Of a stretch of DNA of 64,000 bases, positions 1 to 64,000 are shown piece after piece. The position numbers and the translations under genes were made by a program. Where the stretch lies: the NCBI GenBank assembly GCA_033391075.1, contig JAWPMV010000001.1, forward strand, positions 2,294,001 to 2,358,000. The letters are read 5' to 3'. How positions within the stretch are numbered: the stretch's first letter is position 1; each line of letters opens with the position of its first letter. A model generated the notes under the pieces. The model saw only the letters and a list, made by a program, of their open reading frames with translations, was not told where the DNA came from and did no database searches. The DNA comes from Bacteroidia bacterium. Lineage in GTDB: Bacteria; Bacteroidota; Bacteroidia; J057.

Positions 1-1
1 G

Positions 2-268
2 GGACATAGCCTAAACGGCCCTTATCCAAATCCTGTAATCAATCAGGACATGATCTATGCGAGTCTTGAGCTATCCAGCTCGGAGAAGTTGAGCATAGAC
101 TTGTATGACTGGCAGGGAAAAAAGGTCTATAGTTGGGCAAATAAAGCCTATCCGGCTGGCGTACATAATTTTGAATTTCCTTTGTCAAGTAGTATTGCAA
201 AGGGCTTGTATCTCTTCTCTATAAAGGCAGGAGATGCGCATACAATGAGGAAAATTTTCCTCCAATAG
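2..268 (+). CDS. C-terminal end of a type IX secretion cargo protein (partial)
   Basis: The reading frame is open from the left edge of the window, so only the last 88 residues are present. It carries the start of a Por/T9SS C-terminal sorting domain: the YPNPV motif, then alternating beta strands (LSIDLYDWQGKKVYS), a GLY-LF-I strand and a final RKIFLQ tail. In Bacteroidota this domain directs outer-membrane translocation by the type IX system and is removed at the surface. The catalytic or binding part lies upstream of the window, so the function of the whole protein cannot be stated. A good intrinsic terminator follows 20 nt after the stop. Confidence 0.85.
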   Translation, partial: GHSLNGPYPNPVINQDMIYASLELSSSEKLSIDLYDWQGKKVYSWANKAYPAGVHNFEFPLSSSIAKGLYLFSIKAGDAHTMRKIFLQ

Positions 269-287
269 TCATAATAATTCAATCATT

Positions 288-325
288 AGGCCTCCTGATA
301 CAATTTTGTATTAGGGGGCTTTTTT
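288..325 (+). terminator. Rho-independent terminator after the T9SS cargo gene
   Basis: An imperfect stem of about 14 bp (GGCCTCCTGATACA against TGTATTAGGGGGCT, with G-T pairs) with a short T-rich loop is followed by TTTTTT. It separates the cargo gene from moaD. Confidence 0.8.
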
Positions 326-368
326 CTTGGATAAAACTGCTAAATTTGAGAATAATAAAATCGATAGG

Positions 369-611
369 ATGAAAATAAATCTGGTGGCTTTTGGTATTAC
401 GAAAGATATACTGGGAGCAAGAGAAGTAGAATATAGCTGGGAAGGTGCCCAAACTGTTGGAGGCTTATTAAAGGATTTGGGCGAAAAATATCCTCAACTC
501 GTTGACTTGACAAGTCTGAAGGTGGCTGTGAACAATGAATATGCGGATAATACTAAAGAAATAACGGAAAAAGACGAGGTGGTGCTAATCCCACCGGTAA
601 GTGGAGGATGA
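369..611 (+). CDS. moaD: Molybdopterin synthase sulfur-carrier subunit MoaD
   Basis: An 80-residue ubiquitin-fold protein of the usual MoaD length ending in the required Gly-Gly (PPVSGG). After adenylation the C-terminal glycine becomes a thiocarboxylate that donates sulfur to precursor Z in molybdenum cofactor synthesis. The frame could be extended upstream to a TTG at 327, but the ATG at 369 starts directly at the conserved MKINLVAFG strand and is preferred. The last four bases overlap the start of moaE (ATGA), so the two subunits are translationally coupled. No other Mo-cofactor gene is in the window. Confidence 0.93.
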   Translation: MKINLVAFGITKDILGAREVEYSWEGAQTVGGLLKDLGEKYPQLVDLTSLKVAVNNEYADNTKEITEKDEVVLIPPVSGG

Positions 612-1036
612 GTATGAATTTACCCCTGATACATATTAGTGAAAAGCCACTTGAGCTGGAGAAAATTACTCAAATGGTGACGGATGATGGCTGCGGAGCC
701 ATAGATATTTTTGTAGGAACAGTTCGGAATCAGACCAAAGGAAAGCCGGTGTTGAAACTGGACTTTGAAGCTTATGAAAAAATGGCGATATCCGAAATGG
801 CTAAATTGGCGGAGGAAGCTTCAGAAAGGTGGCCGGTAAAGAAAATGGCTATTCATCACCGAGTAGGAACCTTAGGCATAGGTGAAACGGCTGTAATCAT
901 TGCAGTTTCTACTCCCCATAGAAATGCTTCTTTTGAAGCCTGCAAATTTGTAATTGATACCTTAAAGCAAACCGTTCCCATCTGGAAGAAAGAGATTTTT
1001 GAAGATGGAGAAGTCTGGGTTGCTGCTCACCCCTGA
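608..1036 (+). CDS. moaE: Molybdopterin synthase catalytic subunit MoaE
   Basis: A 142-residue MoaE-family protein that forms a heterotetramer with MoaD and makes the dithiolene of molybdopterin in the cytoplasm. Visible family features are the FVGTVRNQTKGK segment near residue 35, the STPHRNASFEAC segment near 101-112 (His/Arg of the active site), and Lys120 and Lys127/128 in TLKQTVPIWKKE, equivalent to the catalytic lysines of the E. coli enzyme. The start overlaps the moaD stop by 4 nt. It ends one base before the convergent GNAT gene. Confidence 0.93.
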   Translation: MSMNLPLIHISEKPLELEKITQMVTDDGCGAIDIFVGTVRNQTKGKPVLKLDFEAYEKMAISEMAKLAEEASERWPVKKMAIHHRVGTLGIGETAVIIAVSTPHRNASFEACKFVIDTLKQTVPIWKKEIFEDGEVWVAAHP

Positions 1037-1501
1037 TTATAATTTTTGTTCGAAAAAGCGGATTCCGGGAGTAGGATTCTGGTTATATCTTTCTATTTCG
1101 TAAAATCCCATTTGGGCATAAAGGCGATGTGCTGCTTTCATGCGTGGATGCGTATCCAGCCTCATGCGCTGGTAGCCATTCCTTTTTGCCTCCGCGATTA
1201 GAAGCTCAACCAATTTTTTCCCTATCCCTCTTTTCCTAAAATCATCCAGGACAAACATGCGTTTCATTTCGCAGATTCCTTCTCCAATTTTTTGATAAGC
1301 GATCATCCCGGCTGGCTGTCCTTCTTCCTCTGCCAAAAACAGGGCGCCATCAGGAGGGCCATACTTCCCTGGCAATTCATCCAGTTCTTTTTGAAAATCA
1401 CCAAGAGCTGCATCGTGATTTCTCCACAATCCGTAGCTGATAAAAAGCGATCGAATTGCTTCCAGTTCTTCCTTTGTTTTTACAGAAACAATTCGCGTCA
1501 T
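1037..1501 (-). CDS. GNAT-family N-acetyltransferase
   Basis: A 154-residue single-domain acetyltransferase. The acetyl-CoA binding motif A is visible as FRKRGIGKKLVELLIAEA (about residues 90-107), preceded by the MKRMFVLDDF strand and followed by the C-terminal AHRLYAQMGFYEIERY motif B. Substrate is not predictable. It overlaps the upstream DoxX-like gene by 4 nt, so the two are probably co-transcribed. Confidence 0.88.
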   Translation of the reverse strand: MTRIVSVKTKEELEAIRSLFISYGLWRNHDAALGDFQKELDELPGKYGPPDGALFLAEEEGQPAGMIAYQKIGEGICEMKRMFVLDDFRKRGIGKKLVELLIAEAKRNGYQRMRLDTHPRMKAAHRLYAQMGFYEIERYNQNPTPGIRFFEQKL

Positions 1502-1911
1502 CCAGCAGCAATATCAGAAAATAGTACGATTGCAATCAGAACAAAAGAGGCATAGGATATCAGAGTTGCGGCTCCTTCATAATCTTTGGCCACTCTTTGT
1601 CCAAAAAACAGCATAACCAGACTTAAGCCAGCCAGTTGAGCTCCTACCATAGCAAAATCTGTTGAGCCATCAACGATTAGCATGACTAAACCAATGCCGG
1701 ATACGATACCTGTCAGCAATTCCAGAAAAGTGATGATTCCTAGATTAGCCGGGACCATATTTTTGAGGGGACTATTTTTGAAATGATCCTGTAACCAGGA
1801 TAGATTCCCTTTCCAGTCGACAAGTTTATCTATGCCTGATTGTAGAAAAAGTATGGCTAAAAATGCAGCCGCAATCATCCGGGCGGATGGTATAGCTTGT
1901 AGTAATTCCAT
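1498..1911 (-). CDS. DoxX-like small integral membrane protein
   Basis: A 137-residue protein with four hydrophobic segments (about residues 10-25, 55-80, 88-103 and 118-134). The pattern, with FLQSGIDKLVDWKGN after the first helix, is that of the DoxX/DoxD-like superfamily, whose members are small inner-membrane proteins often linked to redox processes. No catalytic residue can be assigned. Its last codons overlap the GNAT gene downstream. Confidence 0.7.
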   Translation of the reverse strand: MELLQAIPSARMIAAAFLAILFLQSGIDKLVDWKGNLSWLQDHFKNSPLKNMVPANLGIITFLELLTGIVSGIGLVMLIVDGSTDFAMVGAQLAGLSLVMLFFGQRVAKDYEGAATLISYASFVLIAIVLFSDIAAG

Positions 1912-1940
1912 GTTATTATCCTTATTGTTCTGGCTCGAAA

Positions 1941-3083
1941 TTAGCCAGAAATGATTTCATAATCTATTTCTTCCTGTTGGTTAGCCGCATTTTTCTTTTT
2001 CCAGCTAAAGAGAAAGCGAATAAAGAAGAAAGAGAATAAGATGCTCAGGATAGCAAGTACAATAAGAGCGGCCGTACTTAATACAGGATAGGAAAGGGCT
2101 TTGAATGCCTGCTGAGAAACGAATGCCTGGTTTTCCTGATCTTCCAGTTCTTTACTATAAAGAAAGACAGGTACAGAAAAATCAAAATCTGCCAGGGCTT
2201 CCAACCAGCCATTAGCAGCTATGCTTTCCAGGCTGGATAAATGAATTTCCTGACAAACATCATGGGCCAGTCTAAGGTCTCTGGACAAGCTTTCCCAATC
2301 CAGGGCCTCTTGAGACATCAAACCTTCAAAGGACTGGCTGGAAGTACTTCCCAGTCCAACTCTTTGAGCTCTTGCTCCATAATCCAGGATACTTGCAGGA
2401 TAGACATAAGGGGTATTGGTATGGCAAAGAGGAATGATTCTATCCGTTTCTACATTGAGGATTTGCCCCATATATTGAAGGGCCTTGGCTTCTTCAGGCT
2501 TTTCATCCAGACTAAAAGGCAGGACATAACTTTCGAGTACATAGCCATCTCTATGAACAGCCGTCTTGAATTCCTGAAAAAGAGGTAAGGCCAATTGCAA
2601 TTCCTCTTGTTCAAATAGATTGAGATATGCATTCCATGCGCTCAACATGGGTTGCTCTGCCCATTTTTGCAACTCTTCGGGAGCTGGCCTGAGGTCAACT
2701 CCTATTCCTGCCCACTGTAAGCCATGGCTATCAGACCAGCTTTTGAAACTTTGATAGCGTTTGAGCAGGCTGGATACATTATCTATTCGAAAGGTATATG
2801 ACTGGGCTTTTGGGGCCCTTATCCAGGCAAAGACAGGAATGCCGGCTTCATTCAACAAACGGATATTTGCTGCCCTTTCGTCTGAGAAGTCATCTATACC
2901 AATTCTGAGTTCTGCGCCCATTTCCAGCAGAATCTCTTTGATCTGAGGTCGAGAAATAAGGCTTTGAAAAGTGGCTGGATCAGAATCGGAAAAGAAGGAA
3001 AGCAAGGGGCGTGCGATAACACCTTGCTTTCCAAATAAAAACAATGATATAAAAAGTAATATGAATAAGCGCTTTAGGCTCAT
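1941..3083 (-). CDS. Unknown membrane-anchored protein, predicted barrel-like secreted domain
   Basis: I do not recognise the family. The 380-residue product has an N-terminal signal peptide or anchor (MSLKRLFILLFISLFLFGK), a large extracytoplasmic domain, and one C-terminal transmembrane helix (about 335-362) followed by a basic then acidic cytoplasmic tail. Short strands ending in charged residues (RIGIDDF, GIPVFAWI, WAGIGVDLRP, VLESYVLPF) alternate with helices, which suggests a TIM-barrel, glycosidase-like fold; that is inference. Its start codon overlaps the stop of the thiolase gene by one base, so it is the second gene of that operon. Confidence 0.8.
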   Translation of the reverse strand: MSLKRLFILLFISLFLFGKQGVIARPLLSFFSDSDPATFQSLISRPQIKEILLEMGAELRIGIDDFSDERAANIRLLNEAGIPVFAWIRAPKAQSYTFRIDNVSSLLKRYQSFKSWSDSHGLQWAGIGVDLRPAPEELQKWAEQPMLSAWNAYLNLFEQEELQLALPLFQEFKTAVHRDGYVLESYVLPFSLDEKPEEAKALQYMGQILNVETDRIIPLCHTNTPYVYPASILDYGARAQRVGLGSTSSQSFEGLMSQEALDWESLSRDLRLAHDVCQEIHLSSLESIAANGWLEALADFDFSVPVFLYSKELEDQENQAFVSQQAFKALSYPVLSTAALIVLAILSILFSFFFIRFLFSWKKKNAANQQEEIDYEIISG

Positions 3084-4261
3084 TATGCTTTTTCAAGTAC
3101 TATAGAAGAGGCTCCTCCTCCTCCATTACAAATAGCTGCACATCCTATGCTGGCATCGTTTTGTTGTAAAACCCCATTTAAGGTTGTGACAATGCGTGCG
3201 CCGGATGCACCTAGGGGATGTCCCAAAGAGACAGCTCCTCCGTGAATATTAACTTTTTCTCTGTCAATGTCCAATACTTTATTAAAGGCTAATGTAACAA
3301 CAGAAAAAGCTTCATTAACTTCAAAGTAATCTACATCTTTCAGGCTCATGCCTGCCATTTTCAAGGCTTTTGGGGCGGCCAAGGTAGGAGCTGTAGTAAA
3401 CCATGCAGGCTCTTGTGCAGCATCAGCAAAGGATACAATTCTTGCCAAAGGCTTTAATCCCAATTCTTTCATCTTCTTCTCGCTAACGAGAACGAGGGCA
3501 CTGGCGCCATCATTGATCGTAGAAGCATTGGCTGCTGTTACAGTCCCGTCTTTTGTGAATGCCGGACGAAGAGAAGGAATCTTTTCAAAGCGAACCTTTT
3601 TATATTCTTCATCTTCTTTGATCTCCAGCGGATCCCCTTTCCTTTGAGGAACCATGACGGAAACAATCTCTCCTGCAAATTTACCACTTTCAGTAGCTTC
3701 CGCTGATCTTTCATAAGAAGATATAGCAAAGCTATCCTGCTCTTCACGACTGATGTTGTATTTTTCAGCAGTTCTATCTGCATAGATACCCATGGCATGC
3801 TGATCATAGGGATCCATGAGTCCATCTTTCGCTAAACCATCAATCAGGCTGGCGTCTCCATATTTGTACCCAAAGCGAGCTTTTGGAACGTAGTAAGGAA
3901 CCATTGACATATTTTCCATTCCTCCCGCTACCATGATATCTGCTCCGCCCATCTTGATGCTTTGAGCGGCCAACATAATAGACTTTGCCCCGGAAGAACA
4001 TACTTTATTGACCGTAGTACAAGGTACTTCATAGCCAATCCCGGCAGCCAAAGCAGCCTGCCTAGCAGGTGCCTGTCCTAAATTTGCAGAACAAACATTG
4101 CCCATAAAAACTTCTTCCACCTGGGAAGCATTAACCTGAGCTTTTTCCAAAGCTCCTTTTATCGCTGCGGCTCCTAATTTGGTAGCATCTACATTGGCAA
4201 ACATTCCACCAAAGCTTCCTATTGGAGTTCTGACCGCAGAGACGATATAAACTTCATTCAT
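3083..4261 (-). CDS. Acetyl-CoA C-acetyltransferase (thiolase)
   Basis: A 392-residue thiolase, the normal length, that joins or cleaves acetyl units on CoA (2 acetyl-CoA to acetoacetyl-CoA). The nucleophilic Cys88 lies in NKVCSSGAKS, His348 in GHPLGASGAR, and the acid/base Cys378 in AICNGGGGASS. The overall pattern is closest to biosynthetic/degradative AtoB-type enzymes. It is followed with a 1-nt overlap by the unknown membrane protein. A second, more FadA/PcaF-like thiolase is at 56750-57955. Confidence 0.93.
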   Translation of the reverse strand: MNEVYIVSAVRTPIGSFGGMFANVDATKLGAAAIKGALEKAQVNASQVEEVFMGNVCSANLGQAPARQAALAAGIGYEVPCTTVNKVCSSGAKSIMLAAQSIKMGGADIMVAGGMENMSMVPYYVPKARFGYKYGDASLIDGLAKDGLMDPYDQHAMGIYADRTAEKYNISREEQDSFAISSYERSAEATESGKFAGEIVSVMVPQRKGDPLEIKEDEEYKKVRFEKIPSLRPAFTKDGTVTAANASTINDGASALVLVSEKKMKELGLKPLARIVSFADAAQEPAWFTTAPTLAAPKALKMAGMSLKDVDYFEVNEAFSVVTLAFNKVLDIDREKVNIHGGAVSLGHPLGASGARIVTTLNGVLQQNDASIGCAAICNGGGGASSIVLEKA

Positions 4262-4314
4262 ATATATTATTGCTTAAAATATTCAGCTCTGCAAATTACG
4301 CTTAATTCTGCAAT

Positions 4315-5304
4315 TCAAAAACGGAAAGCTACGCTTCCAAAACTTAGTCCGCTCCCTGATCCTATCATCATAACCAGATCATTTTTTTGAATTAATCCCT
4401 TCTCCATCGCCGAGTTGAAGGTAATTGGTATACAGGCAGAACCTGTATATGCATAATATTCCATTGAAGTGTGAGCGCGATCGTGTGGGACCTTGAGATT
4501 GTCAAGGGTTTGTCGGATGCTATTTATATTGATTTGGGTGAGAATATATTGTTTGACTTCCATTGGGCTGAAGTCAAATCTCTTTCCCAGATTTCTTGCC
4601 ATGGTTGTCCATACCTGAGGGTTGAGCTCTGGAGGAAATCGATAATTAATCCTCAATTTGTCTTCCCCTTTCTGAATGCTCTCTGGGGTGATGGGATGTT
4701 TGGTCCCTCCTCCATAGATACCCATGCCGTCATAGTATTGACCCAGGGTAATCAGTTCACTGCCAAGGTAACCAGCTGAGCCTCCCTCCTCTGACCCCAA
4801 AATAATAGCACCCGCCCCATCTGCAAAGAGGGTGACGGTTTTCTTATTGGTCTGATCCAGGTACTTGGAGATTGCATAGGCGCCGACGACCATGACATGA
4901 TTGTATCGCTTATCAGTCATGATATACTTAGCCGCAACATCTAGTCCGGTAATAAAACCTGCGCATGCGGCATTCAGGTCAAAGGTACCTGCATGTCCTG
5001 CCTGTAAACGATATTGAAGTACAGATGCGGTAGAAGGGGTAAGGTATTCAGGAGTATCAGTCGCGACGATAATGAGGTCCAAATCTTTGGCTTGCAAACC
5101 CGCTCTGTCCAGAGCTTGATTAGCCGCATGAATACAAAGGTCTATGGTGGACTCATCTTCAGCACACCATCTTCTTTCCTTGATCTGTAAATTACCACAA
5201 AGCCAGGTGCTAACATCTTCCCCAAGGCTTTCATCAAAATAGCTATTGGGAAGGACCCGTGAAGGGACATAGGCTCCTGACGATCTTATCACCGCATTAC
5301 GCAT
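4315..5304 (-). CDS. FabH-like 3-oxoacyl-ACP synthase III family protein with altered active site
   Basis: A 329-residue thiolase-fold protein of KAS III type. The nucleophilic Cys114 is in the expected context (DLNAACAGFITG), and the C-terminal GSGSGLSFGS glycine loop is present. The two other catalytic residues appear lost: the canonical PHQAN histidine aligns with Thr256 (ILTQININ), and the GNTS asparagine with Tyr286 (YAYTGSACIP). It is therefore more likely an acyl-transfer or specialised condensing enzyme than the housekeeping FabH. It is a single minus-strand gene, 53 nt upstream of the thiolase gene and probably transcribed with it. Confidence 0.85.
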   Translation of the reverse strand: MRNAVIRSSGAYVPSRVLPNSYFDESLGEDVSTWLCGNLQIKERRWCAEDESTIDLCIHAANQALDRAGLQAKDLDLIIVATDTPEYLTPSTASVLQYRLQAGHAGTFDLNAACAGFITGLDVAAKYIMTDKRYNHVMVVGAYAISKYLDQTNKKTVTLFADGAGAIILGSEEGGSAGYLGSELITLGQYYDGMGIYGGGTKHPITPESIQKGEDKLRINYRFPPELNPQVWTTMARNLGKRFDFSPMEVKQYILTQININSIRQTLDNLKVPHDRAHTSMEYYAYTGSACIPITFNSAMEKGLIQKNDLVMMIGSGSGLSFGSVAFRF

Positions 5305-5453
5305 GAATACCGCTTTGTCAATCCTAAAAATACCCCGAAGAGCTGTTTGCTCATCGAGTACCTAAAATACAAAAATTATAGTAACCTGAAATGTAACAGG
5401 AAAGACTATTTTGAAAAGATTCTTGTTTTCGATATTTTGAATAAAAGGAGACG

Positions 5454-5783
5454 ATGTTACTACTAATTTTATTTTCCATAGGTCTAATTGCAATCATAGC
5501 ATGGGCTGCTAGTTCTACAAATAATTCAACAAGTACGAAGCCTTTGTCAAAACCGGACGTAAATCCTTCAGATAGAAAACAAGGGTCTAAAGAGTTTACT
5601 CGATGGGATGGAAAAAGCCCCCTTGGAGGGGTATCAAATAAAGGCTACAATACATCAAATAATATACCTAGAGGTTGGCGCAGAGAGACAAGTACTACCA
5701 CAACGGATAAACATACCTTTACTACTACCAGGTATTACGACGAGAAGGGAAGACTCATGAAAACTGAAACAGATAAAATTTAA
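5454..5783 (+). CDS. Small hypothetical protein with N-terminal membrane anchor
   Basis: A 109-residue product with one N-terminal hydrophobic helix (residues 1-19), a Ser/Thr/Lys-rich linker and a short conserved-looking tail (FTTTRYYDEKGRLMKTETDK) resembling a single RHS/YD-like strand pair. The start is well supported by an AAAGGAG sequence 5-6 nt upstream, which is unusually strong for this genome. Function is unknown. It stands alone between the FabH-like gene and the convergent pyrophosphatase. Confidence 0.65.
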   Translation: MLLLILFSIGLIAIIAWAASSTNNSTSTKPLSKPDVNPSDRKQGSKEFTRWDGKSPLGGVSNKGYNTSNNIPRGWRRETSTTTTDKHTFTTTRYYDEKGRLMKTETDKI

Positions 5784-5894
5784 CTATCTGTTAAGCTCGA
5801 TTCAATAGGGCATTATCTTTTTACCTCAAAACTCTCCAAAGAATCTTGAGTAAGGATAAAAATTCAATTTTAATACTTTAAACTTAGAGAAGCC

Positions 5895-5938
5895 TACGGT
5901 TTTGGTCTTTAGTATGGTTTAGTATTAAGGAAAAGACC
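5895..5938. terminator. Weak hairpin between convergent genes
   Basis: GGTCTTT and AAAGACC form a 7-bp stem around a loop of about 20 nt, in the 170-bp gap between the small protein (+) and the pyrophosphatase (-). It could be a weak bidirectional terminator. There is no long T-run on either strand. Confidence 0.3.
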
Positions 5939-5953
5939 GTCAGAAGCTTCATT

Positions 5954-6691
5954 TTATATTTCCCCTTCTTCTGAAAGGGCTTCCTGCCAGCTCTGGCCAA
6001 AATTGATCATGCGGAGAGTGGCGACTGAAAGTTTGTTTTCCAGATTACCAAACTTCAATCGATAATCCTTCATGCTTCGGTTGATAATTTCGAGAGCTTC
6101 CTCCCTGCCATAGACATCTGTAATCTCACATTTCTTCTCATCTGCACCGGGCATTTGCTTATATGTGAGGAAATAATGCTCAAGTCTTCTTACAATTGAA
6201 CTCGGACAATCAAGAATATCTTTCCATTCTTCATAAACTTCATCTCCTTTCAGAATTGCAATGATCTTATCATCGGCTTCTCCGCCATCAATCATTCTAA
6301 ACCCACCAATAGGAATGGCCGGGACAAGGATGTCGCCATGGGTAATGTCTCGTTCTGTCAATACACATATATCCAGAGGATCTCCATCTCCAACGATATT
6401 TTTCCTTCCACTTTTTTCCATACAATAAGTAGCTACCTCATCTCCACAATAAGTCTGCGGAATAAATCCATAAAGCGCTGGAACAATATTGGAGAATTTT
6501 TGAGGCCTGTCAACTTTCAGGTATCCGGTTGCTTTGTCAACTTCATACTTTACCGTGTCAGTAGGTACAACCTCTATAAAAGAGGTAACAAGTTCCGGAG
6601 CTTCCGGACCTATCTGAACCCCATGCCAGGGATGAGATTTATACCGCAAGCCAATCAACTCCCAAATTCTCGTTAATGAATTTTGTCCCAT
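5954..6691 (-). CDS. ppa: Inorganic pyrophosphatase, family I
   Basis: A 245-residue soluble pyrophosphatase that hydrolyses PPi to phosphate and pulls biosynthetic reactions forward. The family signature DGDPLDICV (Asp102, Asp104, Asp107, Mg2+ ligands) is intact, with conserved YGFIPQTYCGD before it and GGEADDKIIAI after it. It is longer than the approximately 175-residue E. coli enzyme because of N- and C-terminal extensions. It is monocistronic. Confidence 0.92.
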   Translation of the reverse strand: MGQNSLTRIWELIGLRYKSHPWHGVQIGPEAPELVTSFIEVVPTDTVKYEVDKATGYLKVDRPQKFSNIVPALYGFIPQTYCGDEVATYCMEKSGRKNIVGDGDPLDICVLTERDITHGDILVPAIPIGGFRMIDGGEADDKIIAILKGDEVYEEWKDILDCPSSIVRRLEHYFLTYKQMPGADEKKCEITDVYGREEALEIINRSMKDYRLKFGNLENKLSVATLRMINFGQSWQEALSEEGEI

Positions 6692-6910
6692 TTTTTCTGT
6701 CTTTTGTTTATGCTATCTACGTTAAAATATAATTACTTTCTATTCGAAAAGAGCTCAGTTTAGACCTGTTATCTTTATACATAATACATGCCTAATTCTG
6801 ATTTGGTTTGTTTTTTTCTGCCTAAAAAAGCTATTTCGCGGGCAGAAAAGATCCTCCAGAAGCAAATCTGAAGAACCCGAGATTCATTTTCCTAATTCAA
6901 CGCTAAAAAT

Positions 6911-8155
6911 ATGGCAATTATTAAAGCATTTGCTGGATTTCGCCCAAAAGCTGAAAAAGCCAAAAATGTGGCATCCAGGCCCTATGATGTTCTCAATTCT
7001 CAAGAAGCTAGAGAAGAGGTAAAAGGAAATCCGGATTCCTTTCTGTATGTGGTAAAACCGGAAATTGATTTACCAGAAGATATCAATCCTTACGACGACA
7101 AGGTGTATGAAAAAGGAAGGGATAATTTTACTCGTTTGGTAGATTCCGGGGCTTTCTTTCAGGATGGAGAGGACTGCCTCTATATTTACCGACAGGAAAT
7201 GAACGGGAAGTTCCAGTCAGGCATACTGGCTGCCGCTGCTGTTTCAGATTACCTGGATGGAGTCATCAAAAAACATGAATTGACCCGCCCGGTAAAGGAA
7301 GAGGACAGGAAAAAGCATGTGCGGGTATCCGGAATGAATGCCGAACCCGTATTCTTTGCTTATCCTGCAGTGAAAGAACTGGATGAACTGGTGGCTGAGA
7401 TTCAAAAAAATGAGCCGGAATACGATTTTGTTGCAGATGATGGATTCGGACATACTTTATGGGTGGTAAATGATCCGGCTCAAATTCAGGAAATCATTAG
7501 CTTGTTTGAGGAAAAGGTTCCCTATACTTATGTGGCGGACGGTCATCACCGAACTGCTGCTGCTGCTTTAGTTGGAGCTGATTTGCAAGCAGAAAATTCT
7601 CAGCATACAGGAAAAGAGGCCTATAACTATTTTATGGCGGTTCATTTTCCGGATGATCAGCTGACAATTATTGATTATAATCGAGTTGTTAAGGATTTAA
7701 ATGGTCTTGAGAAAGCTGATTTTATTGAGAAAATCCAGGAACATTTTGAGGTAAAAGAAGAATCTGCGCAGTATAAGCCTGATCAACTCCATGAGCTCAG
7801 TATGTATCTGGGCAATAATTGGTATTCTTTGAAAGCCCATGAGGATACCTATGATGATAGTGATCCTATTGGAGTGCTGGATGTAACTATTTTATCCAAA
7901 TATATCCTGGAACCAATTCTCGGAATCAAAGATCTACGCAGAGATAAGAGAATTGACTTTGTAGGAGGAATTCGAGGCTTGGGAGAATTGGAAAGAAGAG
8001 TTGATAATGGCGAAATGAAATTGGCATTTGCCTTATATCCGGTGTCTATGCAACAATTGATTGATATAGCAGATTCCGGAAATATAATGCCTCCCAAGAC
8101 CACCTGGTTTGAGCCCAAACTCAGGAGTGGGCTGGTTGTTCATAAGTTTCTCTAG
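6911..8155 (+). CDS. DUF1015 family protein
   Basis: A 414-residue protein of the DUF1015 family, recognised from the start (IIKAFAGFRPKAEKAKNVASRPYDV), the HELTRPVKEEDR segment and the central YVADGHHRTAAA motif near residue 205, probably a nucleotide or phosphate site. In other Bacteroidota the family often sits next to serine biosynthesis genes; here no such neighbour is present. The biochemical role is not established from this sequence. It ends at a strong terminator. Confidence 0.85.
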   Translation: MAIIKAFAGFRPKAEKAKNVASRPYDVLNSQEAREEVKGNPDSFLYVVKPEIDLPEDINPYDDKVYEKGRDNFTRLVDSGAFFQDGEDCLYIYRQEMNGKFQSGILAAAAVSDYLDGVIKKHELTRPVKEEDRKKHVRVSGMNAEPVFFAYPAVKELDELVAEIQKNEPEYDFVADDGFGHTLWVVNDPAQIQEIISLFEEKVPYTYVADGHHRTAAAALVGADLQAENSQHTGKEAYNYFMAVHFPDDQLTIIDYNRVVKDLNGLEKADFIEKIQEHFEVKEESAQYKPDQLHELSMYLGNNWYSLKAHEDTYDDSDPIGVLDVTILSKYILEPILGIKDLRRDKRIDFVGGIRGLGELERRVDNGEMKLAFALYPVSMQQLIDIADSGNIMPPKTTWFEPKLRSGLVVHKFL

Positions 8156-8168
8156 AAAGTTGAATATG

Positions 8169-8206
8169 AAAAAGAGGCATCGCAAAAAAGCGATGCCTCT
8201 TTTTTT
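8169..8206. terminator. Strong bidirectional terminator
   Basis: A perfect 13-bp stem (AAAGAGGCATCGC / GCGATGCCTCTTT) with an A6 loop, flanked by A-run and T-run, ends the DUF1015 gene. It lies next to the stop of the convergent oxygenase gene, so it can serve both strands. Confidence 0.93.
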
Positions 8207-9017
8207 AAATCCAATAGGTCAGGGCTTCATTCTCTCCATAGTATCCGACAAAGCATGACATAGCCATACGTATGTCCCCATTACAGGGATGTACGGTATG
8301 TACTTTTGGAGATTGAAACAGGATCAGTTCCCCTTCTTCGGGTTTTATTTTGACACTTTTTCCGGGCAATTTATCCCGATCAATAAAATCATGGGTATGA
8401 TTTCGGAAGTCTTCAAATTCCTGATCACTGAGTTGTACGTCCCATAATTCTAACTCACCTCCTTCATGAGGAGTTTTCAGGTAAATGTTAGCAGCCAATT
8501 GGGTCTTCATACTTAAGGCCCGGCTACTTTTTGGGGCTTCCCGTCTCAAAATATCCTGATGTGGAGGAAGGGTGTTCTCCATATCTCCCCGGAACATACG
8601 GATGGTTCCGGGTTGCATTTTCATTCCATGAATTCTTTCTATATGGGCTCCCTTTGGCCAGACTTCTTCAAGATTCAGGTGAAAAAGATCTAGCGGAGAA
8701 AGAAAAGGACTGCAAATGCTACGAATCTCATGTGCGGCAGAAATTGCCTGTACATGATACTTGCCTCTTTGTCTGGGATTGCCGGTGGTTTCGAAAAAAC
8801 TCATGCCGGTTCGGAATATTCCCAGTTCCTTGGCGATAGAATAATGATCAAAGCCTGCTGCTTTTATGATCTTTCGTGAGAGTTTGGAAGATTCTTCTGC
8901 CGATATGTATTGCTTAATTCTTATTGCCAGGATGTCGCCCCTGAAAAGCGAATTAAGGTCTTCACGGTACAAAGAATCTCTCTTCAGAATCGGTGATACC
9001 GAAGTTAAGATGCTCAT
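8205..9017 (-). CDS. 2-oxoglutarate/Fe(II)-dependent oxygenase-like protein
   Basis: A 270-residue double-stranded beta-helix oxygenase. The iron-binding facial triad is visible as His153-x-Asp155 (PPHQDILRR) and the distal His240 (KVHTVHP); Arg250 (GDIRMAMS) would bind the 2-oxoglutarate carboxylate. GGELELWD between them is typical of prolyl-hydroxylase-like members. The Asp in HxD argues for hydroxylation rather than halogenation. Substrate is unknown; the gene stands alone with a 600-bp gap upstream. Confidence 0.8.
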   Translation of the reverse strand: MSILTSVSPILKRDSLYREDLNSLFRGDILAIRIKQYISAEESSKLSRKIIKAAGFDHYSIAKELGIFRTGMSFFETTGNPRQRGKYHVQAISAAHEIRSICSPFLSPLDLFHLNLEEVWPKGAHIERIHGMKMQPGTIRMFRGDMENTLPPHQDILRREAPKSSRALSMKTQLAANIYLKTPHEGGELELWDVQLSDQEFEDFRNHTHDFIDRDKLPGKSVKIKPEEGELILFQSPKVHTVHPCNGDIRMAMSCFVGYYGENEALTYWI

Positions 9018-9286
9018 TTGTTTGGGTATTTGGTAGGTTTAGCGATTACGTAAACGGTGTTTTAGGGCATATCAGATTTCGATTTGTAAGTGAAACAGTT
9101 AGATAGATAGATTGAATAAACGTGCGTATAATTTATTAAAGTATAGATGTCCGAATCCGTATTGTATGGTTGTGTGTCAAGGAACAAATGGCTTCTGGTC
9201 TTGAAATAAGTAAGGGGGAGATACGGCTAATAGAATATGATCGCGTATGAGCGATAATTTCAGCTGCAAAGAACGATATGTGAGCC

Positions 9287-9374
9287 GCTTTCTTTTAGAA
9301 AGAAAGCCAATACAGCTATTCTATGCACTTTGGGTGTGAATAGCATAAATCCTTAACCTAAAATAAGGATTTTT
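9287..9374 (+). ncRNA. Candidate structured RNA ending in an intrinsic terminator
   Basis: Three perfect stems occur in a row: GCTTTCTTT/AAAGAAAGC (9287-9307, 3-nt loop), GCTATTC/GAATAGC (9315-9344), and AAATCCTTA/TAAGGATTT (9347-9373) followed by T's. The last resembles a rho-independent terminator although no protein gene precedes it on this strand. This suggests the 3' end of a small RNA starting somewhere in 9100-9280. The match to any known RNA family was not recognised. Confidence 0.35.
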
Positions 9375-9473
9375 GTTGGTAATGTTTACGATTTCGTTAA
9401 TTTTTTGTTGACTATCTATTAATTTTCATGAAAAAAATGGGATTTGTAAATCTATTTTATTGTAAATCATTCA

Positions 9474-9504
9474 GTTGCGTGAAATAATATTAATTGGATA
9501 TTTG
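9474..9504 (+). promoter_or_regulatory. Predicted Bacteroidota-type promoter for the glucan operon
   Basis: GTTG followed by 19 nt and then GATATTTG fits the Bacteroidota consensus (TTTG, N19, TAnnTTTG) with one mismatch in each element. Transcription would start near 9511, giving a 120-nt leader before the GH57 gene. This is a pattern match only. Confidence 0.4.
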
Positions 9505-9632
9505 ATATCTATGCTGGCAGGCTAGTCTGAAAATTTCACTTTCTTAGCTTCTGTTTAGAGAAGAATCAATTTCTCCAACTGAAAGATTTTCTGCGATTTT
9601 TGATCTCGCAAGCTTTTTATAACTTAGCTAAT

Positions 9633-10808
9633 ATGGCGAAGATCTGTTTTTACTTTCAACTACATCAACCCTTAAGAATTAGGCCTTTCAGCGTTTTCGA
9701 AATAGGTACGCATACTCCTTATTTTGACCAGGCTGAAAACCGCAGGATTCTTGAAGCAGTAAGCCGAAATTCCTATCAACCGTTTCTAAGAATTCTGGAG
9801 GATCTGGCAAATGATGAGGAAACGGGATTTAAGGCTGCTTTTTCTCTCAGTGGGATGATTATTGAACAATTGGAGGCCTGGCAAGCAGATGTGATAGAGC
9901 GTTTCAAAAATTTGGCGAAATCAGGGGCTGCAGAGTTTTTGGCAGAAACCTATTATCACTCCCTGGCATTTGAATTCAGTCGAGAAGAATTTCAGCGCCA
10001 GATCAATATGCATGCGGAGAAAATTCTGGATCTATTTGGCCAAGAACCACAGGTTTTTCGTAATACAGAGCTTCTTTTTCACAATCCCATGGCTTACTTT
10101 CTCAAACAGGCTGGTTATAAAGGCCAAATTGTAGAGGGTGCAGCTCAGTTGATGCAAGGCAAAAGTTCTAACCAACTTTATCATGCGATGCATCTGCCTG
10201 ATTATCCTTTGATCACGCGCAATTTCTCCCTTTCTGACGACCTGGGCTTTCGGTTCTCAGACAAAGACTGGGAGCTCTTTCCCTTGACCGTAACTGATTT
10301 TGCTGATTTGATTGATCAGCAGGATGGTAAACATATCTGTATAGCACTGGACTTTGAAAGTTTTGGAGAACATCAATCTGCAGAAACAGGAATTTTTGAT
10401 TTCTTCTCAGCTTTGCCCAAAGAACTGAAAGCCCGAGGCCATGAGTTTGTTTTTCCTTCAGAACTCATCCAAAGTGAAACCCCTCAGGCTCCCCTTGATG
10501 CTTATCATCCGGTTTCCTGGGCTGACCAGGAGAAAGACGATTCAGCCTGGATGGGAAACCCTCGCCAGAAAGAAGCCCTGAGAAAAGTATACGAACTTGA
10601 AGGAATTGTGAAAGAAAGCAAGGACCCGGCACTCATTCAAACCTGGTCCTATCTTCAATGCTCCGATCATTTTTATTATATGGCAGATAAAGGAGGGAGT
10701 GATCAGGAAGTGCATCAGCATTTCAATCCCTTCGAGTCAGAGCAAAAAGCATATATGCACTTCATGAATCTGATTGCCGATTTTCAAATAAGTTTGAGAA
10801 AGTTATAA
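9633..10808 (+). CDS. GH57 family alpha-amylase/glucanotransferase-like enzyme
   Basis: A 391-residue glycoside hydrolase family 57 protein without a signal peptide, hence cytoplasmic. The N-terminal YFQLHQPLRIR motif is the family's first conserved region. The expected nucleophile is Glu146 (FRNTELLF) and the acid/base is Asp240 (ALDFESFGEHQ). GH57 enzymes act on alpha-1,4 glucans such as glycogen or malto-oligosaccharides with retention. An in-frame TTG exists at 9600, but the ATG at 9633 sits directly before the conserved strand. The kinase gene follows with no gap. Confidence 0.88.
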   Translation: MAKICFYFQLHQPLRIRPFSVFEIGTHTPYFDQAENRRILEAVSRNSYQPFLRILEDLANDEETGFKAAFSLSGMIIEQLEAWQADVIERFKNLAKSGAAEFLAETYYHSLAFEFSREEFQRQINMHAEKILDLFGQEPQVFRNTELLFHNPMAYFLKQAGYKGQIVEGAAQLMQGKSSNQLYHAMHLPDYPLITRNFSLSDDLGFRFSDKDWELFPLTVTDFADLIDQQDGKHICIALDFESFGEHQSAETGIFDFFSALPKELKARGHEFVFPSELIQSETPQAPLDAYHPVSWADQEKDDSAWMGNPRQKEALRKVYELEGIVKESKDPALIQTWSYLQCSDHFYYMADKGGSDQEVHQHFNPFESEQKAYMHFMNLIADFQISLRKL

Positions 10809-11660
10809 ATGAAGGATTCCCCGGTTTTTTTACTTGCGGAAAGCGGTGCCAGTAAGACTGCCTGGCGATTGTGTCATGGAAATCAGGTGGCTCAAGAGTT
10901 TGAAAGTATGGGGCTGAATCCAAGTGCTGTAAAGGAAAAAGAACTGCTACGTGCACTGGATAGGAGTTTATTGCAACTTAAAGGAACTATTCCTCATGCG
11001 ATCTATTTTTATGGAGCTGGATTGAAGTATCAGGAGAATATTGAGCTCTTAGCAGGCAGTTTAACGCATTTTTTCCCAAATGCTTTAGTAGAGATACAGG
11101 ATGATATGAAAGCTGCTGTCCGGGCTACTGGCAAAGCGGAGGGGATAGTAGCGATAATGGGAACAGGTAGTAATGCCGCCTACTATAAAAACGATAAAAT
11201 CCTCCAAAATTATGGGGGACATGGTTATCTGTTGGGAGATGAAGGATCGGGCATGGACCTGGGAAAACAATTGCTCAAGGCTATGCTGGATGGCAAGCTC
11301 CCTCGGGAATTGCATGAATACGTACTGGAACGTGAACAGATGGAGCTGGGAGAGCTTAGGACCTCTGTATATCTACATAAACAACCCAACCGCAGATTGG
11401 CGGCTTTGGCTCCTTATCTCAAAGAAGGGAATGACTTGCCGGAAGTTCGAAGCCTAATCCGTAATCGATTTGAAAAGTTTATTGAAACCAGCATTCAAAG
11501 AGTTGCTAATTATCAGCAATTGCCACTTGATTTTGTTGGAGGAATAGCCTGCCATTTTACTAAAGACCTCCTGTATGTGTGCAAAAAATATGACTTACAG
11601 GTCGATAACTTTATCCCGGCTCCTATTGATAAGCTTGTTGAATATCATTCGAATCCTTAG
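10809..11660 (+). CDS. BadF/BadG-type ATPase, N-acetylglucosamine (or glucosamine) kinase-like
   Basis: A 283-residue actin-fold sugar kinase of the NAGK/BadF type. Visible motifs are the phosphate-1 loop (AESGASKTAW, residues 10-19), the QDDMKAAVRAT segment with the likely catalytic Asp, the adenosine loop IMGTGSNAAYY, and the LGDEGSGMDLG motif. The usual first-loop aspartate is replaced by Glu11. It probably phosphorylates an amino sugar or hexose in the cytoplasm. It starts directly after the GH57 stop and is followed by a GH31 gene, so it likely acts within glucan or amino-sugar use. Confidence 0.83.
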   Translation: MKDSPVFLLAESGASKTAWRLCHGNQVAQEFESMGLNPSAVKEKELLRALDRSLLQLKGTIPHAIYFYGAGLKYQENIELLAGSLTHFFPNALVEIQDDMKAAVRATGKAEGIVAIMGTGSNAAYYKNDKILQNYGGHGYLLGDEGSGMDLGKQLLKAMLDGKLPRELHEYVLEREQMELGELRTSVYLHKQPNRRLAALAPYLKEGNDLPEVRSLIRNRFEKFIETSIQRVANYQQLPLDFVGGIACHFTKDLLYVCKKYDLQVDNFIPAPIDKLVEYHSNP

Positions 11661-11712
11661 AAATCAGTTAAAATTATCTTGTAAAGTATAAGAATTTTAT
11701 AATCTTTGGACT

Positions 11713-14127
11713 ATGGAAGTAGGACGCCAAGGACTTCGCCAAGCAAAACGATCTCCACAACTAGTTAAATCCTGGGAACAAGACAATAACAAGTTTTATC
11801 TACACTGCCCACAAACCAGTTTGGAGATAATTGTGTGTAGTGCCCGGGTATTCAGATTTCGATTCTCCCCAGAGGGATTCTTCGAACATGATTTTTCCTA
11901 TGCATTAGAGGTAGAGGAAGGCTATCCTACGGAGGAATGTTACTTCGAATTGGTGGAAGTTCAGGACGAATATCATATCCTTACTGATTGTATTACCTGC
12001 AAAATTTCCAAAACCCTCCATATATCCATTTTCAATAAAGAAGGGAAACTCATATCCGAGGATGAAAGAGGCTTTCATTGGGAAAGACATGAAAAATACG
12101 GAGGAAACATCGTTTACTCCAGCAAAAAAATTCAGGAACAAGAATCCTTTTTTGGCTTGGGAGATAAACCCAATGTGCTCAATCTGAGAGGACTGAGATT
12201 TGAAAATTGGGGGTCGGACACTTATGGTTTTGAGAAAACCTCTGATCCTTTGTATAAGAATATTCCCTTCTTCATGGGTTTGCACAACAAACTCGCCTAT
12301 GGGATATTTTTTGACAACAGTTTCCGGACACGTTTTGACTTCGGACATGAAAGGGGAGACGTCTGTAGCTTCTGGTCGAAAGGGGGAGAAATGAATTATT
12401 ACTTCATTTATGGTCCGGAACTGACAGAAGTAGTGGAATCCTTTGCTTTCATAACAGGCAAACCTGAACTGCCTCCTTTATGGTCTCTGGGATATCATCA
12501 ATCCAAATGGAGTTATTATCCGGAAGAAAGGCTAAAAGAAATTGCTGCCCAACTTCGAGAGGAAAAAATCCCTTGTGATGCGATCCATGTCGATATAGAT
12601 TATATGGATGGTTTCCGCTGCTTTACCTGGGATACAAAAAGATTTCCTGATCCGGAGCGGATGACAGCGGAGTTGGAAACAGACGGTTTTAAAACGGTAG
12701 TCATCATTGATCCGGGGATAAAAATTGACAAAGACTACGATATCTATAAAGAGGCAGTTGAAAATAAATATTTCTGCCGCCGGGCAGATGGCCCTTTGAT
12801 GCGAGGAGAAGTATGGCCAGGCCTTTGCCATTTCCCTGATTTTACGGACCCCAGAGTTAGAGAATGGTGGTCGGGACTCTTTGAGAAATTTATGGAAGCT
12901 GGGATGCATGGCATTTGGAATGACATGAATGAACCAGCCTTGATGGATATCGGTACCTTTCCCAATGATACGCGGCACAATTATGACGGACATTTCTGCA
13001 GTCATCGAAAGGCACACAATGTCTATGGAATGCAGATGGCACGTGCTACCTATCATGGAATTAAAAAAGCCATGTTTCCTCGCAGACCCTTTGCATTGAG
13101 TCGCTCCGGGTATGCAGGAATTCAGCGTTATGCGGCGGTTTGGACAGGGGATAATCTGGCTACCTGGGAGCATCTTTGGATGGCGAATATTCAGGTGCAA
13201 AGACTGAGTATCTCTGGCGTTTCTTTTGCGGGTTCTGATATTGGAGGATTCATTGGGGATTCTAATGGAGAACTTTACACGCGTTGGATGCAGATGGCTG
13301 CTTTTCATCCATTTTGCAGAGCTCATTCATCCAAAGACTATACAGATCAGGAACCCTGGTCTTTTGGCCAACCCTATACTGCTGCTATCAAAAAAGCCAT
13401 AGAATTGAGGTATCAAATTCTTCCCTATCTCTATACTGTATTTTGGAGACATGCGGAAAGTGGAACACCTATGATTCGACCCTTGGTTTTTCTGGATCAG
13501 GATGATGAGCAAACCTACCACCGTATGGAGGAATTTGCTTTGGGAAATAACCTCCTGATTTGTCCTATCGCAAGAGCTGGAGCAGATGGAAGATATATGT
13601 ACCTGCCTAAAGGACAATGGTATAATTACTGGACGGATGAATTGCTGGAAGGAGGCAAAGAAGTTTGGGTAGATTCCGATCTGGAAACATTCCCGTTTTT
13701 TGTTCGTGCAGGGACGATTTTGCCTCAATATCCTGTGATGCAATATGTAGGAGAGAAACAGATCGAATCTCTTGACCTGCATGTCTACCTAAGTGAAAAC
13801 AGCTGCACCAGTGAATTGTATGAAGATGCAGGTGATTTTTATGATTATGATCAGGGAAATTATCGCTTGAGAAGCTTTATTCAACTGACCGAGAAAAATC
13901 GTTTATATCTACAACAGCTCAGTCAGGGGCGTTTCAATTCCGAATACTCAACTTATCGAATCATTGTTCATGGCTTGACCTTTACTCCAGCCGGCTTCAA
14001 AATTGATGGAAAACAGGAAATGTTTGAAGAAGTCATGGAAGATATTCCAGAAGTCTTTATTTTTGAAGTGGATAAAGGTTTTGAAGAATTAGAGCTGCTG
14101 ACTTTATCAGGATTCGCAGCAGATTAG
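11713..14127 (+). CDS. GH31 alpha-glucosidase
   Basis: An 804-residue family 31 glycosidase with no signal peptide. After an N-terminal beta-sandwich, the (beta/alpha)8 barrel has the nucleophile Asp404 in GIWNDMNEPA and the acid/base Asp480 in AVWTGDNLATW, and the GSDIGGF segment is conserved. It releases glucose from alpha-1,4 or alpha-1,6 linked oligosaccharides. Third gene of the GH57-kinase-GH31 operon (52-nt gap). The product would act in the cytoplasm on oligosaccharides made by the GH13 enzyme and imported, or on glycogen. Confidence 0.92.
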   Translation: MEVGRQGLRQAKRSPQLVKSWEQDNNKFYLHCPQTSLEIIVCSARVFRFRFSPEGFFEHDFSYALEVEEGYPTEECYFELVEVQDEYHILTDCITCKISKTLHISIFNKEGKLISEDERGFHWERHEKYGGNIVYSSKKIQEQESFFGLGDKPNVLNLRGLRFENWGSDTYGFEKTSDPLYKNIPFFMGLHNKLAYGIFFDNSFRTRFDFGHERGDVCSFWSKGGEMNYYFIYGPELTEVVESFAFITGKPELPPLWSLGYHQSKWSYYPEERLKEIAAQLREEKIPCDAIHVDIDYMDGFRCFTWDTKRFPDPERMTAELETDGFKTVVIIDPGIKIDKDYDIYKEAVENKYFCRRADGPLMRGEVWPGLCHFPDFTDPRVREWWSGLFEKFMEAGMHGIWNDMNEPALMDIGTFPNDTRHNYDGHFCSHRKAHNVYGMQMARATYHGIKKAMFPRRPFALSRSGYAGIQRYAAVWTGDNLATWEHLWMANIQVQRLSISGVSFAGSDIGGFIGDSNGELYTRWMQMAAFHPFCRAHSSKDYTDQEPWSFGQPYTAAIKKAIELRYQILPYLYTVFWRHAESGTPMIRPLVFLDQDDEQTYHRMEEFALGNNLLICPIARAGADGRYMYLPKGQWYNYWTDELLEGGKEVWVDSDLETFPFFVRAGTILPQYPVMQYVGEKQIESLDLHVYLSENSCTSELYEDAGDFYDYDQGNYRLRSFIQLTEKNRLYLQQLSQGRFNSEYSTYRIIVHGLTFTPAGFKIDGKQEMFEEVMEDIPEVFIFEVDKGFEELELLTLSGFAAD

Positions 14128-14240
14128 TATCCCCTCAACATGCTTTTAAATACAAACTACCAGGGAATGAGAATTCTCTAGAATAACACGCTTGTTTTTT
14201 TAATTCATTTTTACTGGATACCTATCCTAAAACACAAATT

Positions 14241-17042
14241 ATGCTTAGAAAGAACGGACCCATTTTTCTGCTTCTAATCTCTATTCAGTTTTTATACTAC
14301 CCACTTCATGCACAGATAATCAGTATTGATCCGGTATTCCCTACAATGGATGATACCATTACTGTAGTTTATGATGCAACACAGGGAAGCGCAGGATTAT
14401 TAGGAGTAAATCAAGTCTATGCACATGCCGGACTCATTACAGATCAGAGTACTTCTCCCAGTGATTGGAAGTATGTACAGGGAAATTGGGGTACAGATGA
14501 CCCGAAAGTGAAAATGACTTTTCTGGGCAACAATAAACATGAGCTTAAATACCATGCAAGGACCTTTTATGGGGTGCCTGCAAACGAGAATGTACAACGT
14601 CTTTCATTTGTATTTAGAAATGTAAATGGTAGCAGAGAAGGTAAAACATCCACAGGAGGAGATATTTTCTATGATGTTTTTGATGCTAGCACCTTTAATG
14701 TTGCACTTTTGGCTCCTCAAGGGGCCAGTATCATAGAGCCCAGTGAAAGCCTTAGTGTACGCTTTGCTACCTCGGCTAATTCCAGTTTGAGCTTATATAA
14801 AAATGGGGCCCTTGTTACCCAGGTAACAGGAAGAGAAATCAACTATACCATACAGGAATCAGTGGCTGGAGATTATTGGTTCAGGGTGGAGGCAGATAAT
14901 GGAAGTCAGGTCAAAATGGATTCCTTTTTCGTCTCTGTAAGAGAGGCGGTCCAAACCGTCAATCCTCCCGCCAATACGCTTTCCGGAGTAAATTACCTCG
15001 ATGATAGCACGGTTATTCTTTCTTTGGTCGCACCCTCCAAAAACTACGTTCACCTCATCGGAGAATTTAATAATTGGACCCCATCCAATGCTTCTCAAAT
15101 GAAAAGAGCCAGTGATGGAAATAGCTGGTGGATTCAGCTAAATGGACTTAGCCCAGGCGAAGAATATGCCTACCAGTTTATGATTGATGGAGATTTGAAA
15201 GTGGCTGACCCTTATGCACACAAAGTTTTGGATCCCTGGAATGATAGCTTTATCCCTTCATCTACCTATCCCAATTTAAAAGCATTTCCTTCGGAAGCGG
15301 ACGGGATCGTATCTGTCCTTCAAACAGCACAAACTCCTTTCAGTTGGCAAAACAATAGTTGGCAGGCTACAGCAAATGAAGATCTGGTCATCTATGAATT
15401 GTTGGTGCGAGATTTTCTGGCCCAAAGTGATTTTCAAACTTTATTGGATACCCTGGACTACCTGGAAAACTTAGGAGTCAATGCCATCGAATTCATGCCT
15501 ACTACAGAGTTTGAAGCCAATGACAGTTGGGGCTACAATCCCAGTTTTATGTTTGCCGTGGATAAATATTATGGTCCTGCCGATGCACTCAAGGCTTTTA
15601 TTGATGAATGCCATGCTCGTAACATAGTTGTGATTCTGGATATGGTGCTCAACCATCAATTCGGACAATCTCCATTGGTACAGATGTATTGGGATGGTGC
15701 GAATAATCGCCCAGCTGCTAATAGTCCCTGGTTCAATCCTATTGCCAAACATCCTTTTAATGTGGGCTATGACATGGATCATGCTTCAACTTTTACCCAG
15801 GATTTTGTGGATGATGTACTGGATTACTGGGTGGAAGAATTTCGCTTTGATGGGTATAGAATGGATTTGTCTAAAGGATTCACCCAAACCGACTACGGCG
15901 ATAATGTAGGTGCATGGAGTAGTTATGATCAGGGGCGAATCAATATCATCAAACGGATGTATGATCAATTGCAAGCCAAGCATCCGGGCAGCTATTTCAT
16001 CCTGGAGCATTTTGCGGATAACCTGGAAGAAAGAGAATTGGCAGATTATGGGATGATGCTTTGGGGAAATCTGGGTCATGCCTACAATGAAGCAACCATG
16101 GGCTACCACGACAATAATAAATCCAATTTCGACTGGATCAGTTATCAACAAAGAGGCTATAATGATCCCCATGTAATTGGCTATATGGAATCGCATGATG
16201 AAGAACGCTTGATGTATAAGAACATCACTTTCGGAAACGTAAATGGAAACTATAGTACCAAAGATCTCAATACAGCATTGGAGCGTATGGAAATGGCTGC
16301 GACTTTCTTCTTTCCTGTTCCCGGCCCAAAACTTCTCTGGCAATTTGGAGAATTGGGCTATGAGGTAAGCATCGATCAGGGAGGGAGACTTGGGCGAAAA
16401 CCTATCCGGTGGAACTATTATAATCAGGTTCCTCGTAGACGCTTATTCGAAATCTACAGCGCCCTTATCAAGCTCAAGCAAGAGCATGAAGTCTTCAGAA
16501 CCCGGAACTTTAGCTTGAATGTAGCATCAGAATTTAAGCGCATTAACCTGGACCATCCGAGCATGAATGTAACCATCATCGGTAACTTTGGGGTTCAGAC
16601 TCGAAGCGGCAATGCCAATTTCCAAAACACGGGTTGGTGGTACGACTACTTCACTGGAGACAGTATAGAAGTAACTCAAACCAATGCTTCCATCAATTTA
16701 CAAGCAGGTGAATACCATCTCTATACCGATCAAAGATTAGAAACTCCTCCCGTAAATGTGTCTAGCCGAGATATTGAGCTTGATTTGAGTCTGGACATCT
16801 ACCCAAACCCTGCACAGGATCAAATCAGTATCGATTTTCTATGGGAGGATAAAGGTACTTTGACTTTGGAAATGATGGATATGACAGGCAGAAAGATTTC
16901 AAGCCTTTTGGAAAATGAGTTATTACTGCCCGGGCCTCAAAGCCTGAATTGGACTAGACCAGAAGGACTCAATGCTGGATTGTATATTCTTCGCTTTGTA
17001 AGTGAGCGAGGTGTGGCTTCGAGGAAGGTGATTTTGGAGTAA
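14241..17042 (+). CDS. Secreted multidomain GH13 alpha-amylase with T9SS sorting domain
   Basis: A 933-residue secreted enzyme. Order: signal peptide (1-25, ending LHAQ), an N-terminal beta domain (about 28-150), an Ig-like domain (about 155-235), a CBM48/isoamylase-N-like module (about 258-335, VHLIGEFNNWTPSN), the GH13 barrel (about 375-780) and a C-terminal Por sorting domain (from about 855, DIYPNPAQDQ to RKVILE). Catalytic residues are Asp542 (GYRMDLSKGF), Glu589 (FILEHFAD) and Asp653 (ESHDEERL); region I is DMVLNH. It would cut alpha-glucans at the cell surface or outside. It lies 113 nt after the GH31 gene. Confidence 0.93.
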   Translation: MLRKNGPIFLLLISIQFLYYPLHAQIISIDPVFPTMDDTITVVYDATQGSAGLLGVNQVYAHAGLITDQSTSPSDWKYVQGNWGTDDPKVKMTFLGNNKHELKYHARTFYGVPANENVQRLSFVFRNVNGSREGKTSTGGDIFYDVFDASTFNVALLAPQGASIIEPSESLSVRFATSANSSLSLYKNGALVTQVTGREINYTIQESVAGDYWFRVEADNGSQVKMDSFFVSVREAVQTVNPPANTLSGVNYLDDSTVILSLVAPSKNYVHLIGEFNNWTPSNASQMKRASDGNSWWIQLNGLSPGEEYAYQFMIDGDLKVADPYAHKVLDPWNDSFIPSSTYPNLKAFPSEADGIVSVLQTAQTPFSWQNNSWQATANEDLVIYELLVRDFLAQSDFQTLLDTLDYLENLGVNAIEFMPTTEFEANDSWGYNPSFMFAVDKYYGPADALKAFIDECHARNIVVILDMVLNHQFGQSPLVQMYWDGANNRPAANSPWFNPIAKHPFNVGYDMDHASTFTQDFVDDVLDYWVEEFRFDGYRMDLSKGFTQTDYGDNVGAWSSYDQGRINIIKRMYDQLQAKHPGSYFILEHFADNLEERELADYGMMLWGNLGHAYNEATMGYHDNNKSNFDWISYQQRGYNDPHVIGYMESHDEERLMYKNITFGNVNGNYSTKDLNTALERMEMAATFFFPVPGPKLLWQFGELGYEVSIDQGGRLGRKPIRWNYYNQVPRRRLFEIYSALIKLKQEHEVFRTRNFSLNVASEFKRINLDHPSMNVTIIGNFGVQTRSGNANFQNTGWWYDYFTGDSIEVTQTNASINLQAGEYHLYTDQRLETPPVNVSSRDIELDLSLDIYPNPAQDQISIDFLWEDKGTLTLEMMDMTGRKISSLLENELLLPGPQSLNWTRPEGLNAGLYILRFVSERGVASRKVILE

Positions 17043-17046
17043 GACG

Positions 17047-17121
17047 TGTTTGAGTATTTGGGTGTTAGCGTGTTAGGGTAGAAAATTCTCAGGCACACTA
17101 ACACCCAAACACACTAACACT
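17047..17121. repeat. Long inverted repeat of GTGTTTG/GGGTGTTAG motifs between convergent genes
   Basis: A 27-nt left arm (17047-17073) and right arm (17095-17121) are reverse complements with four mismatches. Both are built from GTGTTTGAGT, TTTGGGTGTTAG and GTGTTAG units. It fills the 86-bp gap between the GH13 gene (+) and the sulfatase (-), where it could terminate both. Similar wording (GTGTTTGAGTGTTAGGGTG) recurs at 45430-45448. Confidence 0.75.
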
Positions 17122-17128
17122 TATTCCT

Positions 17129-18667
17129 TTACTTCTCCCCAAACACCTCCCACTTAAAACGCTCTATTTCCGCAGGCACATGTTCCTGCTTTAGAATCTG
17201 TTCCATCTGGGCAACTACATCCAGATGCAGATGAGCGACATCGATTTGCTCTGTAGAATCTGTTTCCAGATCATATAGTTCAAGTCGTAGGTTTCCGTCG
17301 AACATATCCTTCCTGATGCCTTTCCATTTACCCATGATGAGGGCTTGTTGACCTTTGTATGCAGGAAATTCCCAATACAAAAATTCGGGAGCAGCTTGAT
17401 TTGCTCCTTTTAAACTGGGAAGAAAACTTTGGCCGTCTATATCCTGAGGAACTGGGGCACCAGTAATTTCTCCTAAAGTAGGCATGACATCATAAAAGCT
17501 GGAGGGATGATTACTTTGGGTATTGGGAGAAATGACACCTGGCCAGGAAGCAATCATAGGCACCCGGATTCCTCCTTCATGCACAAAACCCTTGGCGCGT
17601 CCATATTCAGTGCTGAAAGGAGAAGCACTTTCGAAGAAAGGCGTATCTGCTCCTCCTACATAAGTAGGTCCATTATCGCTTGAGAAAATGATAAGGGTGT
17701 TTTCGTATTGACCAATATCCTTGAGCTTTTGGACCATAGCACCTACTTGTTCATCGAGATAGGAAATCATGGCGGCATATGTAGCTTTGGGGTAACGGCA
17801 AGGAAAATAGCCTTTGTCTCCAATGTAAGGTTCTTCATCCCCAAATTTCTTCCGATAGTGATCTACCCATTTTCGGGGTGCCTGTAAAGGGACATGGGGA
17901 AGGGGAGAGGCAAAGTAGAGAAAGAAAGGCTCTTCTTTATTTTTATCCATAAAGCCCAATGCCCGATCCAACATAAGCTCGGGAGCATATTCTTTCAATT
18001 CATAATCTGCATAACTGCTATCCTGCATGGGATCAGCTCCTTCTGCCAATTTTTGTCTGGGGGGAACCAGTTTATTATCCAGCCAGACTTTCTCTTCATT
18101 TTCCCAAAGATGTTTAGGATAAAGGGTATGGGCCTGACGTTGACAATTATATCCAAAGAAATAATCGAAGCCTTTTTTGGTAGGAATTCCTTCTGTCAAA
18201 GGCGCTCCAAGCCCCCATTTTCCAACAATGGCTGTTTTGTATCCAACCTTCTGCAGCATACTTCCTACGGTTTCAGTTCCATTAGGAATGGGTCTTTGGC
18301 CTTCGAGATTCGGATCCTCTACGGCTTTGGCAAAATTCCAGACTTCTCCCCGGGAAGCCCATTCATCATTTCCACGTATATGTGCATGTCCCGTATGTTT
18401 GCCCGTCATCAAAACGCAACGGGAAGGTGCACAGACCGGTGAGCCGGAATAATGCCTGCTAAAACGTAGCCCGTTTTTTGCTAGTTGATCTATGTTGGGA
18501 GTCTCTATGTACTTTTGTCCATAAACTCCTAACTCATTATAACCCAAATCGTCAGCCAGCACGTATATGATGTTGGGTCGTGATCTGTCATGAGTCGGTG
18601 CTTGCTCGCAAGCAGCGAAAAAGATGAAAATCAATAGGAGAGAAAAGTAGGGTTTTGTAGTAGTCAT
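17129..18667 (-). CDS. Lipoprotein sulfatase (S1 family, arylsulfatase-like)
   Basis: A 512-residue sulfatase with a lipoprotein signal (lipobox FFAAC, Cys20). The metal-binding Asp39-Asp40 (LADDLGYNELG) and the formylglycine signature Cys79-x-Pro-Ser-Arg (CAPSRCVLMTG) are intact. After Cys to formylglycine conversion it removes sulfate esters from a sulfated organic substrate, probably a polysaccharide. No sulfatase-maturing enzyme is in the window. It is transcribed alone and convergent to the amylase. Confidence 0.92.
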   Translation of the reverse strand: MTTTKPYFSLLLIFIFFAACEQAPTHDRSRPNIIYVLADDLGYNELGVYGQKYIETPNIDQLAKNGLRFSRHYSGSPVCAPSRCVLMTGKHTGHAHIRGNDEWASRGEVWNFAKAVEDPNLEGQRPIPNGTETVGSMLQKVGYKTAIVGKWGLGAPLTEGIPTKKGFDYFFGYNCQRQAHTLYPKHLWENEEKVWLDNKLVPPRQKLAEGADPMQDSSYADYELKEYAPELMLDRALGFMDKNKEEPFFLYFASPLPHVPLQAPRKWVDHYRKKFGDEEPYIGDKGYFPCRYPKATYAAMISYLDEQVGAMVQKLKDIGQYENTLIIFSSDNGPTYVGGADTPFFESASPFSTEYGRAKGFVHEGGIRVPMIASWPGVISPNTQSNHPSSFYDVMPTLGEITGAPVPQDIDGQSFLPSLKGANQAAPEFLYWEFPAYKGQQALIMGKWKGIRKDMFDGNLRLELYDLETDSTEQIDVAHLHLDVVAQMEQILKQEHVPAEIERFKWEVFGEK

Positions 18668-19146
18668 CCCTCAAACTAAAAAAGCCTGAAAGAAAAGGCA
18701 AAAACAGATTTGACCCATCTCGATTCAGCTATTCTATCCAAACAGCAGCTAATCAAAAATTCAGCACTCATTCCAACCCTGTTAAGGACGAGTCGTCCTT
18801 AGGTTGACGGAATAAATGTATTCAGGATATCCAAACGAATCCTACTCGAGCAACTCAGAACTTACAAACCTGAATCCTTTATTCACCAGGTAAAAACTCA
18901 TTCAGCTATCCAAACAAGATAAGCACCCGACGCAGGTACATAGCAGGGAGCTTAGGAAAGACCATTTGCTCAATTTTTTTGGTCTTCCAGGCAAGCTATG
19001 TCCATGCGCCTAATGATAAGATATCCTCTTTCCCTTCTCCGAAATATTTTTTTCGGAATGCGTGATAGAAATATGATAGAGATCGCGTGTAGAGGGAAAG
19101 ATTTGGAAGAAATGAGCACTTAACCCCCTTAACTCGGACATTGGCT
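18668..19146. promoter_or_regulatory. 480-bp control region upstream of the sigma/vWA operon
   Basis: No protein gene is supported. Three copies of TATCCAAAC, each preceded by ATTCAG, lie at 18735-18743, 18828-18836 and 18907-18915. A perfect 19-bp palindrome TAAGGACGAGTCGTCCTTA is at 18783-18801. Further hairpins are AAGACCA/TGGTCTT near 18960-18990 and TCCGAAA/TTTCGGA near 19040-19060. The region probably holds the promoters of both the sulfatase (-) and the sigma gene (+), plus regulator sites. Confidence 0.55.
18783..18801. promoter_or_regulatory. Perfect 19-bp palindrome, possible operator
   Basis: TAAGGACGA-G-TCGTCCTTA has 9-bp arms and a single central base. There is no T-run, so an operator is more likely than a terminator. 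It is flanked by the TATCCAAAC repeats. Confidence 0.5.
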
Positions 19147-19794
19147 ATGCCCCAGCGTATCACAATTTTTGCTCCAGGTAATACCGATCTCTGGAACCGA
19201 TTTTGGAAAGAAGGCGATGTCTCTGCATTGATTAGCTTATTTGAGCACAATAGTCGAGAATTCTCAGCCACCTGTTTTGGTATCCTCAATGAGGACAGAG
19301 CTGTTGAGCCTAAAGACCTCATCTCCGAACAAATCTTAAAGTTCATTGAGTACCGGAAACGTGGTAAAGATTATTCTCACCGCAAAGATCCCAAATCCTT
19401 CATCAAGGTTTGTCTTTCCAATGCTTGCAAAAGCCATTTAAGAAAAACCAAAATAAAACGCAGCGATGTGGATATACCAGAAAGGGACCCGGATCGAGGA
19501 GCTGAATTTCGGCAAATAGAATCCAGAGAATTGATGGAATACCTGCAAGGGATCATTCGCCACATGGAAGACAATGAAACCAAACAATGCAGGGTATTTG
19601 TCCTCTACCTCATGGATGTTCCGGTAAGAGAGATTGCTGAAAGAGTAGGAGTAGAAGAGCCCTATGTTCACAACTCCATTTCAAAGATTAGAAAAAAGAC
19701 CTTCTTCCAACTTATGACAGATTTGAGAGGAAGAGAATTGATAGATACTTATCCCGTATTCTTTAAAAAATATTTCAAAAATGAATACAGATAA
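19147..19794 (+). CDS. ECF-like RNA polymerase sigma factor
   Basis: A 215-residue sigma-70 family protein with a sigma-2-like N-terminal half (about 20-100, including SFIKVCLSNACKSHLRKTK) and a C-terminal sigma-4 helix-turn-helix (VPVREIAERVGVEEPYVHNSISKIRKK, about 155-185). The sequence is divergent from common FecI-type ECF factors. The ATG at 19147 is preferred to an upstream in-frame TTG. Its last 14 nt overlap the start of the next gene, which fits a sigma/anti-sigma pair. It probably controls this operon. Confidence 0.82.
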   Translation: MPQRITIFAPGNTDLWNRFWKEGDVSALISLFEHNSREFSATCFGILNEDRAVEPKDLISEQILKFIEYRKRGKDYSHRKDPKSFIKVCLSNACKSHLRKTKIKRSDVDIPERDPDRGAEFRQIESRELMEYLQGIIRHMEDNETKQCRVFVLYLMDVPVREIAERVGVEEPYVHNSISKIRKKTFFQLMTDLRGRELIDTYPVFFKKYFKNEYR

Positions 19795-21544
19795 ACATCC
19801 GAATATCAGCTATGAGCGGCTTCTGGCCTATGTGCAGGGAGAGCTTCCGGATGAAATAAGTCTGGAAATTGAAATGCACCTCATGACTCATCCTGAAGAC
19901 AGAGCAGTAGTGGATGGTATCATAGCCATGCGCAAGCGCTTTGCCAATAATGAGGCCCAAATGGAGGCCTTCATGAACGAGCAAGAGGATGCTGTACGCG
20001 AACTGATCCCACAGAATGAGGAGGAGCCTGCCCGCCTGTATGCAATGGCAGGAGCACCTGAACCCGCTGTAGAAAACAAAGTACTTCCCCGCAGAGAAAG
20101 GAATAAATCGGACCTGCACCTGCCTGTTCCCCCAAAAAGGGAGCCCATCATTACCCCAAGTATTAGTCCCAACAGACATGAAGCAAAGAGGCTGGAAAAT
20201 GAATTGACGAGTCGGCAAGCTTCATATCTGAACTATTCAGAATTCAATACCATGAGCGAATCATCTATACCTCCAACGCAGCAAGAAGAAGAAAGCAAGA
20301 CCATCTCTATACCAGAAACCAATTTAGGTATGCTTTCTCCGCTGGATGAAAATGAATTTTTGCATCAGGTACTTTCCCGCCGGAAAGCTGCCAGTCGTAT
20401 TCAGAAAGGTGAAAATGACTTTGAGCAGGACCTGGGTGTGAGAACCAGCCTTTCTTTTGACAGTTTTCCCATTGTGCGTCATACCCTTGAACGGATTGAG
20501 TGGCTGAAGGAAAGGATAGGCGAAAGAAATGAGCACAGCAATAATGGGATTGTACGCGATGCCCTCGATAAATCTCTAAACGGAGACGGCTGGCTCGAAA
20601 AACTGGGTTCAGAATCTGACAATGAAGAAATAAATAAAAACTTTGACAGCGCGGAAAAATACCATAGCTGGAAACGCGAAGTTTTAACCAAATATGTAGG
20701 AGAGCAAAAGGAACAATGGGCCAAATTCTTTGCAAGCGATTATTCCCTGCAAGATGAACTTAGGGATCAGGCCATGTACAAAGAGAACAGCGGTAAATTC
20801 TTCTGGAACTCTTTCGGACTGGGATTGATTTATGTTTTCTGTTCGGTTTATCTCTGGTCAATGATATCGGCCTTTAGCTTCACCCATCTACTACTGGCTT
20901 TAGGCTATGTCTTTATACTGGTCATCTTTCCCGATAGATGGATGCAACAATTATTTGGTAAAGGCCAGGCTCCCATCAGCAATTCCGAAGGGGATATTAT
21001 GGACGAAACGCCTCCTTCCAAATCACTTTTCTGGGTAAGGTTAATGCTGACCTTCTTCCTGAGTTTATCTCTGATTTATGTTAGCGAAGGTTTGCCGGTT
21101 TGGACAGAATATTTCAGCTATTTTGCAGAATACAGTCCTTACTGGCTGATGATCTGGGCCATGAGTTTTGCCCTCCTTCATTTCCTGCCCGCCTATAGAA
21201 GGAAAACGACTCTCTTGTATAAGAATACCATCACGCCTTATCGACGCTTTAAAGCCAATGAGCGAAGCCTGCAACAGCAAAGGTTGATGGAATTGCTGGA
21301 ACAGGGCGACAGATGGAGCAAGGAAATGCTAAGTGATAAAGAAAGGCTCCGCAATGAACGCAATGAAGCCCTCTTCAATGGAGAACTCGTTCGCCGCAAG
21401 CGTATGTACGAAACCCAATTGGAACGACTGGGCTATCTCTATGATCTCGGTATGGGAGGAGAAGAAAGTAGCCTGAATGCTTCTTTCCGCAGACCCAGAA
21501 GTAGAAGAGCCTATACCCAGGAAGATTCCTTAAGAAGCGAATAG
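19781..21544 (+). CDS. Four-TM protein with degenerate anti-sigma-like N terminus
   Basis: Not recognised as a whole. The first 50 residues (SYERLLAYVQGELPDEIS...EMHLMTHPEDRAVVDGI) follow the pattern of zinc-finger anti-sigma domains (ELLxAYxxGELxxE...HLxxCxxC), but the cysteines are absent. A long polar region (about 60-340) with several charged stretches follows, then four transmembrane helices (about 343-365, 367-390, 415-435, 448-470) and a charged, helical, Arg-rich C-terminal tail of about 115 residues. The 14-nt overlap with the sigma gene implies coupling. Inferred role: membrane-bound sensor or anti-sigma partner. Confidence 0.8.
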   Translation: MNTDKHPNISYERLLAYVQGELPDEISLEIEMHLMTHPEDRAVVDGIIAMRKRFANNEAQMEAFMNEQEDAVRELIPQNEEEPARLYAMAGAPEPAVENKVLPRRERNKSDLHLPVPPKREPIITPSISPNRHEAKRLENELTSRQASYLNYSEFNTMSESSIPPTQQEEESKTISIPETNLGMLSPLDENEFLHQVLSRRKAASRIQKGENDFEQDLGVRTSLSFDSFPIVRHTLERIEWLKERIGERNEHSNNGIVRDALDKSLNGDGWLEKLGSESDNEEINKNFDSAEKYHSWKREVLTKYVGEQKEQWAKFFASDYSLQDELRDQAMYKENSGKFFWNSFGLGLIYVFCSVYLWSMISAFSFTHLLLALGYVFILVIFPDRWMQQLFGKGQAPISNSEGDIMDETPPSKSLFWVRLMLTFFLSLSLIYVSEGLPVWTEYFSYFAEYSPYWLMIWAMSFALLHFLPAYRRKTTLLYKNTITPYRRFKANERSLQQQRLMELLEQGDRWSKEMLSDKERLRNERNEALFNGELVRRKRMYETQLERLGYLYDLGMGGEESSLNASFRRPRSRRAYTQEDSLRSE

Positions 21545-21566
21545 ACAAACAACACAGTAAATAATC

Positions 21567-23348
21567 ATGGATAAAATATATCAAATCACCCAACAAGCGG
21601 ATCAGGAAACCCGTGAAGAGGTTCGCCGCGAAGGGAGTGCACAAGCTGAGCTCTATTATGAGTTGGCAGATCGTAGTCGACCCAGTTTCGAAGCGGTACA
21701 AGAGCTCTATTACCTGCTCTCCAAATCTGACTCAGGTGCAGAACTCGAGGAGATGGGGATTGCTTTGCCACCGGATTATTTCCAAAAGCATAAGCAGAAA
21801 TACCTCCATAAGTTCTATGAGAGCATTCGGATGTCCAAGGATGAAGCCGTGCGCAATGGGGTGAATCCGGACATCGCCAATCTGGAGCATTTCATCAATG
21901 GCAAAGAGAATGAATTGCAGTTTCGCAAGAATTACAATAATGATATAGAGGAAGAAAAGAAGAAACTGGAAGCAGATGAATTTTCTGCCAAAAACCTCTG
22001 GTTGTACATCGTCTTTGGAATCCTCCTTTGCTCGGGTGATCTCCTGATGGGAGAGTTTCTGGCAAATCAGGTTTTAGGACTTGGAGCCACCTGGTGGGGA
22101 GGAATTACCCTGGGGATCTTCGGGATTGCTCTGGGAGTAGTCATGGAGATTGTGTTGAGTATGCTCTATAAGAGTTATAAGTGGTTGGCCAGAACGATTA
22201 TGAGTAGCAGCCTTGTCTTTACCATTATCATGTTTGTGGCAATGGGAGTACTGCGCTCCAGTCAGTTTGATATGGCTATCAGCGGAACGGCTTCTTTCGA
22301 TAAAATGTCTCTGATGTTGTTTTTCGTGGGAATGTCCCTGGCAGCTCCGACAGCTTTGGGTTCTGTGCTCTTTATCATACAGAAGAAGTGGGACTGGATG
22401 AGGCGAAAGAAAGAATTAAATCTTAAGCAGCAACATCTCGGATGGTTGATGAATCTTGTCGTGCAGTTTAGAGAACAGTGGAATGAATATGAGCAGATTC
22501 TGGTTTCAGAATTTATCAATGGATATGTATCACGACTGAGTAGCATCATTAATCCCCCTGCTCCTGAACCCCAAATGCAACAAGTAAGTGGTGGACAACA
22601 AGTAGTGGAAAGTGGAGGTGATCTGGTAGCTAGAATGAAAAAGAACGTTCGCCAACATTATAAGTTCTCTATGATCTCTCTCTTGCTCTGTGTGAGTCTG
22701 GCTTCTTGCGGCAACTATGTGAAAGGGGAAAGACAGGACAAAGGCATAGACATTTCTTATATCCTAATGCCAGATCAGGATACAGATCAAACCGCTCTGA
22801 TCAAAAGCCAATTACCTAAAGAAAAAGTGGAGGCTATATCCATTCACCTTCCCTCCGGTAGTGTTGCCAGTTCCTTTGGAGGAGACAAAGAAGTTTCTTT
22901 GGTAGCCAGTCATTATGATGAAAGGAAGACCAATCAGGACCTGAATGCCTTTATCCGGGAAGTACAGAATATACGGGAGAATGGTAGTGAGGAATACGAT
23001 CTCCAACTTTTGGGAACCCTGCTCCACAATGCTTCTGAACAAAGTAATCTGGAAGCCGATCAACGCAAAATCGTGATCTACCTGAATGAAGGCCCAAAGG
23101 AAATCCTCAGTCTGACTGACAAGGAGATACAGGAACAAGCGAAGAAAGACGCTTCCATGTTGAAAGAAAGTCGCTCGCTTCAGTTGCACAATCTTATCGG
23201 AGCCAAAGCCAATCTGCTCTTGGAGATAGAAGAATTACAGGATTCTTATCCGGTAGCAGAAGTTCTCAGAAAGAACAGACTTTATTTCAGAAGACTCCTG
23301 AGCAGTTATCAGGTCTTTCTGGATCAGGTATCAGAATACAATGGCTAG
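21567..23348 (+). CDS. Composite protein: four-TM domain joined to a lipoprotein-like vWA-like domain
   Basis: A 593-residue product in two parts. Residues 1-355 hold a soluble helical N terminus, four transmembrane helices (about 144-164, 173-198, 207-228, 245-270) and a cytoplasmic segment. From Met357 the sequence looks like a fresh lipoprotein start: basic MKKNVRQHYK, hydrophobic ISLLLCV, and lipobox SLASC with Cys381. The remaining about 210 residues alternate strands and helices (DISYILMPDQ, KIVIYLNEG) in a vWA-like order without a clear metal site, and end in a coiled-coil-like segment. Either this is one protein with a fifth membrane helix or an internal start yields a lipoprotein. 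Function unknown. Confidence 0.78.
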   Translation: MDKIYQITQQADQETREEVRREGSAQAELYYELADRSRPSFEAVQELYYLLSKSDSGAELEEMGIALPPDYFQKHKQKYLHKFYESIRMSKDEAVRNGVNPDIANLEHFINGKENELQFRKNYNNDIEEEKKKLEADEFSAKNLWLYIVFGILLCSGDLLMGEFLANQVLGLGATWWGGITLGIFGIALGVVMEIVLSMLYKSYKWLARTIMSSSLVFTIIMFVAMGVLRSSQFDMAISGTASFDKMSLMLFFVGMSLAAPTALGSVLFIIQKKWDWMRRKKELNLKQQHLGWLMNLVVQFREQWNEYEQILVSEFINGYVSRLSSIINPPAPEPQMQQVSGGQQVVESGGDLVARMKKNVRQHYKFSMISLLLCVSLASCGNYVKGERQDKGIDISYILMPDQDTDQTALIKSQLPKEKVEAISIHLPSGSVASSFGGDKEVSLVASHYDERKTNQDLNAFIREVQNIRENGSEEYDLQLLGTLLHNASEQSNLEADQRKIVIYLNEGPKEILSLTDKEIQEQAKKDASMLKESRSLQLHNLIGAKANLLLEIEELQDSYPVAEVLRKNRLYFRRLLSSYQVFLDQVSEYNG

Positions 23349-23351
23349 AAC

Positions 23352-24203
23352 ATGCTAGACCATCAAAGATATTATCTCATATTACTCGGGGCTTTGGCCC
23401 TGATAGGTGGCACGATCTATCTGGCTTTACCCCAACTGAGTTATGCCAGTGGTAAACTGCTGGATGCTGAAAAGGATCGCTGGGAGCGTCATGAATTGGG
23501 ACCTCGCAATGTCTCTGTACTTCATGTAGACTTTACCCAAAGCGATACCACCATTGCCTTGAAAAATGGCCCCTATCGAAAACTACTGACCCAGGTGCTG
23601 AAAAAGGACCTGCATAGTGAAAGGGATGTCATGGCAGCCTATTTGGTACACAATGAAACCCACAACAATCAACCTTTCTATGCAACTCATTCTGTTTTAA
23701 TGGATGAAGAATTATTAAATGAAAGTGCCGGGAATGTTGTGGCCCAAATCCATCAGGATATGTGTCTGGAGCGCTTTGACTCTCTTTCCAATCTCTATGC
23801 ACATCAGGAAGCTCTGGTAATCGAAGATTCCAGTCTGATGCGCTACACCAATGTGATTGGAGCATTACAAAATGCGGCAAATTATTTTCGGAGATATGCC
23901 ATAGACAAGGATCAGAAGAAAGTCTATTTCCTCTCAGATATGCGAGAGAACTCGGTTTTTCTCACTCCAGTTGCGAGGGTAGATAATTTGACGGCCAAAG
24001 ATCAGATCGATAGTCTCGTTCAGGTTTCCTTACATAGACTCAGTAATCTCACGGATGTGGAAAGCGAACTCGAAGGAGCTGAAATCTATATTCTAACGCC
24101 TAATGAACATCTATACAGTTCCAAAGGCAGAAACTTCACCCGCATGTTTTGGGAGAAATTTTTCCTCGAAGAACTTCAATGCAAAAGTGTCTTTTTCCAA
24201 TAA
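23352..24203 (+). CDS. Membrane-anchored vWA-like protein
   Basis: A 283-residue protein starting 3 nt after the previous stop. One N-terminal membrane anchor (about 8-28) is followed by an extracytoplasmic domain. Strand 1 reads VLHVDFTQSDTT, giving a D-x-T-x-S arrangement like the metal-binding MIDAS site of von Willebrand A domains. A later strand reads KKVYFLSDMRENS, the equivalent of the fourth vWA strand. No database family is recalled. It belongs to the sigma/vWA operon and may bind a partner or surface ligand through a divalent metal. Confidence 0.77.
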   Translation: MLDHQRYYLILLGALALIGGTIYLALPQLSYASGKLLDAEKDRWERHELGPRNVSVLHVDFTQSDTTIALKNGPYRKLLTQVLKKDLHSERDVMAAYLVHNETHNNQPFYATHSVLMDEELLNESAGNVVAQIHQDMCLERFDSLSNLYAHQEALVIEDSSLMRYTNVIGALQNAANYFRRYAIDKDQKKVYFLSDMRENSVFLTPVARVDNLTAKDQIDSLVQVSLHRLSNLTDVESELEGAEIYILTPNEHLYSSKGRNFTRMFWEKFFLEELQCKSVFFQ

Positions 24204-24226
24204 TTCAGAAAGCATTCAAAACGAAT

Positions 24227-25114
24227 ATGAAAACCCATAGTCTTCTTATTATTATCCTAAGTATCCTCTGTTTGCCTGTATTCCAGTCTTGTGAATCTCA
24301 GGGAGCCAGCGAATCAACAGAGATCGTATGTAATCCGCAGATGGTCTTTCCTGAAGATCATGGAAAGTCCCAAAAGCACAGCCTCGTATTTATAGACCTG
24401 ACAGATCCCAGCATTTATGGGGAGCAAGCGAGGTCTTACTTGAAAAAAGTAATGGAGCAAAGGCTTTCTACTTCGGAGGATCGTCGTGCAAATACCAAAC
24501 AAGAGGCGGACAAACTGCAAATCTTCTTTATTACGGCCAATACTGCCACGACCCAAACCATGTCTGCCGCGAATCTTGATCTGCGGACTATGCCATTGGG
24601 AGAATTGGTGGAAGGTCAAACCATTATCAATTCCAGCAAGAAGCGCAGATATACCTGTGAATTGCAGGACTTTATTGCAGGAAATTTGGGAGTTGTAGAC
24701 CAGAAAGTAAAAGCTGCCCAACAGCAGAACGAAGATGTAAATAGTGATGTGCTGGGTATGTTTTATCTGGCTGATCGAGAATTCAAACGCTCAACAGCTG
24801 AGGATAAAGCCATTTTCGTGATTTCTGATATGGAGCAGTTTTGCCAGAATGGAGGCTATTTTCAATGCAAGAATACCCGAATTTGCTCTTCGGGATGTAG
24901 AGAAGTACATGCGCAGGGAGATGCCAAATCCGATGCAAACATTATCAAAGACAAATTAGGCGCAAAGCTGGCCTTGAATGGAGTGGGTTTCCATTACATG
25001 AGAGGTGATCGCGCCATTGGAAATACAAACCAGGGGGTTCTGAATTTTATCCAGGATTACTGGTCAGGCCTTTCCGGAGAATTAGGACTGAAAAGCTATG
25101 ATAAAATTCATTAG
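24227..25114 (+). CDS. vWA-like lipoprotein
   Basis: A 295-residue lipoprotein (MKTHSLLIII..., lipobox FQSC, Cys about 22). The ATG at 24227 is chosen because it opens this signal peptide; an upstream TTG at 24149 would lie inside the preceding gene. The domain has strand 1 HSLVFIDLTDPS (Asp and Thr of a MIDAS-like loop), strand 2 LQIFFITAN, and strand 4 AIFVISDMEQF. A cysteine-rich insert (QFCQNGGYFQCKNTRICSSGC) follows strand 4 and probably forms disulfides. It resembles its neighbour at 23352 in plan, which suggests old gene duplication. Confidence 0.78.
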   Translation: MKTHSLLIIILSILCLPVFQSCESQGASESTEIVCNPQMVFPEDHGKSQKHSLVFIDLTDPSIYGEQARSYLKKVMEQRLSTSEDRRANTKQEADKLQIFFITANTATTQTMSAANLDLRTMPLGELVEGQTIINSSKKRRYTCELQDFIAGNLGVVDQKVKAAQQQNEDVNSDVLGMFYLADREFKRSTAEDKAIFVISDMEQFCQNGGYFQCKNTRICSSGCREVHAQGDAKSDANIIKDKLGAKLALNGVGFHYMRGDRAIGNTNQGVLNFIQDYWSGLSGELGLKSYDKIH

Positions 25115-25117
25115 CAG

Positions 25118-26530
25118 ATGAACATACAGCCACTTGATACGCATATTCAATGGGGCTTTTATTCCTCCCTTGCGCCGAAGCGGCAGGGGGGGATGTTCCC
25201 TTTTATTCTGAAATTACCTCTGCTCTTTATCCTGATATTCTTCTCCTGCACTAGCGAAGAACCGGTTATGCAGGATCATAGCAAGACCTATTACAATGGA
25301 GATATGGGCCTGGTTTCTGAAAACGGGGTCATGCTCTTTGTTCCTTCGGGTACCTTGATGAAAGGAAAAAGTGTTCATGAAGGGCCTTTGTGGGTGGATG
25401 TTGCTGAATATGAAAAACTCAAATCCACCTTTGCCCCAGACGATGATCAGTTAATTCAGGCCATACAAAATCCGCGAGACCTTTTTGTGCTACGTTCCCA
25501 GAAGGATTCTTTAATCTCGGATTTACACATATCAAATGGCAAGGAAATATTACTTTTTTTGCCCTATCATGGAAAAAGAGGGGATGAATATGAATTGATG
25601 ACTTCACCCAAAGAGTGGATTGATGATCTCTTTCCGGAAGGCTTCATGGGTTCTGAACATCATTTGAGTGGTTTTAGCATTACGGATCATTCAGAATCCA
25701 ATCTGGAGCGATTGATTTACCATGCCACAGACAAAGACGAAAAAAGAGCTGCTCGAACTTTTCTTGAGAAAGAAAAAAGTTTCAAGGAATTGCAAAACTT
25801 CTTAAGTGCCAATTGGACGCTTGCTCAGCGACGATTTAAGGCCAGCCAGGAAGATTATCAGGACGAAGGAGATGTCCCCAGAGATGTAGGTTATTATGTG
25901 CTCTCCATGAACTATCTCCGAGATCCACCTGCTGATTCTACCCTGATCTATGCCTTTCGTGATCATTTGGGAGAAGAGGCTTTTGTGATGATGGACTGGA
26001 CAGGAAGTATGTATGCCTTTCGGGCGGAATTGACGGAATTCCTTAAGCACAATACAGAAGAAAAAAAGCTGAAATACCTGACTTTTTTCAATGACCGCTA
26101 CTGTGACTTTCCCCGAGAGCCGGGCAATTTTGAAGGAGTCTTCACCCATGAGGATTCTTTCCCTACTAATTCAGAAGCCAGTCAACTCATGCATCTGTGC
26201 GAAACCACCGGAAGTGGAGGAGGGGAGCTGGAAGAAAATGATCTGGAGGCTATTCTTACTTCGATGGAACGTGTGAAAGCGAATCAATACAAGGAAATTG
26301 CATTGGTCATCGACAATAATGCACCTCCCAAAGACATGGTCCTATTACCCCGTATCAAACTCCCTAAAGGCATGATATTCAATATGTTTGTCTGTCGGGC
26401 GAACTCGATTGATGAAGTACATCCTTCGTACATGGATGTGGCGAGAAAGTTTGGAGGGAATATAATTGTAGTGAGTACAGAAGGTATTGTGAAGAAGTCG
26501 ATTTTTGAAATCGATTCAGAAGGGATTTAG
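25118..26530 (+). CDS. vWA-domain lipoprotein with intact MIDAS
   Basis: A 470-residue product starting 3 nt after the previous stop. Met26 (25193) begins a standard lipoprotein signal (MFPFILKLPL, lipobox IFFSC), so translation may really start there; the first 25 codons contain a GC-rich palindrome. An N-terminal domain (about 55-270) shows beta-rich sequence with VMLFVPSGTL. The C-terminal vWA domain has the canonical DxTGS metal site (VMMDWTGSMYAF, about residue 290), strand 2 LKYLTFFNDRYC and strand 4 KEIALVIDNN, ending with FGGNIIVVS. Last gene of the sigma/vWA operon, convergent to the permease gene. Confidence 0.83.
   Translation: MNIQPLDTHIQWGFYSSLAPKRQGGMFPFILKLPLLFILIFFSCTSEEPVMQDHSKTYYNGDMGLVSENGVMLFVPSGTLMKGKSVHEGPLWVDVAEYEKLKSTFAPDDDQLIQAIQNPRDLFVLRSQKDSLISDLHISNGKEILLFLPYHGKRGDEYELMTSPKEWIDDLFPEGFMGSEHHLSGFSITDHSESNLERLIYHATDKDEKRAARTFLEKEKSFKELQNFLSANWTLAQRRFKASQEDYQDEGDVPRDVGYYVLSMNYLRDPPADSTLIYAFRDHLGEEAFVMMDWTGSMYAFRAELTEFLKHNTEEKKLKYLTFFNDRYCDFPREPGNFEGVFTHEDSFPTNSEASQLMHLCETTGSGGGELEENDLEAILTSMERVKANQYKEIALVIDNNAPPKDMVLLPRIKLPKGMIFNMFVCRANSIDEVHPSYMDVARKFGGNIIVVSTEGIVKKSIFEIDSEGI
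25163..25193. repeat. GC-rich palindromic element in the 5' part of the vWA lipoprotein gene
   Basis: TCCTCCCTTGC and GCAGGGGGGGA form an imperfect 11-bp stem around GCCGAAGCG. It ends at the second possible start codon (ATG 25193). It looks like a small dispersed palindrome inserted at the start of the gene. Confidence 0.5.
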
Positions 26531-26568
26531 AGAGATTGGTGTTTAAGTAAAAGAAAGTGCCATGTTTT

Positions 26569-29016
26569 TTACTCCCGTAAAATCTCAGCAGGATTTCGAG
26601 TATTATTGAGGAAAATCTGCATCCCTACAGTAGCAAGTACCAAACTTATCAATCCCAATATGGAAAACAGGAATGCCCAAACGGAAATATCCGTATGGTA
26701 TGCAAAATTCTCTAACCAGTTTTTTAGTCCCCAATAACTGAAAGGAATTGCAAGCATACTTCCCAATCCCAAGATCAGCACATATTCTTTTCCAATAAGG
26801 AGGAGCAAATCGACAAAACCAGCCCCTGTTATCTTTCTGATCGCAATTTCCTTCATTCGGCTTTGCAAAGAGTAAGCTACCAGACTAAAAAGTCCCAGGA
26901 AGGCAATGATGATGGCTATCAAACTTAAATAAATCAGCAGGCGTAATTGCACACGTTCCTGTTTATAAAGCTTATTATAAAGCTCATCTACAAATTGATA
27001 TTCAAAAGGATAAGTGGGAAATAGCTCATTCCAGTTTGATTGAATGCCTGCAAGGGTTTTGGAGACATCTTTCGTTTCCAATTTCAGTAAAAAGGTCCGT
27101 AACCAGATAGGCTCCACTACCATGATAGTCGGATCAACTTTATTTTTCAGGCTTTCCTGGTGGACATTTTCTACGATTCCGGTAATAGGACCTTCTTTTA
27201 GGTTAAAGCCTCCGATAGACCAGGAAATCTGTTGACCGATTGCTTCTTGAGGATCTTGCCAGCCCAACTGGTTCATGGCTTCTTCATTTATCAAATAGTT
27301 TCTCTCCTGACTCGCAAAGTATTGGGCTGGGCTGAACTCTTCGCTGAATTCTGGAGGCCCTGTAAATATAAAATTACCTGAGCGATCCTCTCCGGCCAGA
27401 AGCTTTATGCCCATTGTCTCAAAAAAATCCGGGCTGATCACCTGCATATCCAGCATGGGAGCTTTTTGAGGATCCTGATTCCCTCCCACGACCAGAGTAG
27501 GGCCTACGTCTCGAATTTCTCGGGAGGGAACTTCCATGCACGCACTAACAGATTTTACTCCTTTTATTTTTTTTGCTTGCTCCCGGAATAACGGGTACTT
27601 ATCTGTGACTGGATTTGGGACGGCAGGAATGGCTAGCACTTGTTCTGTCTGCATCCCCAATTGCTTATTGTGTAGAAAGCTGACCTGATTATTGGCAATC
27701 CAGGTGCTAATGAGCAGCAAAGTCGTAGAGGCAAATTGGATACCGACCAGAAATCTTTTGAAACGGTAAGCAGCTTTGGTTTGGCCAAATTTGATATTTT
27801 GACTTGCCCGGAACATGCTTCCCGAATTTGAGTAAGCCAAGACGAATGCAGGGTAAATACCCGCCAATAAACCGCCCATGAAAGCCAATCCCAATAAACT
27901 TGCTCCTAAAAACCATGGATTGATAAGTACCGGAATTTCAACTAGGTCGAGGAAGAAAGGCATTACTATCGCACTCAAGCCTATGGTTATGATAGCAGCC
28001 AGTAAATTGTAAATGACTGATTCCGCAATAGCGAATAGAATTAAGTTTTTGCGACTTGCACCCAAGACCAATCTTAGTCCAACCTCTTTGCCGCGACTCA
28101 TGGCCAGGGCACTACTTAGGTTGAGGTAGTTAATGAGGGCAATCAGCAAAATAAAAATCCCTACAAAGAGAAAAACCCGAACATAGAGTTTGTCTCCATT
28201 GGGCTTCAATTCCCGGGCAAGATTCGAATTCAGGTGTATATCTTCCAATGCCTGGAATACGATCTCTGTTCGCCCATTTGTATCATCCTGATTATGTCGG
28301 GAGAAAAAGTCCTCCATTTTACCTTCCACCTGATGAATGTCGGTGCCTTCTTCAAGCAGGATATACACATAGGCCCACCATCTTCTATCCTCTGGACTTT
28401 GGAAAGAGAGGAGGATATCAATTGGCATATGGGTATTATTCGGCAAGTCTTGCATGACTCCTGTAACCGTATAAAGCTCCTCTTCGGTCGTATAATCTCC
28501 CACTACATATAATTCTTTGCCAATCGGGTTTTCCTCCCCGAAATATTTACGGGCTATGCTTTCTGTGAGAACAACAGAGCTGGGAGCTTTCAGGGCCTCT
28601 GAGGGTTTGCCGTATATGAGCTTGAAATCAAATACTTCGAATACTTCGGCATCCGTAACAAAGGTATTTGGTGCACGAAATTTATTCTGATTTATCCGTA
28701 TGTAGCGACGCTGGTGGTTTTGAAAGCGAATGAGATGCTTGACCTCAGGCATATCAGTGGGAAGCTCATTGATAATATCCAGATAGGTCCTTGCCCAGTG
28801 AGATTCGAAGCCGCCATTTGCATAATAGTGATGGCTGGCTCTATAAATTCGCTTTGATTGTGAGTGAAAGCTTTCAAAAGATGTCTCATGAATCAGGAAG
28901 GCTCCTATCAGTAAACAAGAGGTATACCCGATGCTTAATCCCAATAGATTGAGGCTGGCGTATAGCTTGTTTTTGCGGTAATTACGAAAGACGACTTTGA
29001 AATAGTTGAGGAGCAT
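26569..29016 (-). CDS. ABC transporter permease, MacB/FtsX type
   Basis: An 815-residue inner-membrane permease with two MacB-type periplasmic domains and two FtsX blocks, so about eight transmembrane helices. The N terminus MLLNYFKVVFRNYRKNKLYASLNLLGLSIG is typical of Bacteroidota members; the ATG at 29016 opens it, and a TTG at 29064 is less likely. The first FtsX core carries GKEVGLRLVLGASRKNL and the second MKEIAIRKITGAG, the usual cytoplasmic coupling loops. Such permeases work with a MacB/LolD-like ATPase to move peptides or lipoproteins or to transmit force. No ATPase gene is adjacent. Confidence 0.9.
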   Translation of the reverse strand: MLLNYFKVVFRNYRKNKLYASLNLLGLSIGYTSCLLIGAFLIHETSFESFHSQSKRIYRASHHYYANGGFESHWARTYLDIINELPTDMPEVKHLIRFQNHQRRYIRINQNKFRAPNTFVTDAEVFEVFDFKLIYGKPSEALKAPSSVVLTESIARKYFGEENPIGKELYVVGDYTTEEELYTVTGVMQDLPNNTHMPIDILLSFQSPEDRRWWAYVYILLEEGTDIHQVEGKMEDFFSRHNQDDTNGRTEIVFQALEDIHLNSNLARELKPNGDKLYVRVFLFVGIFILLIALINYLNLSSALAMSRGKEVGLRLVLGASRKNLILFAIAESVIYNLLAAIITIGLSAIVMPFFLDLVEIPVLINPWFLGASLLGLAFMGGLLAGIYPAFVLAYSNSGSMFRASQNIKFGQTKAAYRFKRFLVGIQFASTTLLLISTWIANNQVSFLHNKQLGMQTEQVLAIPAVPNPVTDKYPLFREQAKKIKGVKSVSACMEVPSREIRDVGPTLVVGGNQDPQKAPMLDMQVISPDFFETMGIKLLAGEDRSGNFIFTGPPEFSEEFSPAQYFASQERNYLINEEAMNQLGWQDPQEAIGQQISWSIGGFNLKEGPITGIVENVHQESLKNKVDPTIMVVEPIWLRTFLLKLETKDVSKTLAGIQSNWNELFPTYPFEYQFVDELYNKLYKQERVQLRLLIYLSLIAIIIAFLGLFSLVAYSLQSRMKEIAIRKITGAGFVDLLLLIGKEYVLILGLGSMLAIPFSYWGLKNWLENFAYHTDISVWAFLFSILGLISLVLATVGMQIFLNNTRNPAEILRE

Positions 29017-29144
29017 GCGTAGATAACTTTTATATACATACAATTTACTCCCCAATCCGTTCAATTTTTCTGTGAATAATTACAGCTATCTATGCTTTAG
29101 CAGGAGTGAAGGGATTTTTAGGTACTATTTTTTATTTTAAGCAC

Positions 29145-30725
29145 ATGAAAAAACTATTGCTCTTTTTGATTTTGTGGGTCATTTTATCCTCATGTACTCA
29201 ACCCTCAGAAGTAGAATCGAAACCCAGACCCAATATCCTGTTCGCTATCGCTGACGATCAATCTTTTGGACATGCAGGTGCCTATGGTTGTAACTGGATT
29301 AAGACTCCGGCCTTTGATCGGGTCGCAAGAGAAGGCCTCCTTTTCAACAAAGCCTATACTCCCAATGCCAAATGCGCTCCTTCTCGTTCCTCTATTCTGA
29401 CAGGCAGAAACAGTTGGCAATTGGAAGAAGCCATGAATCACTGGCCCCTCTTTCCGGAGAAGTTTAAAACCGTAGCTGAAGCACTGGCTGATCAGGGATA
29501 CTGGGTAGGTAAAACCGGCAAGGGCTATGCACCGGGAATATCTCGGAGGAATGGAGAATGGAGAGAGTTATTGGTTAATAATTATTCGGATATAAAATTG
29601 ACTCCGCCTGCCAGTCATATTTCAGACAATGATTATAGTGCCAATTTCGAAGCTTTCCTCAAAGACAGAAAAGAACAGCAGCCCTTTTTCTTTTGGTATG
29701 GGTCAACGGAGCCTCATAGAAGGTATGAGTATGGAGTTGGATTGGCGAAAGGAAATAAAACCCTAAGCGAGGTAGAGGACATCCCTGACTTTTGGCCCGA
29801 TTCAGATACGGTGAGAACGGATATGCTGGATTATGCCTACGAAATTGAATACTTCGATTCTCATTTGGCAAAAATGCTGGACATGCTTGAAGAAGAGGGC
29901 GAACTGGAGAATACCCTCGTAGTAGTAACCTCAGATAATGGTATGCCATTCCCCCGAATCAAAGGACAGATATATGAATATGACAATCATTTACCCCTCG
30001 CTATTATGTGGGCGAAAGGATTGAAGGATGCAGGCAGAGAAATCAATGAGTATGTAAATTTTATAGATTTTGCACCAACATTTCTCGAATTGGCAGGGGT
30101 GAGCGAAGAGGCTTCAGGGATGGAGAAGATCAGGGGAAAGAGTTTAGTCCCTTATTTGTCTGGAGAATCAAGAGATCCCAATCATTCGGATTTTGTGATC
30201 TTGGGGAAAGAAAGGCATGATGTAGGCAGGCCCGATGATCAAGGCTATCCAGTGAGGGCAATTGTTAAGGATGGCTATGCATTAAGTGTGAACTTCGAAT
30301 CGGATCGATGGCCGGCAGGAGATCCAATTACCGGATACCTGAATTGTGATGGAAGTCCAACCAAAACACAAATACTCAATGAAAGAAGGCGAGAAGGGAA
30401 AAGTAATCTATGGGAATTAAACTTTGGGAAACGAGCGGAAATAGAATTGTATGATTTGGAAAATGATCCCTGGTGTGTAAAGAATCTGGCCAGCGAAAGT
30501 TCTCAAGAAGACAGGATTGAGTCCCTGAAAACATTGTTATTCTCAGAATTGGAAAAAGATGGGGATCCACGCATACTGGCTAAGTCAGCTTTAATCGATT
30601 CTTATAAATACATGGATAAAAATACCACGGATTTCTACAATCGATTTATGTCAGGAGAAAAAATGAAAGCTGGCTGGGTAAATCCTTCAGATTTCGAAGC
30701 TACAAATCTTGAAGAGGATGAATAA
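29145..30725 (+). CDS. Lipoprotein sulfatase (S1 family, heparan N-sulfatase-like)
   Basis: A 526-residue sulfatase. The ATG at 29145 opens a lipoprotein signal (lipobox ILSSC, Cys17). Metal-binding Asp37-Asp38 (AIADDQSFGHAG) and the formylglycine signature Cys77-Ala-Pro-Ser-Arg (NAKCAPSRSSILTG) are intact, as is the TSDNGMPFPRIKG segment near the C-terminal metal site. The arrangement resembles N-sulfoglucosamine sulfohydrolase-like members, so the target may be a sulfated amino sugar or other sulfated glycan. Divergent from the permease gene and unrelated in sequence detail to the sulfatase at 17129. Confidence 0.9.
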   Translation: MKKLLLFLILWVILSSCTQPSEVESKPRPNILFAIADDQSFGHAGAYGCNWIKTPAFDRVAREGLLFNKAYTPNAKCAPSRSSILTGRNSWQLEEAMNHWPLFPEKFKTVAEALADQGYWVGKTGKGYAPGISRRNGEWRELLVNNYSDIKLTPPASHISDNDYSANFEAFLKDRKEQQPFFFWYGSTEPHRRYEYGVGLAKGNKTLSEVEDIPDFWPDSDTVRTDMLDYAYEIEYFDSHLAKMLDMLEEEGELENTLVVVTSDNGMPFPRIKGQIYEYDNHLPLAIMWAKGLKDAGREINEYVNFIDFAPTFLELAGVSEEASGMEKIRGKSLVPYLSGESRDPNHSDFVILGKERHDVGRPDDQGYPVRAIVKDGYALSVNFESDRWPAGDPITGYLNCDGSPTKTQILNERRREGKSNLWELNFGKRAEIELYDLENDPWCVKNLASESSQEDRIESLKTLLFSELEKDGDPRILAKSALIDSYKYMDKNTTDFYNRFMSGEKMKAGWVNPSDFEATNLEEDE

Positions 30726-30735
30726 GTTTTGGCAG

Positions 30736-30785
30736 AAAACATCAGGAAAATTCAAAACATGATTTCTTTTCCTGATGTTTCCTTT
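30736..30785 (+). terminator. Hairpin terminator after the sulfatase gene
   Basis: A perfect 14-bp stem (AAACATCAGGAAAA / TTTTCCTGATGTTT) with a 16-nt loop starts 11 nt after the stop and is followed by a T-rich stretch. Confidence 0.75.
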
Positions 30786-30931
30786 ATAATTTATAATCCG
30801 AAAAAATGCGTCTTGGCCATCAAGATTCGGTCTTCGAGTCTGATAGGGCCAGACTGTAGAATTTTGACGGTTTCAGGGCAGCGATTTGCCGCCAAAAAGC
30901 TGCAAAAGAAAATATAAACCAATTAAGCCTA

Positions 30932-32749
30932 ATGTTTAAGCTACACCCTCTCAGAATCATTATCCTTCTGATTCTCCCCCTAATTTTTTATTCATGTGGT
31001 CAAAAAGGCTATGTAGATGAGCCCGAGGATTTCGAAATCCCGGTAGATCTATTGGTCAGTAATTTTGGACTGTATGATCATACCGGTGATTTTCACAACC
31101 TCTACTATCATTCAGATGCTGCAGCTATTGTTATCATGATTCAGGGAAATTCCTGTCCTATCGTGAGAAATGCAATTACAGATTACAAAGCTGTCAGAGA
31201 TCAATTTGCCGATCAGAATGTACTTTTCTATATGCTGAACTCCAATATTCAGGATAATAGAAATAGCATTGCGGTTGAGGCCGCAGACTTTGGAATAGAT
31301 ATACCCATATTGGTAGATGAAACACAATTGGTAGGAGAAAGCCTGGGACTCTTCCGTACGGCAGAGGTGTTGGTCATCAATCCTAAAAATTGGAAGTTGG
31401 CTTATCGCGGGCCTGTCAATGACCGTATTGGTTATGAAAGCCAGAGAAATGAAGCCAGTAATAATTACCTGACGACAGCTATCGAAGCTACGATCAAAGG
31501 TGAAGAATTGCCTGAAAAAATGATCAAAGGAATGGGCTGTCTCGTCAATTTCCCCAACAGAAATAAAAGAGAACATTCAGAAATTTCTTATGAGCAGGAC
31601 ATCGCTCCTCTGTTGATAGAAAACTGTACCAAATGCCATGTGGAAGGCGGTATTGCTCCCTGGGCCATGACAAGTTATGAAATGGTCCGAGGATGGTCTC
31701 CCATGATCAGAGAAGTGCTACGTGTACGCCGTATGCCTCCCTGGCAGGCCGACCCACATTATGGCCAATTTGCCAATGATCTCTCTTTGACAAATGAAGA
31801 AATTCAAACCCTGGTACACTGGGTTGAAGCAGGTGCCAAAAAAGGAGAAGGAGAATCTGATCCTTTGAAAGGAGTAGAACAAAACCCTCCTGAGTGGTCC
31901 ATGGGTGAGCCTGACCTGGTATTTCAATTGGATCCTGAGGTTATTCCTGCTACCGGAGTATTGGACTACCGCTATCAGGAATTCGAGATCTCATCAGATA
32001 AAGATCTTTGGGCAAAAGCAGTACAGATCATTCCCGGAAATACCTCTGTTTTACACCACGTTTTGGTAAGTATAACTTATCCCGATGGTTTCAAAGCACC
32101 TATGGAAGTGAGAAGTCGCTGGCTGGATGGTCTTTTTGCTTCCTGGGCGCCAGGTGGCGAGGCTGAGGTCTTTCCTGAAGGAACAGGAAGAGTTATCCCT
32201 AAAGGTTCCAAAATTCTCTTCCAATTGCACTATACGACTTCGGGTAAAGAAGAAACAGATGCACCTAAATTGGGCATTTATACCCAGGATCATGCACCTG
32301 AAAAAGAATACATGATCGTAGGACCTTTCAATACCCGCATCCAGATTCCTCCCTATGAAGGAGATTATCGGGCTGCTGCCAAACAAGTCTTTGAAAAGGA
32401 CCTTACCCTCTATGGAATGGCTCCTCATATGCATTTCCGCGGAAAGAGTATGAAGTACACAGCCAAATATCCGGATGGTACAACTGAGGTGCTGTTAAAT
32501 GTTCCGAACTACAATTTCAACTGGCAGCGCTATTATCAGTTGGATGAACCCAAATATATGCCTGCTGGATCCGAAATCATTGTTGAGGCTGTTTATGATA
32601 ATTCGAAGTTAAACACCTTCAATCCTCATCCTGACCAGACGGTTACCTGGGGAGAGCAATCCTTTGATGAAATGCTGATTGGTTATATGAGTTTCCACTA
32701 TGGAAAGGCAGTCGACGCTGGTGCTGGTGATGCGATTGCGAGTAAGTAG
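30932..32749 (+). CDS. Lipoprotein with redoxin, cytochrome c and copper monooxygenase-like domains
   Basis: A 605-residue lipoprotein (lipobox IFYSC, Cys22). Domain 1 (about 40-200) is thioredoxin/AhpC-like with a single Cys (GNSCPIVRNA). Domain 2 (about 222-300) has one haem c site, Cys232-x2-Cys235-His236 (CTKCHVEGG). Domain 3 (about 320-595) resembles copper type II, ascorbate-dependent monooxygenases, with possible copper ligands His375-His376, His433 and His499-x-His501 (APHMHFRG). It probably carries out a periplasmic or surface redox reaction with electrons passing through the haem. The substrate is unknown. A clear terminator follows. Confidence 0.87.
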   Translation: MFKLHPLRIIILLILPLIFYSCGQKGYVDEPEDFEIPVDLLVSNFGLYDHTGDFHNLYYHSDAAAIVIMIQGNSCPIVRNAITDYKAVRDQFADQNVLFYMLNSNIQDNRNSIAVEAADFGIDIPILVDETQLVGESLGLFRTAEVLVINPKNWKLAYRGPVNDRIGYESQRNEASNNYLTTAIEATIKGEELPEKMIKGMGCLVNFPNRNKREHSEISYEQDIAPLLIENCTKCHVEGGIAPWAMTSYEMVRGWSPMIREVLRVRRMPPWQADPHYGQFANDLSLTNEEIQTLVHWVEAGAKKGEGESDPLKGVEQNPPEWSMGEPDLVFQLDPEVIPATGVLDYRYQEFEISSDKDLWAKAVQIIPGNTSVLHHVLVSITYPDGFKAPMEVRSRWLDGLFASWAPGGEAEVFPEGTGRVIPKGSKILFQLHYTTSGKEETDAPKLGIYTQDHAPEKEYMIVGPFNTRIQIPPYEGDYRAAAKQVFEKDLTLYGMAPHMHFRGKSMKYTAKYPDGTTEVLLNVPNYNFNWQRYYQLDEPKYMPAGSEIIVEAVYDNSKLNTFNPHPDQTVTWGEQSFDEMLIGYMSFHYGKAVDAGAGDAIASK

Positions 32750-32776
32750 GAGAGAAGGAAAAATACCTTAAAATAT

Positions 32777-32821
32777 AAAAGGGATCATCCAGACATAAAA
32801 CTGGATGATCCTTTTGTTTTT
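32777..32821 (+). terminator. Strong rho-independent terminator
   Basis: AAAAGGGATCATCCAG pairs with CTGGATGATCCTTTT across an 8-nt loop and runs into TTTTGTTTTT, 28 nt after the stop of the composite redox gene. Confidence 0.9.
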
Positions 32822-33034
32822 ATACTAGCTAGCTGGCAGTTAGCAAGTGATTTTAATCTCAATTACCCTCATTACTCTCTTTTCAATTGATTCTGTTGTT
32901 CTGTGTCTCAGCATCACTAGCTTAGGTGGCAGATTCAAATAAATTCTGATCTATTCATGTACTAGCCAGAAATTTTGTGCAAATCCAGACAGGCAGAGAA
33001 AGAGAGGATAGCTTCGTAATTATGAATTTTCGAT

Positions 33035-33877
33035 TCAAATAGAATGCTCTGCCCGATAGGAGGAAGGGGAGCTCTTGAGTTTCTTTTTAAAGAGTCGGGC
33101 AAAATATAAAGGATCCTGAAAACCGACTTCATAGGCGATCTCGCCAATAGGTAAATCGGTAAGCACCAATAATTCTTTTGCCTTTTCAAGTTTTTTCCCT
33201 GTGATATAGTTATTGGGACTGTCGGAGTATTCCTTTTTGAATTCCCGCTTGAAGGAGGATAAACTCAGGTTGCAGAGTTTTGCCAACTGCTCCAATTTCA
33301 AATTGGAATACAGATGCAATTCAATGACTTTTTTTAATTGAACCTTTCTACTAGAGTATAAATCAGAAACCAGTTCTAAAATAGAATCTATATTTTTCGA
33401 TTGGACGAGTAAAAGGATCAATTCTTTGATCTTTAGCTCTAAAAGATCATTATTTACCAGAGCCGGATTTTGGAAATAAAACTCAAGGGAATCTATAAAC
33501 TTTGCAATAACATCGCTAGAGGCTACCACCTGACTTGCTTTGTTCTCACTCTGCTTTTCAATAATGGTTGGTAATTCTTCCAGGTAAAGTTTTTTGAGTA
33601 TCTCCGGATATAAATGAAAGATGATTACCTCTACTTGTTCATTTTCTTTCTCCTTCAATAAATCGAGGAAGTGAATCCCGCATTTAAGTAAAATCGCTTC
33701 CTGACTTTTTACCTGAACCTTATTTTCGGGGGAAAGCAATTGTGGGCCTTTCTCTTTAAAGTATATGAAGCATCCACTATTCTCGAAAACAGTTTCGTAC
33801 AGCATAGGCGGGGCAATGTTCATTCGCTCTATGAGAACTCTGCCCTGGTAGCTAAAACTTGATTGATCTATAATCAT
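33035..33877 (-). CDS. AraC family transcriptional regulator
   Basis: A 280-residue regulator with an N-terminal ligand/dimerisation domain (cupin-like, about 1-150) and a C-terminal pair of helix-turn-helix motifs (about 185-278: LEQLAKLCNLSLSSFKREFK and IGEIAYEVGFQDPLYFARLFKK). The second motif has the conserved GF-D--YF-R-FKK pattern. It is divergent from the unknown lipoprotein gene at 34200, a plausible target. Inducer is unknown. Confidence 0.9.
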   Translation of the reverse strand: MIIDQSSFSYQGRVLIERMNIAPPMLYETVFENSGCFIYFKEKGPQLLSPENKVQVKSQEAILLKCGIHFLDLLKEKENEQVEVIIFHLYPEILKKLYLEELPTIIEKQSENKASQVVASSDVIAKFIDSLEFYFQNPALVNNDLLELKIKELILLLVQSKNIDSILELVSDLYSSRKVQLKKVIELHLYSNLKLEQLAKLCNLSLSSFKREFKKEYSDSPNNYITGKKLEKAKELLVLTDLPIGEIAYEVGFQDPLYFARLFKKKLKSSPSSYRAEHSI

Positions 33878-34199
33878 AAGGAGCTAAAATAAGTCCTATC
33901 GGATGTTTTTTTATCGGCAAAAGGCCCGGATTTATCCTAAATAATAAGAACTCTCAAAGCTAAGTTAATTTATAGGTCCTTATAAGGATAATCAGTTCAA
34001 GATGATGGATTTTGGGCTCGCATCACTTATTGGATAGTTGTTTGCCGGATAAACCTAAATAGATGATTCAGGATGGAAATATTAGACTTTACTGCGACTT
34101 TAAGAGGACATTTTTAGGACTATCAGAGCTAATGATTGGATGCTTTTTGCTTATTCTGTATTTTATCTAAGCGTATCATTCTTCTTAGGAAAGCACATA
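33878..34199. promoter_or_regulatory. Divergent promoter region with 12-bp palindrome
   Basis: This 322-bp gap between the AraC gene (-) and a lipoprotein gene (+) contains no gene. A perfect palindrome TCCTTATAAGGA lies at 33977-33988. No other clear structure was seen. Confidence 0.4.
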
Positions 34200-35330
34200 A
34201 TGAAAATTAAAAATATTCTCATTCTATTTTTGTTTGTCTCTTTTGCATGCGAGGCTGAAAATCCCCCAGAACCTCCCATTCCAGATCCCCAGGACCCTTT
34301 TGAAGTAGAAGCTTTCCTTCCCGACAGAAGGCTTGATAAGTATGTCATTTCAGATAAGTTGATTTATCTGGGGATAAAAGACCGTCCGAATAGAAACTAT
34401 ATCGAAGTCTTTGATATCGAATCTGAGCAGTTGATAAAAGAGATTAGTTACGATCCTCCTTTTCATAGATTTTTAGGAAAATATCAGGACACTTTGTACA
34501 TCAGTGGGCATAGTTGGCAAGCCAATGGAAAGTTAAAGGCTTCCCTCATTCTTCTTGATTTGGAAGGACAGTTACTTGCTGAATACTCTTCTGATAATTC
34601 CTGCCTTCCTCCAGGTTATGAATTTGGGGATGCCCGGGCGATTGATGAAAAAGGAAATCTGTGGTTTGATTTGGAAGATTATGATGCGCTTTCCGGCAAT
34701 CCCCCGATTGGTCCCGAATTGGGCCTACTTCGTTTCCATCCTCAGACCAATACTTGCACTTATTGGAATATTGATAATAGCAATATCCCCGCTAACCATA
34801 TATTGGAAATCCTGCCTGATAAGGACATGATTTATCTGACAAGCAGAGGAGAAAATGACAGCTTACATAGCTTGTCGAGTTTTGATTTGCAAAATTTCAC
34901 GCTCATAAGGCAAGCTAGTCCGGATTATCCTTCGATTGAAGATTTACAACTTGGCTCAGATGGATTTTCTTACTATTCACAAAGAGGAGCTTTTGATCAA
35001 CAGTTGATCCGAGCAGATGGAAGTGAGATTCAAACCGCTTTGTCTGCTGAATACAAGCAAAGATCCATGAGATACTGGCAAGATCCCTCAGGGCAGCTTA
35101 GCTATGTTTTTGGTACAGCAGAATTTGATTTTCCTGATGGATCATCTTCAGTTACTTTCCCCTTTTTTAGTAAGAATGGCGAGGTGCTCATCGACTACAG
35201 AACGGAATTTCAAGCCTTTACAGGAGGACTAAATGGTGAGATGCATGAGTTCCCTGGCCAAACAAACCAAAGATGGATTATTGGAGGGAATTTTGATGGA
35301 CTTATTTTGAAATTGACCTTCAATGAATAG
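34200..35330 (+). CDS. Unknown lipoprotein, probable beta-propeller
   Basis: A 376-residue lipoprotein: signal MKIKNILILFLFVSFAC (Cys17), then a Pro-rich linker (PPEPPIPDPQDP). The rest is built of repeated four-strand units such as KLIYLGIKD, DTLYISGHSW, GNLWFDLED, DMIYLTSRGE and GFSYYSQRG, suggesting a beta-propeller. The ATG at 34200 opens the signal peptide. No enzyme signature is seen. It lies beside the AraC regulator and upstream of the HTCS, so it may be a surface binding or sensory protein; this is inference. Confidence 0.78.
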   Translation: MKIKNILILFLFVSFACEAENPPEPPIPDPQDPFEVEAFLPDRRLDKYVISDKLIYLGIKDRPNRNYIEVFDIESEQLIKEISYDPPFHRFLGKYQDTLYISGHSWQANGKLKASLILLDLEGQLLAEYSSDNSCLPPGYEFGDARAIDEKGNLWFDLEDYDALSGNPPIGPELGLLRFHPQTNTCTYWNIDNSNIPANHILEILPDKDMIYLTSRGENDSLHSLSSFDLQNFTLIRQASPDYPSIEDLQLGSDGFSYYSQRGAFDQQLIRADGSEIQTALSAEYKQRSMRYWQDPSGQLSYVFGTAEFDFPDGSSSVTFPFFSKNGEVLIDYRTEFQAFTGGLNGEMHEFPGQTNQRWIIGGNFDGLILKLTFNE

Positions 35331-35480
35331 GAGATATCCTTTTTCTCTTGATAACATCCAGCTTTCAGATCAATAAATCTCCCAATGGAATCGCAGTTTT
35401 TGGCTAAATAGTAAGGACCCTGATTGAACAAGATAAAGCTAAAGGAATGTAAGTCGATGGAATCCAAGACTTGGCCTCCT

Positions 35481-35831
35481 TCAACAAATCGCCCAATAAT
35501 TGGCCGCAAGATTTCTTCGCCTTTTCACTCCATATCCAGTATACATCGTAGTTTTTCCTTTCATCCAGGACATCTTATAAGCATTTTCCTTAAGCTCTTT
35601 GATTATTAGATGTCCAGAAAATATCTCTTGGTCATTCCTGCAGATTATAACCTCATACTTGCCTGCCAGGCTCTTGCGATTTCGTTTTAACGGTGTAGCG
35701 ATCTCTATGCCTAAGGTCCCGTCAGAAGTACCAGGAGGATGAGCCTTGTCACTAGCGACTGTCCATTTTCCATGTAGGCTTCCGTTGCGCTTTATCTTAT
35801 ACAGGGCAACTCCAATTGCTGTTGTTTGCAT
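35481..35831 (-). CDS. Small hypothetical cytoplasmic protein
   Basis: A 116-residue product without signal peptide or membrane helix. It is predicted to be mostly beta strands with Gly-rich turns (GVALYKIKRNGSLHGKWT, LAGKYEVIICRN, MYTGYGVKRRRN). The strand-Gly pattern resembles small barrel proteins that I have seen only as hypotheticals. Function unknown. It is isolated, with 150 bp downstream and 270 bp upstream of non-coding sequence. Confidence 0.6.
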   Translation of the reverse strand: MQTTAIGVALYKIKRNGSLHGKWTVASDKAHPPGTSDGTLGIEIATPLKRNRKSLAGKYEVIICRNDQEIFSGHLIIKELKENAYKMSWMKGKTTMYTGYGVKRRRNLAANYWAIC

Positions 35832-36101
35832 TTTTTATTATTAAAGGATTGTGTGTTTATAATAAGGTAAGCTTTAATTATATGCCTTCATAAGGCATCA
35901 AGGAAAATTTTCTGCTCTTGATTAGCGTAGGATGAAGATTAGCAGATGTATCTAATTTATGATTTTTCGCGAAGGCAGGTTTTAAAACTACATACGTCAT
36001 TCTGGAGGGATTAACTGTATCAAGATTTTTTTTCTTAGATTGCTTCTTATGAAGATGCCATATCTTCCATTGACCTTTTGAATAGCGCCTTGTTGACGTA
36101 T

Positions 36102-39100
36102 ATGAAACTCAGTAAAAGTTTTTGGGCTTTATTTTTACTACTGCTACCGCTTTTTCTGAAAGCCCAAAAAGTCAATTTCCAATTTTATACCACTGAGGAC
36201 GGCCTTACCGGCAATTCTTCCAATTCCTTCATGCAAGACTGGAAAGGCTTTCTCTGGCTGATCAATGATAGCAAATTACATCGATTTGACGGAAGGAAGT
36301 TTGAAATGCTATTGCCTCCTTCTGATTTGGAAGGGAGCGATGAACCCCTGATTGATGGAAAAATTATCCAGGATTCTCTGCTGGTAGCTTTGGGTAAAAA
36401 ACATCTCCTGATATTCAATATAGAAAAGGGGAAATGGAAATCCTGTCCTTTGCCCCCTTCAAACAATAGACTTCGCTTTTACAGTCTTCTGCCAGGCAAG
36501 GGCCAAAAGAAGCTTTTTCTTCTTGAGTTTTCAGAAGGCCTGGGACAATTTAACATTTGGTCTTTTTCAGGGGATAGACTTGGGGTTTCTCCTGTGCATG
36601 TAATTGAAAACCCTGATTTCGATACTCATATTATTGGTTCCGATGGAAGCGTTTATTTTCTAAACGCGAATTTAGAAGGAAAAGGAGGCAATCAGTTTGG
36701 AGTTTGGAGACCTAATAGAGATAGTATTAAAAAAAATCAGATTAAAGGACTGGCAAAGGAATCCTATATCAGGGATATCAGCCTTCAAAAAGATGGTTCT
36801 TTCCTGTTCAATGTTTTCTACCCTAATGAGGCTTCGGCAGCCGATTCCTTTGGCTACATTAAGTTTTATACCTGGAATCCTGTGACTGATGTTTTAAAAG
36901 AACATCCCATAAATCGCTCTATCCATTTTTCTGGTATTTATTTGTTCCGCTTTCTCGCCCTGAATAATGGAGATATTTGGATGTCGGGAAGAAATCGTCA
37001 GCTTTTCTGGTACGAGGCTGCGGAGGATTCACTTCACAATTTCACTCCTCAACTGCAGGAAGTTATTTCAAGCAATCTCGATATAAATGAACCTTACGCT
37101 GACCATAGCGGATCGATTTGGTTCGGTACACATCTGGGCTTTTTTAAAGCCGACCAACTTGAAACTCCTATCGTTAAATACTTTCATGCATCTTTAGATG
37201 TGTGTAAAGGGAATTGTAGTTTTCGAGGAATTGAAGAGGATTCTGTAGGAAATATAGTAGCACAGTTTTATCAAGGCCTGGTATATTTTAATCCAGCAAA
37301 AGCAAAGGACGCGCTTTTTTTCGATTATGAGTCATCCAATGTTCCCTTACCTTCGGATGTGGTTCGTTTTAAAAATAAACTTTGGTTACATAATGGTTGC
37401 CAACTTGATATTGAGCAGCGGAAAATTATTCCTATTCCAGGGGCTAAAGAAAATCATGTTTGGGAAGAAGGCCTATTTGCCAAAAGCTTGGAAAATCGCT
37501 TATGGTGGGTGCAGGCTAATGAATTACTTGTATTGAGCGAAGGAGAAGAAGGTTTTCGTTGGCAAAAAGTAAAAAGCTTTCCGAATCCTGATTTCGCGGC
37601 AAACGAAGCTTTTCATTTCGGCAAACAAAGTGGTATGCTATATATCGGCCGTGAAGGCAAACTCTTTCAATATGCCCCCTTAACGAAAGAGGAAAGATGG
37701 TTTGATTTTAAACAGATATATGGCAGGGAACTTCGTGTTCTGGCCATTGAAGAAGACAAGCAAAGAAATTTGTGGCTGGCTACCGATGCGGGATTGATGC
37801 ATTTTAATCCACATACAGAGGATGTAAAGCAATACACAAAACAAGAAGGCTTACCCCACGATTTTGTATGCGGTATGCTCACAGAAGGAGACTCCGCTTT
37901 ATGGCTCAGCACCAATCACGGCCTTTCCCGTTTTAGCAAAACCAGCGAATCTTTCATCAACTTTTATAAGGAAGATGGATTGACGGATAATGAATTTAAC
38001 CGTAAATCCTATTTCAAAGCCAAAGATGGGCGAATGTATTTTGGGGGCTTGAAAGGCATCAATGCTTTCTATCCGAATGAATTGCTCCGCAAATTTCAGC
38101 AACAAAGTGAGCAGGCCCAACTTTCTCTTGCCTCTTTTGAATATACTGATGAAAAGGAAGGGAAAACGCATCATCAGCTAAATTTCCCCGCAAAAGCTGA
38201 AATCGAAATTTACTATCACCACCGATCCTTTACCTTCGAATATACATTGACGGACTATCGAAATGCTTCTGAAGTAGCTTATAGTTATCGGATGAAAGGA
38301 TATGAAAATACCTGGTCCCTACCTTCAAAATTTAACTTTACCCGATTCAGCAGTTTACCTGTAGGTGAGTATGAGTTTGAAGTAAAGGCCAAAGACAGCC
38401 ATGGCATCTGGCATCCCAATCAACTAAGCGTAAAGGTCAAAGTTCATCCTCCCTGGTGGGCCAGCTGGTGGGCGTATATGATGTATGCCTTGCTTGTCTT
38501 GGGAATCTTGTATACCATTTACACTTTCCTTAGTAAACGCTGGGAACTCCAACAAAAATTGCGGGTAGAACAAGCCGAAGCTATCCGTCTTAAAAACCTG
38601 GATAGCTTTAAAAGTAAGTTGTATACCAACCTCACTCATGAATTCAGGACTCCCCTTACCGTCATTCTGGGCATGGCGGATCAAATCAAAAACCAGCCTG
38701 AAAAATACTTGGAAAAAGGAACAAATCTCATCAAGTCCAACGGGATGAACCTGCTTCGGCTAATCAATCAATTGCTAGATCTGTCAAAGCTGGAAGATAA
38801 ATCTTTCCAATTGCGCCTGGAGAATGGAGATTTTGTTTCCTACCTCCGCTACATCACGGAGTCTTTCCAAACCTTTGCAAATACCCAAAATATATCCCTT
38901 CGCTTTCAATCCCGGGAAGATGAATTGCTCATGGATTTTGATCCGGAGCAAATCAAACAGGTGATGACCAACCTGATTTCCAATGCCATTAAATTCACGC
39001 CTTCAGGTGGCGGAGTCCAGGTAGAACTAATGAAGCTAGATGAACTGGCTACTGCCCAGATCGTGGTAAGGGATAATGGGATAGGCATAGAAAAGAAAAA

Positions 39101-40157
39101 TATCCCCCATATTTTTGATCGTTTCTATCAGGTAGATGGCTCAATTACACGAGAAGGAGAAGGAAGTGGAATTGGGTTGACGCATACGCTCGAATTGGTC
39201 AAGTTGATGAATGGAACGATAGAGGTTTCCAGCGAGCCGGACCAGGGAACTTCTTTCATTATCCTGTTTCCAATTCAGGATCGTTTGGAATACAATCCGA
39301 ACCTGATTCAGAAAGAATTGCGCTCAAAAGTTGATTCGCAAAAAGCTATACATACAGAATTAAACATAGCTGATCCTGTTCCTGATGCTAGTTCTCACCC
39401 TTCGATTTTAATTATTGAGGATAATGTAGATGTAGTTGATTACCTGAAAGCTTGTTTGGAAGATCAATTTCAGCTGTCTGTCGCCTTTAATGGCAGGATA
39501 GGAATCGAGAAAGCCCTGGAGGAAATTCCCGATCTGATTGTAAGTGATGTAATGATGCCGGAAAAGGATGGTTATGAAGTATGCGACAAATTAAAAAATG
39601 ATATAAGAACCAGCCATATCCCGATTATCCTTTTGACCGCCAAAGCAGATATTTCTTCCAAGATTTCAGGATTACGCAGAGGTGCAGACGCCTACCTTGC
39701 CAAGCCTTTCATAAAAGAAGAGCTCATTGTTCGACTTGAGCAACTTATTGAGCGTCAAGAGCGGATGATCCGACATTTTAGTGCTCAGGTACCTCTTTCA
39801 TCAAAGACTTTCGGAAATGGACTAAATGAAGCTATACAGCAGGAAGATCTGTTCATTCAAAAAGTCCGAAACATCATAGAAGAAAACTATGCAGATGAGG
39901 ATTTTGGTTTGCCACAGTTGTGCCGAAAAATTGGGATGAGTCGTTCTCAGCTATATCGCAAAATGAAAGCCCTCATTGATATCCCGCCCTCTGATTTTAT
40001 CCGTAATTACCGATTAGAACAGGCGAAACTATTACTGCAAACAAGTGAACTTACAGTTTCTGAAGTCGCCTGGAAAGTTGGATTTAAAGACCTTTCCCAT
40101 TTTTCCAAAGCCTATCAGGCAATGTTTGGGGTTCTGCCTAGTGCAACCAGCAAATAA
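36102..40157 (+). CDS. Hybrid two-component system sensor/regulator (HTCS)
   Basis: A 1351-residue one-protein signalling system. Signal peptide ending LKAQ; periplasmic two-component propeller repeats (about 25-670, e.g. GLPHDFVCGMLTEGDSALWLST); Y_Y_Y domain (about 700-780); one TM helix (about 792-812); histidine kinase with His846 (LTHEFRTPL) and ATPase boxes; receiver with phospho-acceptor Asp1149 (SDVMMPEKDG); C-terminal AraC-type DNA-binding domain (about 1245-1350). Such proteins usually sense oligosaccharides and switch on a neighbouring utilisation locus, but no SusC/SusD pair is in this window. ATG 36102 opens the signal peptide. Confidence 0.95.
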   Translation: MKLSKSFWALFLLLLPLFLKAQKVNFQFYTTEDGLTGNSSNSFMQDWKGFLWLINDSKLHRFDGRKFEMLLPPSDLEGSDEPLIDGKIIQDSLLVALGKKHLLIFNIEKGKWKSCPLPPSNNRLRFYSLLPGKGQKKLFLLEFSEGLGQFNIWSFSGDRLGVSPVHVIENPDFDTHIIGSDGSVYFLNANLEGKGGNQFGVWRPNRDSIKKNQIKGLAKESYIRDISLQKDGSFLFNVFYPNEASAADSFGYIKFYTWNPVTDVLKEHPINRSIHFSGIYLFRFLALNNGDIWMSGRNRQLFWYEAAEDSLHNFTPQLQEVISSNLDINEPYADHSGSIWFGTHLGFFKADQLETPIVKYFHASLDVCKGNCSFRGIEEDSVGNIVAQFYQGLVYFNPAKAKDALFFDYESSNVPLPSDVVRFKNKLWLHNGCQLDIEQRKIIPIPGAKENHVWEEGLFAKSLENRLWWVQANELLVLSEGEEGFRWQKVKSFPNPDFAANEAFHFGKQSGMLYIGREGKLFQYAPLTKEERWFDFKQIYGRELRVLAIEEDKQRNLWLATDAGLMHFNPHTEDVKQYTKQEGLPHDFVCGMLTEGDSALWLSTNHGLSRFSKTSESFINFYKEDGLTDNEFNRKSYFKAKDGRMYFGGLKGINAFYPNELLRKFQQQSEQAQLSLASFEYTDEKEGKTHHQLNFPAKAEIEIYYHHRSFTFEYTLTDYRNASEVAYSYRMKGYENTWSLPSKFNFTRFSSLPVGEYEFEVKAKDSHGIWHPNQLSVKVKVHPPWWASWWAYMMYALLVLGILYTIYTFLSKRWELQQKLRVEQAEAIRLKNLDSFKSKLYTNLTHEFRTPLTVILGMADQIKNQPEKYLEKGTNLIKSNGMNLLRLINQLLDLSKLEDKSFQLRLENGDFVSYLRYITESFQTFANTQNISLRFQSREDELLMDFDPEQIKQVMTNLISNAIKFTPSGGGVQVELMKLDELATAQIVVRDNGIGIEKKNIPHIFDRFYQVDGSITREGEGSGIGLTHTLELVKLMNGTIEVSSEPDQGTSFIILFPIQDRLEYNPNLIQKELRSKVDSQKAIHTELNIADPVPDASSHPSILIIEDNVDVVDYLKACLEDQFQLSVAFNGRIGIEKALEEIPDLIVSDVMMPEKDGYEVCDKLKNDIRTSHIPIILLTAKADISSKISGLRRGADAYLAKPFIKEELIVRLEQLIERQERMIRHFSAQVPLSSKTFGNGLNEAIQQEDLFIQKVRNIIEENYADEDFGLPQLCRKIGMSRSQLYRKMKALIDIPPSDFIRNYRLEQAKLLLQTSELTVSEVAWKVGFKDLSHFSKAYQAMFGVLPSATSK

Positions 40158-40370
40158 TTGATTGTCAAGTATTTGTTCGCTGATCACGAATTGCGAATGC
40201 AACGATTTGACTAATCATAATTCCCCAAACGCTACGAATTTTCGAACATTTGAATCCATTAGACAAAGGCTGATAGGGATTTTGATCCATATTGGGAACA
40301 TCGATTTTACTTTCTCCTTAGACTAGGTGAATAATTAAATCCCTTGTTTCCCTTACAGCATAAAGAAATC

Positions 40371-41351
40371 ATGAAGAAAATTCTCAAATGGATCAGCCTG
40401 GCATTGGTAACACTTGTTTTGGGACTATTCATTTTTATCCAAACGAGCTGGGACAAAAGCTATGATGCGCCTTATCCTAAAATTACAATCAGTATGGACT
40501 CGGCAGGTATTGCCAGAGGTAAATACCTGGTGTATGGACCCGGACATTGTGCTACTTGCCATGTGCCACTGGATCAAATGCAGGAGATAGATAAAGGAGT
40601 AGAAGCTCCCCTTATAGGAGGCTGGGAAATTTCAATCCCACCTGGAACCTTTAGAGCCCCTAATCTTACGCCTGATAAAGAGACAGGTATTGGAAACATG
40701 AGTGATGAAGAACTTGCCAGATCGCTAAGGCATCAGGTGGCTGCAGATGGAGGTCTGGTTTTTGGATTTATGCAATACCAGAATATGAGTGAAGAGGACC
40801 TTGGTGCCATAATTTCCTATTTGAGATCTACACCGGCTGTAAGCCATGAAGTGGCTCCTTCAGAGCTTTCATTTTTAGGCAAGGCTTTGATAGCCTTTGG
40901 TATGATCAAACCGGAAGGACCCAAGAAAGTTCCTCCTAAATCAGTTGAGAAAGGAATATCAATAGACTACGGAGCTTATATAGCCAATGATGTTGCCGCT
41001 TGTAAAGGTTGCCATACCAAAAGAGATATGTCGGGTGCCTTCATAGGCGAGGATTATGCAGGAGGTGAAGTTTTCCCGCAAGATGACATATTCAAGGGAT
41101 ATGGTTTCATTAGTCCCAATTTGACCTTTGATTCTGAGACAGGCCTAATGGCTAATTGGACAGAAGAACATTTTATTGAACGCTTTCGTGCTGGAAGGGT
41201 CCATAAAAATTCTCCCATGGCCTGGGGTTCCTATGCGAATATGGATGAGCTTGAGCTTAAAGCTGTGTATAAATACCTGAGATCTATAGAAGCGGTACAA
41301 AACCTGATTAGTAGATCCGTTTATGAGCCGGGCGAGAAAATGCCTGAATAG
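40371..41351 (+). CDS. Di-haem c-type cytochrome
   Basis: A 326-residue membrane-anchored cytochrome with an N-terminal TM/signal segment (about 6-24) and two haem c sites: Cys60-Ala-Thr-Cys63-His64 and Cys211-Lys-Gly-Cys214-His215. Each lies in a domain with the pattern RGKYL...CHTC and a final YLR strand, so the protein is a duplication of one cytochrome c unit. Candidate axial methionines occur in GFMQYQNMS and NSPMAWGSY. It probably passes electrons in the periplasm, similar to alcohol-dehydrogenase cytochromes. The ATG at 40371 is chosen. A cyclase gene follows after 37 nt. Confidence 0.88.
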   Translation: MKKILKWISLALVTLVLGLFIFIQTSWDKSYDAPYPKITISMDSAGIARGKYLVYGPGHCATCHVPLDQMQEIDKGVEAPLIGGWEISIPPGTFRAPNLTPDKETGIGNMSDEELARSLRHQVAADGGLVFGFMQYQNMSEEDLGAIISYLRSTPAVSHEVAPSELSFLGKALIAFGMIKPEGPKKVPPKSVEKGISIDYGAYIANDVAACKGCHTKRDMSGAFIGEDYAGGEVFPQDDIFKGYGFISPNLTFDSETGLMANWTEEHFIERFRAGRVHKNSPMAWGSYANMDELELKAVYKYLRSIEAVQNLISRSVYEPGEKMPE

Positions 41352-41388
41352 ATTATCCGTTCAATTTAAGGCTTAGCAACTTAATCCC

Positions 41389-42705
41389 ATGAATTTCTTA
41401 AATCTTCAGACTAAACAAACAACTGACTCACCTAGCACTGAGCAAATTATCAGGGAGGAACAGTTGCGGGGTGACAAATTGGCAAATAGGTTTCGATACC
41501 TATTGTTCATGCTCATGCTTCCTACCTATAGCCTGGCCGTTGTTGGGCAGACATGGATACTGGTCTTTAACGTTGGCATGTTATCAGCTTTCCTTCTGAT
41601 CACTATTTTACATAGCTGGGTGATTTTGAAAGGGAATGATTCGCAAAGAAACAGCATGAGTTATGTAGTGGTGATCTTTGATTTTCTGATGATATTTGGA
41701 TCCGGGGTGTACTATGCATACACATCTAGTCCTGATAATTTGACCATTTATTTCAAGATACCTGCGATATGGTTTTTTATTATCATCGGATCTATCGCGG
41801 CCCTCCAATTCCGTAAAGAGCATATTTTAATCTTGGGGGCTTTGACTTTCCTGGGAGTAGGGCTGATGTCCTACATTGGTTTGACAGGGAATGTGAGACT
41901 AACCAATGATTGGGTAGAATATGGATTGGGCGATGCGATCATTTTCCCCGCCTTCATAAGTTCCTTTATTTTGGTTATGCTCTCCTTTTTCCTGACGATT
42001 TGGTACATCATTAAAAGGGTCCAGAGGATGACTCAGAAAATTGCGAATCTTGAGGTGCAAAAGAGCTCTTTGAGTCGATATTTCCCGCGTGCTATCGCAG
42101 AAGAAATCATTAAAGATCCAGAGAAGCTTAATCGGGGCCAACGCCTTAGGGCTGCGGTGCTGTATTGTGATATTCGTGATTTTACGAGGAAATCAGAGCT
42201 TCTTTCGACGGAAGAATTGGTGGAACATCTTTCCGAATTCAGGAAAATAATGGTCGATGAGATTTTTCGGAATAATGGTACGGTAGAAAAATTTATAGGA
42301 GATGCAATTATGGCAGTTTTTGGTGCGCCTACTCCTTCGAAGCACGCACAGCAAGATTCATTAAATGCACTAATTGCTGCCAAAGGCATGCTGGAAAGAA
42401 TTAATCAATTCAATCATAACAGGCAACTTGAGGGGGAGGACAGATGGGAGATTGGCATTGGTTTGCATATCGGGCAGGTGTTTGTGGGCAATATTGGACA
42501 TGAATCAACCTTTGAGTATTCGGTAATCGGAGATGCAGTAAATACCGCAGCCCGGATTGAAGGACTTTGCAAACCCCTTAATGCAAAGCTCTTGATTTCA
42601 GATGAGGTATATCATGAATTTGAGGAAGAACCCCAGGTATTACGGACCGGGGATTACGAGCTAAAAGGCAAGGCAAAGGCCTTAAAGATTCATCAATTGA
42701 TATGA
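41389..42705 (+). CDS. Membrane class III adenylate cyclase
   Basis: A 438-residue protein with six hydrophobic helices (about 33-215) and a C-terminal class III cyclase domain (about 250-435). Metal-binding Asp261 (LYCDIRDF) and Asp305 (FIGDAIMAVFG), base-selecting Lys301 and Asp382 (VIGDAVNTAARIE), and catalytic Asn385 and Arg389 are all present, which points to ATP as substrate and cAMP as product. A short helical linker near 220-240 (NLEVQKSSLSRYF) is typical. Possibly co-transcribed with the cytochrome. A Crp/Fnr-type gene is at 48577, but a link is only inference. Confidence 0.93.
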   Translation: MNFLNLQTKQTTDSPSTEQIIREEQLRGDKLANRFRYLLFMLMLPTYSLAVVGQTWILVFNVGMLSAFLLITILHSWVILKGNDSQRNSMSYVVVIFDFLMIFGSGVYYAYTSSPDNLTIYFKIPAIWFFIIIGSIAALQFRKEHILILGALTFLGVGLMSYIGLTGNVRLTNDWVEYGLGDAIIFPAFISSFILVMLSFFLTIWYIIKRVQRMTQKIANLEVQKSSLSRYFPRAIAEEIIKDPEKLNRGQRLRAAVLYCDIRDFTRKSELLSTEELVEHLSEFRKIMVDEIFRNNGTVEKFIGDAIMAVFGAPTPSKHAQQDSLNALIAAKGMLERINQFNHNRQLEGEDRWEIGIGLHIGQVFVGNIGHESTFEYSVIGDAVNTAARIEGLCKPLNAKLLISDEVYHEFEEEPQVLRTGDYELKGKAKALKIHQLI

Positions 42706-42901
42706 GTAAAATAGAAAGCTTTTGAAAATTTCCTGATTTCATCCAGGCGCTTATTTATAAAAAGTATGCGAGAGGAATCCACAGGATTTGGTTCCACATA
42801 AATTTCAGGAAAAAGTGGATAGCTTGCTGAAGGATGGCATAACAAAAGATTGGACGGATGAGGAAATAAGAGGGAGATGAGGGTTATGTAGACCCTATAC
42901 T

Positions 42902-43612
42902 TTATTCCCCTTTTTTATCAAATTTATCGAAACAAATATCAAGAGAATTCCCATTTTTATGTATGCAGGCGCAAAAATCCAGACAAGGAGTGTCATCTTC
43001 ATTTTTACATTGGTTCCTACAATCAGAAAGGGTATTTCTAGGCATAATGTCATAGAATATCCTCGTATGAAAGGCCACAAAAATGACGATCGCAACAACT
43101 CCTGCAAAAAACCTGCTGGGAAATTTATTTGTCAATTCATCTGCTTGAGGTAATACAGAATTGGAAGGGCTTTGCTTGAAGGGGAAAATACCTTTGAATT
43201 TGTGGTAGTCCCAGGCTAATAGATACAATACAGCCAATACCATCAAAGGGGAAGTGATTTGAGACCCGTCAAACCTGACTGCAAAAGATAAAATGCAAAT
43301 GTTGAGAATTATGGGCAAATAAATGAATGCTCCGAGGGTTACGGTTCTGGGGATCAGCAAAAGGACAGCTGCCAAGACCTGGAGAAGACCCACAAAGGTG
43401 TAATAATAGCCGGTATGGTAAAAGGCCTCCAAAAAATTGCCCATGGGATGATTCACTGCCAGAACCGTAAATCTTTCTCCCAAAACTTTCTGCATGCCTG
43501 AGGGAATGAAGCCAGCCGCTAAACTTATCCGGCAAAAGATGGCAAAATAAGCATGCCACTTGTTCTGCCTGACTTTGAAATGCAAGCGGTCAAGCTTTTC
43601 AGCTACCTTCAT
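42902..43612 (-). CDS. DoxX-like membrane protein with cysteine-rich C-terminal tail
   Basis: A 236-residue protein with about five hydrophobic segments. Segments 1-4 (about 20-145) follow the DoxX-like pattern (AAGFIPSGMQKVLGERF, LLQVLAAVLLLIPR). After a last helix (about 168-185), the final 45 residues hold six cysteines spaced C-x3-C-x7-C-x3-C-x-C-x10-C, i.e. a twin CX3C arrangement, probably on the outer side of the membrane. Likely co-transcribed with the membrane protein upstream (28-nt gap). The role of the cysteine tail is unknown. Confidence 0.75.
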   Translation of the reverse strand: MKVAEKLDRLHFKVRQNKWHAYFAIFCRISLAAGFIPSGMQKVLGERFTVLAVNHPMGNFLEAFYHTGYYYTFVGLLQVLAAVLLLIPRTVTLGAFIYLPIILNICILSFAVRFDGSQITSPLMVLAVLYLLAWDYHKFKGIFPFKQSPSNSVLPQADELTNKFPSRFFAGVVAIVIFVAFHTRIFYDIMPRNTLSDCRNQCKNEDDTPCLDFCACIHKNGNSLDICFDKFDKKGE

Positions 43613-43640
43613 ATGGGGATAAGTTTAGGGGCTAATTTTC

Positions 43641-44186
43641 CTAATTATTAACTGCCTGCCGAAATAGAAAACCAGAAAGCACAAACAAAGACGCAAAAAA
43701 TCCACTCATGATAAATATGCCCAATACGCTAGGCGACCAGGAAGTTTCAGGAGGAGACCAGATGAAATAAGCCGCTACGGGAACCAGCATTTGAACGGCT
43801 GCAGCAATAAATAAGGTTATGGACATGCCTCGAGCCTTAAAACGAGAAATGATTGCTCCAATTAATCCAACTACAAATACTGCCCCATATAATAAGTTTG
43901 CATCCTGTCCCTCATTTCCAATGATTCCTACTGCTGCATTTACCCAAAAAAGCAGGAAGGCTCCCAACAGCCCAATAGCAAATGCTGCTTTGTAAACCGT
44001 ATTCTCAGATCGCTGGGCGATAAATTCATATAAGAGCCCCAGCCCTAAAAGGACAGCGCCCATGATGAGGAAGTCTCCCAATTGCCAGTTGACCTCTTCG
44101 GTAAATTGCATGGCAATCAAGGGGATCGATAGAAGGCCTCCAATTCCGGCCAGCATCCATAAGATTCTTTTCCTTTGTACTAGCAT
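43641..44186 (-). CDS. Hypothetical integral membrane protein (five to six TM helices)
   Basis: A 181-residue very hydrophobic protein with helices at about 10-26, 38-56, 65-88, 98-112, 119-140 and 152-175. No catalytic motif is seen. Similar proteins are usually left as uncharacterised membrane proteins of Bacteroidota. It probably heads a short operon with the DoxX-like gene. Confidence 0.75.
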   Translation of the reverse strand: MLVQRKRILWMLAGIGGLLSIPLIAMQFTEEVNWQLGDFLIMGAVLLGLGLLYEFIAQRSENTVYKAAFAIGLLGAFLLFWVNAAVGIIGNEGQDANLLYGAVFVVGLIGAIISRFKARGMSITLFIAAAVQMLVPVAAYFIWSPPETSWSPSVLGIFIMSGFFASLFVLSGFLFRQAVNN

Positions 44187-44321
44187 ATGTGTATAAATTT
44201 AGTACTCAAATTCTGTGATAAAAAGTACTTTGTATTGCAAAGTTAAAAGAATATTCCTTAAATCCAAGCAAGCTCTCTTGGAAGTATCTATCTGAGATGA
44301 AAGAATTTAGGGGGTAAATGC

Positions 44322-44816
44322 TTAGCTGGGAGGCTTATTCGTGGAGCTTACATTCTCGATTTTCCATCCTTCAGCTGTTTTTCTATATATAGCCGTCCAT
44401 GCAAAATGGGTTTCTCCTTCTATTTCTTCTCCTGTCCCATTGTTATATCGGGTTCTGACAATTTTATCAACGATAGTATATGCCAAACTTCCGTCTTCTG
44501 AGAATTTTATGATAGGCTCATTCACATCATCCCATTTTACAAATTCGACAGAGGAGAAATAGGCATGATAGCGGGAAAGGGTTTCGGCTTTTTTGGGATG
44601 TGTAATTTCGCCTCGATTGACAGAGATGAAATTCTCCGACATCTGATTTACAAAGGCATTAGAATCTTTATTGAAATGGTAATCTCTTTGAAGATTATGC
44701 AATTTTAGAATTGCTGCTGTCTCTTTGAGCTCGTCAAAAGAAGTTTGGCTATTACATGCAAAGAGTAGAATACTTGCAATTATAAAGGAGAAAAGTAGGC
44801 TTAGTAGTTTTTTCAT
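44322..44816 (-). CDS. Lipoprotein with NTF2/SnoaL-like (DUF4440) domain
   Basis: A 164-residue lipoprotein (lipobox LLFAC, Cys21). The mature part has the cone-fold pattern: helical AAILKLHNLQRDYHFNKD, FVNQMSENFISVNRGEI, then strands FSEDGSLAYTIVDKIVRT, FAWTAIYRKTAEGWKIENV. Such domains bind or isomerise small molecules, and the family is functionally diverse. The ATG at 44816 is used because it opens the signal peptide. Confidence 0.8.
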   Translation of the reverse strand: MKKLLSLLFSFIIASILLFACNSQTSFDELKETAAILKLHNLQRDYHFNKDSNAFVNQMSENFISVNRGEITHPKKAETLSRYHAYFSSVEFVKWDDVNEPIIKFSEDGSLAYTIVDKIVRTRYNNGTGEEIEGETHFAWTAIYRKTAEGWKIENVSSTNKPPS

Positions 44817-44867
44817 GTGATGGAGTTTTGTAATCCTACCTTCCCATACGAATTGCATCCATACTTG

Positions 44868-45287
44868 TTAGTTGAGCAATTCCAAATTTATGATATTCGA
44901 TAGTTTATCATCATCCAGGCGTATTGATTTCCGACTTTTTAAATCAAATACCAAAAACTTTAGGAGCGACTCCGCCAAAATAATGTCTTGATCCGGATAT
45001 TTCATGATTTGTTTCAGGCTCATTACTTTGGCATTCCTTTCCACAATTTCACCAAAGATCTCAATTTCTTCTCCTTCAAAACATTCTTTTAAATACCGAT
45101 GATTGAATTCTAAATAAGCTACTCCTAAATCTATTTTGAATAATACAGCATCCCCTAATCCTATTTTCGGAAGAAAAACATCAGCGGCTGCATAGAATTT
45201 ATCTATGTACTTGAGCGTATTCATGTGGCCGTAGAGGTCACAGTCTTCTTTGTTTATTCTGCCTACGTATGTTTTAATGAGTTTCAT
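44868..45287 (-). CDS. Hotdog-fold acyl-CoA thioesterase-like protein
   Basis: A 139-residue hotdog protein of the 4-hydroxybenzoyl-CoA thioesterase type. DCDLYGHMNTLKYIDKFYAAAD near residue 10-32 corresponds to the usual D-hh-GHhNhhxYhxhh motif with the catalytic Asp. It would hydrolyse acyl-CoA thioesters in the cytoplasm. The ATG at 45287 is used; a longer frame to 45368 would run into the palindromic repeat. Confidence 0.82.
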   Translation of the reverse strand: MKLIKTYVGRINKEDCDLYGHMNTLKYIDKFYAAADVFLPKIGLGDAVLFKIDLGVAYLEFNHRYLKECFEGEEIEIFGEIVERNAKVMSLKQIMKYPDQDIILAESLLKFLVFDLKSRKSIRLDDDKLSNIINLELLN

Positions 45288-45310
45288 TGGTTTGATTTTA
45301 TGTAGTGTTT

Positions 45311-45586
45311 CTTCTTTTCCCTTGATGGAAAAGAAGCAAAAAATCAAGCTGCTGCAAAGCCTGCGCACTGTCCGGCCCCCGCACCCGATGCAGCAGCCTG
45401 GCCCCGTCGCGCGAAAGGAAGGTGTTGGTGTGTTTGAGTGTTAGGGTGGGCGTGCATAGAATAGTTGCCCTTACAAGTACTAACCAGGCGCGTAGGCCCT
45501 GCAGAGCCCATAGGGAGCTGGGGCAGTGTGTGCGGTTGGCTTTGGGCTCTGCGATTTTTGACTCCATCTTTTTCTAAAAAAGATGG
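45311..45586. repeat. GC-rich structured repeat element with terminal hairpins
   Basis: About 276 bp clearly richer in GC than its surroundings. It begins with a 10-bp hairpin (CTTCTTTTCC/GGAAAAGAAG, 45311-45336) and ends with another (CCATCTTTTT/AAAAAGATGG, 45564-45586). Inside are inverted pairs GCTGCTGCA (45348)/TGCAGCAGC (45389) and GCAGAGCCCA (45501)/TGGGCTCTGC (45543). It also holds GTGTTTGAGTGTTAGGGTG (45430-45448), shared with the inverted repeat at 17047. Short frames cross it on both strands but are not gene-like. It looks like a dispersed non-autonomous element. Confidence 0.65.
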
Positions 45587-45617
45587 AAAAACAACCCTGA
45601 AAATTAATTAAAAATCA

Positions 45618-46415
45618 TTATGCCCCAGGAGGTCCCATCAAATGAAATCCACCATCAACCGGTATAACCGTCCCATTCACATAAGCACCGGCAGGAGAAG
45701 ATAAAAAGAGGGCTATTCCCCCCATATCACCAGGAGCACCAATACGACGCATCGGATTCATCTGCTCTACTTGCTGCTGAAATTTGTCCAGCATAAATTC
45801 AGTCATTTTACTAGGAAAAGGCCCAGGAGCAATTGCATTAACCGTGATGCCTTTGCCCGCAAATTTCATGGCCAGCACTTTACTCATATGATGTACGGCA
45901 GCTTTACTAAATGCATAAGGAACATTGTCCATACCCGGTACTCTGATTCCGTCTATAGAACCAATATTGATAATTCTTGCAGGATCTTCATTCGATGCAC
46001 TTTCCTTGATCAATGGCATCAATGCCTGAGTCAGGTAGAAGACGGATTTAACATTAAGATCCATGACTTTGTCGTATCCATTTTCTGGAAACTGTTCAAA
46101 AGGAGCGCCCCAGGCAGCACCGGCGTTGTTGATAAGAACATCAAGTCGGGATTCACGATTGGACAATTCCTCAGATAGGAGCTGAATGCCTGCTTTGGTA
46201 GAGAGGTCAGCAGGAATGGCTGTACAAGATCCAATCTTTGATAGTTCGGCAGCTACCTCAGCACAAACGGCAGCCTTTCGAGAGGAGATATATACTTTAG
46301 CTCCGTTTTCAACAAAAGTACTGGCGATCATCAGACCGATTCCCCGGGAACCACCCGTTACCAAAACGACTTTGTCTTTTACAGAGAATAATTGATCGAG
46401 AAGTAGTTGGGACAT
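45618..46415 (-). CDS. SDR-family oxidoreductase
   Basis: A 265-residue classical short-chain dehydrogenase. The cofactor loop TGGSRGIG (20-27) with Arg24 suggests NADP(H). The NNAG motif (96-99) and catalytic Ser153, Tyr167 and Lys171 (PYAFSKAAV) are intact, and the C terminus has the VNGTVIPVDGGFH element. Similar proteins include 3-oxoacyl-ACP reductases and gluconate 5-dehydrogenases; substrate is not decided by sequence. Single gene. Confidence 0.9.
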   Translation of the reverse strand: MSQLLLDQLFSVKDKVVLVTGGSRGIGLMIASTFVENGAKVYISSRKAAVCAEVAAELSKIGSCTAIPADLSTKAGIQLLSEELSNRESRLDVLINNAGAAWGAPFEQFPENGYDKVMDLNVKSVFYLTQALMPLIKESASNEDPARIINIGSIDGIRVPGMDNVPYAFSKAAVHHMSKVLAMKFAGKGITVNAIAPGPFPSKMTEFMLDKFQQQVEQMNPMRRIGAPGDMGGIALFLSSPAGAYVNGTVIPVDGGFHLMGPPGA

Positions 46416-46548
46416 ATTATAATTGTATTAGAGGACTAATTGTGTGTTATCATTATGATGGAACCAAAATTACACTAATTTTGCTCAGGTTTATTCTGAC
46501 TTTCGGAATAAGCCGAAAATATAGTTAGAAAGACATAACATCAGCATT

Positions 46549-47772
46549 TTGGCCACTGAAATCCTTATAAATATTGCTCGGGCTCTCTTTGGAATGATCG
46601 TTCTGATTGGCTTAGCTTACCTATTGTCAAATAATAGAGCAAAGATTGATTGGTCATTGGTCTGGAAAGGCCTGATGATACAGTTGGCTATAGGTCTGGC
46701 TATTCTGATTGGTGGTCCGGGCAAACAAGTCATGGAGGGGATCAATGCTGGCATCACTTCTTTGGTAAATATGTCGAGCGTAGGGTCTGAATTTATGTTC
46801 GGGACTTTTAAGATTGTTCCTGTAGCACTTTCTGTGAGTGCTACCATCATCTTTTTCTCCTCCTTTATGGCTATGCTCTTCTATTTTGGTGTGATACAGT
46901 TTGTGGTGAAATGGATGTCGAAAGGAATCATCAAGGTGCTTTCTGTCTCAGGAGCTGAAGCTCTGGCAGCCTGTGCCAATGTATTTATCGGCCAAACAGA
47001 GGCTCCTTTAGTCGTCAAACCTTACCTGCCAAAGATGACAAAATCTGAGTTGATGGCCATGATGGTAGGTGGAATGGCAACCATCAGCGGAGGCATGCTG
47101 GCTATTTATGTAAGTATCGGCGCAGATGCAGGACATTTGGTTGCTGCATCGATTATGGCGGCACCCGCTTCTTTGGTAGTTGCTAAAATCCTTTTTCCCG
47201 AAACGGAAGAACCAGAGACGAAAGGGCTAGTTAGCTCAAGCATCAAATTTGAGGATGTGAATGTATTTCAGGCTATGAGTAGAGGAGCAGTAGAAGGATT
47301 ACAGCTTTCATTAAATGTAGTAGCTGTAATCGTTGCATTCGTCTCTATTGCCGCCTTATTTAATCTCTTTCTGGGATACTTACCAGAAGTTGCAGGAGCG
47401 CCCTTAAGTTTTGAGCGGATATTGGGATGGGTGTTTGCACCTCTCGCTTATGTGATCGGAGTTGATTTTGCAGATGCTTCTATAGTAGGAGGGATGCTGG
47501 GGAAAAAGATGTTCCTCAATGAGTTTTTGGCCTATCTGGATTTAGTTCCCTTGGAAGGCACCATTTCTGAACGCTCCTATATGATTACAACCTTTGCGCT
47601 CTGTGGTTTTGCCAATTTTGCTTCTATCGGAATTCAAATTGGAGGTATAGGTTCATTAGCCGAAAGCCGAAAAACGGAAATTGCCAAACTTAGCCTTAAG
47701 GCCATGTTTGGGGGAGCGATTGTGAGTTTACTCAATGCGAGTGTGGCGGGAATGTTTTTTATAGGAGGCTAA
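46549..47772 (+). CDS. Concentrative nucleoside transporter (NupC/CNT family)
   Basis: A 407-residue inner-membrane symporter that imports nucleosides with Na+ or H+. Family motifs: GQTEAPLVVKPYL (about residue 146), MTKSELMAMMVGGMATISGGMLAIYV, and the C-terminal CGFANFASIGIQIGGIG. There is no suitable ATG: the frame is closed by TAG at 46522, and the TTG at 46549 starts just before the conserved N terminus (ALFGMIVLIGLAYLLSNNR), so a TTG start is likely. Confidence 0.92.
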   Translation: MATEILINIARALFGMIVLIGLAYLLSNNRAKIDWSLVWKGLMIQLAIGLAILIGGPGKQVMEGINAGITSLVNMSSVGSEFMFGTFKIVPVALSVSATIIFFSSFMAMLFYFGVIQFVVKWMSKGIIKVLSVSGAEALAACANVFIGQTEAPLVVKPYLPKMTKSELMAMMVGGMATISGGMLAIYVSIGADAGHLVAASIMAAPASLVVAKILFPETEEPETKGLVSSSIKFEDVNVFQAMSRGAVEGLQLSLNVVAVIVAFVSIAALFNLFLGYLPEVAGAPLSFERILGWVFAPLAYVIGVDFADASIVGGMLGKKMFLNEFLAYLDLVPLEGTISERSYMITTFALCGFANFASIGIQIGGIGSLAESRKTEIAKLSLKAMFGGAIVSLLNASVAGMFFIGG

Positions 47773-47831
47773 GTATTTTTTTCGAAACCTGGTGCAATAC
47801 TTAAAGTCTATCCCATAGATAAAATTTTGAT

Positions 47832-47865
47832 GACCTGTTTTGAGAATTTGCCAGGTCCATTTTTA
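47832..47865 (+). terminator. Possible terminator after the nucleoside transporter
   Basis: GACCTG and CAGGTC form a 6-bp stem with a 14-nt loop followed by a T-rich run (CATTTTTATTTT). It lies 60 nt after the stop. Confidence 0.5.
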
Positions 47866-48090
47866 TTTTCCTTCTTTAGCGGGAACCAGGGAACTTATCC
47901 CCCAAAATATAAGTAAGGCCCAGGGAAATCCATGGAGAACTACGTCCCACCAATCCATGAGTCCCATTCCTTCAGCACCGCCTGCGATCCATTTTAGTTT
48001 CCCCCAGATATGAGGCTCCGGACTGAAAGGAGCCAGGCCCAAAGTGAGGCAGAGGAGTAGTATGATGCGGATATCTTTGATAGATTTCAT
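47863..48090 (-). CDS. Small conserved-looking membrane protein
   Basis: A 75-residue product with a signal-like first helix (about 8-22) and a second helix (about 50-68), separated by GGAEGMGLMDWWDVVLHGFPW. The length and the Trp-rich central part recall small proteins that are often mis-labelled as RND transporter subunits. No function can be assigned. Confidence 0.65.
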   Translation of the reverse strand: MKSIKDIRIILLLCLTLGLAPFSPEPHIWGKLKWIAGGAEGMGLMDWWDVVLHGFPWALLIFWGISSLVPAKEGK

Positions 48091-48102
48091 GTGAGTAAAT
48101 TA

Positions 48103-48140
48103 GAAAAAAGCCTGAATTATATAAGAAAATCCAGGCTTTA
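48103..48140 (-). terminator. Rho-independent terminator after the rhodanese gene
   Basis: Read on the minus strand, AAAGCCTG and CAGGCTTT form an 8-bp stem followed by TTTTTTC. It sits 20 nt after the rhodanese stop and before the small membrane protein gene. Confidence 0.8.
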
Positions 48141-48160
48141 AATCCGTACAATATGTCTTC

Positions 48161-48472
48161 TTATACAAGACTGTTTACTGATCGCCAACTTCCACCGTTG
48201 ATACAATCAATGCCTTTAGATTTTAGAAATTTTACTGCTTGTCCACTTCGGTTACCGGAGGCACAACAAAGAACTGGAGCCTTATCCAGTTTTTTGATAT
48301 TATCCATATATCGTTCAAGATCCTGCAAAGGATAATTCACAGATCCAGCTACATGCCCTCCCTGAAATTCTCCTACGGTTCTCACATCGATAACACTTGA
48401 ACCATTCTGAAGCATTTCCTTTACTTTGTCGCTTTGCTGAAAATTGCCAAATATAGAATCTAAAATTCCCAT
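48161..48472 (-). CDS. Rhodanese-like sulfurtransferase domain protein
   Basis: A 103-residue single rhodanese domain. The active-site loop is CASGNRSG with Cys70; the conserved VIDVRTVGEFQGGHVAGSVNYPL precedes it. Single-domain rhodaneses carry sulfane sulfur in the cytoplasm. It is downstream of the Crp/Fnr-type gene on the same strand with a gap of about 100 nt. Confidence 0.92.
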   Translation of the reverse strand: MGILDSIFGNFQQSDKVKEMLQNGSSVIDVRTVGEFQGGHVAGSVNYPLQDLERYMDNIKKLDKAPVLCCASGNRSGQAVKFLKSKGIDCINGGSWRSVNSLV

Positions 48473-48576
48473 GATCTTTGTTTTTAGTTTAGTGAAAGAG
48501 TCTTTTTCTCCCTTTCTAATACAAGGATCGGGAATTAGTTTGAGACCTTCCGTTACTTGAGTTACATAAGGGGGAC

Positions 48577-49242
48577 TTAGTTGATCATTTCCAGAAATTC
48601 GATTCGATTTCTATGTTGCCGAATCTTTCCATCTATTTCCAGTTTTTTCATCAGGCGAGAAATAACAACCCGGGAGGAATGCAGATCATTGGCGATTTCT
48701 AAATGGGGGACATGCAAATCCGGATTCCCGTTTACCATGACTTTATTTTTTAGGTATTTATAAAGCCTTTCTTCCATATTCTCGAATGCAAGGGTGTCAA
48801 CGGCTTTCAACATTTCCCCTAATCTCTCATGATAACTTTGTAGAATAAAATTGCGCCAACTTTTAAAGCTGACCATCCATTCCTCTAGTTTTTCTGCCGG
48901 GATAAAGACCAATTGACAATCGGTTTCGCAGGTTGCGCGGATGGTACTATTACTGGCTTTAGAACAACAGTTTAAGGTAACTGCACAGGTGTCACCCAAT
49001 TCGAGGTAATATAAGAGTAACTCATTTCCCTCCTTATCTTCTGTCATGATCTTGATGGAGCCAGAAAGAATAAGGGGGATATACTCTATCTTTTGACCCA
49101 GATCAATAAGCATATCTCCCGCTGAGAAATTTCCCAGCTTTCCACTTAAACAGATCTCTTCAATCAATGCTTCCTCAAAAATAAAGGAGAATTTCTCCGA
49201 GAGCATTTTCATGAAATCCTTCTCAGATCGCTCTTGCTGCAT
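48577..49242 (-). CDS. Crp/Fnr family transcriptional regulator
   Basis: A 221-residue regulator with an N-terminal cyclic-nucleotide-binding-like beta-roll (about 25-130, FSAGDMLIDLGQKIEYIPLILSGSIKI) and a C-terminal winged helix (about 160-215, LEIANDLHSSRVVISRLMKKLEIDG). The usual cAMP pocket Arg is not evident, and two cysteines (NCCSK) lie in the roll. It may respond to redox or another small ligand and could control the neighbouring rhodanese gene. Confidence 0.9.
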   Translation of the reverse strand: MQQERSEKDFMKMLSEKFSFIFEEALIEEICLSGKLGNFSAGDMLIDLGQKIEYIPLILSGSIKIMTEDKEGNELLLYYLELGDTCAVTLNCCSKASNSTIRATCETDCQLVFIPAEKLEEWMVSFKSWRNFILQSYHERLGEMLKAVDTLAFENMEERLYKYLKNKVMVNGNPDLHVPHLEIANDLHSSRVVISRLMKKLEIDGKIRQHRNRIEFLEMIN

Positions 49243-49274
49243 AACTTAATTTGCGAAAAATTCCTGAGTTTTTC

Positions 49275-51560
49275 CTAGGATTCCTGAGCATGAATAGCAG
49301 CAATACCCACCATATCAATGATTTGTCTCACACTAGCTCCCAACTGAAGGATATGAACCGGTTTTTTCATGCCTAAAAGAACCGGGCCAATGATATCCAT
49401 TTCCGCAGCTGTATTCAGAAGGTTGTAGCTGATGTTAGCAGAGGAAAGATTGGGGAAAATGAGAACATTTGCACTATGTCCTGCCAGTTTTGAAAAGGGA
49501 TAAAACTGTTCTAAGCCCTCTTTATTCAAGGCCAAATGTGCCTGCATTTCTCCATCAGCCAACCAGTCCGGATGTCTTTGGTGAAGGATTCTTGTTGCTT
49601 CCCGCATCAGCATAGCTGATTCACCATACGGAACCGATCCAAAGTTTGAATAGGTAACAAAAGCTATACGAGGCTCTATATTAAATGCCCGAACCTGCTC
49701 GGCTACCAATTCGGCGATGCTGGCAATGTCCTCTGCATCGAGGTGATGATTGACCGTGGTATCTGCCAGGAACAAAGGACCTGACTTGGTCATGAGGATG
49801 TGGGTAGAAGCCACCTTTTTGACTCCTTCCTTCGCTCCGATGATTTGAAGTGCAGGCCTGACAGTATAGGGATATTTTTTTGTCAATCCCCCGATCATCG
49901 CATCTGCATCATTCATCTCCACCATCATAGCTCCATAATAGCTATTGCGGACCATGATATCCTGTGAGTCTCTGACCGTAACTCCCTTTCTTTTCCGCTT
50001 TTCATAAAACTTCTGCATATAGCCTTTGAGGGTTTCTTCCTCGGCTTCATTGGCAGGAGCTTTAGGATTGATAATTCGAACTCCGGGAAGGCTAAGTTTT
50101 TGTTCTGCCAAAATCCGTTCGATCACAGCCGGACGTCCAATAAGGATAGGATGTGCTATTTTTTCTTCTAATACTACCTGAGCTGCTTTCAGAACAGAAA
50201 CATCTTCCGCATCTGCAAAGACCACACGTTTTACGTCCTGTTTGGCTTTGGTCTCAATGATCTTGGAAAGGCTTCTGTCCAGTCCAAGTCTTTTGGATAA
50301 TTCGTCCTCATAGGTTTCCCAGTTTTTGATGGGATGTTTAGCCACTTTTGAATCCATGGCTGCTTTGGCAACAGCAGGAGCCACTGTGGTAATCAAACGT
50401 GGATCGACCGGTTTAGGAATTATATAGTTTTTGCCAAAACTGAGGTTTACATTGTTGTATGCCATGTTTACGATATCCGGGACCGGTTTTTTTGCCAGTT
50501 CCGCCAGGGCATAAACAGCTGCGCACTTCATTTCTTCATTGATCTCAGTAGCTCCGACATCCAAAGCGCCTCTGAAAATGAAGGGGAAGCCCAAAACATT
50601 ATTGACCTGATTGGGATAGTCTGAGCGACCCGTCGCCATGATGCAATCTGGCCGGGCATCTTTCGCATCTTCATAGCTGATTTCAGGTGTTGGATTGGCC
50701 ATGGCAAAGATCACAGGTTGATCCCCCATAGATCGAACCATGTCTTTACTCAAAACATTTCCCCTTGAAAGTCCTATAAATACATCTGCATCTTTCAGGA
50801 TATCTTCGAGTGAAGTGTCAGCTGAAACCGAATTATTGATAAACTCAGGTTTCTTTCCATTTAGGTTGTCCCTGTCTCCATGGATCAAGCCTTTGCTGTC
50901 ATACATAAAGACATTTTCCTTTTTCGCTCCCAGCGAAACATAGATACGGGTACAGGATATAGCTGAAGCTCCTGCTCCATTTACCACAATTTTCACATCT
51001 GCTATATTCTTCCCAACAATCTCCAGTGCATTGAGGAGGGCAGCTCCACTGATGATGGCAGTCCCATGCTGATCATCATGCATGACTGGGATATTCAATT
51101 CTTTTTTCAGCCGTTCTTCAATTTCGAAACAGGCGGGAGCGGAAATATCTTCCAGGTTTACCCCACCGAAAGTAGGTTCAAGAATCTTTACAGTTCGGAT
51201 AAACTCATCTACATTTTTGGTATCCAATTCCAGATCAAAGCAGTCAATGTCTGCATAAATCTTAAACAGGAGACCTTTTCCTTCCATCACTGGCTTGCTG
51301 GCCAAGGCTCCTATATCACCCAATCCCAGAACAGCTGTTCCATTACTGATTACCGCAACCAGATTACCCTTGGCAGTATATCGATAGGCATCATCTGCAT
51401 TTTCATGGATGGCCAGACAAGGGTCTGCTACTCCTGGAGAATAGGCCAATGAAAGATCTCTTTGGTTAGAGGTTGCCTTGGTTGGGATTACCTCGATCTT
51501 ACCGGGTCTACCATCACTATGGTACTTGAGGGCTTCTTCGCGTAAGGATTTTTTGCTCAT
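49275..51560 (-). CDS. maeB: NADP-dependent malic enzyme with phosphotransacetylase-like domain
   Basis: A 761-residue two-domain protein. Residues 1-430 are the malic enzyme: [34 protein letters not shown] and the NAD(P) loop [12 protein letters not shown]. Residues about 430-760 resemble phosphotransacetylase ([36 protein letters not shown]), which is a regulatory acetyl-CoA-sensing part in MaeB enzymes. It converts malate to pyruvate, CO2 and NADPH. The length matches MaeB. It is monocistronic, 32 nt downstream of the Crp/Fnr start. Confidence 0.94.
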
Positions 51561-51767
51561 AACAGCGGTCTAAAATTTTGGCCATCTAATGGGGCCTCAA
51601 AAAGAAGGGCGAATATTACGAAGAAAAAATGATTTGATAGGCAAAGGAATAGACAATATGCCTTTCTTTTTGAAACAGATTGTACAGGGAATATTTTTGC
51701 CTCAATTGGGTTTCAATCGCAAAAGCTTTTCTATCTTTATGTATAGCCAATTATCAATCTGAAAGTC

Positions 51768-53114
51768 ATGTCTATTTCTACTGCTAATCTTGTCAATGAA
51801 CTCATCAAGGAAAACAAAGATCACAGTTTTTTTTCCTGGGCGATTCAAGGAATACATAATCCTACCTTGATTGATCATGCCAAAGGAGTTTATCTCTATG
51901 CTAAGGAGGGGAAACGATACCTTGATTTCTCATCTCAATTGATGAATGTAAATATTGGGCATGGTAGGGAAGAAGTGACGCAGGCGGTTATCGATCAGAT
52001 GAATAAGTTTAGTTATTTGGCTCCCAGTTTTGCGACCGATGCAAGAGGAAAACTGGCCAAAAAACTGGCAGAGATCAGTCCGGGAAATTTGACGAAAACA
52101 TTCTTTACTCTAGGAGGAGCTGAAGCGATAGAGAATGCGATCAAATTGGCAAGGGTCTATTCGGGAAAGCATAAGATCATTACCCAATACAGGTCTTATC
52201 ATGGTTCGACCATGGGAGCTATTTCAGCAGGAGGAGACCCTCGCAAACATCTGGTCGATCAACAGCAATTGAATAATATAGTAAGGGTAGAAAATCCTTA
52301 TGCGTATCGTTGTCCCTGGGGAACTGATTCAGCAGAAGCATGTGGCGAAAGAGCGATAGCTAACCTCAGACAGGTCATACAATACGAAGGCCCTCAGAAT
52401 ATAGCAGGCATTCTTATGGAAGGAGAGTCCGGGACTTCGGGTTGTATAAAATATCCTCCTTTTTATTTGAAGAAAGTAAAGGCTCTCTGTGAGGAATTCG
52501 ACCTTCTTTTTATTGCAGACGAAGTGATGAGTGGCTTTTGCAGAACGGGAAATTGGTTTGGGGTAAATAACCATGAAGTGGAACCGGATATTCTGGTTTT
52601 TGCCAAAGGAGTTACAGCCGGTTATATTCCCTTGGGAGGCCTAATCGCCAGTAAAGAAATTGCGAACTACTTTGATGATAAATTCCTTCCTCTTGGATTG
52701 ACCTATTCTGCGCATACGGTTTCCTGCGCAGCTGCTTTGGCTGTAATAGATATTTATGAAAAGGAGAATTTGAATGAAAGAGCTCGGGAGATGGGTGCTT
52801 ATATCGATCAGAAAGTTGAAGCTTTAGCAGCTAAACACAATTCTATAGGAGACTGGCGAAATACAGGCATGTTGGGTTGTATAGAATTGGTGAAAAATCG
52901 GGATACGAAAGAGCCTATGAGTCCCTGGAATGCTCCTTTAAGTGAAGCCATGCAAAAAGTCAAAGCCAAAATCCATGAACTGGGTATGTTCACCTTTGCC
53001 AAATGGAATTTCATCTTTGTAGCTCCTCCATTGACCATCACAAAGGAAGAAATAGATGAGGGTATGGAGATTATTAGTCTGGCTATTGCTGAGGCGGATG
53101 CTTACTGTGTGTAG
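51768..53114 (+). CDS. Class III PLP-dependent aminotransferase
   Basis: A 448-residue fold-type I aminotransferase. The Schiff-base lysine is in DILVFAKGVTAGYIPLGG, preceded by the cofactor Asp in LLFIADEVMSGFCRTG; the EGESGTSG and YRSYHGSTMGA loops are typical. The full-length pattern resembles taurine:pyruvate or omega-amino acid:pyruvate transaminases. The exact amino donor cannot be decided. The gene is alone, with a palindromic repeat just after its stop. Confidence 0.9.
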   Translation: MSISTANLVNELIKENKDHSFFSWAIQGIHNPTLIDHAKGVYLYAKEGKRYLDFSSQLMNVNIGHGREEVTQAVIDQMNKFSYLAPSFATDARGKLAKKLAEISPGNLTKTFFTLGGAEAIENAIKLARVYSGKHKIITQYRSYHGSTMGAISAGGDPRKHLVDQQQLNNIVRVENPYAYRCPWGTDSAEACGERAIANLRQVIQYEGPQNIAGILMEGESGTSGCIKYPPFYLKKVKALCEEFDLLFIADEVMSGFCRTGNWFGVNNHEVEPDILVFAKGVTAGYIPLGGLIASKEIANYFDDKFLPLGLTYSAHTVSCAAALAVIDIYEKENLNERAREMGAYIDQKVEALAAKHNSIGDWRNTGMLGCIELVKNRDTKEPMSPWNAPLSEAMQKVKAKIHELGMFTFAKWNFIFVAPPLTITKEEIDEGMEIISLAIAEADAYCV

Positions 53115-53133
53115 GGGAAAGATTACAGTTCTA

Positions 53134-53239
53134 CTGTCATTGCGAGCCTGTAATGCAGGCGAAACAATCTCCTTGGCTATAAAGGATTATTTGATTTTAA
53201 GGAGATTGCTTCGCCGGAAATTCCGGCTCACAATGACAG
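53134..53239. repeat. 106-bp interspersed palindromic element
   Basis: Two arms of 41 nt (53134-53174 and 53199-53239) are reverse complements with roughly eight mismatches. The outer CTGTCATTG/CAATGACAG and the inner CAATCTCCTT/AAGGAGATTG are perfect. Each arm also folds on itself (GCCTG/CAGGC and GCCGGAA/TTCCGGC), giving a cruciform. The TGTCATTGCGAG and GGAGATTGCTTCG wording matches a palindromic repeat seen in many bacteria. It lies between two convergent genes and may terminate both. Confidence 0.85.
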
Positions 53240-53288
53240 CGATGCTGATGGTATGGTTCCCTCTTAATGACATGCGTTTTGTTGCACC

Positions 53289-54290
53289 TTAATACTCCAA
53301 CACAATCTTGCCGAAATGCTTCCCGGACTCCTGATGGCGAAAGGCATCGGCCAATTGATCGAATGAAAAGCTTTTGTCTATGATAGGTTTAAATCCACTC
53401 TGATTAATAGCTTTCACCATTCTTTCCTGCATAACTCTACTTCCGACTGCAATTCCTGAGACTTTGATATGTTTGAAGAATAGCTTGGGGAAGGTGATTT
53501 CTCCTTTTCGTCCTCCTCCAAGAATCCCAATAGAAACAACATGTCCACCTATAGCGGCAGCTTCTATTGACTGAACCATAGTACTTCCTCCGCCTACATC
53601 CAGGACATGATCAATTCCACCAGTCATTTTGAAAAGGGTCTTACCCCAACGGCTATCTTCTTTGTAATTAACTACCGCTTCGGCTCCCAAGCTCTTGAGC
53701 CTTTCTGCTTTTTCCTCTGAAGAAGTCGTAGCAAAAACCCGGGCTCCAGCAGCAAGTGCGAGTTGCATGCCGAAAATAGACATACCTCCGCTTCCTTCGA
53801 TAAGCACGCTTTCTCCAGCCGTCAAATTTCCTTCTTCCATCAATCCTCTCCAGGCAGTCAGGGCTGCGCAGGGGAGGGTCGCTGCTTCTGCATAGCTATA
53901 GGTATCAGGTATTCTGCTTATGGCTTCCTGGGAAATACAGGACATTTCAGTGATATATCCATCAAAGCTTTCGCCTGATATAGATCGGGTTTTGGCTAAG
54001 CTGGCTTTTCCTTCTATCCAGTTGGGAAAGAACAATGACATTACTTTATCGCCTTCCTTCCATTTACTGACCCCTTCTCCAATGGCTACAACTTCACCTG
54101 CACCATCAGACATAGGAATTCTTCCATCAGGAACGGGAATGCCTCCTATGGCTACGAGGTAATCATGAAAATTGAGTGAGGTCGCATGCCAGCGGACCAG
54201 GACTTCACCTGCAGCGGGTTGAGGATCATTACTTTCAATGATGGCCAATTTATCCAGGCCACCGGGCTGCTTTACTACAACTGATTTCAT
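53289..54290 (-). CDS. Zinc-independent MDR oxidoreductase (quinone reductase-like)
   Basis: A 333-residue medium-chain dehydrogenase/reductase. The GroES-like half has SLNFHDYLVAIGGIPVPDGRIPMSDGAGEVVAIGEGV, and the cofactor half has VLIEGSGGMSIFGMQLALAAGARVFATTSS, a Rossmann loop for NADP(H). The zinc-binding Cys/His of alcohol dehydrogenases are missing, so it groups with quinone oxidoreductases or zinc-independent reductases. It is 32 nt downstream of the crotonase gene and probably in one operon with it. Confidence 0.9.
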   Translation of the reverse strand: MKSVVVKQPGGLDKLAIIESNDPQPAAGEVLVRWHATSLNFHDYLVAIGGIPVPDGRIPMSDGAGEVVAIGEGVSKWKEGDKVMSLFFPNWIEGKASLAKTRSISGESFDGYITEMSCISQEAISRIPDTYSYAEAATLPCAALTAWRGLMEEGNLTAGESVLIEGSGGMSIFGMQLALAAGARVFATTSSEEKAERLKSLGAEAVVNYKEDSRWGKTLFKMTGGIDHVLDVGGGSTMVQSIEAAAIGGHVVSIGILGGGRKGEITFPKLFFKHIKVSGIAVGSRVMQERMVKAINQSGFKPIIDKSFSFDQLADAFRHQESGKHFGKIVLEY

Positions 54291-54322
54291 ATTGATTTTG
54301 GGAAAGGGTTATTAAGGGCGTT

Positions 54323-55123
54323 TTATCTATGGTCTTCGAAATTTCCTTCGCGTTTTTGCATGGAGGCAAAGACGGCTTCCATTTGATTCTTTTTCATGAT
54401 GATTTTATCCTGTTCTACAGACTCCAACATCAGCCCTTCTTCTACATTCAAATAAGGAGCTTGATTGAGGACCTTTTTTGCAGTTACGATTGCGCTGGGG
54501 CTTTTTGATGCGATCTCTTTTGCCAGGGTCAAGGCATCCGCCAATGGATTTTCTGAAAGGTGGGTCGCAAAACCATATTCGACAGCCTGCTCACCAGAAA
54601 AAATACGATGTGTATAGGTTAATTCACGAATGATATCATCCCGCACGCTATGACGCATCAGTTGCGTTCCTGCCATATCCGGAATGATGCCCCATTTGGT
54701 TTCCATTACACTCAATTTGGTATCCGCTGTAATGTATTTGATGTCGGCTCCCAGCATGATTTGTAAGCCTCCTCCAAATGCAACTCCATGAACTGCAGCG
54801 ATGACAGGCACAGATAATTCACGCCAGGCCCAGACTGCCTGTTGCCACATATTGGCGATGCCATGAGTCCGGGTCGCTAAAGTCGCATTTCCCGGGTTTT
54901 GTCCATTGCCAGCGCTCAAACTTGCCAAATCAAGACCAGCACAAAAAGCTCTTCCTTCACCTGTAATTACTACCACCCTGCAAGAACTATCTTGTTCTAC
55001 TTTTTCAGCAGCTTCAATGATCCCCTCAAACATGGCTTTGTCCAGGGCATTCATTTTGTCCGGACGACTGAGTTTTACTATGGATATATGTCCTTGTTTT
55101 TCTATCGTTACTCGCTGTTCCAT
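54323..55123 (-). CDS. Enoyl-CoA hydratase/isomerase (crotonase) family protein
   Basis: A 266-residue crotonase. The oxyanion-hole segments are GRAFCAGLDLASL (about 60-73) and AVHGVAFGGGLQIMLGADI (about 112-130). A glutamate suited to hydration or isomerisation is not clear at the usual positions, while Asp in the MAGTQ region favours isomerase-type members such as dienoyl-CoA isomerase. It would act on CoA thioesters. It is co-transcribed with the MDR gene. Confidence 0.9.
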   Translation of the reverse strand: MEQRVTIEKQGHISIVKLSRPDKMNALDKAMFEGIIEAAEKVEQDSSCRVVVITGEGRAFCAGLDLASLSAGNGQNPGNATLATRTHGIANMWQQAVWAWRELSVPVIAAVHGVAFGGGLQIMLGADIKYITADTKLSVMETKWGIIPDMAGTQLMRHSVRDDIIRELTYTHRIFSGEQAVEYGFATHLSENPLADALTLAKEIASKSPSAIVTAKKVLNQAPYLNVEEGLMLESVEQDKIIMKKNQMEAVFASMQKREGNFEDHR

Positions 55124-55249
55124 TGCTTTGTTATGTAAAGGTGAAAGAGGGAAGAATATAGCTAAATTCGATTCGATTTGGCAAAGTATACTTCTCCCTA
55201 TCCTGATTTATGCTTTTTTATTAAACCGGTATATCTGTCTCTTGTTTAG

Positions 55250-56740
55250 CTAGCTAAAGTTTTCCTCATTCCAGCGCAATTCCTTTTTGATAGCTTCCAG
55301 TCTGCTATCCTGATTGATCAGGATAGATTCAATACCTGCTATTTCGGCAAAATCCTGAAGGTATTCTGCATCTAGTGATTCAGAGTAGCAGGTATGATGC
55401 GCTCCTCCGGAAAGTATCCAGGCAGTAGCAGCCGTCTCAAGATTTGGGAGAGGTTTCCAAAGAGCTCTGGCTACCGGAAGTTTGGGCATGTCTTCTTTGA
55501 TTTCTATGGCTTCGACTTCATTTATTAGCAGACGAAATCGGTGACCCAGGTCGATCATGGAAGCATTTAATGCTTTGCCAGCTTTAGCGTTGAAAACCAA
55601 TCTCAGAGGATCTTCCTTTCCCCCGATTCCCAAAGGATGAATTTCGCAGGAAGGCTTGCCACTAGCTATTGAAGGACAAATCTCCAGCATATGTGCTCCC
55701 AATACCAAATCCTGCTTTGGGTGAAAATGGTAGGTGTAATCTTCCATGAAGGAATTTCCTCCCGCTAGTCCGGTTCCCATAACTTTCATCGCACGAACCA
55801 ATGCAGCAGTTTTCCAATCTCCTTCCGCTCCAAATCCATAACCTTGGGCCATGAGTCTTTGTACTGCCAAACCCGGTAATTGTGCCAGACCATGAAGATT
55901 TTCAAAGGTATCTGTAAAGGCTTTAAAGCCGCCCGCTTCCAGAAAATTTTTCAAGCCCAATTCTATGCGCGCAGCCTCCATCAGAGACGCTCTTTGAGCT
56001 CCTCCTTTCTGAATTCCGGGAGTCAGCTCATAGGAAGTTTCATATTCTTCTAAAAGCTCATTGATCTCTTGGTCCTTTACTGTATCTAAGAAATCCTTAA
56101 GATCTCCCAGTCCATAGCCATTTACAGCATATCCAAACTGAATCTGAGCGCTGACTTTATTCCCTTCGGTTACAGCAACCTCCCGCATATTATCTCCAAG
56201 TCGAGCTATTTTGAGATTTTGTGAGTCTTCCCATGCACTAGCGACTCGACACCATTTATCCAGCTTTTTGTGAAGATTACTATCTTTCCAATGAGCACTC
56301 AGAACCTTTCTTTTAATCCCCATTCTGCTACAAATAAAGCCGAACTCTCTCCCACCATGTGCAGATTGATTGAGATTCATGAAATCCATGTCTATGTCTG
56401 ACCAGGGGATTTCCTGATTGAATTGAGTGTGAAGATGAAGCAAAGGTTTTTGGAGTGCCCGCAATCCTCTGATCCACATTTTTGCAGGGGAAAAGGTATG
56501 CATCCAGGCAATAATTCCAATGCAATTCTCAGCCGCATTGGCTTGAAGGATGCTGCGGTATATTTCATCAGGAGCTGTCAGTACTTGCTTGAAGACAATA
56601 CGAACAGAGATGTTTTCAGAAGCATTAAGCTCCTGGCTTATGACTTCCGCATGCTTTTTTACCTGAATAAGGGTTTCTTCTCCGTATAAATGCTGGCTTC
56701 CACACAGAAACCAGACTTCATATTTTCCCATGTCGTTCAT
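55250..56740 (-). CDS. araA: L-arabinose isomerase
   Basis: A 496-residue AraA, the expected size, converting L-arabinose to L-ribulose with a divalent metal. Recognisable regions: [17 protein letters not shown] at the start, the metal ligands in [13 protein letters not shown] and MEDYTYHF, the histidine in [11 protein letters not shown], and the C-terminal [11 protein letters not shown]. AraB and AraD are not beside it. It begins 9 nt after the thiolase stop, so it shares an operon with a fatty-acid gene, an odd pairing. Met4 is an alternative start. Confidence 0.95.
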
Positions 56741-56749
56741 GGGAGGAAT

Positions 56750-57955
56750 TTACACTTTTTCCAGAATGATGGCATAACCCTGCCCAACTCCTATACACAT
56801 AGTTGCCAATCCGTACTGGACATCTTTCTCATGCAATTCGAGGGCAAGGCTGTGGGTGATACGTGTGCCAGAAACTCCCAGCGGATGTCCGATGGCTATG
56901 GCTCCTCCATTAGGATTTACTCTTTCATCATCATCTGCTAATCCCAACTCTCGGGTGCAAGCCAGACTTTGGGCTGAGAAGGCTTCATTGAGTTCAATAA
57001 GCCCAATGTCATCCAGACTCAAGCCTGCTTTTTTTAAGGCTTTTTTCGAAGCTTTCACCGGACCGATACCCATGATGCGAGGCTCTACGCCAACCACGGC
57101 CGAACTGACAATTCTTGCCAATGGTTTTAGCTTGTATTTCTTTACAGCATCTTCAGAAGCTACAATAACGGCAGCAGCACCATCATTGAGTCCACTGGCG
57201 TTTCCGGCTGTAACCGTTCCGTTTTCCTTGAAAACTGTACGAAGCTTACCTAAAGCTTCCATTGAGGTATCGTGGCGTATGAATTCATCCTGATCAAAAA
57301 GCAAAGGATCTTGCTTCCTTCTTGGGATATCCAGGGCCACAATTTCTTTGGCCAGTCTTCCACTTTTTTGAGCATGCGAAGCTTTCTGTTGGGACCACAT
57401 GGCAAATTTATCCTGATCTTCCCGATTTATATTAAACATCTCTGCGAGATTCTCCGCCGTATTTCCCATGGCTTCTGTTCCATAAAGCTTTGCCATTTTC
57501 GGATTGATAAAGCGCCATCCGAAACTGCTATCATAGACTTTCATGTCTCCTCCAAAGGCTTTGCCGGATTTGGACATAGCTAAAGGAGCCCGAGTCATAT
57601 GTTCGATTCCGCCACTAATCATGAGGTCTGCATCACCAGCCTTGATCGCGCGATTTGCATGAACAATAGAAGACATACCCGATGAACAAAGGCGATTGAT
57701 GGTCTCTCCGGGAACTGACCAGGGCAATCCTGCTAACAAAAGCGCCATGCGAGCTACATTTCTATTGTCTTCTCCCGCCTGATTGGCACAACCCATGATG
57801 ACGTCATCATAGGCATCTGCTGGAATGTTTCCATTTCTTTCAACCAATGCTTTAATAACATGGGCCAGTAAATCATCTGTTCGTATGCTGGATAGACTGC
57901 CTCTGAATTTCCCAAAAGCTGTCCGCAATCCATCTATTATATATGCTTCTTTCAT
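56750..57955 (-). CDS. Acetyl-CoA acyltransferase (3-ketoacyl-CoA thiolase)
   Basis: A 401-residue thiolase with Cys90 (INRLCSSGMSS), His357 (GHPLGVSGTR) and Cys387 (TMCIGVGQGYA). It resembles FadA/PcaF-type degradative thiolases more than the AtoB-like copy at 3083. It would cleave 3-ketoacyl-CoA in beta-oxidation or aromatic degradation. It is divergent from the tetR gene with two palindromes between them, so it may be a target of that regulator. Confidence 0.94.
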   Translation of the reverse strand: MKEAYIIDGLRTAFGKFRGSLSSIRTDDLLAHVIKALVERNGNIPADAYDDVIMGCANQAGEDNRNVARMALLLAGLPWSVPGETINRLCSSGMSSIVHANRAIKAGDADLMISGGIEHMTRAPLAMSKSGKAFGGDMKVYDSSFGWRFINPKMAKLYGTEAMGNTAENLAEMFNINREDQDKFAMWSQQKASHAQKSGRLAKEIVALDIPRRKQDPLLFDQDEFIRHDTSMEALGKLRTVFKENGTVTAGNASGLNDGAAAVIVASEDAVKKYKLKPLARIVSSAVVGVEPRIMGIGPVKASKKALKKAGLSLDDIGLIELNEAFSAQSLACTRELGLADDDERVNPNGGAIAIGHPLGVSGTRITHSLALELHEKDVQYGLATMCIGVGQGYAIILEKV

Positions 57956-58091
57956 AATCTGTTAAATCGGTATAAACAAAGGTATTAATTCCTCCGTTTT
58001 AGCAAACCCCAATAAGCTCCAGATAGAATACAGTAAATGATTTCGAAGAAAAAACAGAATAAAATTCTGTAATAGCACAACTTAGTCAAAG

Positions 58092-58109
58092 TTTAAGCGT
58101 AAGCTTAAA
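58092..58109. promoter_or_regulatory. Palindrome 1, probable TetR-family operator
   Basis: TTTAAGC-GTAA-GCTTAAA is a perfect 7-bp inverted repeat with a 4-nt centre, 62 bp before the tetR start and in the divergent region to the thiolase. Confidence 0.5.
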
Positions 58110-58117
58110 ACAATTGA

Positions 58118-58135
58118 TTTAAACACTTGTTTAAA
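58118..58135. promoter_or_regulatory. Palindrome 2, probable TetR-family operator overlapping the promoter
   Basis: TTTAAACA-CT-TGTTTAAA is a perfect 8-bp inverted repeat. It covers a TTG at 58127-58129 that lies 20 nt before TAACTTGC (58150-58157), a weak Bacteroidota-type promoter. Binding here would block transcription of the tetR/efflux operon. Confidence 0.55.
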
Positions 58136-58170
58136 ATCGCTGTTTCATTTAACTTGCACTCAAAGAATGA

Positions 58171-58809
58171 ATGAACATGAGTGAAATACAGCTTGACAGT
58201 ACAGAGCAAAAGATAAAGGAAACGGCAAGAGTTCTTTTTCTGGAAAAGGGGCTGAGGGGAACTACCATACGAGAAGTGGCAGAAAAAGCAGGGGTAAATG
58301 TGGCTTTAGTTAACTATTACTTTCGAACAAAGAATAAGCTCTTTATTGCCATTTTCAAGGAGAAGTTTTTAACCTTTAATGAAGCGGGTTATCACATTTT
58401 AACCAATGAAGCGAAACCTTTTCTGGAAAGGATAGAAGAGTTTATTGATCATTACATTGAAGTAACACTAGCTCAACCCAATCTGCCAATTTTTGTCTTG
58501 AGTGAGCTGCATTTCAATGATGAATTGAAGGAGGTTCTTGCCAATATTAAAACGGAGACTAAGGGGAAATATCTGGGGGTTTTGCAAAAAAATATTGATC
58601 AGGAAGTCGCAGCTGGAAATATCAGGCCTGTCAATTTTATGAATTTGGAGATAAGCATGATGTCAATGATGACCTTTCCTTTTCTGACCCGAAAGATGAT
58701 TACGCGGATAGAGGGATTTTCTGAAGAAGCCTTTCGAGCATTTGTGCTCAACTGGAAAGAGCATATCAAGACCATGATCTTTACTTTTTTAAAACCTGAA
58801 ACACCTTAA
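58171..58809 (+). CDS. TetR/AcrR family transcriptional regulator
   Basis: A 212-residue repressor with an N-terminal helix-turn-helix (about 12-60: LFLEKGLRGTTIREVAEKAGVNVALVNYYFRTKNKLF) and an all-helical ligand domain. It is the first gene of an operon whose next genes encode a TolC-like channel, adaptor and RND pump. Two palindromes just upstream fit autoregulation. Met3 is an alternative start. Confidence 0.93.
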   Translation: MNMSEIQLDSTEQKIKETARVLFLEKGLRGTTIREVAEKAGVNVALVNYYFRTKNKLFIAIFKEKFLTFNEAGYHILTNEAKPFLERIEEFIDHYIEVTLAQPNLPIFVLSELHFNDELKEVLANIKTETKGKYLGVLQKNIDQEVAAGNIRPVNFMNLEISMMSMMTFPFLTRKMITRIEGFSEEAFRAFVLNWKEHIKTMIFTFLKPETP

Positions 58810-58869
58810 GTTTTTTATATAGAACAGATTCTACACTCTTACTTAACGCAAATTCACTTTACAAACGCT

Positions 58870-61266
58870 ATGTTACCTATGCGAATAAAAAGCATAAGAG
58901 ACAAAAGCAAGGAGTACCAGAAGCCCGTCTTCCTCTTACTTCTTTGTTTATGCCTCTTTTATCCAGCCGTCCAGGCACAGGATAGACCCGACTATCAAAT
59001 TGGTATTCTTTTAGAAGAACGGAGTGCAGAAATTGAAGCCCTCCTTCCTCAACTGCAAAAAGAGATTATTGCAGTTGTTGGAGAAGATGCCGATGTCAGT
59101 TTTCCAGAAAAATGGATCCTTTCCAATAATAATGATCTGGATCAGGCTGGCAAAAATCTGGAAATCCTAAATGGAGGACCAAATATGATCCTCGCTTTCG
59201 GAGCCATAAACAGTGTGGTTGTGACTCGACAGCAAAGTTTTCCCAAACCTACCTTACTTTTCGGAGCAGTACCCGCAGATTTTATTAGCATCGAGGAAAG
59301 AAGAGAAACTTCCGGAATCAACAATTTCGTCTATTTGGTTACCAGCCATTCTTTGAGAGAAGACCTGGATTCATTTAGGGATCTCTATGATTTCAAGGAT
59401 TTAGGAATCGCTGTCAATCGAACCATCACGGAAAACCTGGAGGTGGAAAATTACCTGCAAAACATTTTCTCAGATTCTAGCCAGGGGTATACATTGATCC
59501 CTTTTTATGAGGTGAGTGATATCATTGCCGAGTTGGATGAGATCGATGCGCTCTATATTGAAGGGGGAGATTTCTTTAGTTCGGAGGAATTAGAATTGCT
59601 GGTTGGAGAATTGAATCTCAAAAAGATTCCCTCTATGACAGCAACTGCCCAACAAGATGTCGAGGCGGGTATTCTGGCAACGAAACAGAGTCGTTCAAAC
59701 GTAGAGCAGCTTTTTCGAAGAATAGCCCTGAGTGTTGAAGCCGTGATAAATGGGACCAATCCTTCAGAATTGCCTCTGTATTTTGAACCACGAGAAGAAC
59801 TCACGATTAATTTCAATACAGCCGAGACCTTAGGAATACCGATTCGCTACAGTCAAATCGCGCGGACCAATTTAGTCGGCGATTTGGATAAGCTGGGTGC
59901 GGAGAAGAAGTATGACCTGAAAATGTTGATGGAGGAAGTTCTGCTTTCCAATTTGGGTCTGAAGGTTAGTCAATTAGGGGTGGATTTAGTGGATCAGGAT
60001 GTGCGCCTGGCTAAAAGCAATTATTTGCCAAATGTAGAAGTATCAGCTTCGGGAACCAATGTGGATCCTGCTTTAGCAGAGGTTTCCAATGGACAAAATC
60101 CTGAATTCTCTACTGCAGCCAATGCAACCCTTAGTCAGATAATTTATGCTCCGGGTGCAAGTGCAAATATCAAAATTCAGAAAGAATTGCTGGAAGCGGA
60201 AAAAGAAAACCTGAATACGGACAAGTTGAATATTATTTTCGATGCATCTACGCTGTATTTCAATACCCTTCTGGTCAAGGCAAATCTTCAGATCACCAAA
60301 AGCAATATGGATCTGACAGAAGAGAACCTGAAGTTAGCCCAACAAAGATTTGAATCCGGCCAAACCGGTAAATCAGATGTTTTGCGTTTTCAAAGTCAAC
60401 TTGCTCAGAATACCCAGCAGTTTGTGGAAGGGTATAACCAGCTTCAGCAAGCCTATTTCACCATCAATCAAGTACTTAATCAACCTATCAGGAGGAGAAT
60501 AGATGTATTGGATGCGAGTCTGGATGATGGCATTTACTCAGAATATAATTATGACAGAATAAAGGATATCCTGGATGATCCGAATTTGATTGAGCCATTT
60601 ATCTCATTTTTGATAAATGAAGCCAAGAAAAATTCTCCAGAATTGAAATCTCTGAATTACAATCTCCAGGCAAACAATCACAATATCTGGTTGAATAAGC
60701 AGGGACGATTTCTGCCCACCGTGGCCTTGCAGGGGCAAGTACAGAGAAATATATCGAGAAGCGGAGCCGGTAGCGAATTCCCTCCTGGATTTGGAGCGAT
60801 TCCCAATTCCTATTATACACTCGGCGTAAATGTATCGATTCCAATCTTTCAGCAAAATCAGCGAAATATCAATCGGCAGTCAGCCATTATCCAAAGAGAA
60901 CAGCTCCTGGCGAATCAGGATAATCTGGCTTTGAATATCGATCAAAGTGTAAGTAGTGCTGTCTTGCAGGTGATCAATCAAATTGCCAATCTGGAACTTT
61001 CGAAAGTCTCTGAATCCACGGCCAAGGAAAGTCTTGAGCTTACCCAGGAGGCATATCGTCAAGGAGGGGTGACCTGGGTACAATTGATCGATGCTCAGAA
61101 CAACTTTTTCCAGGCACAGCTTGCAAATGCTACTGCCGTTTACAATTTCTTAAGCAGCTCCTTAAATCTGGAGCGTAATATAGGGTATTTCTTTATCCTG
61201 AATTCATCGGAAAAGAACGAAGATTTCCGTCAAAGATTCCGCGCTTATTTCGAAAATGACTATTAA
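58870..61266 (+). CDS. TolC-family outer-membrane efflux protein fused to an ABC substrate-binding-like domain
   Basis: A 798-residue protein with a signal peptide (ending AVQAQ, about residue 36). Residues about 40-335 look like the TrpX/ABC_sub_bind type of periplasmic binding protein (YQIGILLEERSAEIE..., GPNMILAFGAINSVVV, TLLFGAVP, DALYIEGGDFF). Residues about 350-790 are a TolC/OEP channel with paired coiled-coil repeats (NLKLAQQRFESGQTGKSDVLRFQ and LELTQEAYRQGGVTWVQLIDAQ). TolC proteins are usually 420-500 residues. The extra domain may hand a ligand to the channel. It is followed closely by the adaptor gene. Confidence 0.88.
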   Translation: MLPMRIKSIRDKSKEYQKPVFLLLLCLCLFYPAVQAQDRPDYQIGILLEERSAEIEALLPQLQKEIIAVVGEDADVSFPEKWILSNNNDLDQAGKNLEILNGGPNMILAFGAINSVVVTRQQSFPKPTLLFGAVPADFISIEERRETSGINNFVYLVTSHSLREDLDSFRDLYDFKDLGIAVNRTITENLEVENYLQNIFSDSSQGYTLIPFYEVSDIIAELDEIDALYIEGGDFFSSEELELLVGELNLKKIPSMTATAQQDVEAGILATKQSRSNVEQLFRRIALSVEAVINGTNPSELPLYFEPREELTINFNTAETLGIPIRYSQIARTNLVGDLDKLGAEKKYDLKMLMEEVLLSNLGLKVSQLGVDLVDQDVRLAKSNYLPNVEVSASGTNVDPALAEVSNGQNPEFSTAANATLSQIIYAPGASANIKIQKELLEAEKENLNTDKLNIIFDASTLYFNTLLVKANLQITKSNMDLTEENLKLAQQRFESGQTGKSDVLRFQSQLAQNTQQFVEGYNQLQQAYFTINQVLNQPIRRRIDVLDASLDDGIYSEYNYDRIKDILDDPNLIEPFISFLINEAKKNSPELKSLNYNLQANNHNIWLNKQGRFLPTVALQGQVQRNISRSGAGSEFPPGFGAIPNSYYTLGVNVSIPIFQQNQRNINRQSAIIQREQLLANQDNLALNIDQSVSSAVLQVINQIANLELSKVSESTAKESLELTQEAYRQGGVTWVQLIDAQNNFFQAQLANATAVYNFLSSSLNLERNIGYFFILNSSEKNEDFRQRFRAYFENDY

Positions 61267-61276
61267 TCCAAGGATC

Positions 61277-62359
61277 ATGAAAAAAATATTGCAAATCAGC
61301 AGCCTACTATATATCGCACTTTTTCTTTCCTCCTGTGCAGAGGAAGTAAAGACTAAAAAGAAAGTTCTTCGTCCGGTTTTGTACCAGGAAGTAGGATTTG
61401 GAGATGGAGGTAGTAAACGTACCTTTAATGGAACAGCTCAGACTGATAAAGTAATCGGCTTGAGTTTTAGAAGCGGAGGAATCATCACCCTATACAATTT
61501 GAAAATCGGTCAGAAAGTTCGCAAAGGAGAATTACTGGCAAGGCTGGATAATGTTCAGGCCCGTTTGGCCTATGAGCAAGCGGTAGCCTCTTTAAATATC
61601 GCTGAGTCGCAGGAAAAAACTGCAAAATTGAGTTTGAACAGGATTCGCTCCTTGTATGAAAAGGGGAGTGCTGCTTTGAGTGATTATGAAAGTGTGAAAA
61701 ACTCATATCAAAATGCCATCAATAGTTTGGAGTCTGCCAAGAGGAGTGTAGGCATTCAAAAAGAACAGATCAATTATGGCTATATATATGCCCCCCAATC
61801 GGGCGTGATCGCCAGTGTTTCTTCAGAACTGGGAGAGAATGTAAACCCGGGACAATCAGTAGCCATCCTGAATGCAGGGAGCAAGATTACCATCCAATTG
61901 GGGATTCCTGAAAGCGTAATCAATAGTGTAAAACTGGGGATGAAAGTAGGGATAGATTTTCCTGCAATTTCCGTAAAATCCTTTGAAGGAAAAGTAGCCG
62001 AACTTTCCCCTGCCTTAGACAGATCTACCTCAACATATCCTGTAGAAGTGGAGGTTCTGAATGTGAGTGAAGAGGTAAAATCAGGAATGGCAGCCAATGT
62101 CAATTTCTCTTTTGGTGCCAAGGAAGAAAAATCCCTGATGATTCCAGCAAAGTCAGTCGGAGAAGATAGTAAAGGTCGTTTTGTCTTTTTGGTGAATGAT
62201 GGAGAAGCCTCAGCGACTGTCCAGAAGCAGCATATTAAAATTGGCCCCTTGCATAGCGGCGGATTTGAAGTCCTGGAAGGATTGGAAGCAGGGCAAAAAA
62301 TTGCAGTAGCAGGATTACAAACCCTGCTTGATGGACAGGAAGTAAAATTATCCCATTAA
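61277..62359 (+). CDS. RND efflux periplasmic adaptor (HlyD/AcrA family), lipoprotein
   Basis: A 360-residue membrane-fusion protein. The signal peptide MKKILQISSLLYIALFLSSC ends in a lipobox (Cys20). It has the lipoyl-type halves (IGQKVRKGELLARLDNVQ and YIYAPQSGVIASVSSELGENVNPGQ), an alpha-hairpin between them (about 85-145), and a beta-barrel/membrane-proximal part. It links the RND pump to the TolC channel. ATG 61277, just after AAGGA, is preferred to ATG 61256, which would overlap the previous gene. Confidence 0.93.
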   Translation: MKKILQISSLLYIALFLSSCAEEVKTKKKVLRPVLYQEVGFGDGGSKRTFNGTAQTDKVIGLSFRSGGIITLYNLKIGQKVRKGELLARLDNVQARLAYEQAVASLNIAESQEKTAKLSLNRIRSLYEKGSAALSDYESVKNSYQNAINSLESAKRSVGIQKEQINYGYIYAPQSGVIASVSSELGENVNPGQSVAILNAGSKITIQLGIPESVINSVKLGMKVGIDFPAISVKSFEGKVAELSPALDRSTSTYPVEVEVLNVSEEVKSGMAANVNFSFGAKEEKSLMIPAKSVGEDSKGRFVFLVNDGEASATVQKQHIKIGPLHSGGFEVLEGLEAGQKIAVAGLQTLLDGQEVKLSH

Positions 62360-62378
62360 TCACCAAAGCCAGAAATAC

Positions 62379-64000
62379 ATGAACCTTGCAAAATTTTCGA
62401 TAGAGAAAAACAGGATCACCTTTATGGTCCTGGCGACGGTGATCATCCTGGGAATATCAATGTATAATTCTCTTTCCCGGGACAGCATGCCCCCTTATAC
62501 AGTACGTGTGGCAACTGTAGTAACTCAATTTCCAGGAGCCAGTCCAGAACGGGTTGAGCAATTGGTTACAGACCGATTGGAGAAAGTTGCTCAGGAATTG
62601 CCTGAACTTAAGGAAGTAAATAGTACTTCCCGAACAGGGCTTTCGGTTGTATCCGTTATCCTCAAGGATGAAGTCGGGCCGGAAGAATTACAAGCTGTTT
62701 GGGACAGATTAAGAAGGAAACTGAATGCCCTCAAAGGCTTACCCTCCAATGTAAAGCCTCGCTTGAATGATGATGGAGTAGGGGAAGTCTATGGAATTCT
62801 TCTGGGCCTCTATAGTTCAGAAGTCTCCTATGCAGACATGAAGGAATATGCGGATGATTTGCTAGATGACCTGGTTAGTTTGCCGGATGCTGCCAAAGTA
62901 GTAATTGGAGGCGCTCAGGAAGAACGGGTGTTTGTCGAGTTTGACAATGCGGTTTTGAAAGAATATGGTTTGACCTCTCAGATGCTGCAGGGAATTATTG
63001 GTTCTCTCAATATTTTAAGCTCAGGAGGCCAGGTCAATTTAGAGGACGAAAGAATCATCCTTGAACCTACGGGTAATTTCAATGATTTGGCAGACCTGGA
63101 AAATACCCTGATTCCGGTTGGGAATTCTGGTCAGTTGATCAGTCTGAAAGACATCACCAACATCCGCAAAGGATATATTGATCCTCCGGATCAATTGATA
63201 CGCGTAAACGGACAGAATGCCTTGAGTCTTTATGTCAACCTCAAGGATGGAGCCAATGTAATCAAGCTCGGAGAGGATGTAGATAAAGTAGTAGAACGTT
63301 GGGAGGGGAAATTGCCCATCGGTTTGGAACTTACTCGTCTGGCCTCTTTGGATACCTATATCGACTTTAAAATCAATGATTTCATCAATAACCTCATTCA
63401 GTCGATTCTTATCGTGCTTGCAGTTATGCTCATCTTTCTGGGAGTCCGAACCGGTAGTATCATCGCCAGTTTGATTCCTACCGTAACGATAGCGACTCTG
63501 ATGTTGATGGGAATCATCAATATGGGATTGAATCAGGTTACCCTGGCCGCTTTGATTATGGCACTGGGGATGATGGTGGATAATGCCATAGTGGTTGCGG
63601 AGACCGTCATGGTGAAGATGGAGAATGGAATCAAGGCAAAGGATGCGGCCATTCAGGCTTGTTCTGAGCTTTTTACTCCTCTCTTGATTTCTACGCTTAC
63701 CACTTCTGCAGCTTTTCTTGCCTTTTATCTGGCAGAAACGACAATGGGTGATATCGTAGGGCCCATCTTTGTTGTAATCTCATTGGCATTGCTTTCTTCC
63801 TGGTTTATTGCCCTGACCGTAATTACTCTCTTTTGTTACCTTTTCCTGAAGGTAAAACCGAAAGGGGAATCAAAGCCGGGCCTCGTTGATCGGGTGATTA
63901 CCAGCTTGAAAAGTTATTACCAGAAACTGATAATGGTAGCGCTTAGAGCAAAATACCTGGTGCTATTTTTAATTCTGGGAGCATTTATGCTTTCTCTCTA
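62379..64000 (+). CDS. RND efflux pump permease, 5' part (partial)
   Basis: The frame starts at ATG 62379 and is open to the window end, giving 540 residues of an expected about 1000 or more. The N-terminal helix (MNLAKFSIEKNRITFMVLATVIILG) and porter domain (TQFPGASPERVEQLVTDRLE, VVIGGAQEERVFVEFD) are typical of RND pumps. Helices 2-6 include the proton-relay segment GMMVDNAIVVAET with Asp401; the second Asp of AcrB is Asn402 here. It lies 19 nt after the adaptor gene and completes the tetR-TolC-adaptor-pump operon. Substrate cannot be predicted. Confidence 0.93.
   Translation, partial: MNLAKFSIEKNRITFMVLATVIILGISMYNSLSRDSMPPYTVRVATVVTQFPGASPERVEQLVTDRLEKVAQELPELKEVNSTSRTGLSVVSVILKDEVGPEELQAVWDRLRRKLNALKGLPSNVKPRLNDDGVGEVYGILLGLYSSEVSYADMKEYADDLLDDLVSLPDAAKVVIGGAQEERVFVEFDNAVLKEYGLTSQMLQGIIGSLNILSSGGQVNLEDERIILEPTGNFNDLADLENTLIPVGNSGQLISLKDITNIRKGYIDPPDQLIRVNGQNALSLYVNLKDGANVIKLGEDVDKVVERWEGKLPIGLELTRLASLDTYIDFKINDFINNLIQSILIVLAVMLIFLGVRTGSIIASLIPTVTIATLMLMGIINMGLNQVTLAALIMALGMMVDNAIVVAETVMVKMENGIKAKDAAIQACSELFTPLLISTLTTSAAFLAFYLAETTMGDIVGPIFVVISLALLSSWFIALTVITLFCYLFLKVKPKGESKPGLVDRVITSLKSYYQKLIMVALRAKYLVLFLILGAFMLSL

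What the first reader, a model, noticed from the sequence alone, without database searches (positions are those of the whole stretch)
19147..26530. Undescribed six-gene operon: ECF-like sigma factor plus four consecutive vWA-like envelope proteins
Six same-strand genes with overlaps or gaps of only 3-23 nt begin with a sigma factor and a membrane partner with an anti-sigma-like N terminus. They then encode four products that each carry, outside the cytoplasm, a strand order like von Willebrand A: a first strand with Asp/Thr/Ser loop (DFTQS, DLTDPS, DWTGS), and a later strand such as YFLSDM, FVISDM or ALVIDN. Two or three are lipoproteins. There is no MoxR ATPase, so this is not the usual MoxR-vWA arrangement, nor BatA/B. 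A working idea is a cell-envelope sensor or adhesion assembly under its own sigma factor.
Basis: partly seen in the sequence, partly recalled or inferred. Interest (0 to 1): 0.82.

Follow-up and report, generated by a model that had tools for sequence, protein, structure and literature searches.

The report
Sigma factor tied to envelope module
A six-gene bacterial operon joins a gene-control switch (a sigma factor and its probable inhibitor) to an unnamed set of membrane proteins and exported lipoproteins, part of which also occurs without the switch in distant bacteria, and which may be a device for sensing the cell envelope.

Summary
The six packed genes are real. Gene 1 is an ECF-type sigma factor; gene 2 begins with an anti-sigma-like stretch (weakly supported). 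New here: genes 4 and 5 belong to one lipoprotein family without a curated name. It keeps the five MIDAS-type positions of a von Willebrand A (vWA) site and occurs in 126 of 150 genomes of another family of the same class. The N-terminal part of gene 3 is homologous to a four-segment membrane protein (B) standing directly before such a lipoprotein in five distant loci, always in the order A, B, lipoprotein; two, perhaps three, of the five lie among type III CRISPR genes. Gene 2 stands in A's place without sequence support. Gene 6 has a vWA fold, from a different and widespread unnamed family. That genes 4 and 5 fold as vWA, and that the gene 3 end is a third lipoprotein, is unproven. The six-gene order was seen in no other genome searched; the 12 same-family genomes gave no match to genes 1, 4, 5 or the body of gene 2 (gene 3 was not searched there). 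Best reading: an envelope-sensing module coupled to a sigma factor. Mechanism inferred.

The parts
19147..19794 (+). Gene 1: ECF-type sigma factor, 215 aa
   Evidence: TIGR02937 44.7 bits against cut-off 42.9; Pfam regions 2 and 4 below cut-off; PHROG 1740 sigma factor 3.6e-8
19781..21544 (+). Gene 2: 587 aa, anti-sigma-like N-terminus, long cytoplasmic helical part, four membrane segments, in the place of membrane protein A
   Evidence: TIGR02451 E 0.0021; G001 match 3.6e-4 over residues 13-79; segments at 340, 358, 415, 455; no sequence support for homology to A (14 of 50 controls reach its score)
21567..23348 (+). Gene 3: 593 aa. Residues 1-360 homologous to membrane protein B; then an in-frame fifth hydrophobic segment with lipobox LASC and an exported-type domain of about 210 aa
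   Evidence: B profile: probability 93.3%, score 59.0, 0 of 50 controls, best control 21.8; G169 8.1e-4 genome-wide, 1.3e-6; lipobox 378-381; C-terminus against the lipoprotein family p 0.0058, 3 of 50 controls reach it
23352..24203 (+). Gene 4: 283 aa, N-terminal anchor, member of the vWA-like lipoprotein family (no Cys)
   Evidence: BLASTP to P0007 4e-6; all five MIDAS-type positions kept
24227..25114 (+). Gene 5: 295 aa lipoprotein of the same family
   Evidence: BLASTP to P0010 1e-7 and P0007 1e-6; Cys in the family Cys column; MIDAS-type positions with a gap at +4 (Ser one place later) and Ser for Thr
25118..26530 (+). Gene 6: 470 aa, probable lipoprotein with a C-terminal vWA domain (about residues 285-460, window 25970-26497) of a widespread unnamed Bacteroidota family
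   Evidence: 40 of 100 relatives at E <= 0.1; 312 confirmed loci; AlphaFold2 block means 77-96 over residues 281-450; Z 12.2 to integrin beta-8, rmsd 3.4, 159 aligned

Best explanation
The operon is an envelope-sensing system that controls its own sigma factor. Its core is a module found elsewhere: a membrane protein A, a membrane protein B, and one or more exported vWA-like lipoproteins. Inferred mechanism: the exported proteins (genes 4 and 5, perhaps the end of gene 3) and the vWA protein of gene 6 bind a peptide, protein or surface ligand through a metal-dependent MIDAS-type site outside the inner membrane; binding changes the membrane pair of genes 2 and 3; the anti-sigma stretch on the cytoplasmic N-terminus of gene 2 then lets go of the sigma factor of gene 1, which transcribes this operon and perhaps other genes. 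Shown: operon anatomy, the sigma factor, family membership of the N-terminal part of gene 3 and of genes 4 and 5, the conserved order B then lipoprotein, the vWA fold of gene 6. Inferred: gene 2 as A, sigma/anti-sigma pairing, vWA fold of genes 4 and 5, metal and ligand binding, signal direction, self-control.
For: ECF model over cut-off; anti-sigma-like start of gene 2 overlapping the sigma gene; genes 4 and 5 in one family with MIDAS-type positions D 42/42, S/T 42/42, S 39/42, T/S 42/42, D 42/42 rows (41 distinct proteins, as P0007 and the L160 row are the same); gene 3 homologous to B, which stands directly before the lipoprotein in all five A-B-lipoprotein loci; vWA fold of gene 6. MIDAS sites bind extended peptides in known vWA proteins (PMC7159879, passages).
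Against: Gene 2 shows no sequence homology to A. The anti-sigma match is far under its cut-off and lacks the Hx3Cx2C motif (by eye), though zinc-free domains are common (PMC7406223, passages). None of the A-B-lipoprotein loci was seen to hold a sigma gene next to the module (by annotation and by eye). In the f60 genomes the lipoprotein stands without A or B. No fold for genes 4 and 5, and only 1 of 37 family members touches a Pfam vWA model, at 0.032. No Bacteroidota-type promoter pattern was found upstream.
Confidence: 0.4

Rival explanations
1. The A-B-lipoprotein module is a membrane-acting defence effector; in Rhodothermus it serves a type III CRISPR system, and here it is put under a sigma factor instead.
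For: On pRMAR01 and pRHOM17201 the module lies among csm genes and 4 nt or less before csx2; a third locus, L239, looks alike by eye.
Against: All three are one genus. In G132 (L240) no CRISPR gene was seen by eye; G169 (L238) was not tested, its other ORFs being poorly called. The lipoprotein is present in 126 of 150 genomes of f60, mostly one copy each, which looks like a housekeeping gene. PADLOC gives only weak, coiled-coil-type matches for B, none for A, and 0.0005 to a Pycsar cyclase model for P0007.
Confidence: 0.2
2. A structural or envelope-maintenance assembly (transport, lipoprotein sorting, attachment) whose genes happen to be transcribed with a sigma factor that serves other targets; the vWA domains hold parts together and sense nothing.
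For: Lipoprotein family near-constant in f60 without A, B or a sigma gene; gene 6 relatives stand alone in many genomes.
Against: Gene 2 carries the anti-sigma-like start and overlaps the sigma gene, which points to signalling.
Confidence: 0.25
3. A recently gathered, lineage-bound set of genes, partly drifting, without a joint function.
For: The six-gene order was seen in no other genome searched; the 12 same-family genomes gave no match to genes 1, 4, 5; gene 3's end and gene 5's motif look drifted.
Against: Six intact, tightly packed frames, G+C like the surroundings, MIDAS-type residues of genes 4 to 6 largely kept, and the order B then lipoprotein shared with distant genomes.
Confidence: 0.1

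Closest known systems
ECF sigma factor with class I (often membrane-bound) anti-sigma factor
   Same: ECF gene overlapping a gene whose N-terminus is anti-sigma-like and which has membrane segments
   Different: Four membrane segments, a long helical cytoplasmic part, and following membrane and vWA-like lipoprotein genes; PMC7406223 (passages) reports class I neighbours for only 6% of Bacteroidetes ECFs
   Same: Gene 3 N-terminal part is homologous to B and genes 4 and 5 to the lipoprotein, in the same order
   Different: No sigma gene seen there; A is not detectably homologous to gene 2; one lipoprotein gene instead of two or three; no gene 6; type III CRISPR genes around two, perhaps three, of the five
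MoxR-vWA ternary systems and Bat operons
   Same: Several vWA-type products
   Different: No MoxR ATPase among the six products; exported vWA parts; a sigma factor

Membership tests
ECF sigma factor (TIGR02937) | Score over the curated cut-off, regions 2 and 4 present | tested here: met
   44.7 bits against 42.9, residues 27-184; Pfam region models match at 0.037 and 0.00048, below their own cut-offs
Class I anti-sigma factor | N-terminal anti-sigma domain next to an ECF gene | tested here: inconclusive
   TIGR02451 E 0.0021, 17.9 bits against cut-off 124.5; zf-HC2 E 0.14; G001 match 3.6e-4
Class I anti-sigma factor | Binds and inhibits the sigma factor | not testable with these tools
   needs co-folding or binding assay
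vWA domain (gene 6) | vWA fold with D-x-[ST]-x-S and a second Asp | tested here: met
   D293, T295, S297, D399 invariant in the alignment; Z 12.2, rmsd 3.4, 159 aligned
vWA domain (genes 4, 5) | MIDAS-type residues | tested here: met
   five positions conserved in 42 rows (41 distinct proteins); gene 4 keeps all five, gene 5 has a gap at +4 and Ser for Thr
vWA domain (genes 4, 5) | vWA fold | tested here: inconclusive
   gene 4 model without alignment, pLDDT 45, no useful match; profile against gene 6 family p 0.33; no PDB match; 1 of 37 members at 0.032 to Pfam VWA_2
MoxR-vWA / Bat systems | MoxR AAA+ ATPase in the operon | tested here: not met
   no AAA+ match among the six products up to E 1; the rest of the window was not scanned
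A-B-lipoprotein module | B and lipoprotein homologues in that order | tested here: met
   lipoprotein; B
A-B-lipoprotein module | A homologue before B | tested here: inconclusive
   gene 2 has the place and four membrane segments but 14 of 50 controls reach its profile score and 70 of 400 shuffles its pairwise score

The most novel reading that the evidence does not exclude
Membrane A, membrane B and the vWA-like lipoprotein form an unrecognised, mobile transmembrane signalling cassette with an exchangeable cytoplasmic output: here it drives an ECF sigma factor through a fused anti-sigma stretch, while in Rhodothermus it is joined to type III CRISPR signalling. Gene 3 would be a polytopic protein that carries its own lipoprotein at the C-terminus, perhaps freed at an internal lipobox.
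Probability: 0.25. Interest if true: 0.8.

Novelty: new variant of a known kind. Interest (0 to 1): 0.58.

Why it matters
If right, it adds to ECF signalling a sensor arm that the curated libraries searched do not describe, in a phylum where few ECFs have a class I anti-sigma neighbour (PMC7406223, passages). It brings out a lipoprotein family kept in 126 of 150 genomes of one family and a testable link between an envelope module and type III CRISPR loci.

Tried and rejected
Close relatives: P0004 (gene 3) in genome contigs, none; P0001 (gene 5), P0002 (gene 4), P0005 (gene 2), P0006 (gene 1) and P0010 in viral contigs, none; P0003 (gene 6), P0001 and P0002 in plasmids, none; P0009 and P0010 in plasmids, only the two R. 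marinus plasmids; P0007 in phages, none, in plasmids also a Rhizobium match at 0.08, taken as chance.

Weak single hits: gene 5 (5 besides itself, up to 0.1; 4 besides itself, up to 0.01) were taken as chance; only L011 was looked at (another kind of ORF). Gene 3 had three hits besides itself: G169 (8.1e-4) was borne out later; G192 (5.1e-4, a better score) and G083 (0.008) were not followed up. Gene 2's two family hits (G001, G004) cover its N-terminus; L018 gave no ORF to read.

All vWA-like products as one series: not supported for gene 6 with genes 4/5 (p 0.33; gene 5 alone against the gene 6 family E 0.069 at the first strand) nor for gene 6 with the gene 3 end (48 of 50 controls reach the score). 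The gene 3 end as a lipoprotein copy stays open: p 0.027 and 0.0058, but 3 of 50 secreted controls reach it and hmmsearch leaves it in the background (E 1.5). Gene 3 against P0009 by pairwise score alone was marginal: 9 of 400 shuffles, 18 and 3 of 163 controls.

The gene 4 fold search is uninformative (best Z 5.0, poor model). Promoter and terminator scans were at shuffle level. In the 80 gene 6 loci none of genes 2 to 5 had a match at E <= 0.1; the sigma gene had two weak ones. In 20 unnamed regions only gene 6 matched, in 18 of 20 (the ORF picker missed two). Rows dropped: L198 (lipoprotein not located by the script) and L204 (left out of A6); both 39- and 42-row alignments hold P0007 twice (as L160). 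Paper searches with nothing to the point (listings).
Full report
Anatomy. Six plus-strand ORFs fill 19147-26530: gene 1 (215 aa), gene 2 (587), gene 3 (593), gene 4 (283), gene 5 (295 from the ATG at 24227; P0001 carries one codon more) and gene 6 (470). Genes 1 and 2 overlap by 14 nt; the other gaps are 22, 3, 23 and 3 nt. On both sides lie minus-strand genes that look like a sulfatase and an FtsX-type permease (by eye). G+C equals the surroundings. The window is G000:C1:2294001-2358000 of a 9.49-Mb genome. The class is inferred to be Bacteroidia, since a same-family contig (G006:C61, 41626 bases) has the length and range of a named Bacteroidia MAG contig (L085).

Genes 1 and 2. Gene 1 passes the general ECF model but not the Pfam region cut-offs; none of the other 99 genomes in a set of 100 matches it at E <= 1e-6. 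Gene 2 begins with an anti-sigma-like stretch: TIGR02451 at 0.0021, far under its cut-off, and 3.6e-4 to a G001 protein that starts at the end of a sigma-like gene (sigma by eye). It then has four membrane segments. PMC7406223 (passages) says that zinc-free anti-sigma domains are common and that 6% of Bacteroidetes ECFs have such a neighbour.

Gene 6. Its C-terminal domain belongs to a widespread family: 40 of 100 genomes (own included) at E <= 0.1; 312 confirmed loci in genome contigs, the best 80 kept. Pfam and NCBIfam give nothing over cut-off for gene 6 or the relatives tried. A 68-row model has mean pLDDT 61.3, with block means of 77-96 over residues 281-450. Foldseek has one match below 0.001, Ku80; the second look gives Z 12.2 (rmsd 3.4, 159 aligned) to integrin beta-8, with TFIIH, Rpn10 and NorD among the next rows. 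D293, T295, S297 and D399 are invariant.

Genes 4 and 5. Alone they looked like orphans: gene 4 matched only itself in 60 genomes; gene 5 had only weak partial matches besides itself. In 390 phylum genomes gene 4 found one other match, G263, E 0.0037, in a 282-codon frame. That protein (P0007, a lipoprotein) matches gene 4 at 4e-6 and gene 5 at 1e-6, and finds a Rhodothermus marinus plasmid protein (P0010) at 5e-16, which matches gene 5 at 1e-7 over nearly its whole length; these pairwise E-values are for single comparisons. A four-row profile found the family in 126 of 150 genomes and 29 of 36 genera of G263's family f60, but in 2 of 100 relatives of the window genome: itself and a partial match at 0.0016. 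A 37-row profile found it in 6 of 147 phylum genomes: itself, three of genus g117, G169 and G194. G085's place equals that of the gene on pRMAR01, so g117 is taken to be Rhodothermus. In 42 aligned rows (41 distinct proteins) the MIDAS-type positions read D 42, S/T 42, S 39, T/S 42, D 42; they are among the most conserved columns.

Gene 3 and the order. On pRMAR01 and pRHOM17201 the lipoprotein follows two four-segment membrane proteins, A and B. The same order on one strand stands in G081, G132 and G169: five loci. Gene 3 matches B: at 8.1e-4 in G169 in a search made before the module was known (G192 scored slightly better there and was not followed up); at 1.3e-6 in G169 and 4.6e-4 in G132 against fetched loci, with none at <= 0.05 in the other three by tblastn; at 0.008 with P0009; and by profile with probability 93.3% and score 59.0 against a best of 21.8 in 50 multi-segment controls. 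Segment starts agree (gene 3: 139, 176, 207, 247; P0009: 137, 177, 210, 267). Gene 2 stands where A stands, also with four segments, but without sequence support. G194 has a six-segment protein directly before a family member.

The end of gene 3. It runs on in frame through a fifth hydrophobic segment with lipobox LASC into about 210 residues. A fused third lipoprotein would fit, but 3 of 50 secreted controls reach its profile score and hmmsearch leaves it in the background.

Limits. In 36 f60 loci (lipoprotein located in 35) no A or B relative was found, so the lipoprotein also exists without them. Two of the five triads lie in annotated type III-A loci, a third looks so by eye, all of one genus; G132 showed none by eye and G169 was not tested. 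Libraries give A, B and the lipoprotein no name (coiled-coil-type matches only). Absence from print rests and word searches in PMC11229360 and PMC7159879; subscription papers were not covered.

Reading. The module probably senses something outside the inner membrane and here reports to a sigma factor. Anatomy and homologies are shown; signalling, metal binding and self-control are inference.

Noticed in passing
window 25970-26497; loci L079-L158; own paralogues G000:C1:1286830-1287276 and 3066953-3067444: An exported vWA family with the signature DWTGSMY, without a curated name, has 312 confirmed loci in genome contigs. Several same-family loci have it next to an SDR-like and an 82-86-aa LSm-like gene (by eye).
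   Followed up: partly
L161:7132-10819 (R. marinus pRMAR01): Two membrane proteins and a vWA-like lipoprotein sit inside a type III-A CRISPR locus, just before csx2.
   Followed up: partly
L240:4181-7644: In G132 the same triad stands near an MntR-like regulator (329.5 bits, cut-off 350) and ABC-transporter-like membrane genes (by eye) and not among CRISPR genes recognised by eye.
   Followed up: no
f60 loci, e.g. L199:7180-8133: A secreted protein of about 318 aa stands directly before the lipoprotein gene in 12 of the 35 loci where the lipoprotein was located.
   Followed up: no
L241:7349-9603: In G194 a six-segment membrane protein is directly followed by a distant member of the lipoprotein family.
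   Followed up: partly
window 22612-22712: Inside gene 3 a GGAGGTGAT stretch precedes an in-frame ATG that would start an ordinary lipoprotein signal (by eye); separate translation of the gene 3 end is possible.
   Followed up: no
G192:C298:34067-34207: Gene 3 residues 75-120 match here at 5.1e-4 (41% identity) in a 1548-codon frame.
   Followed up: no
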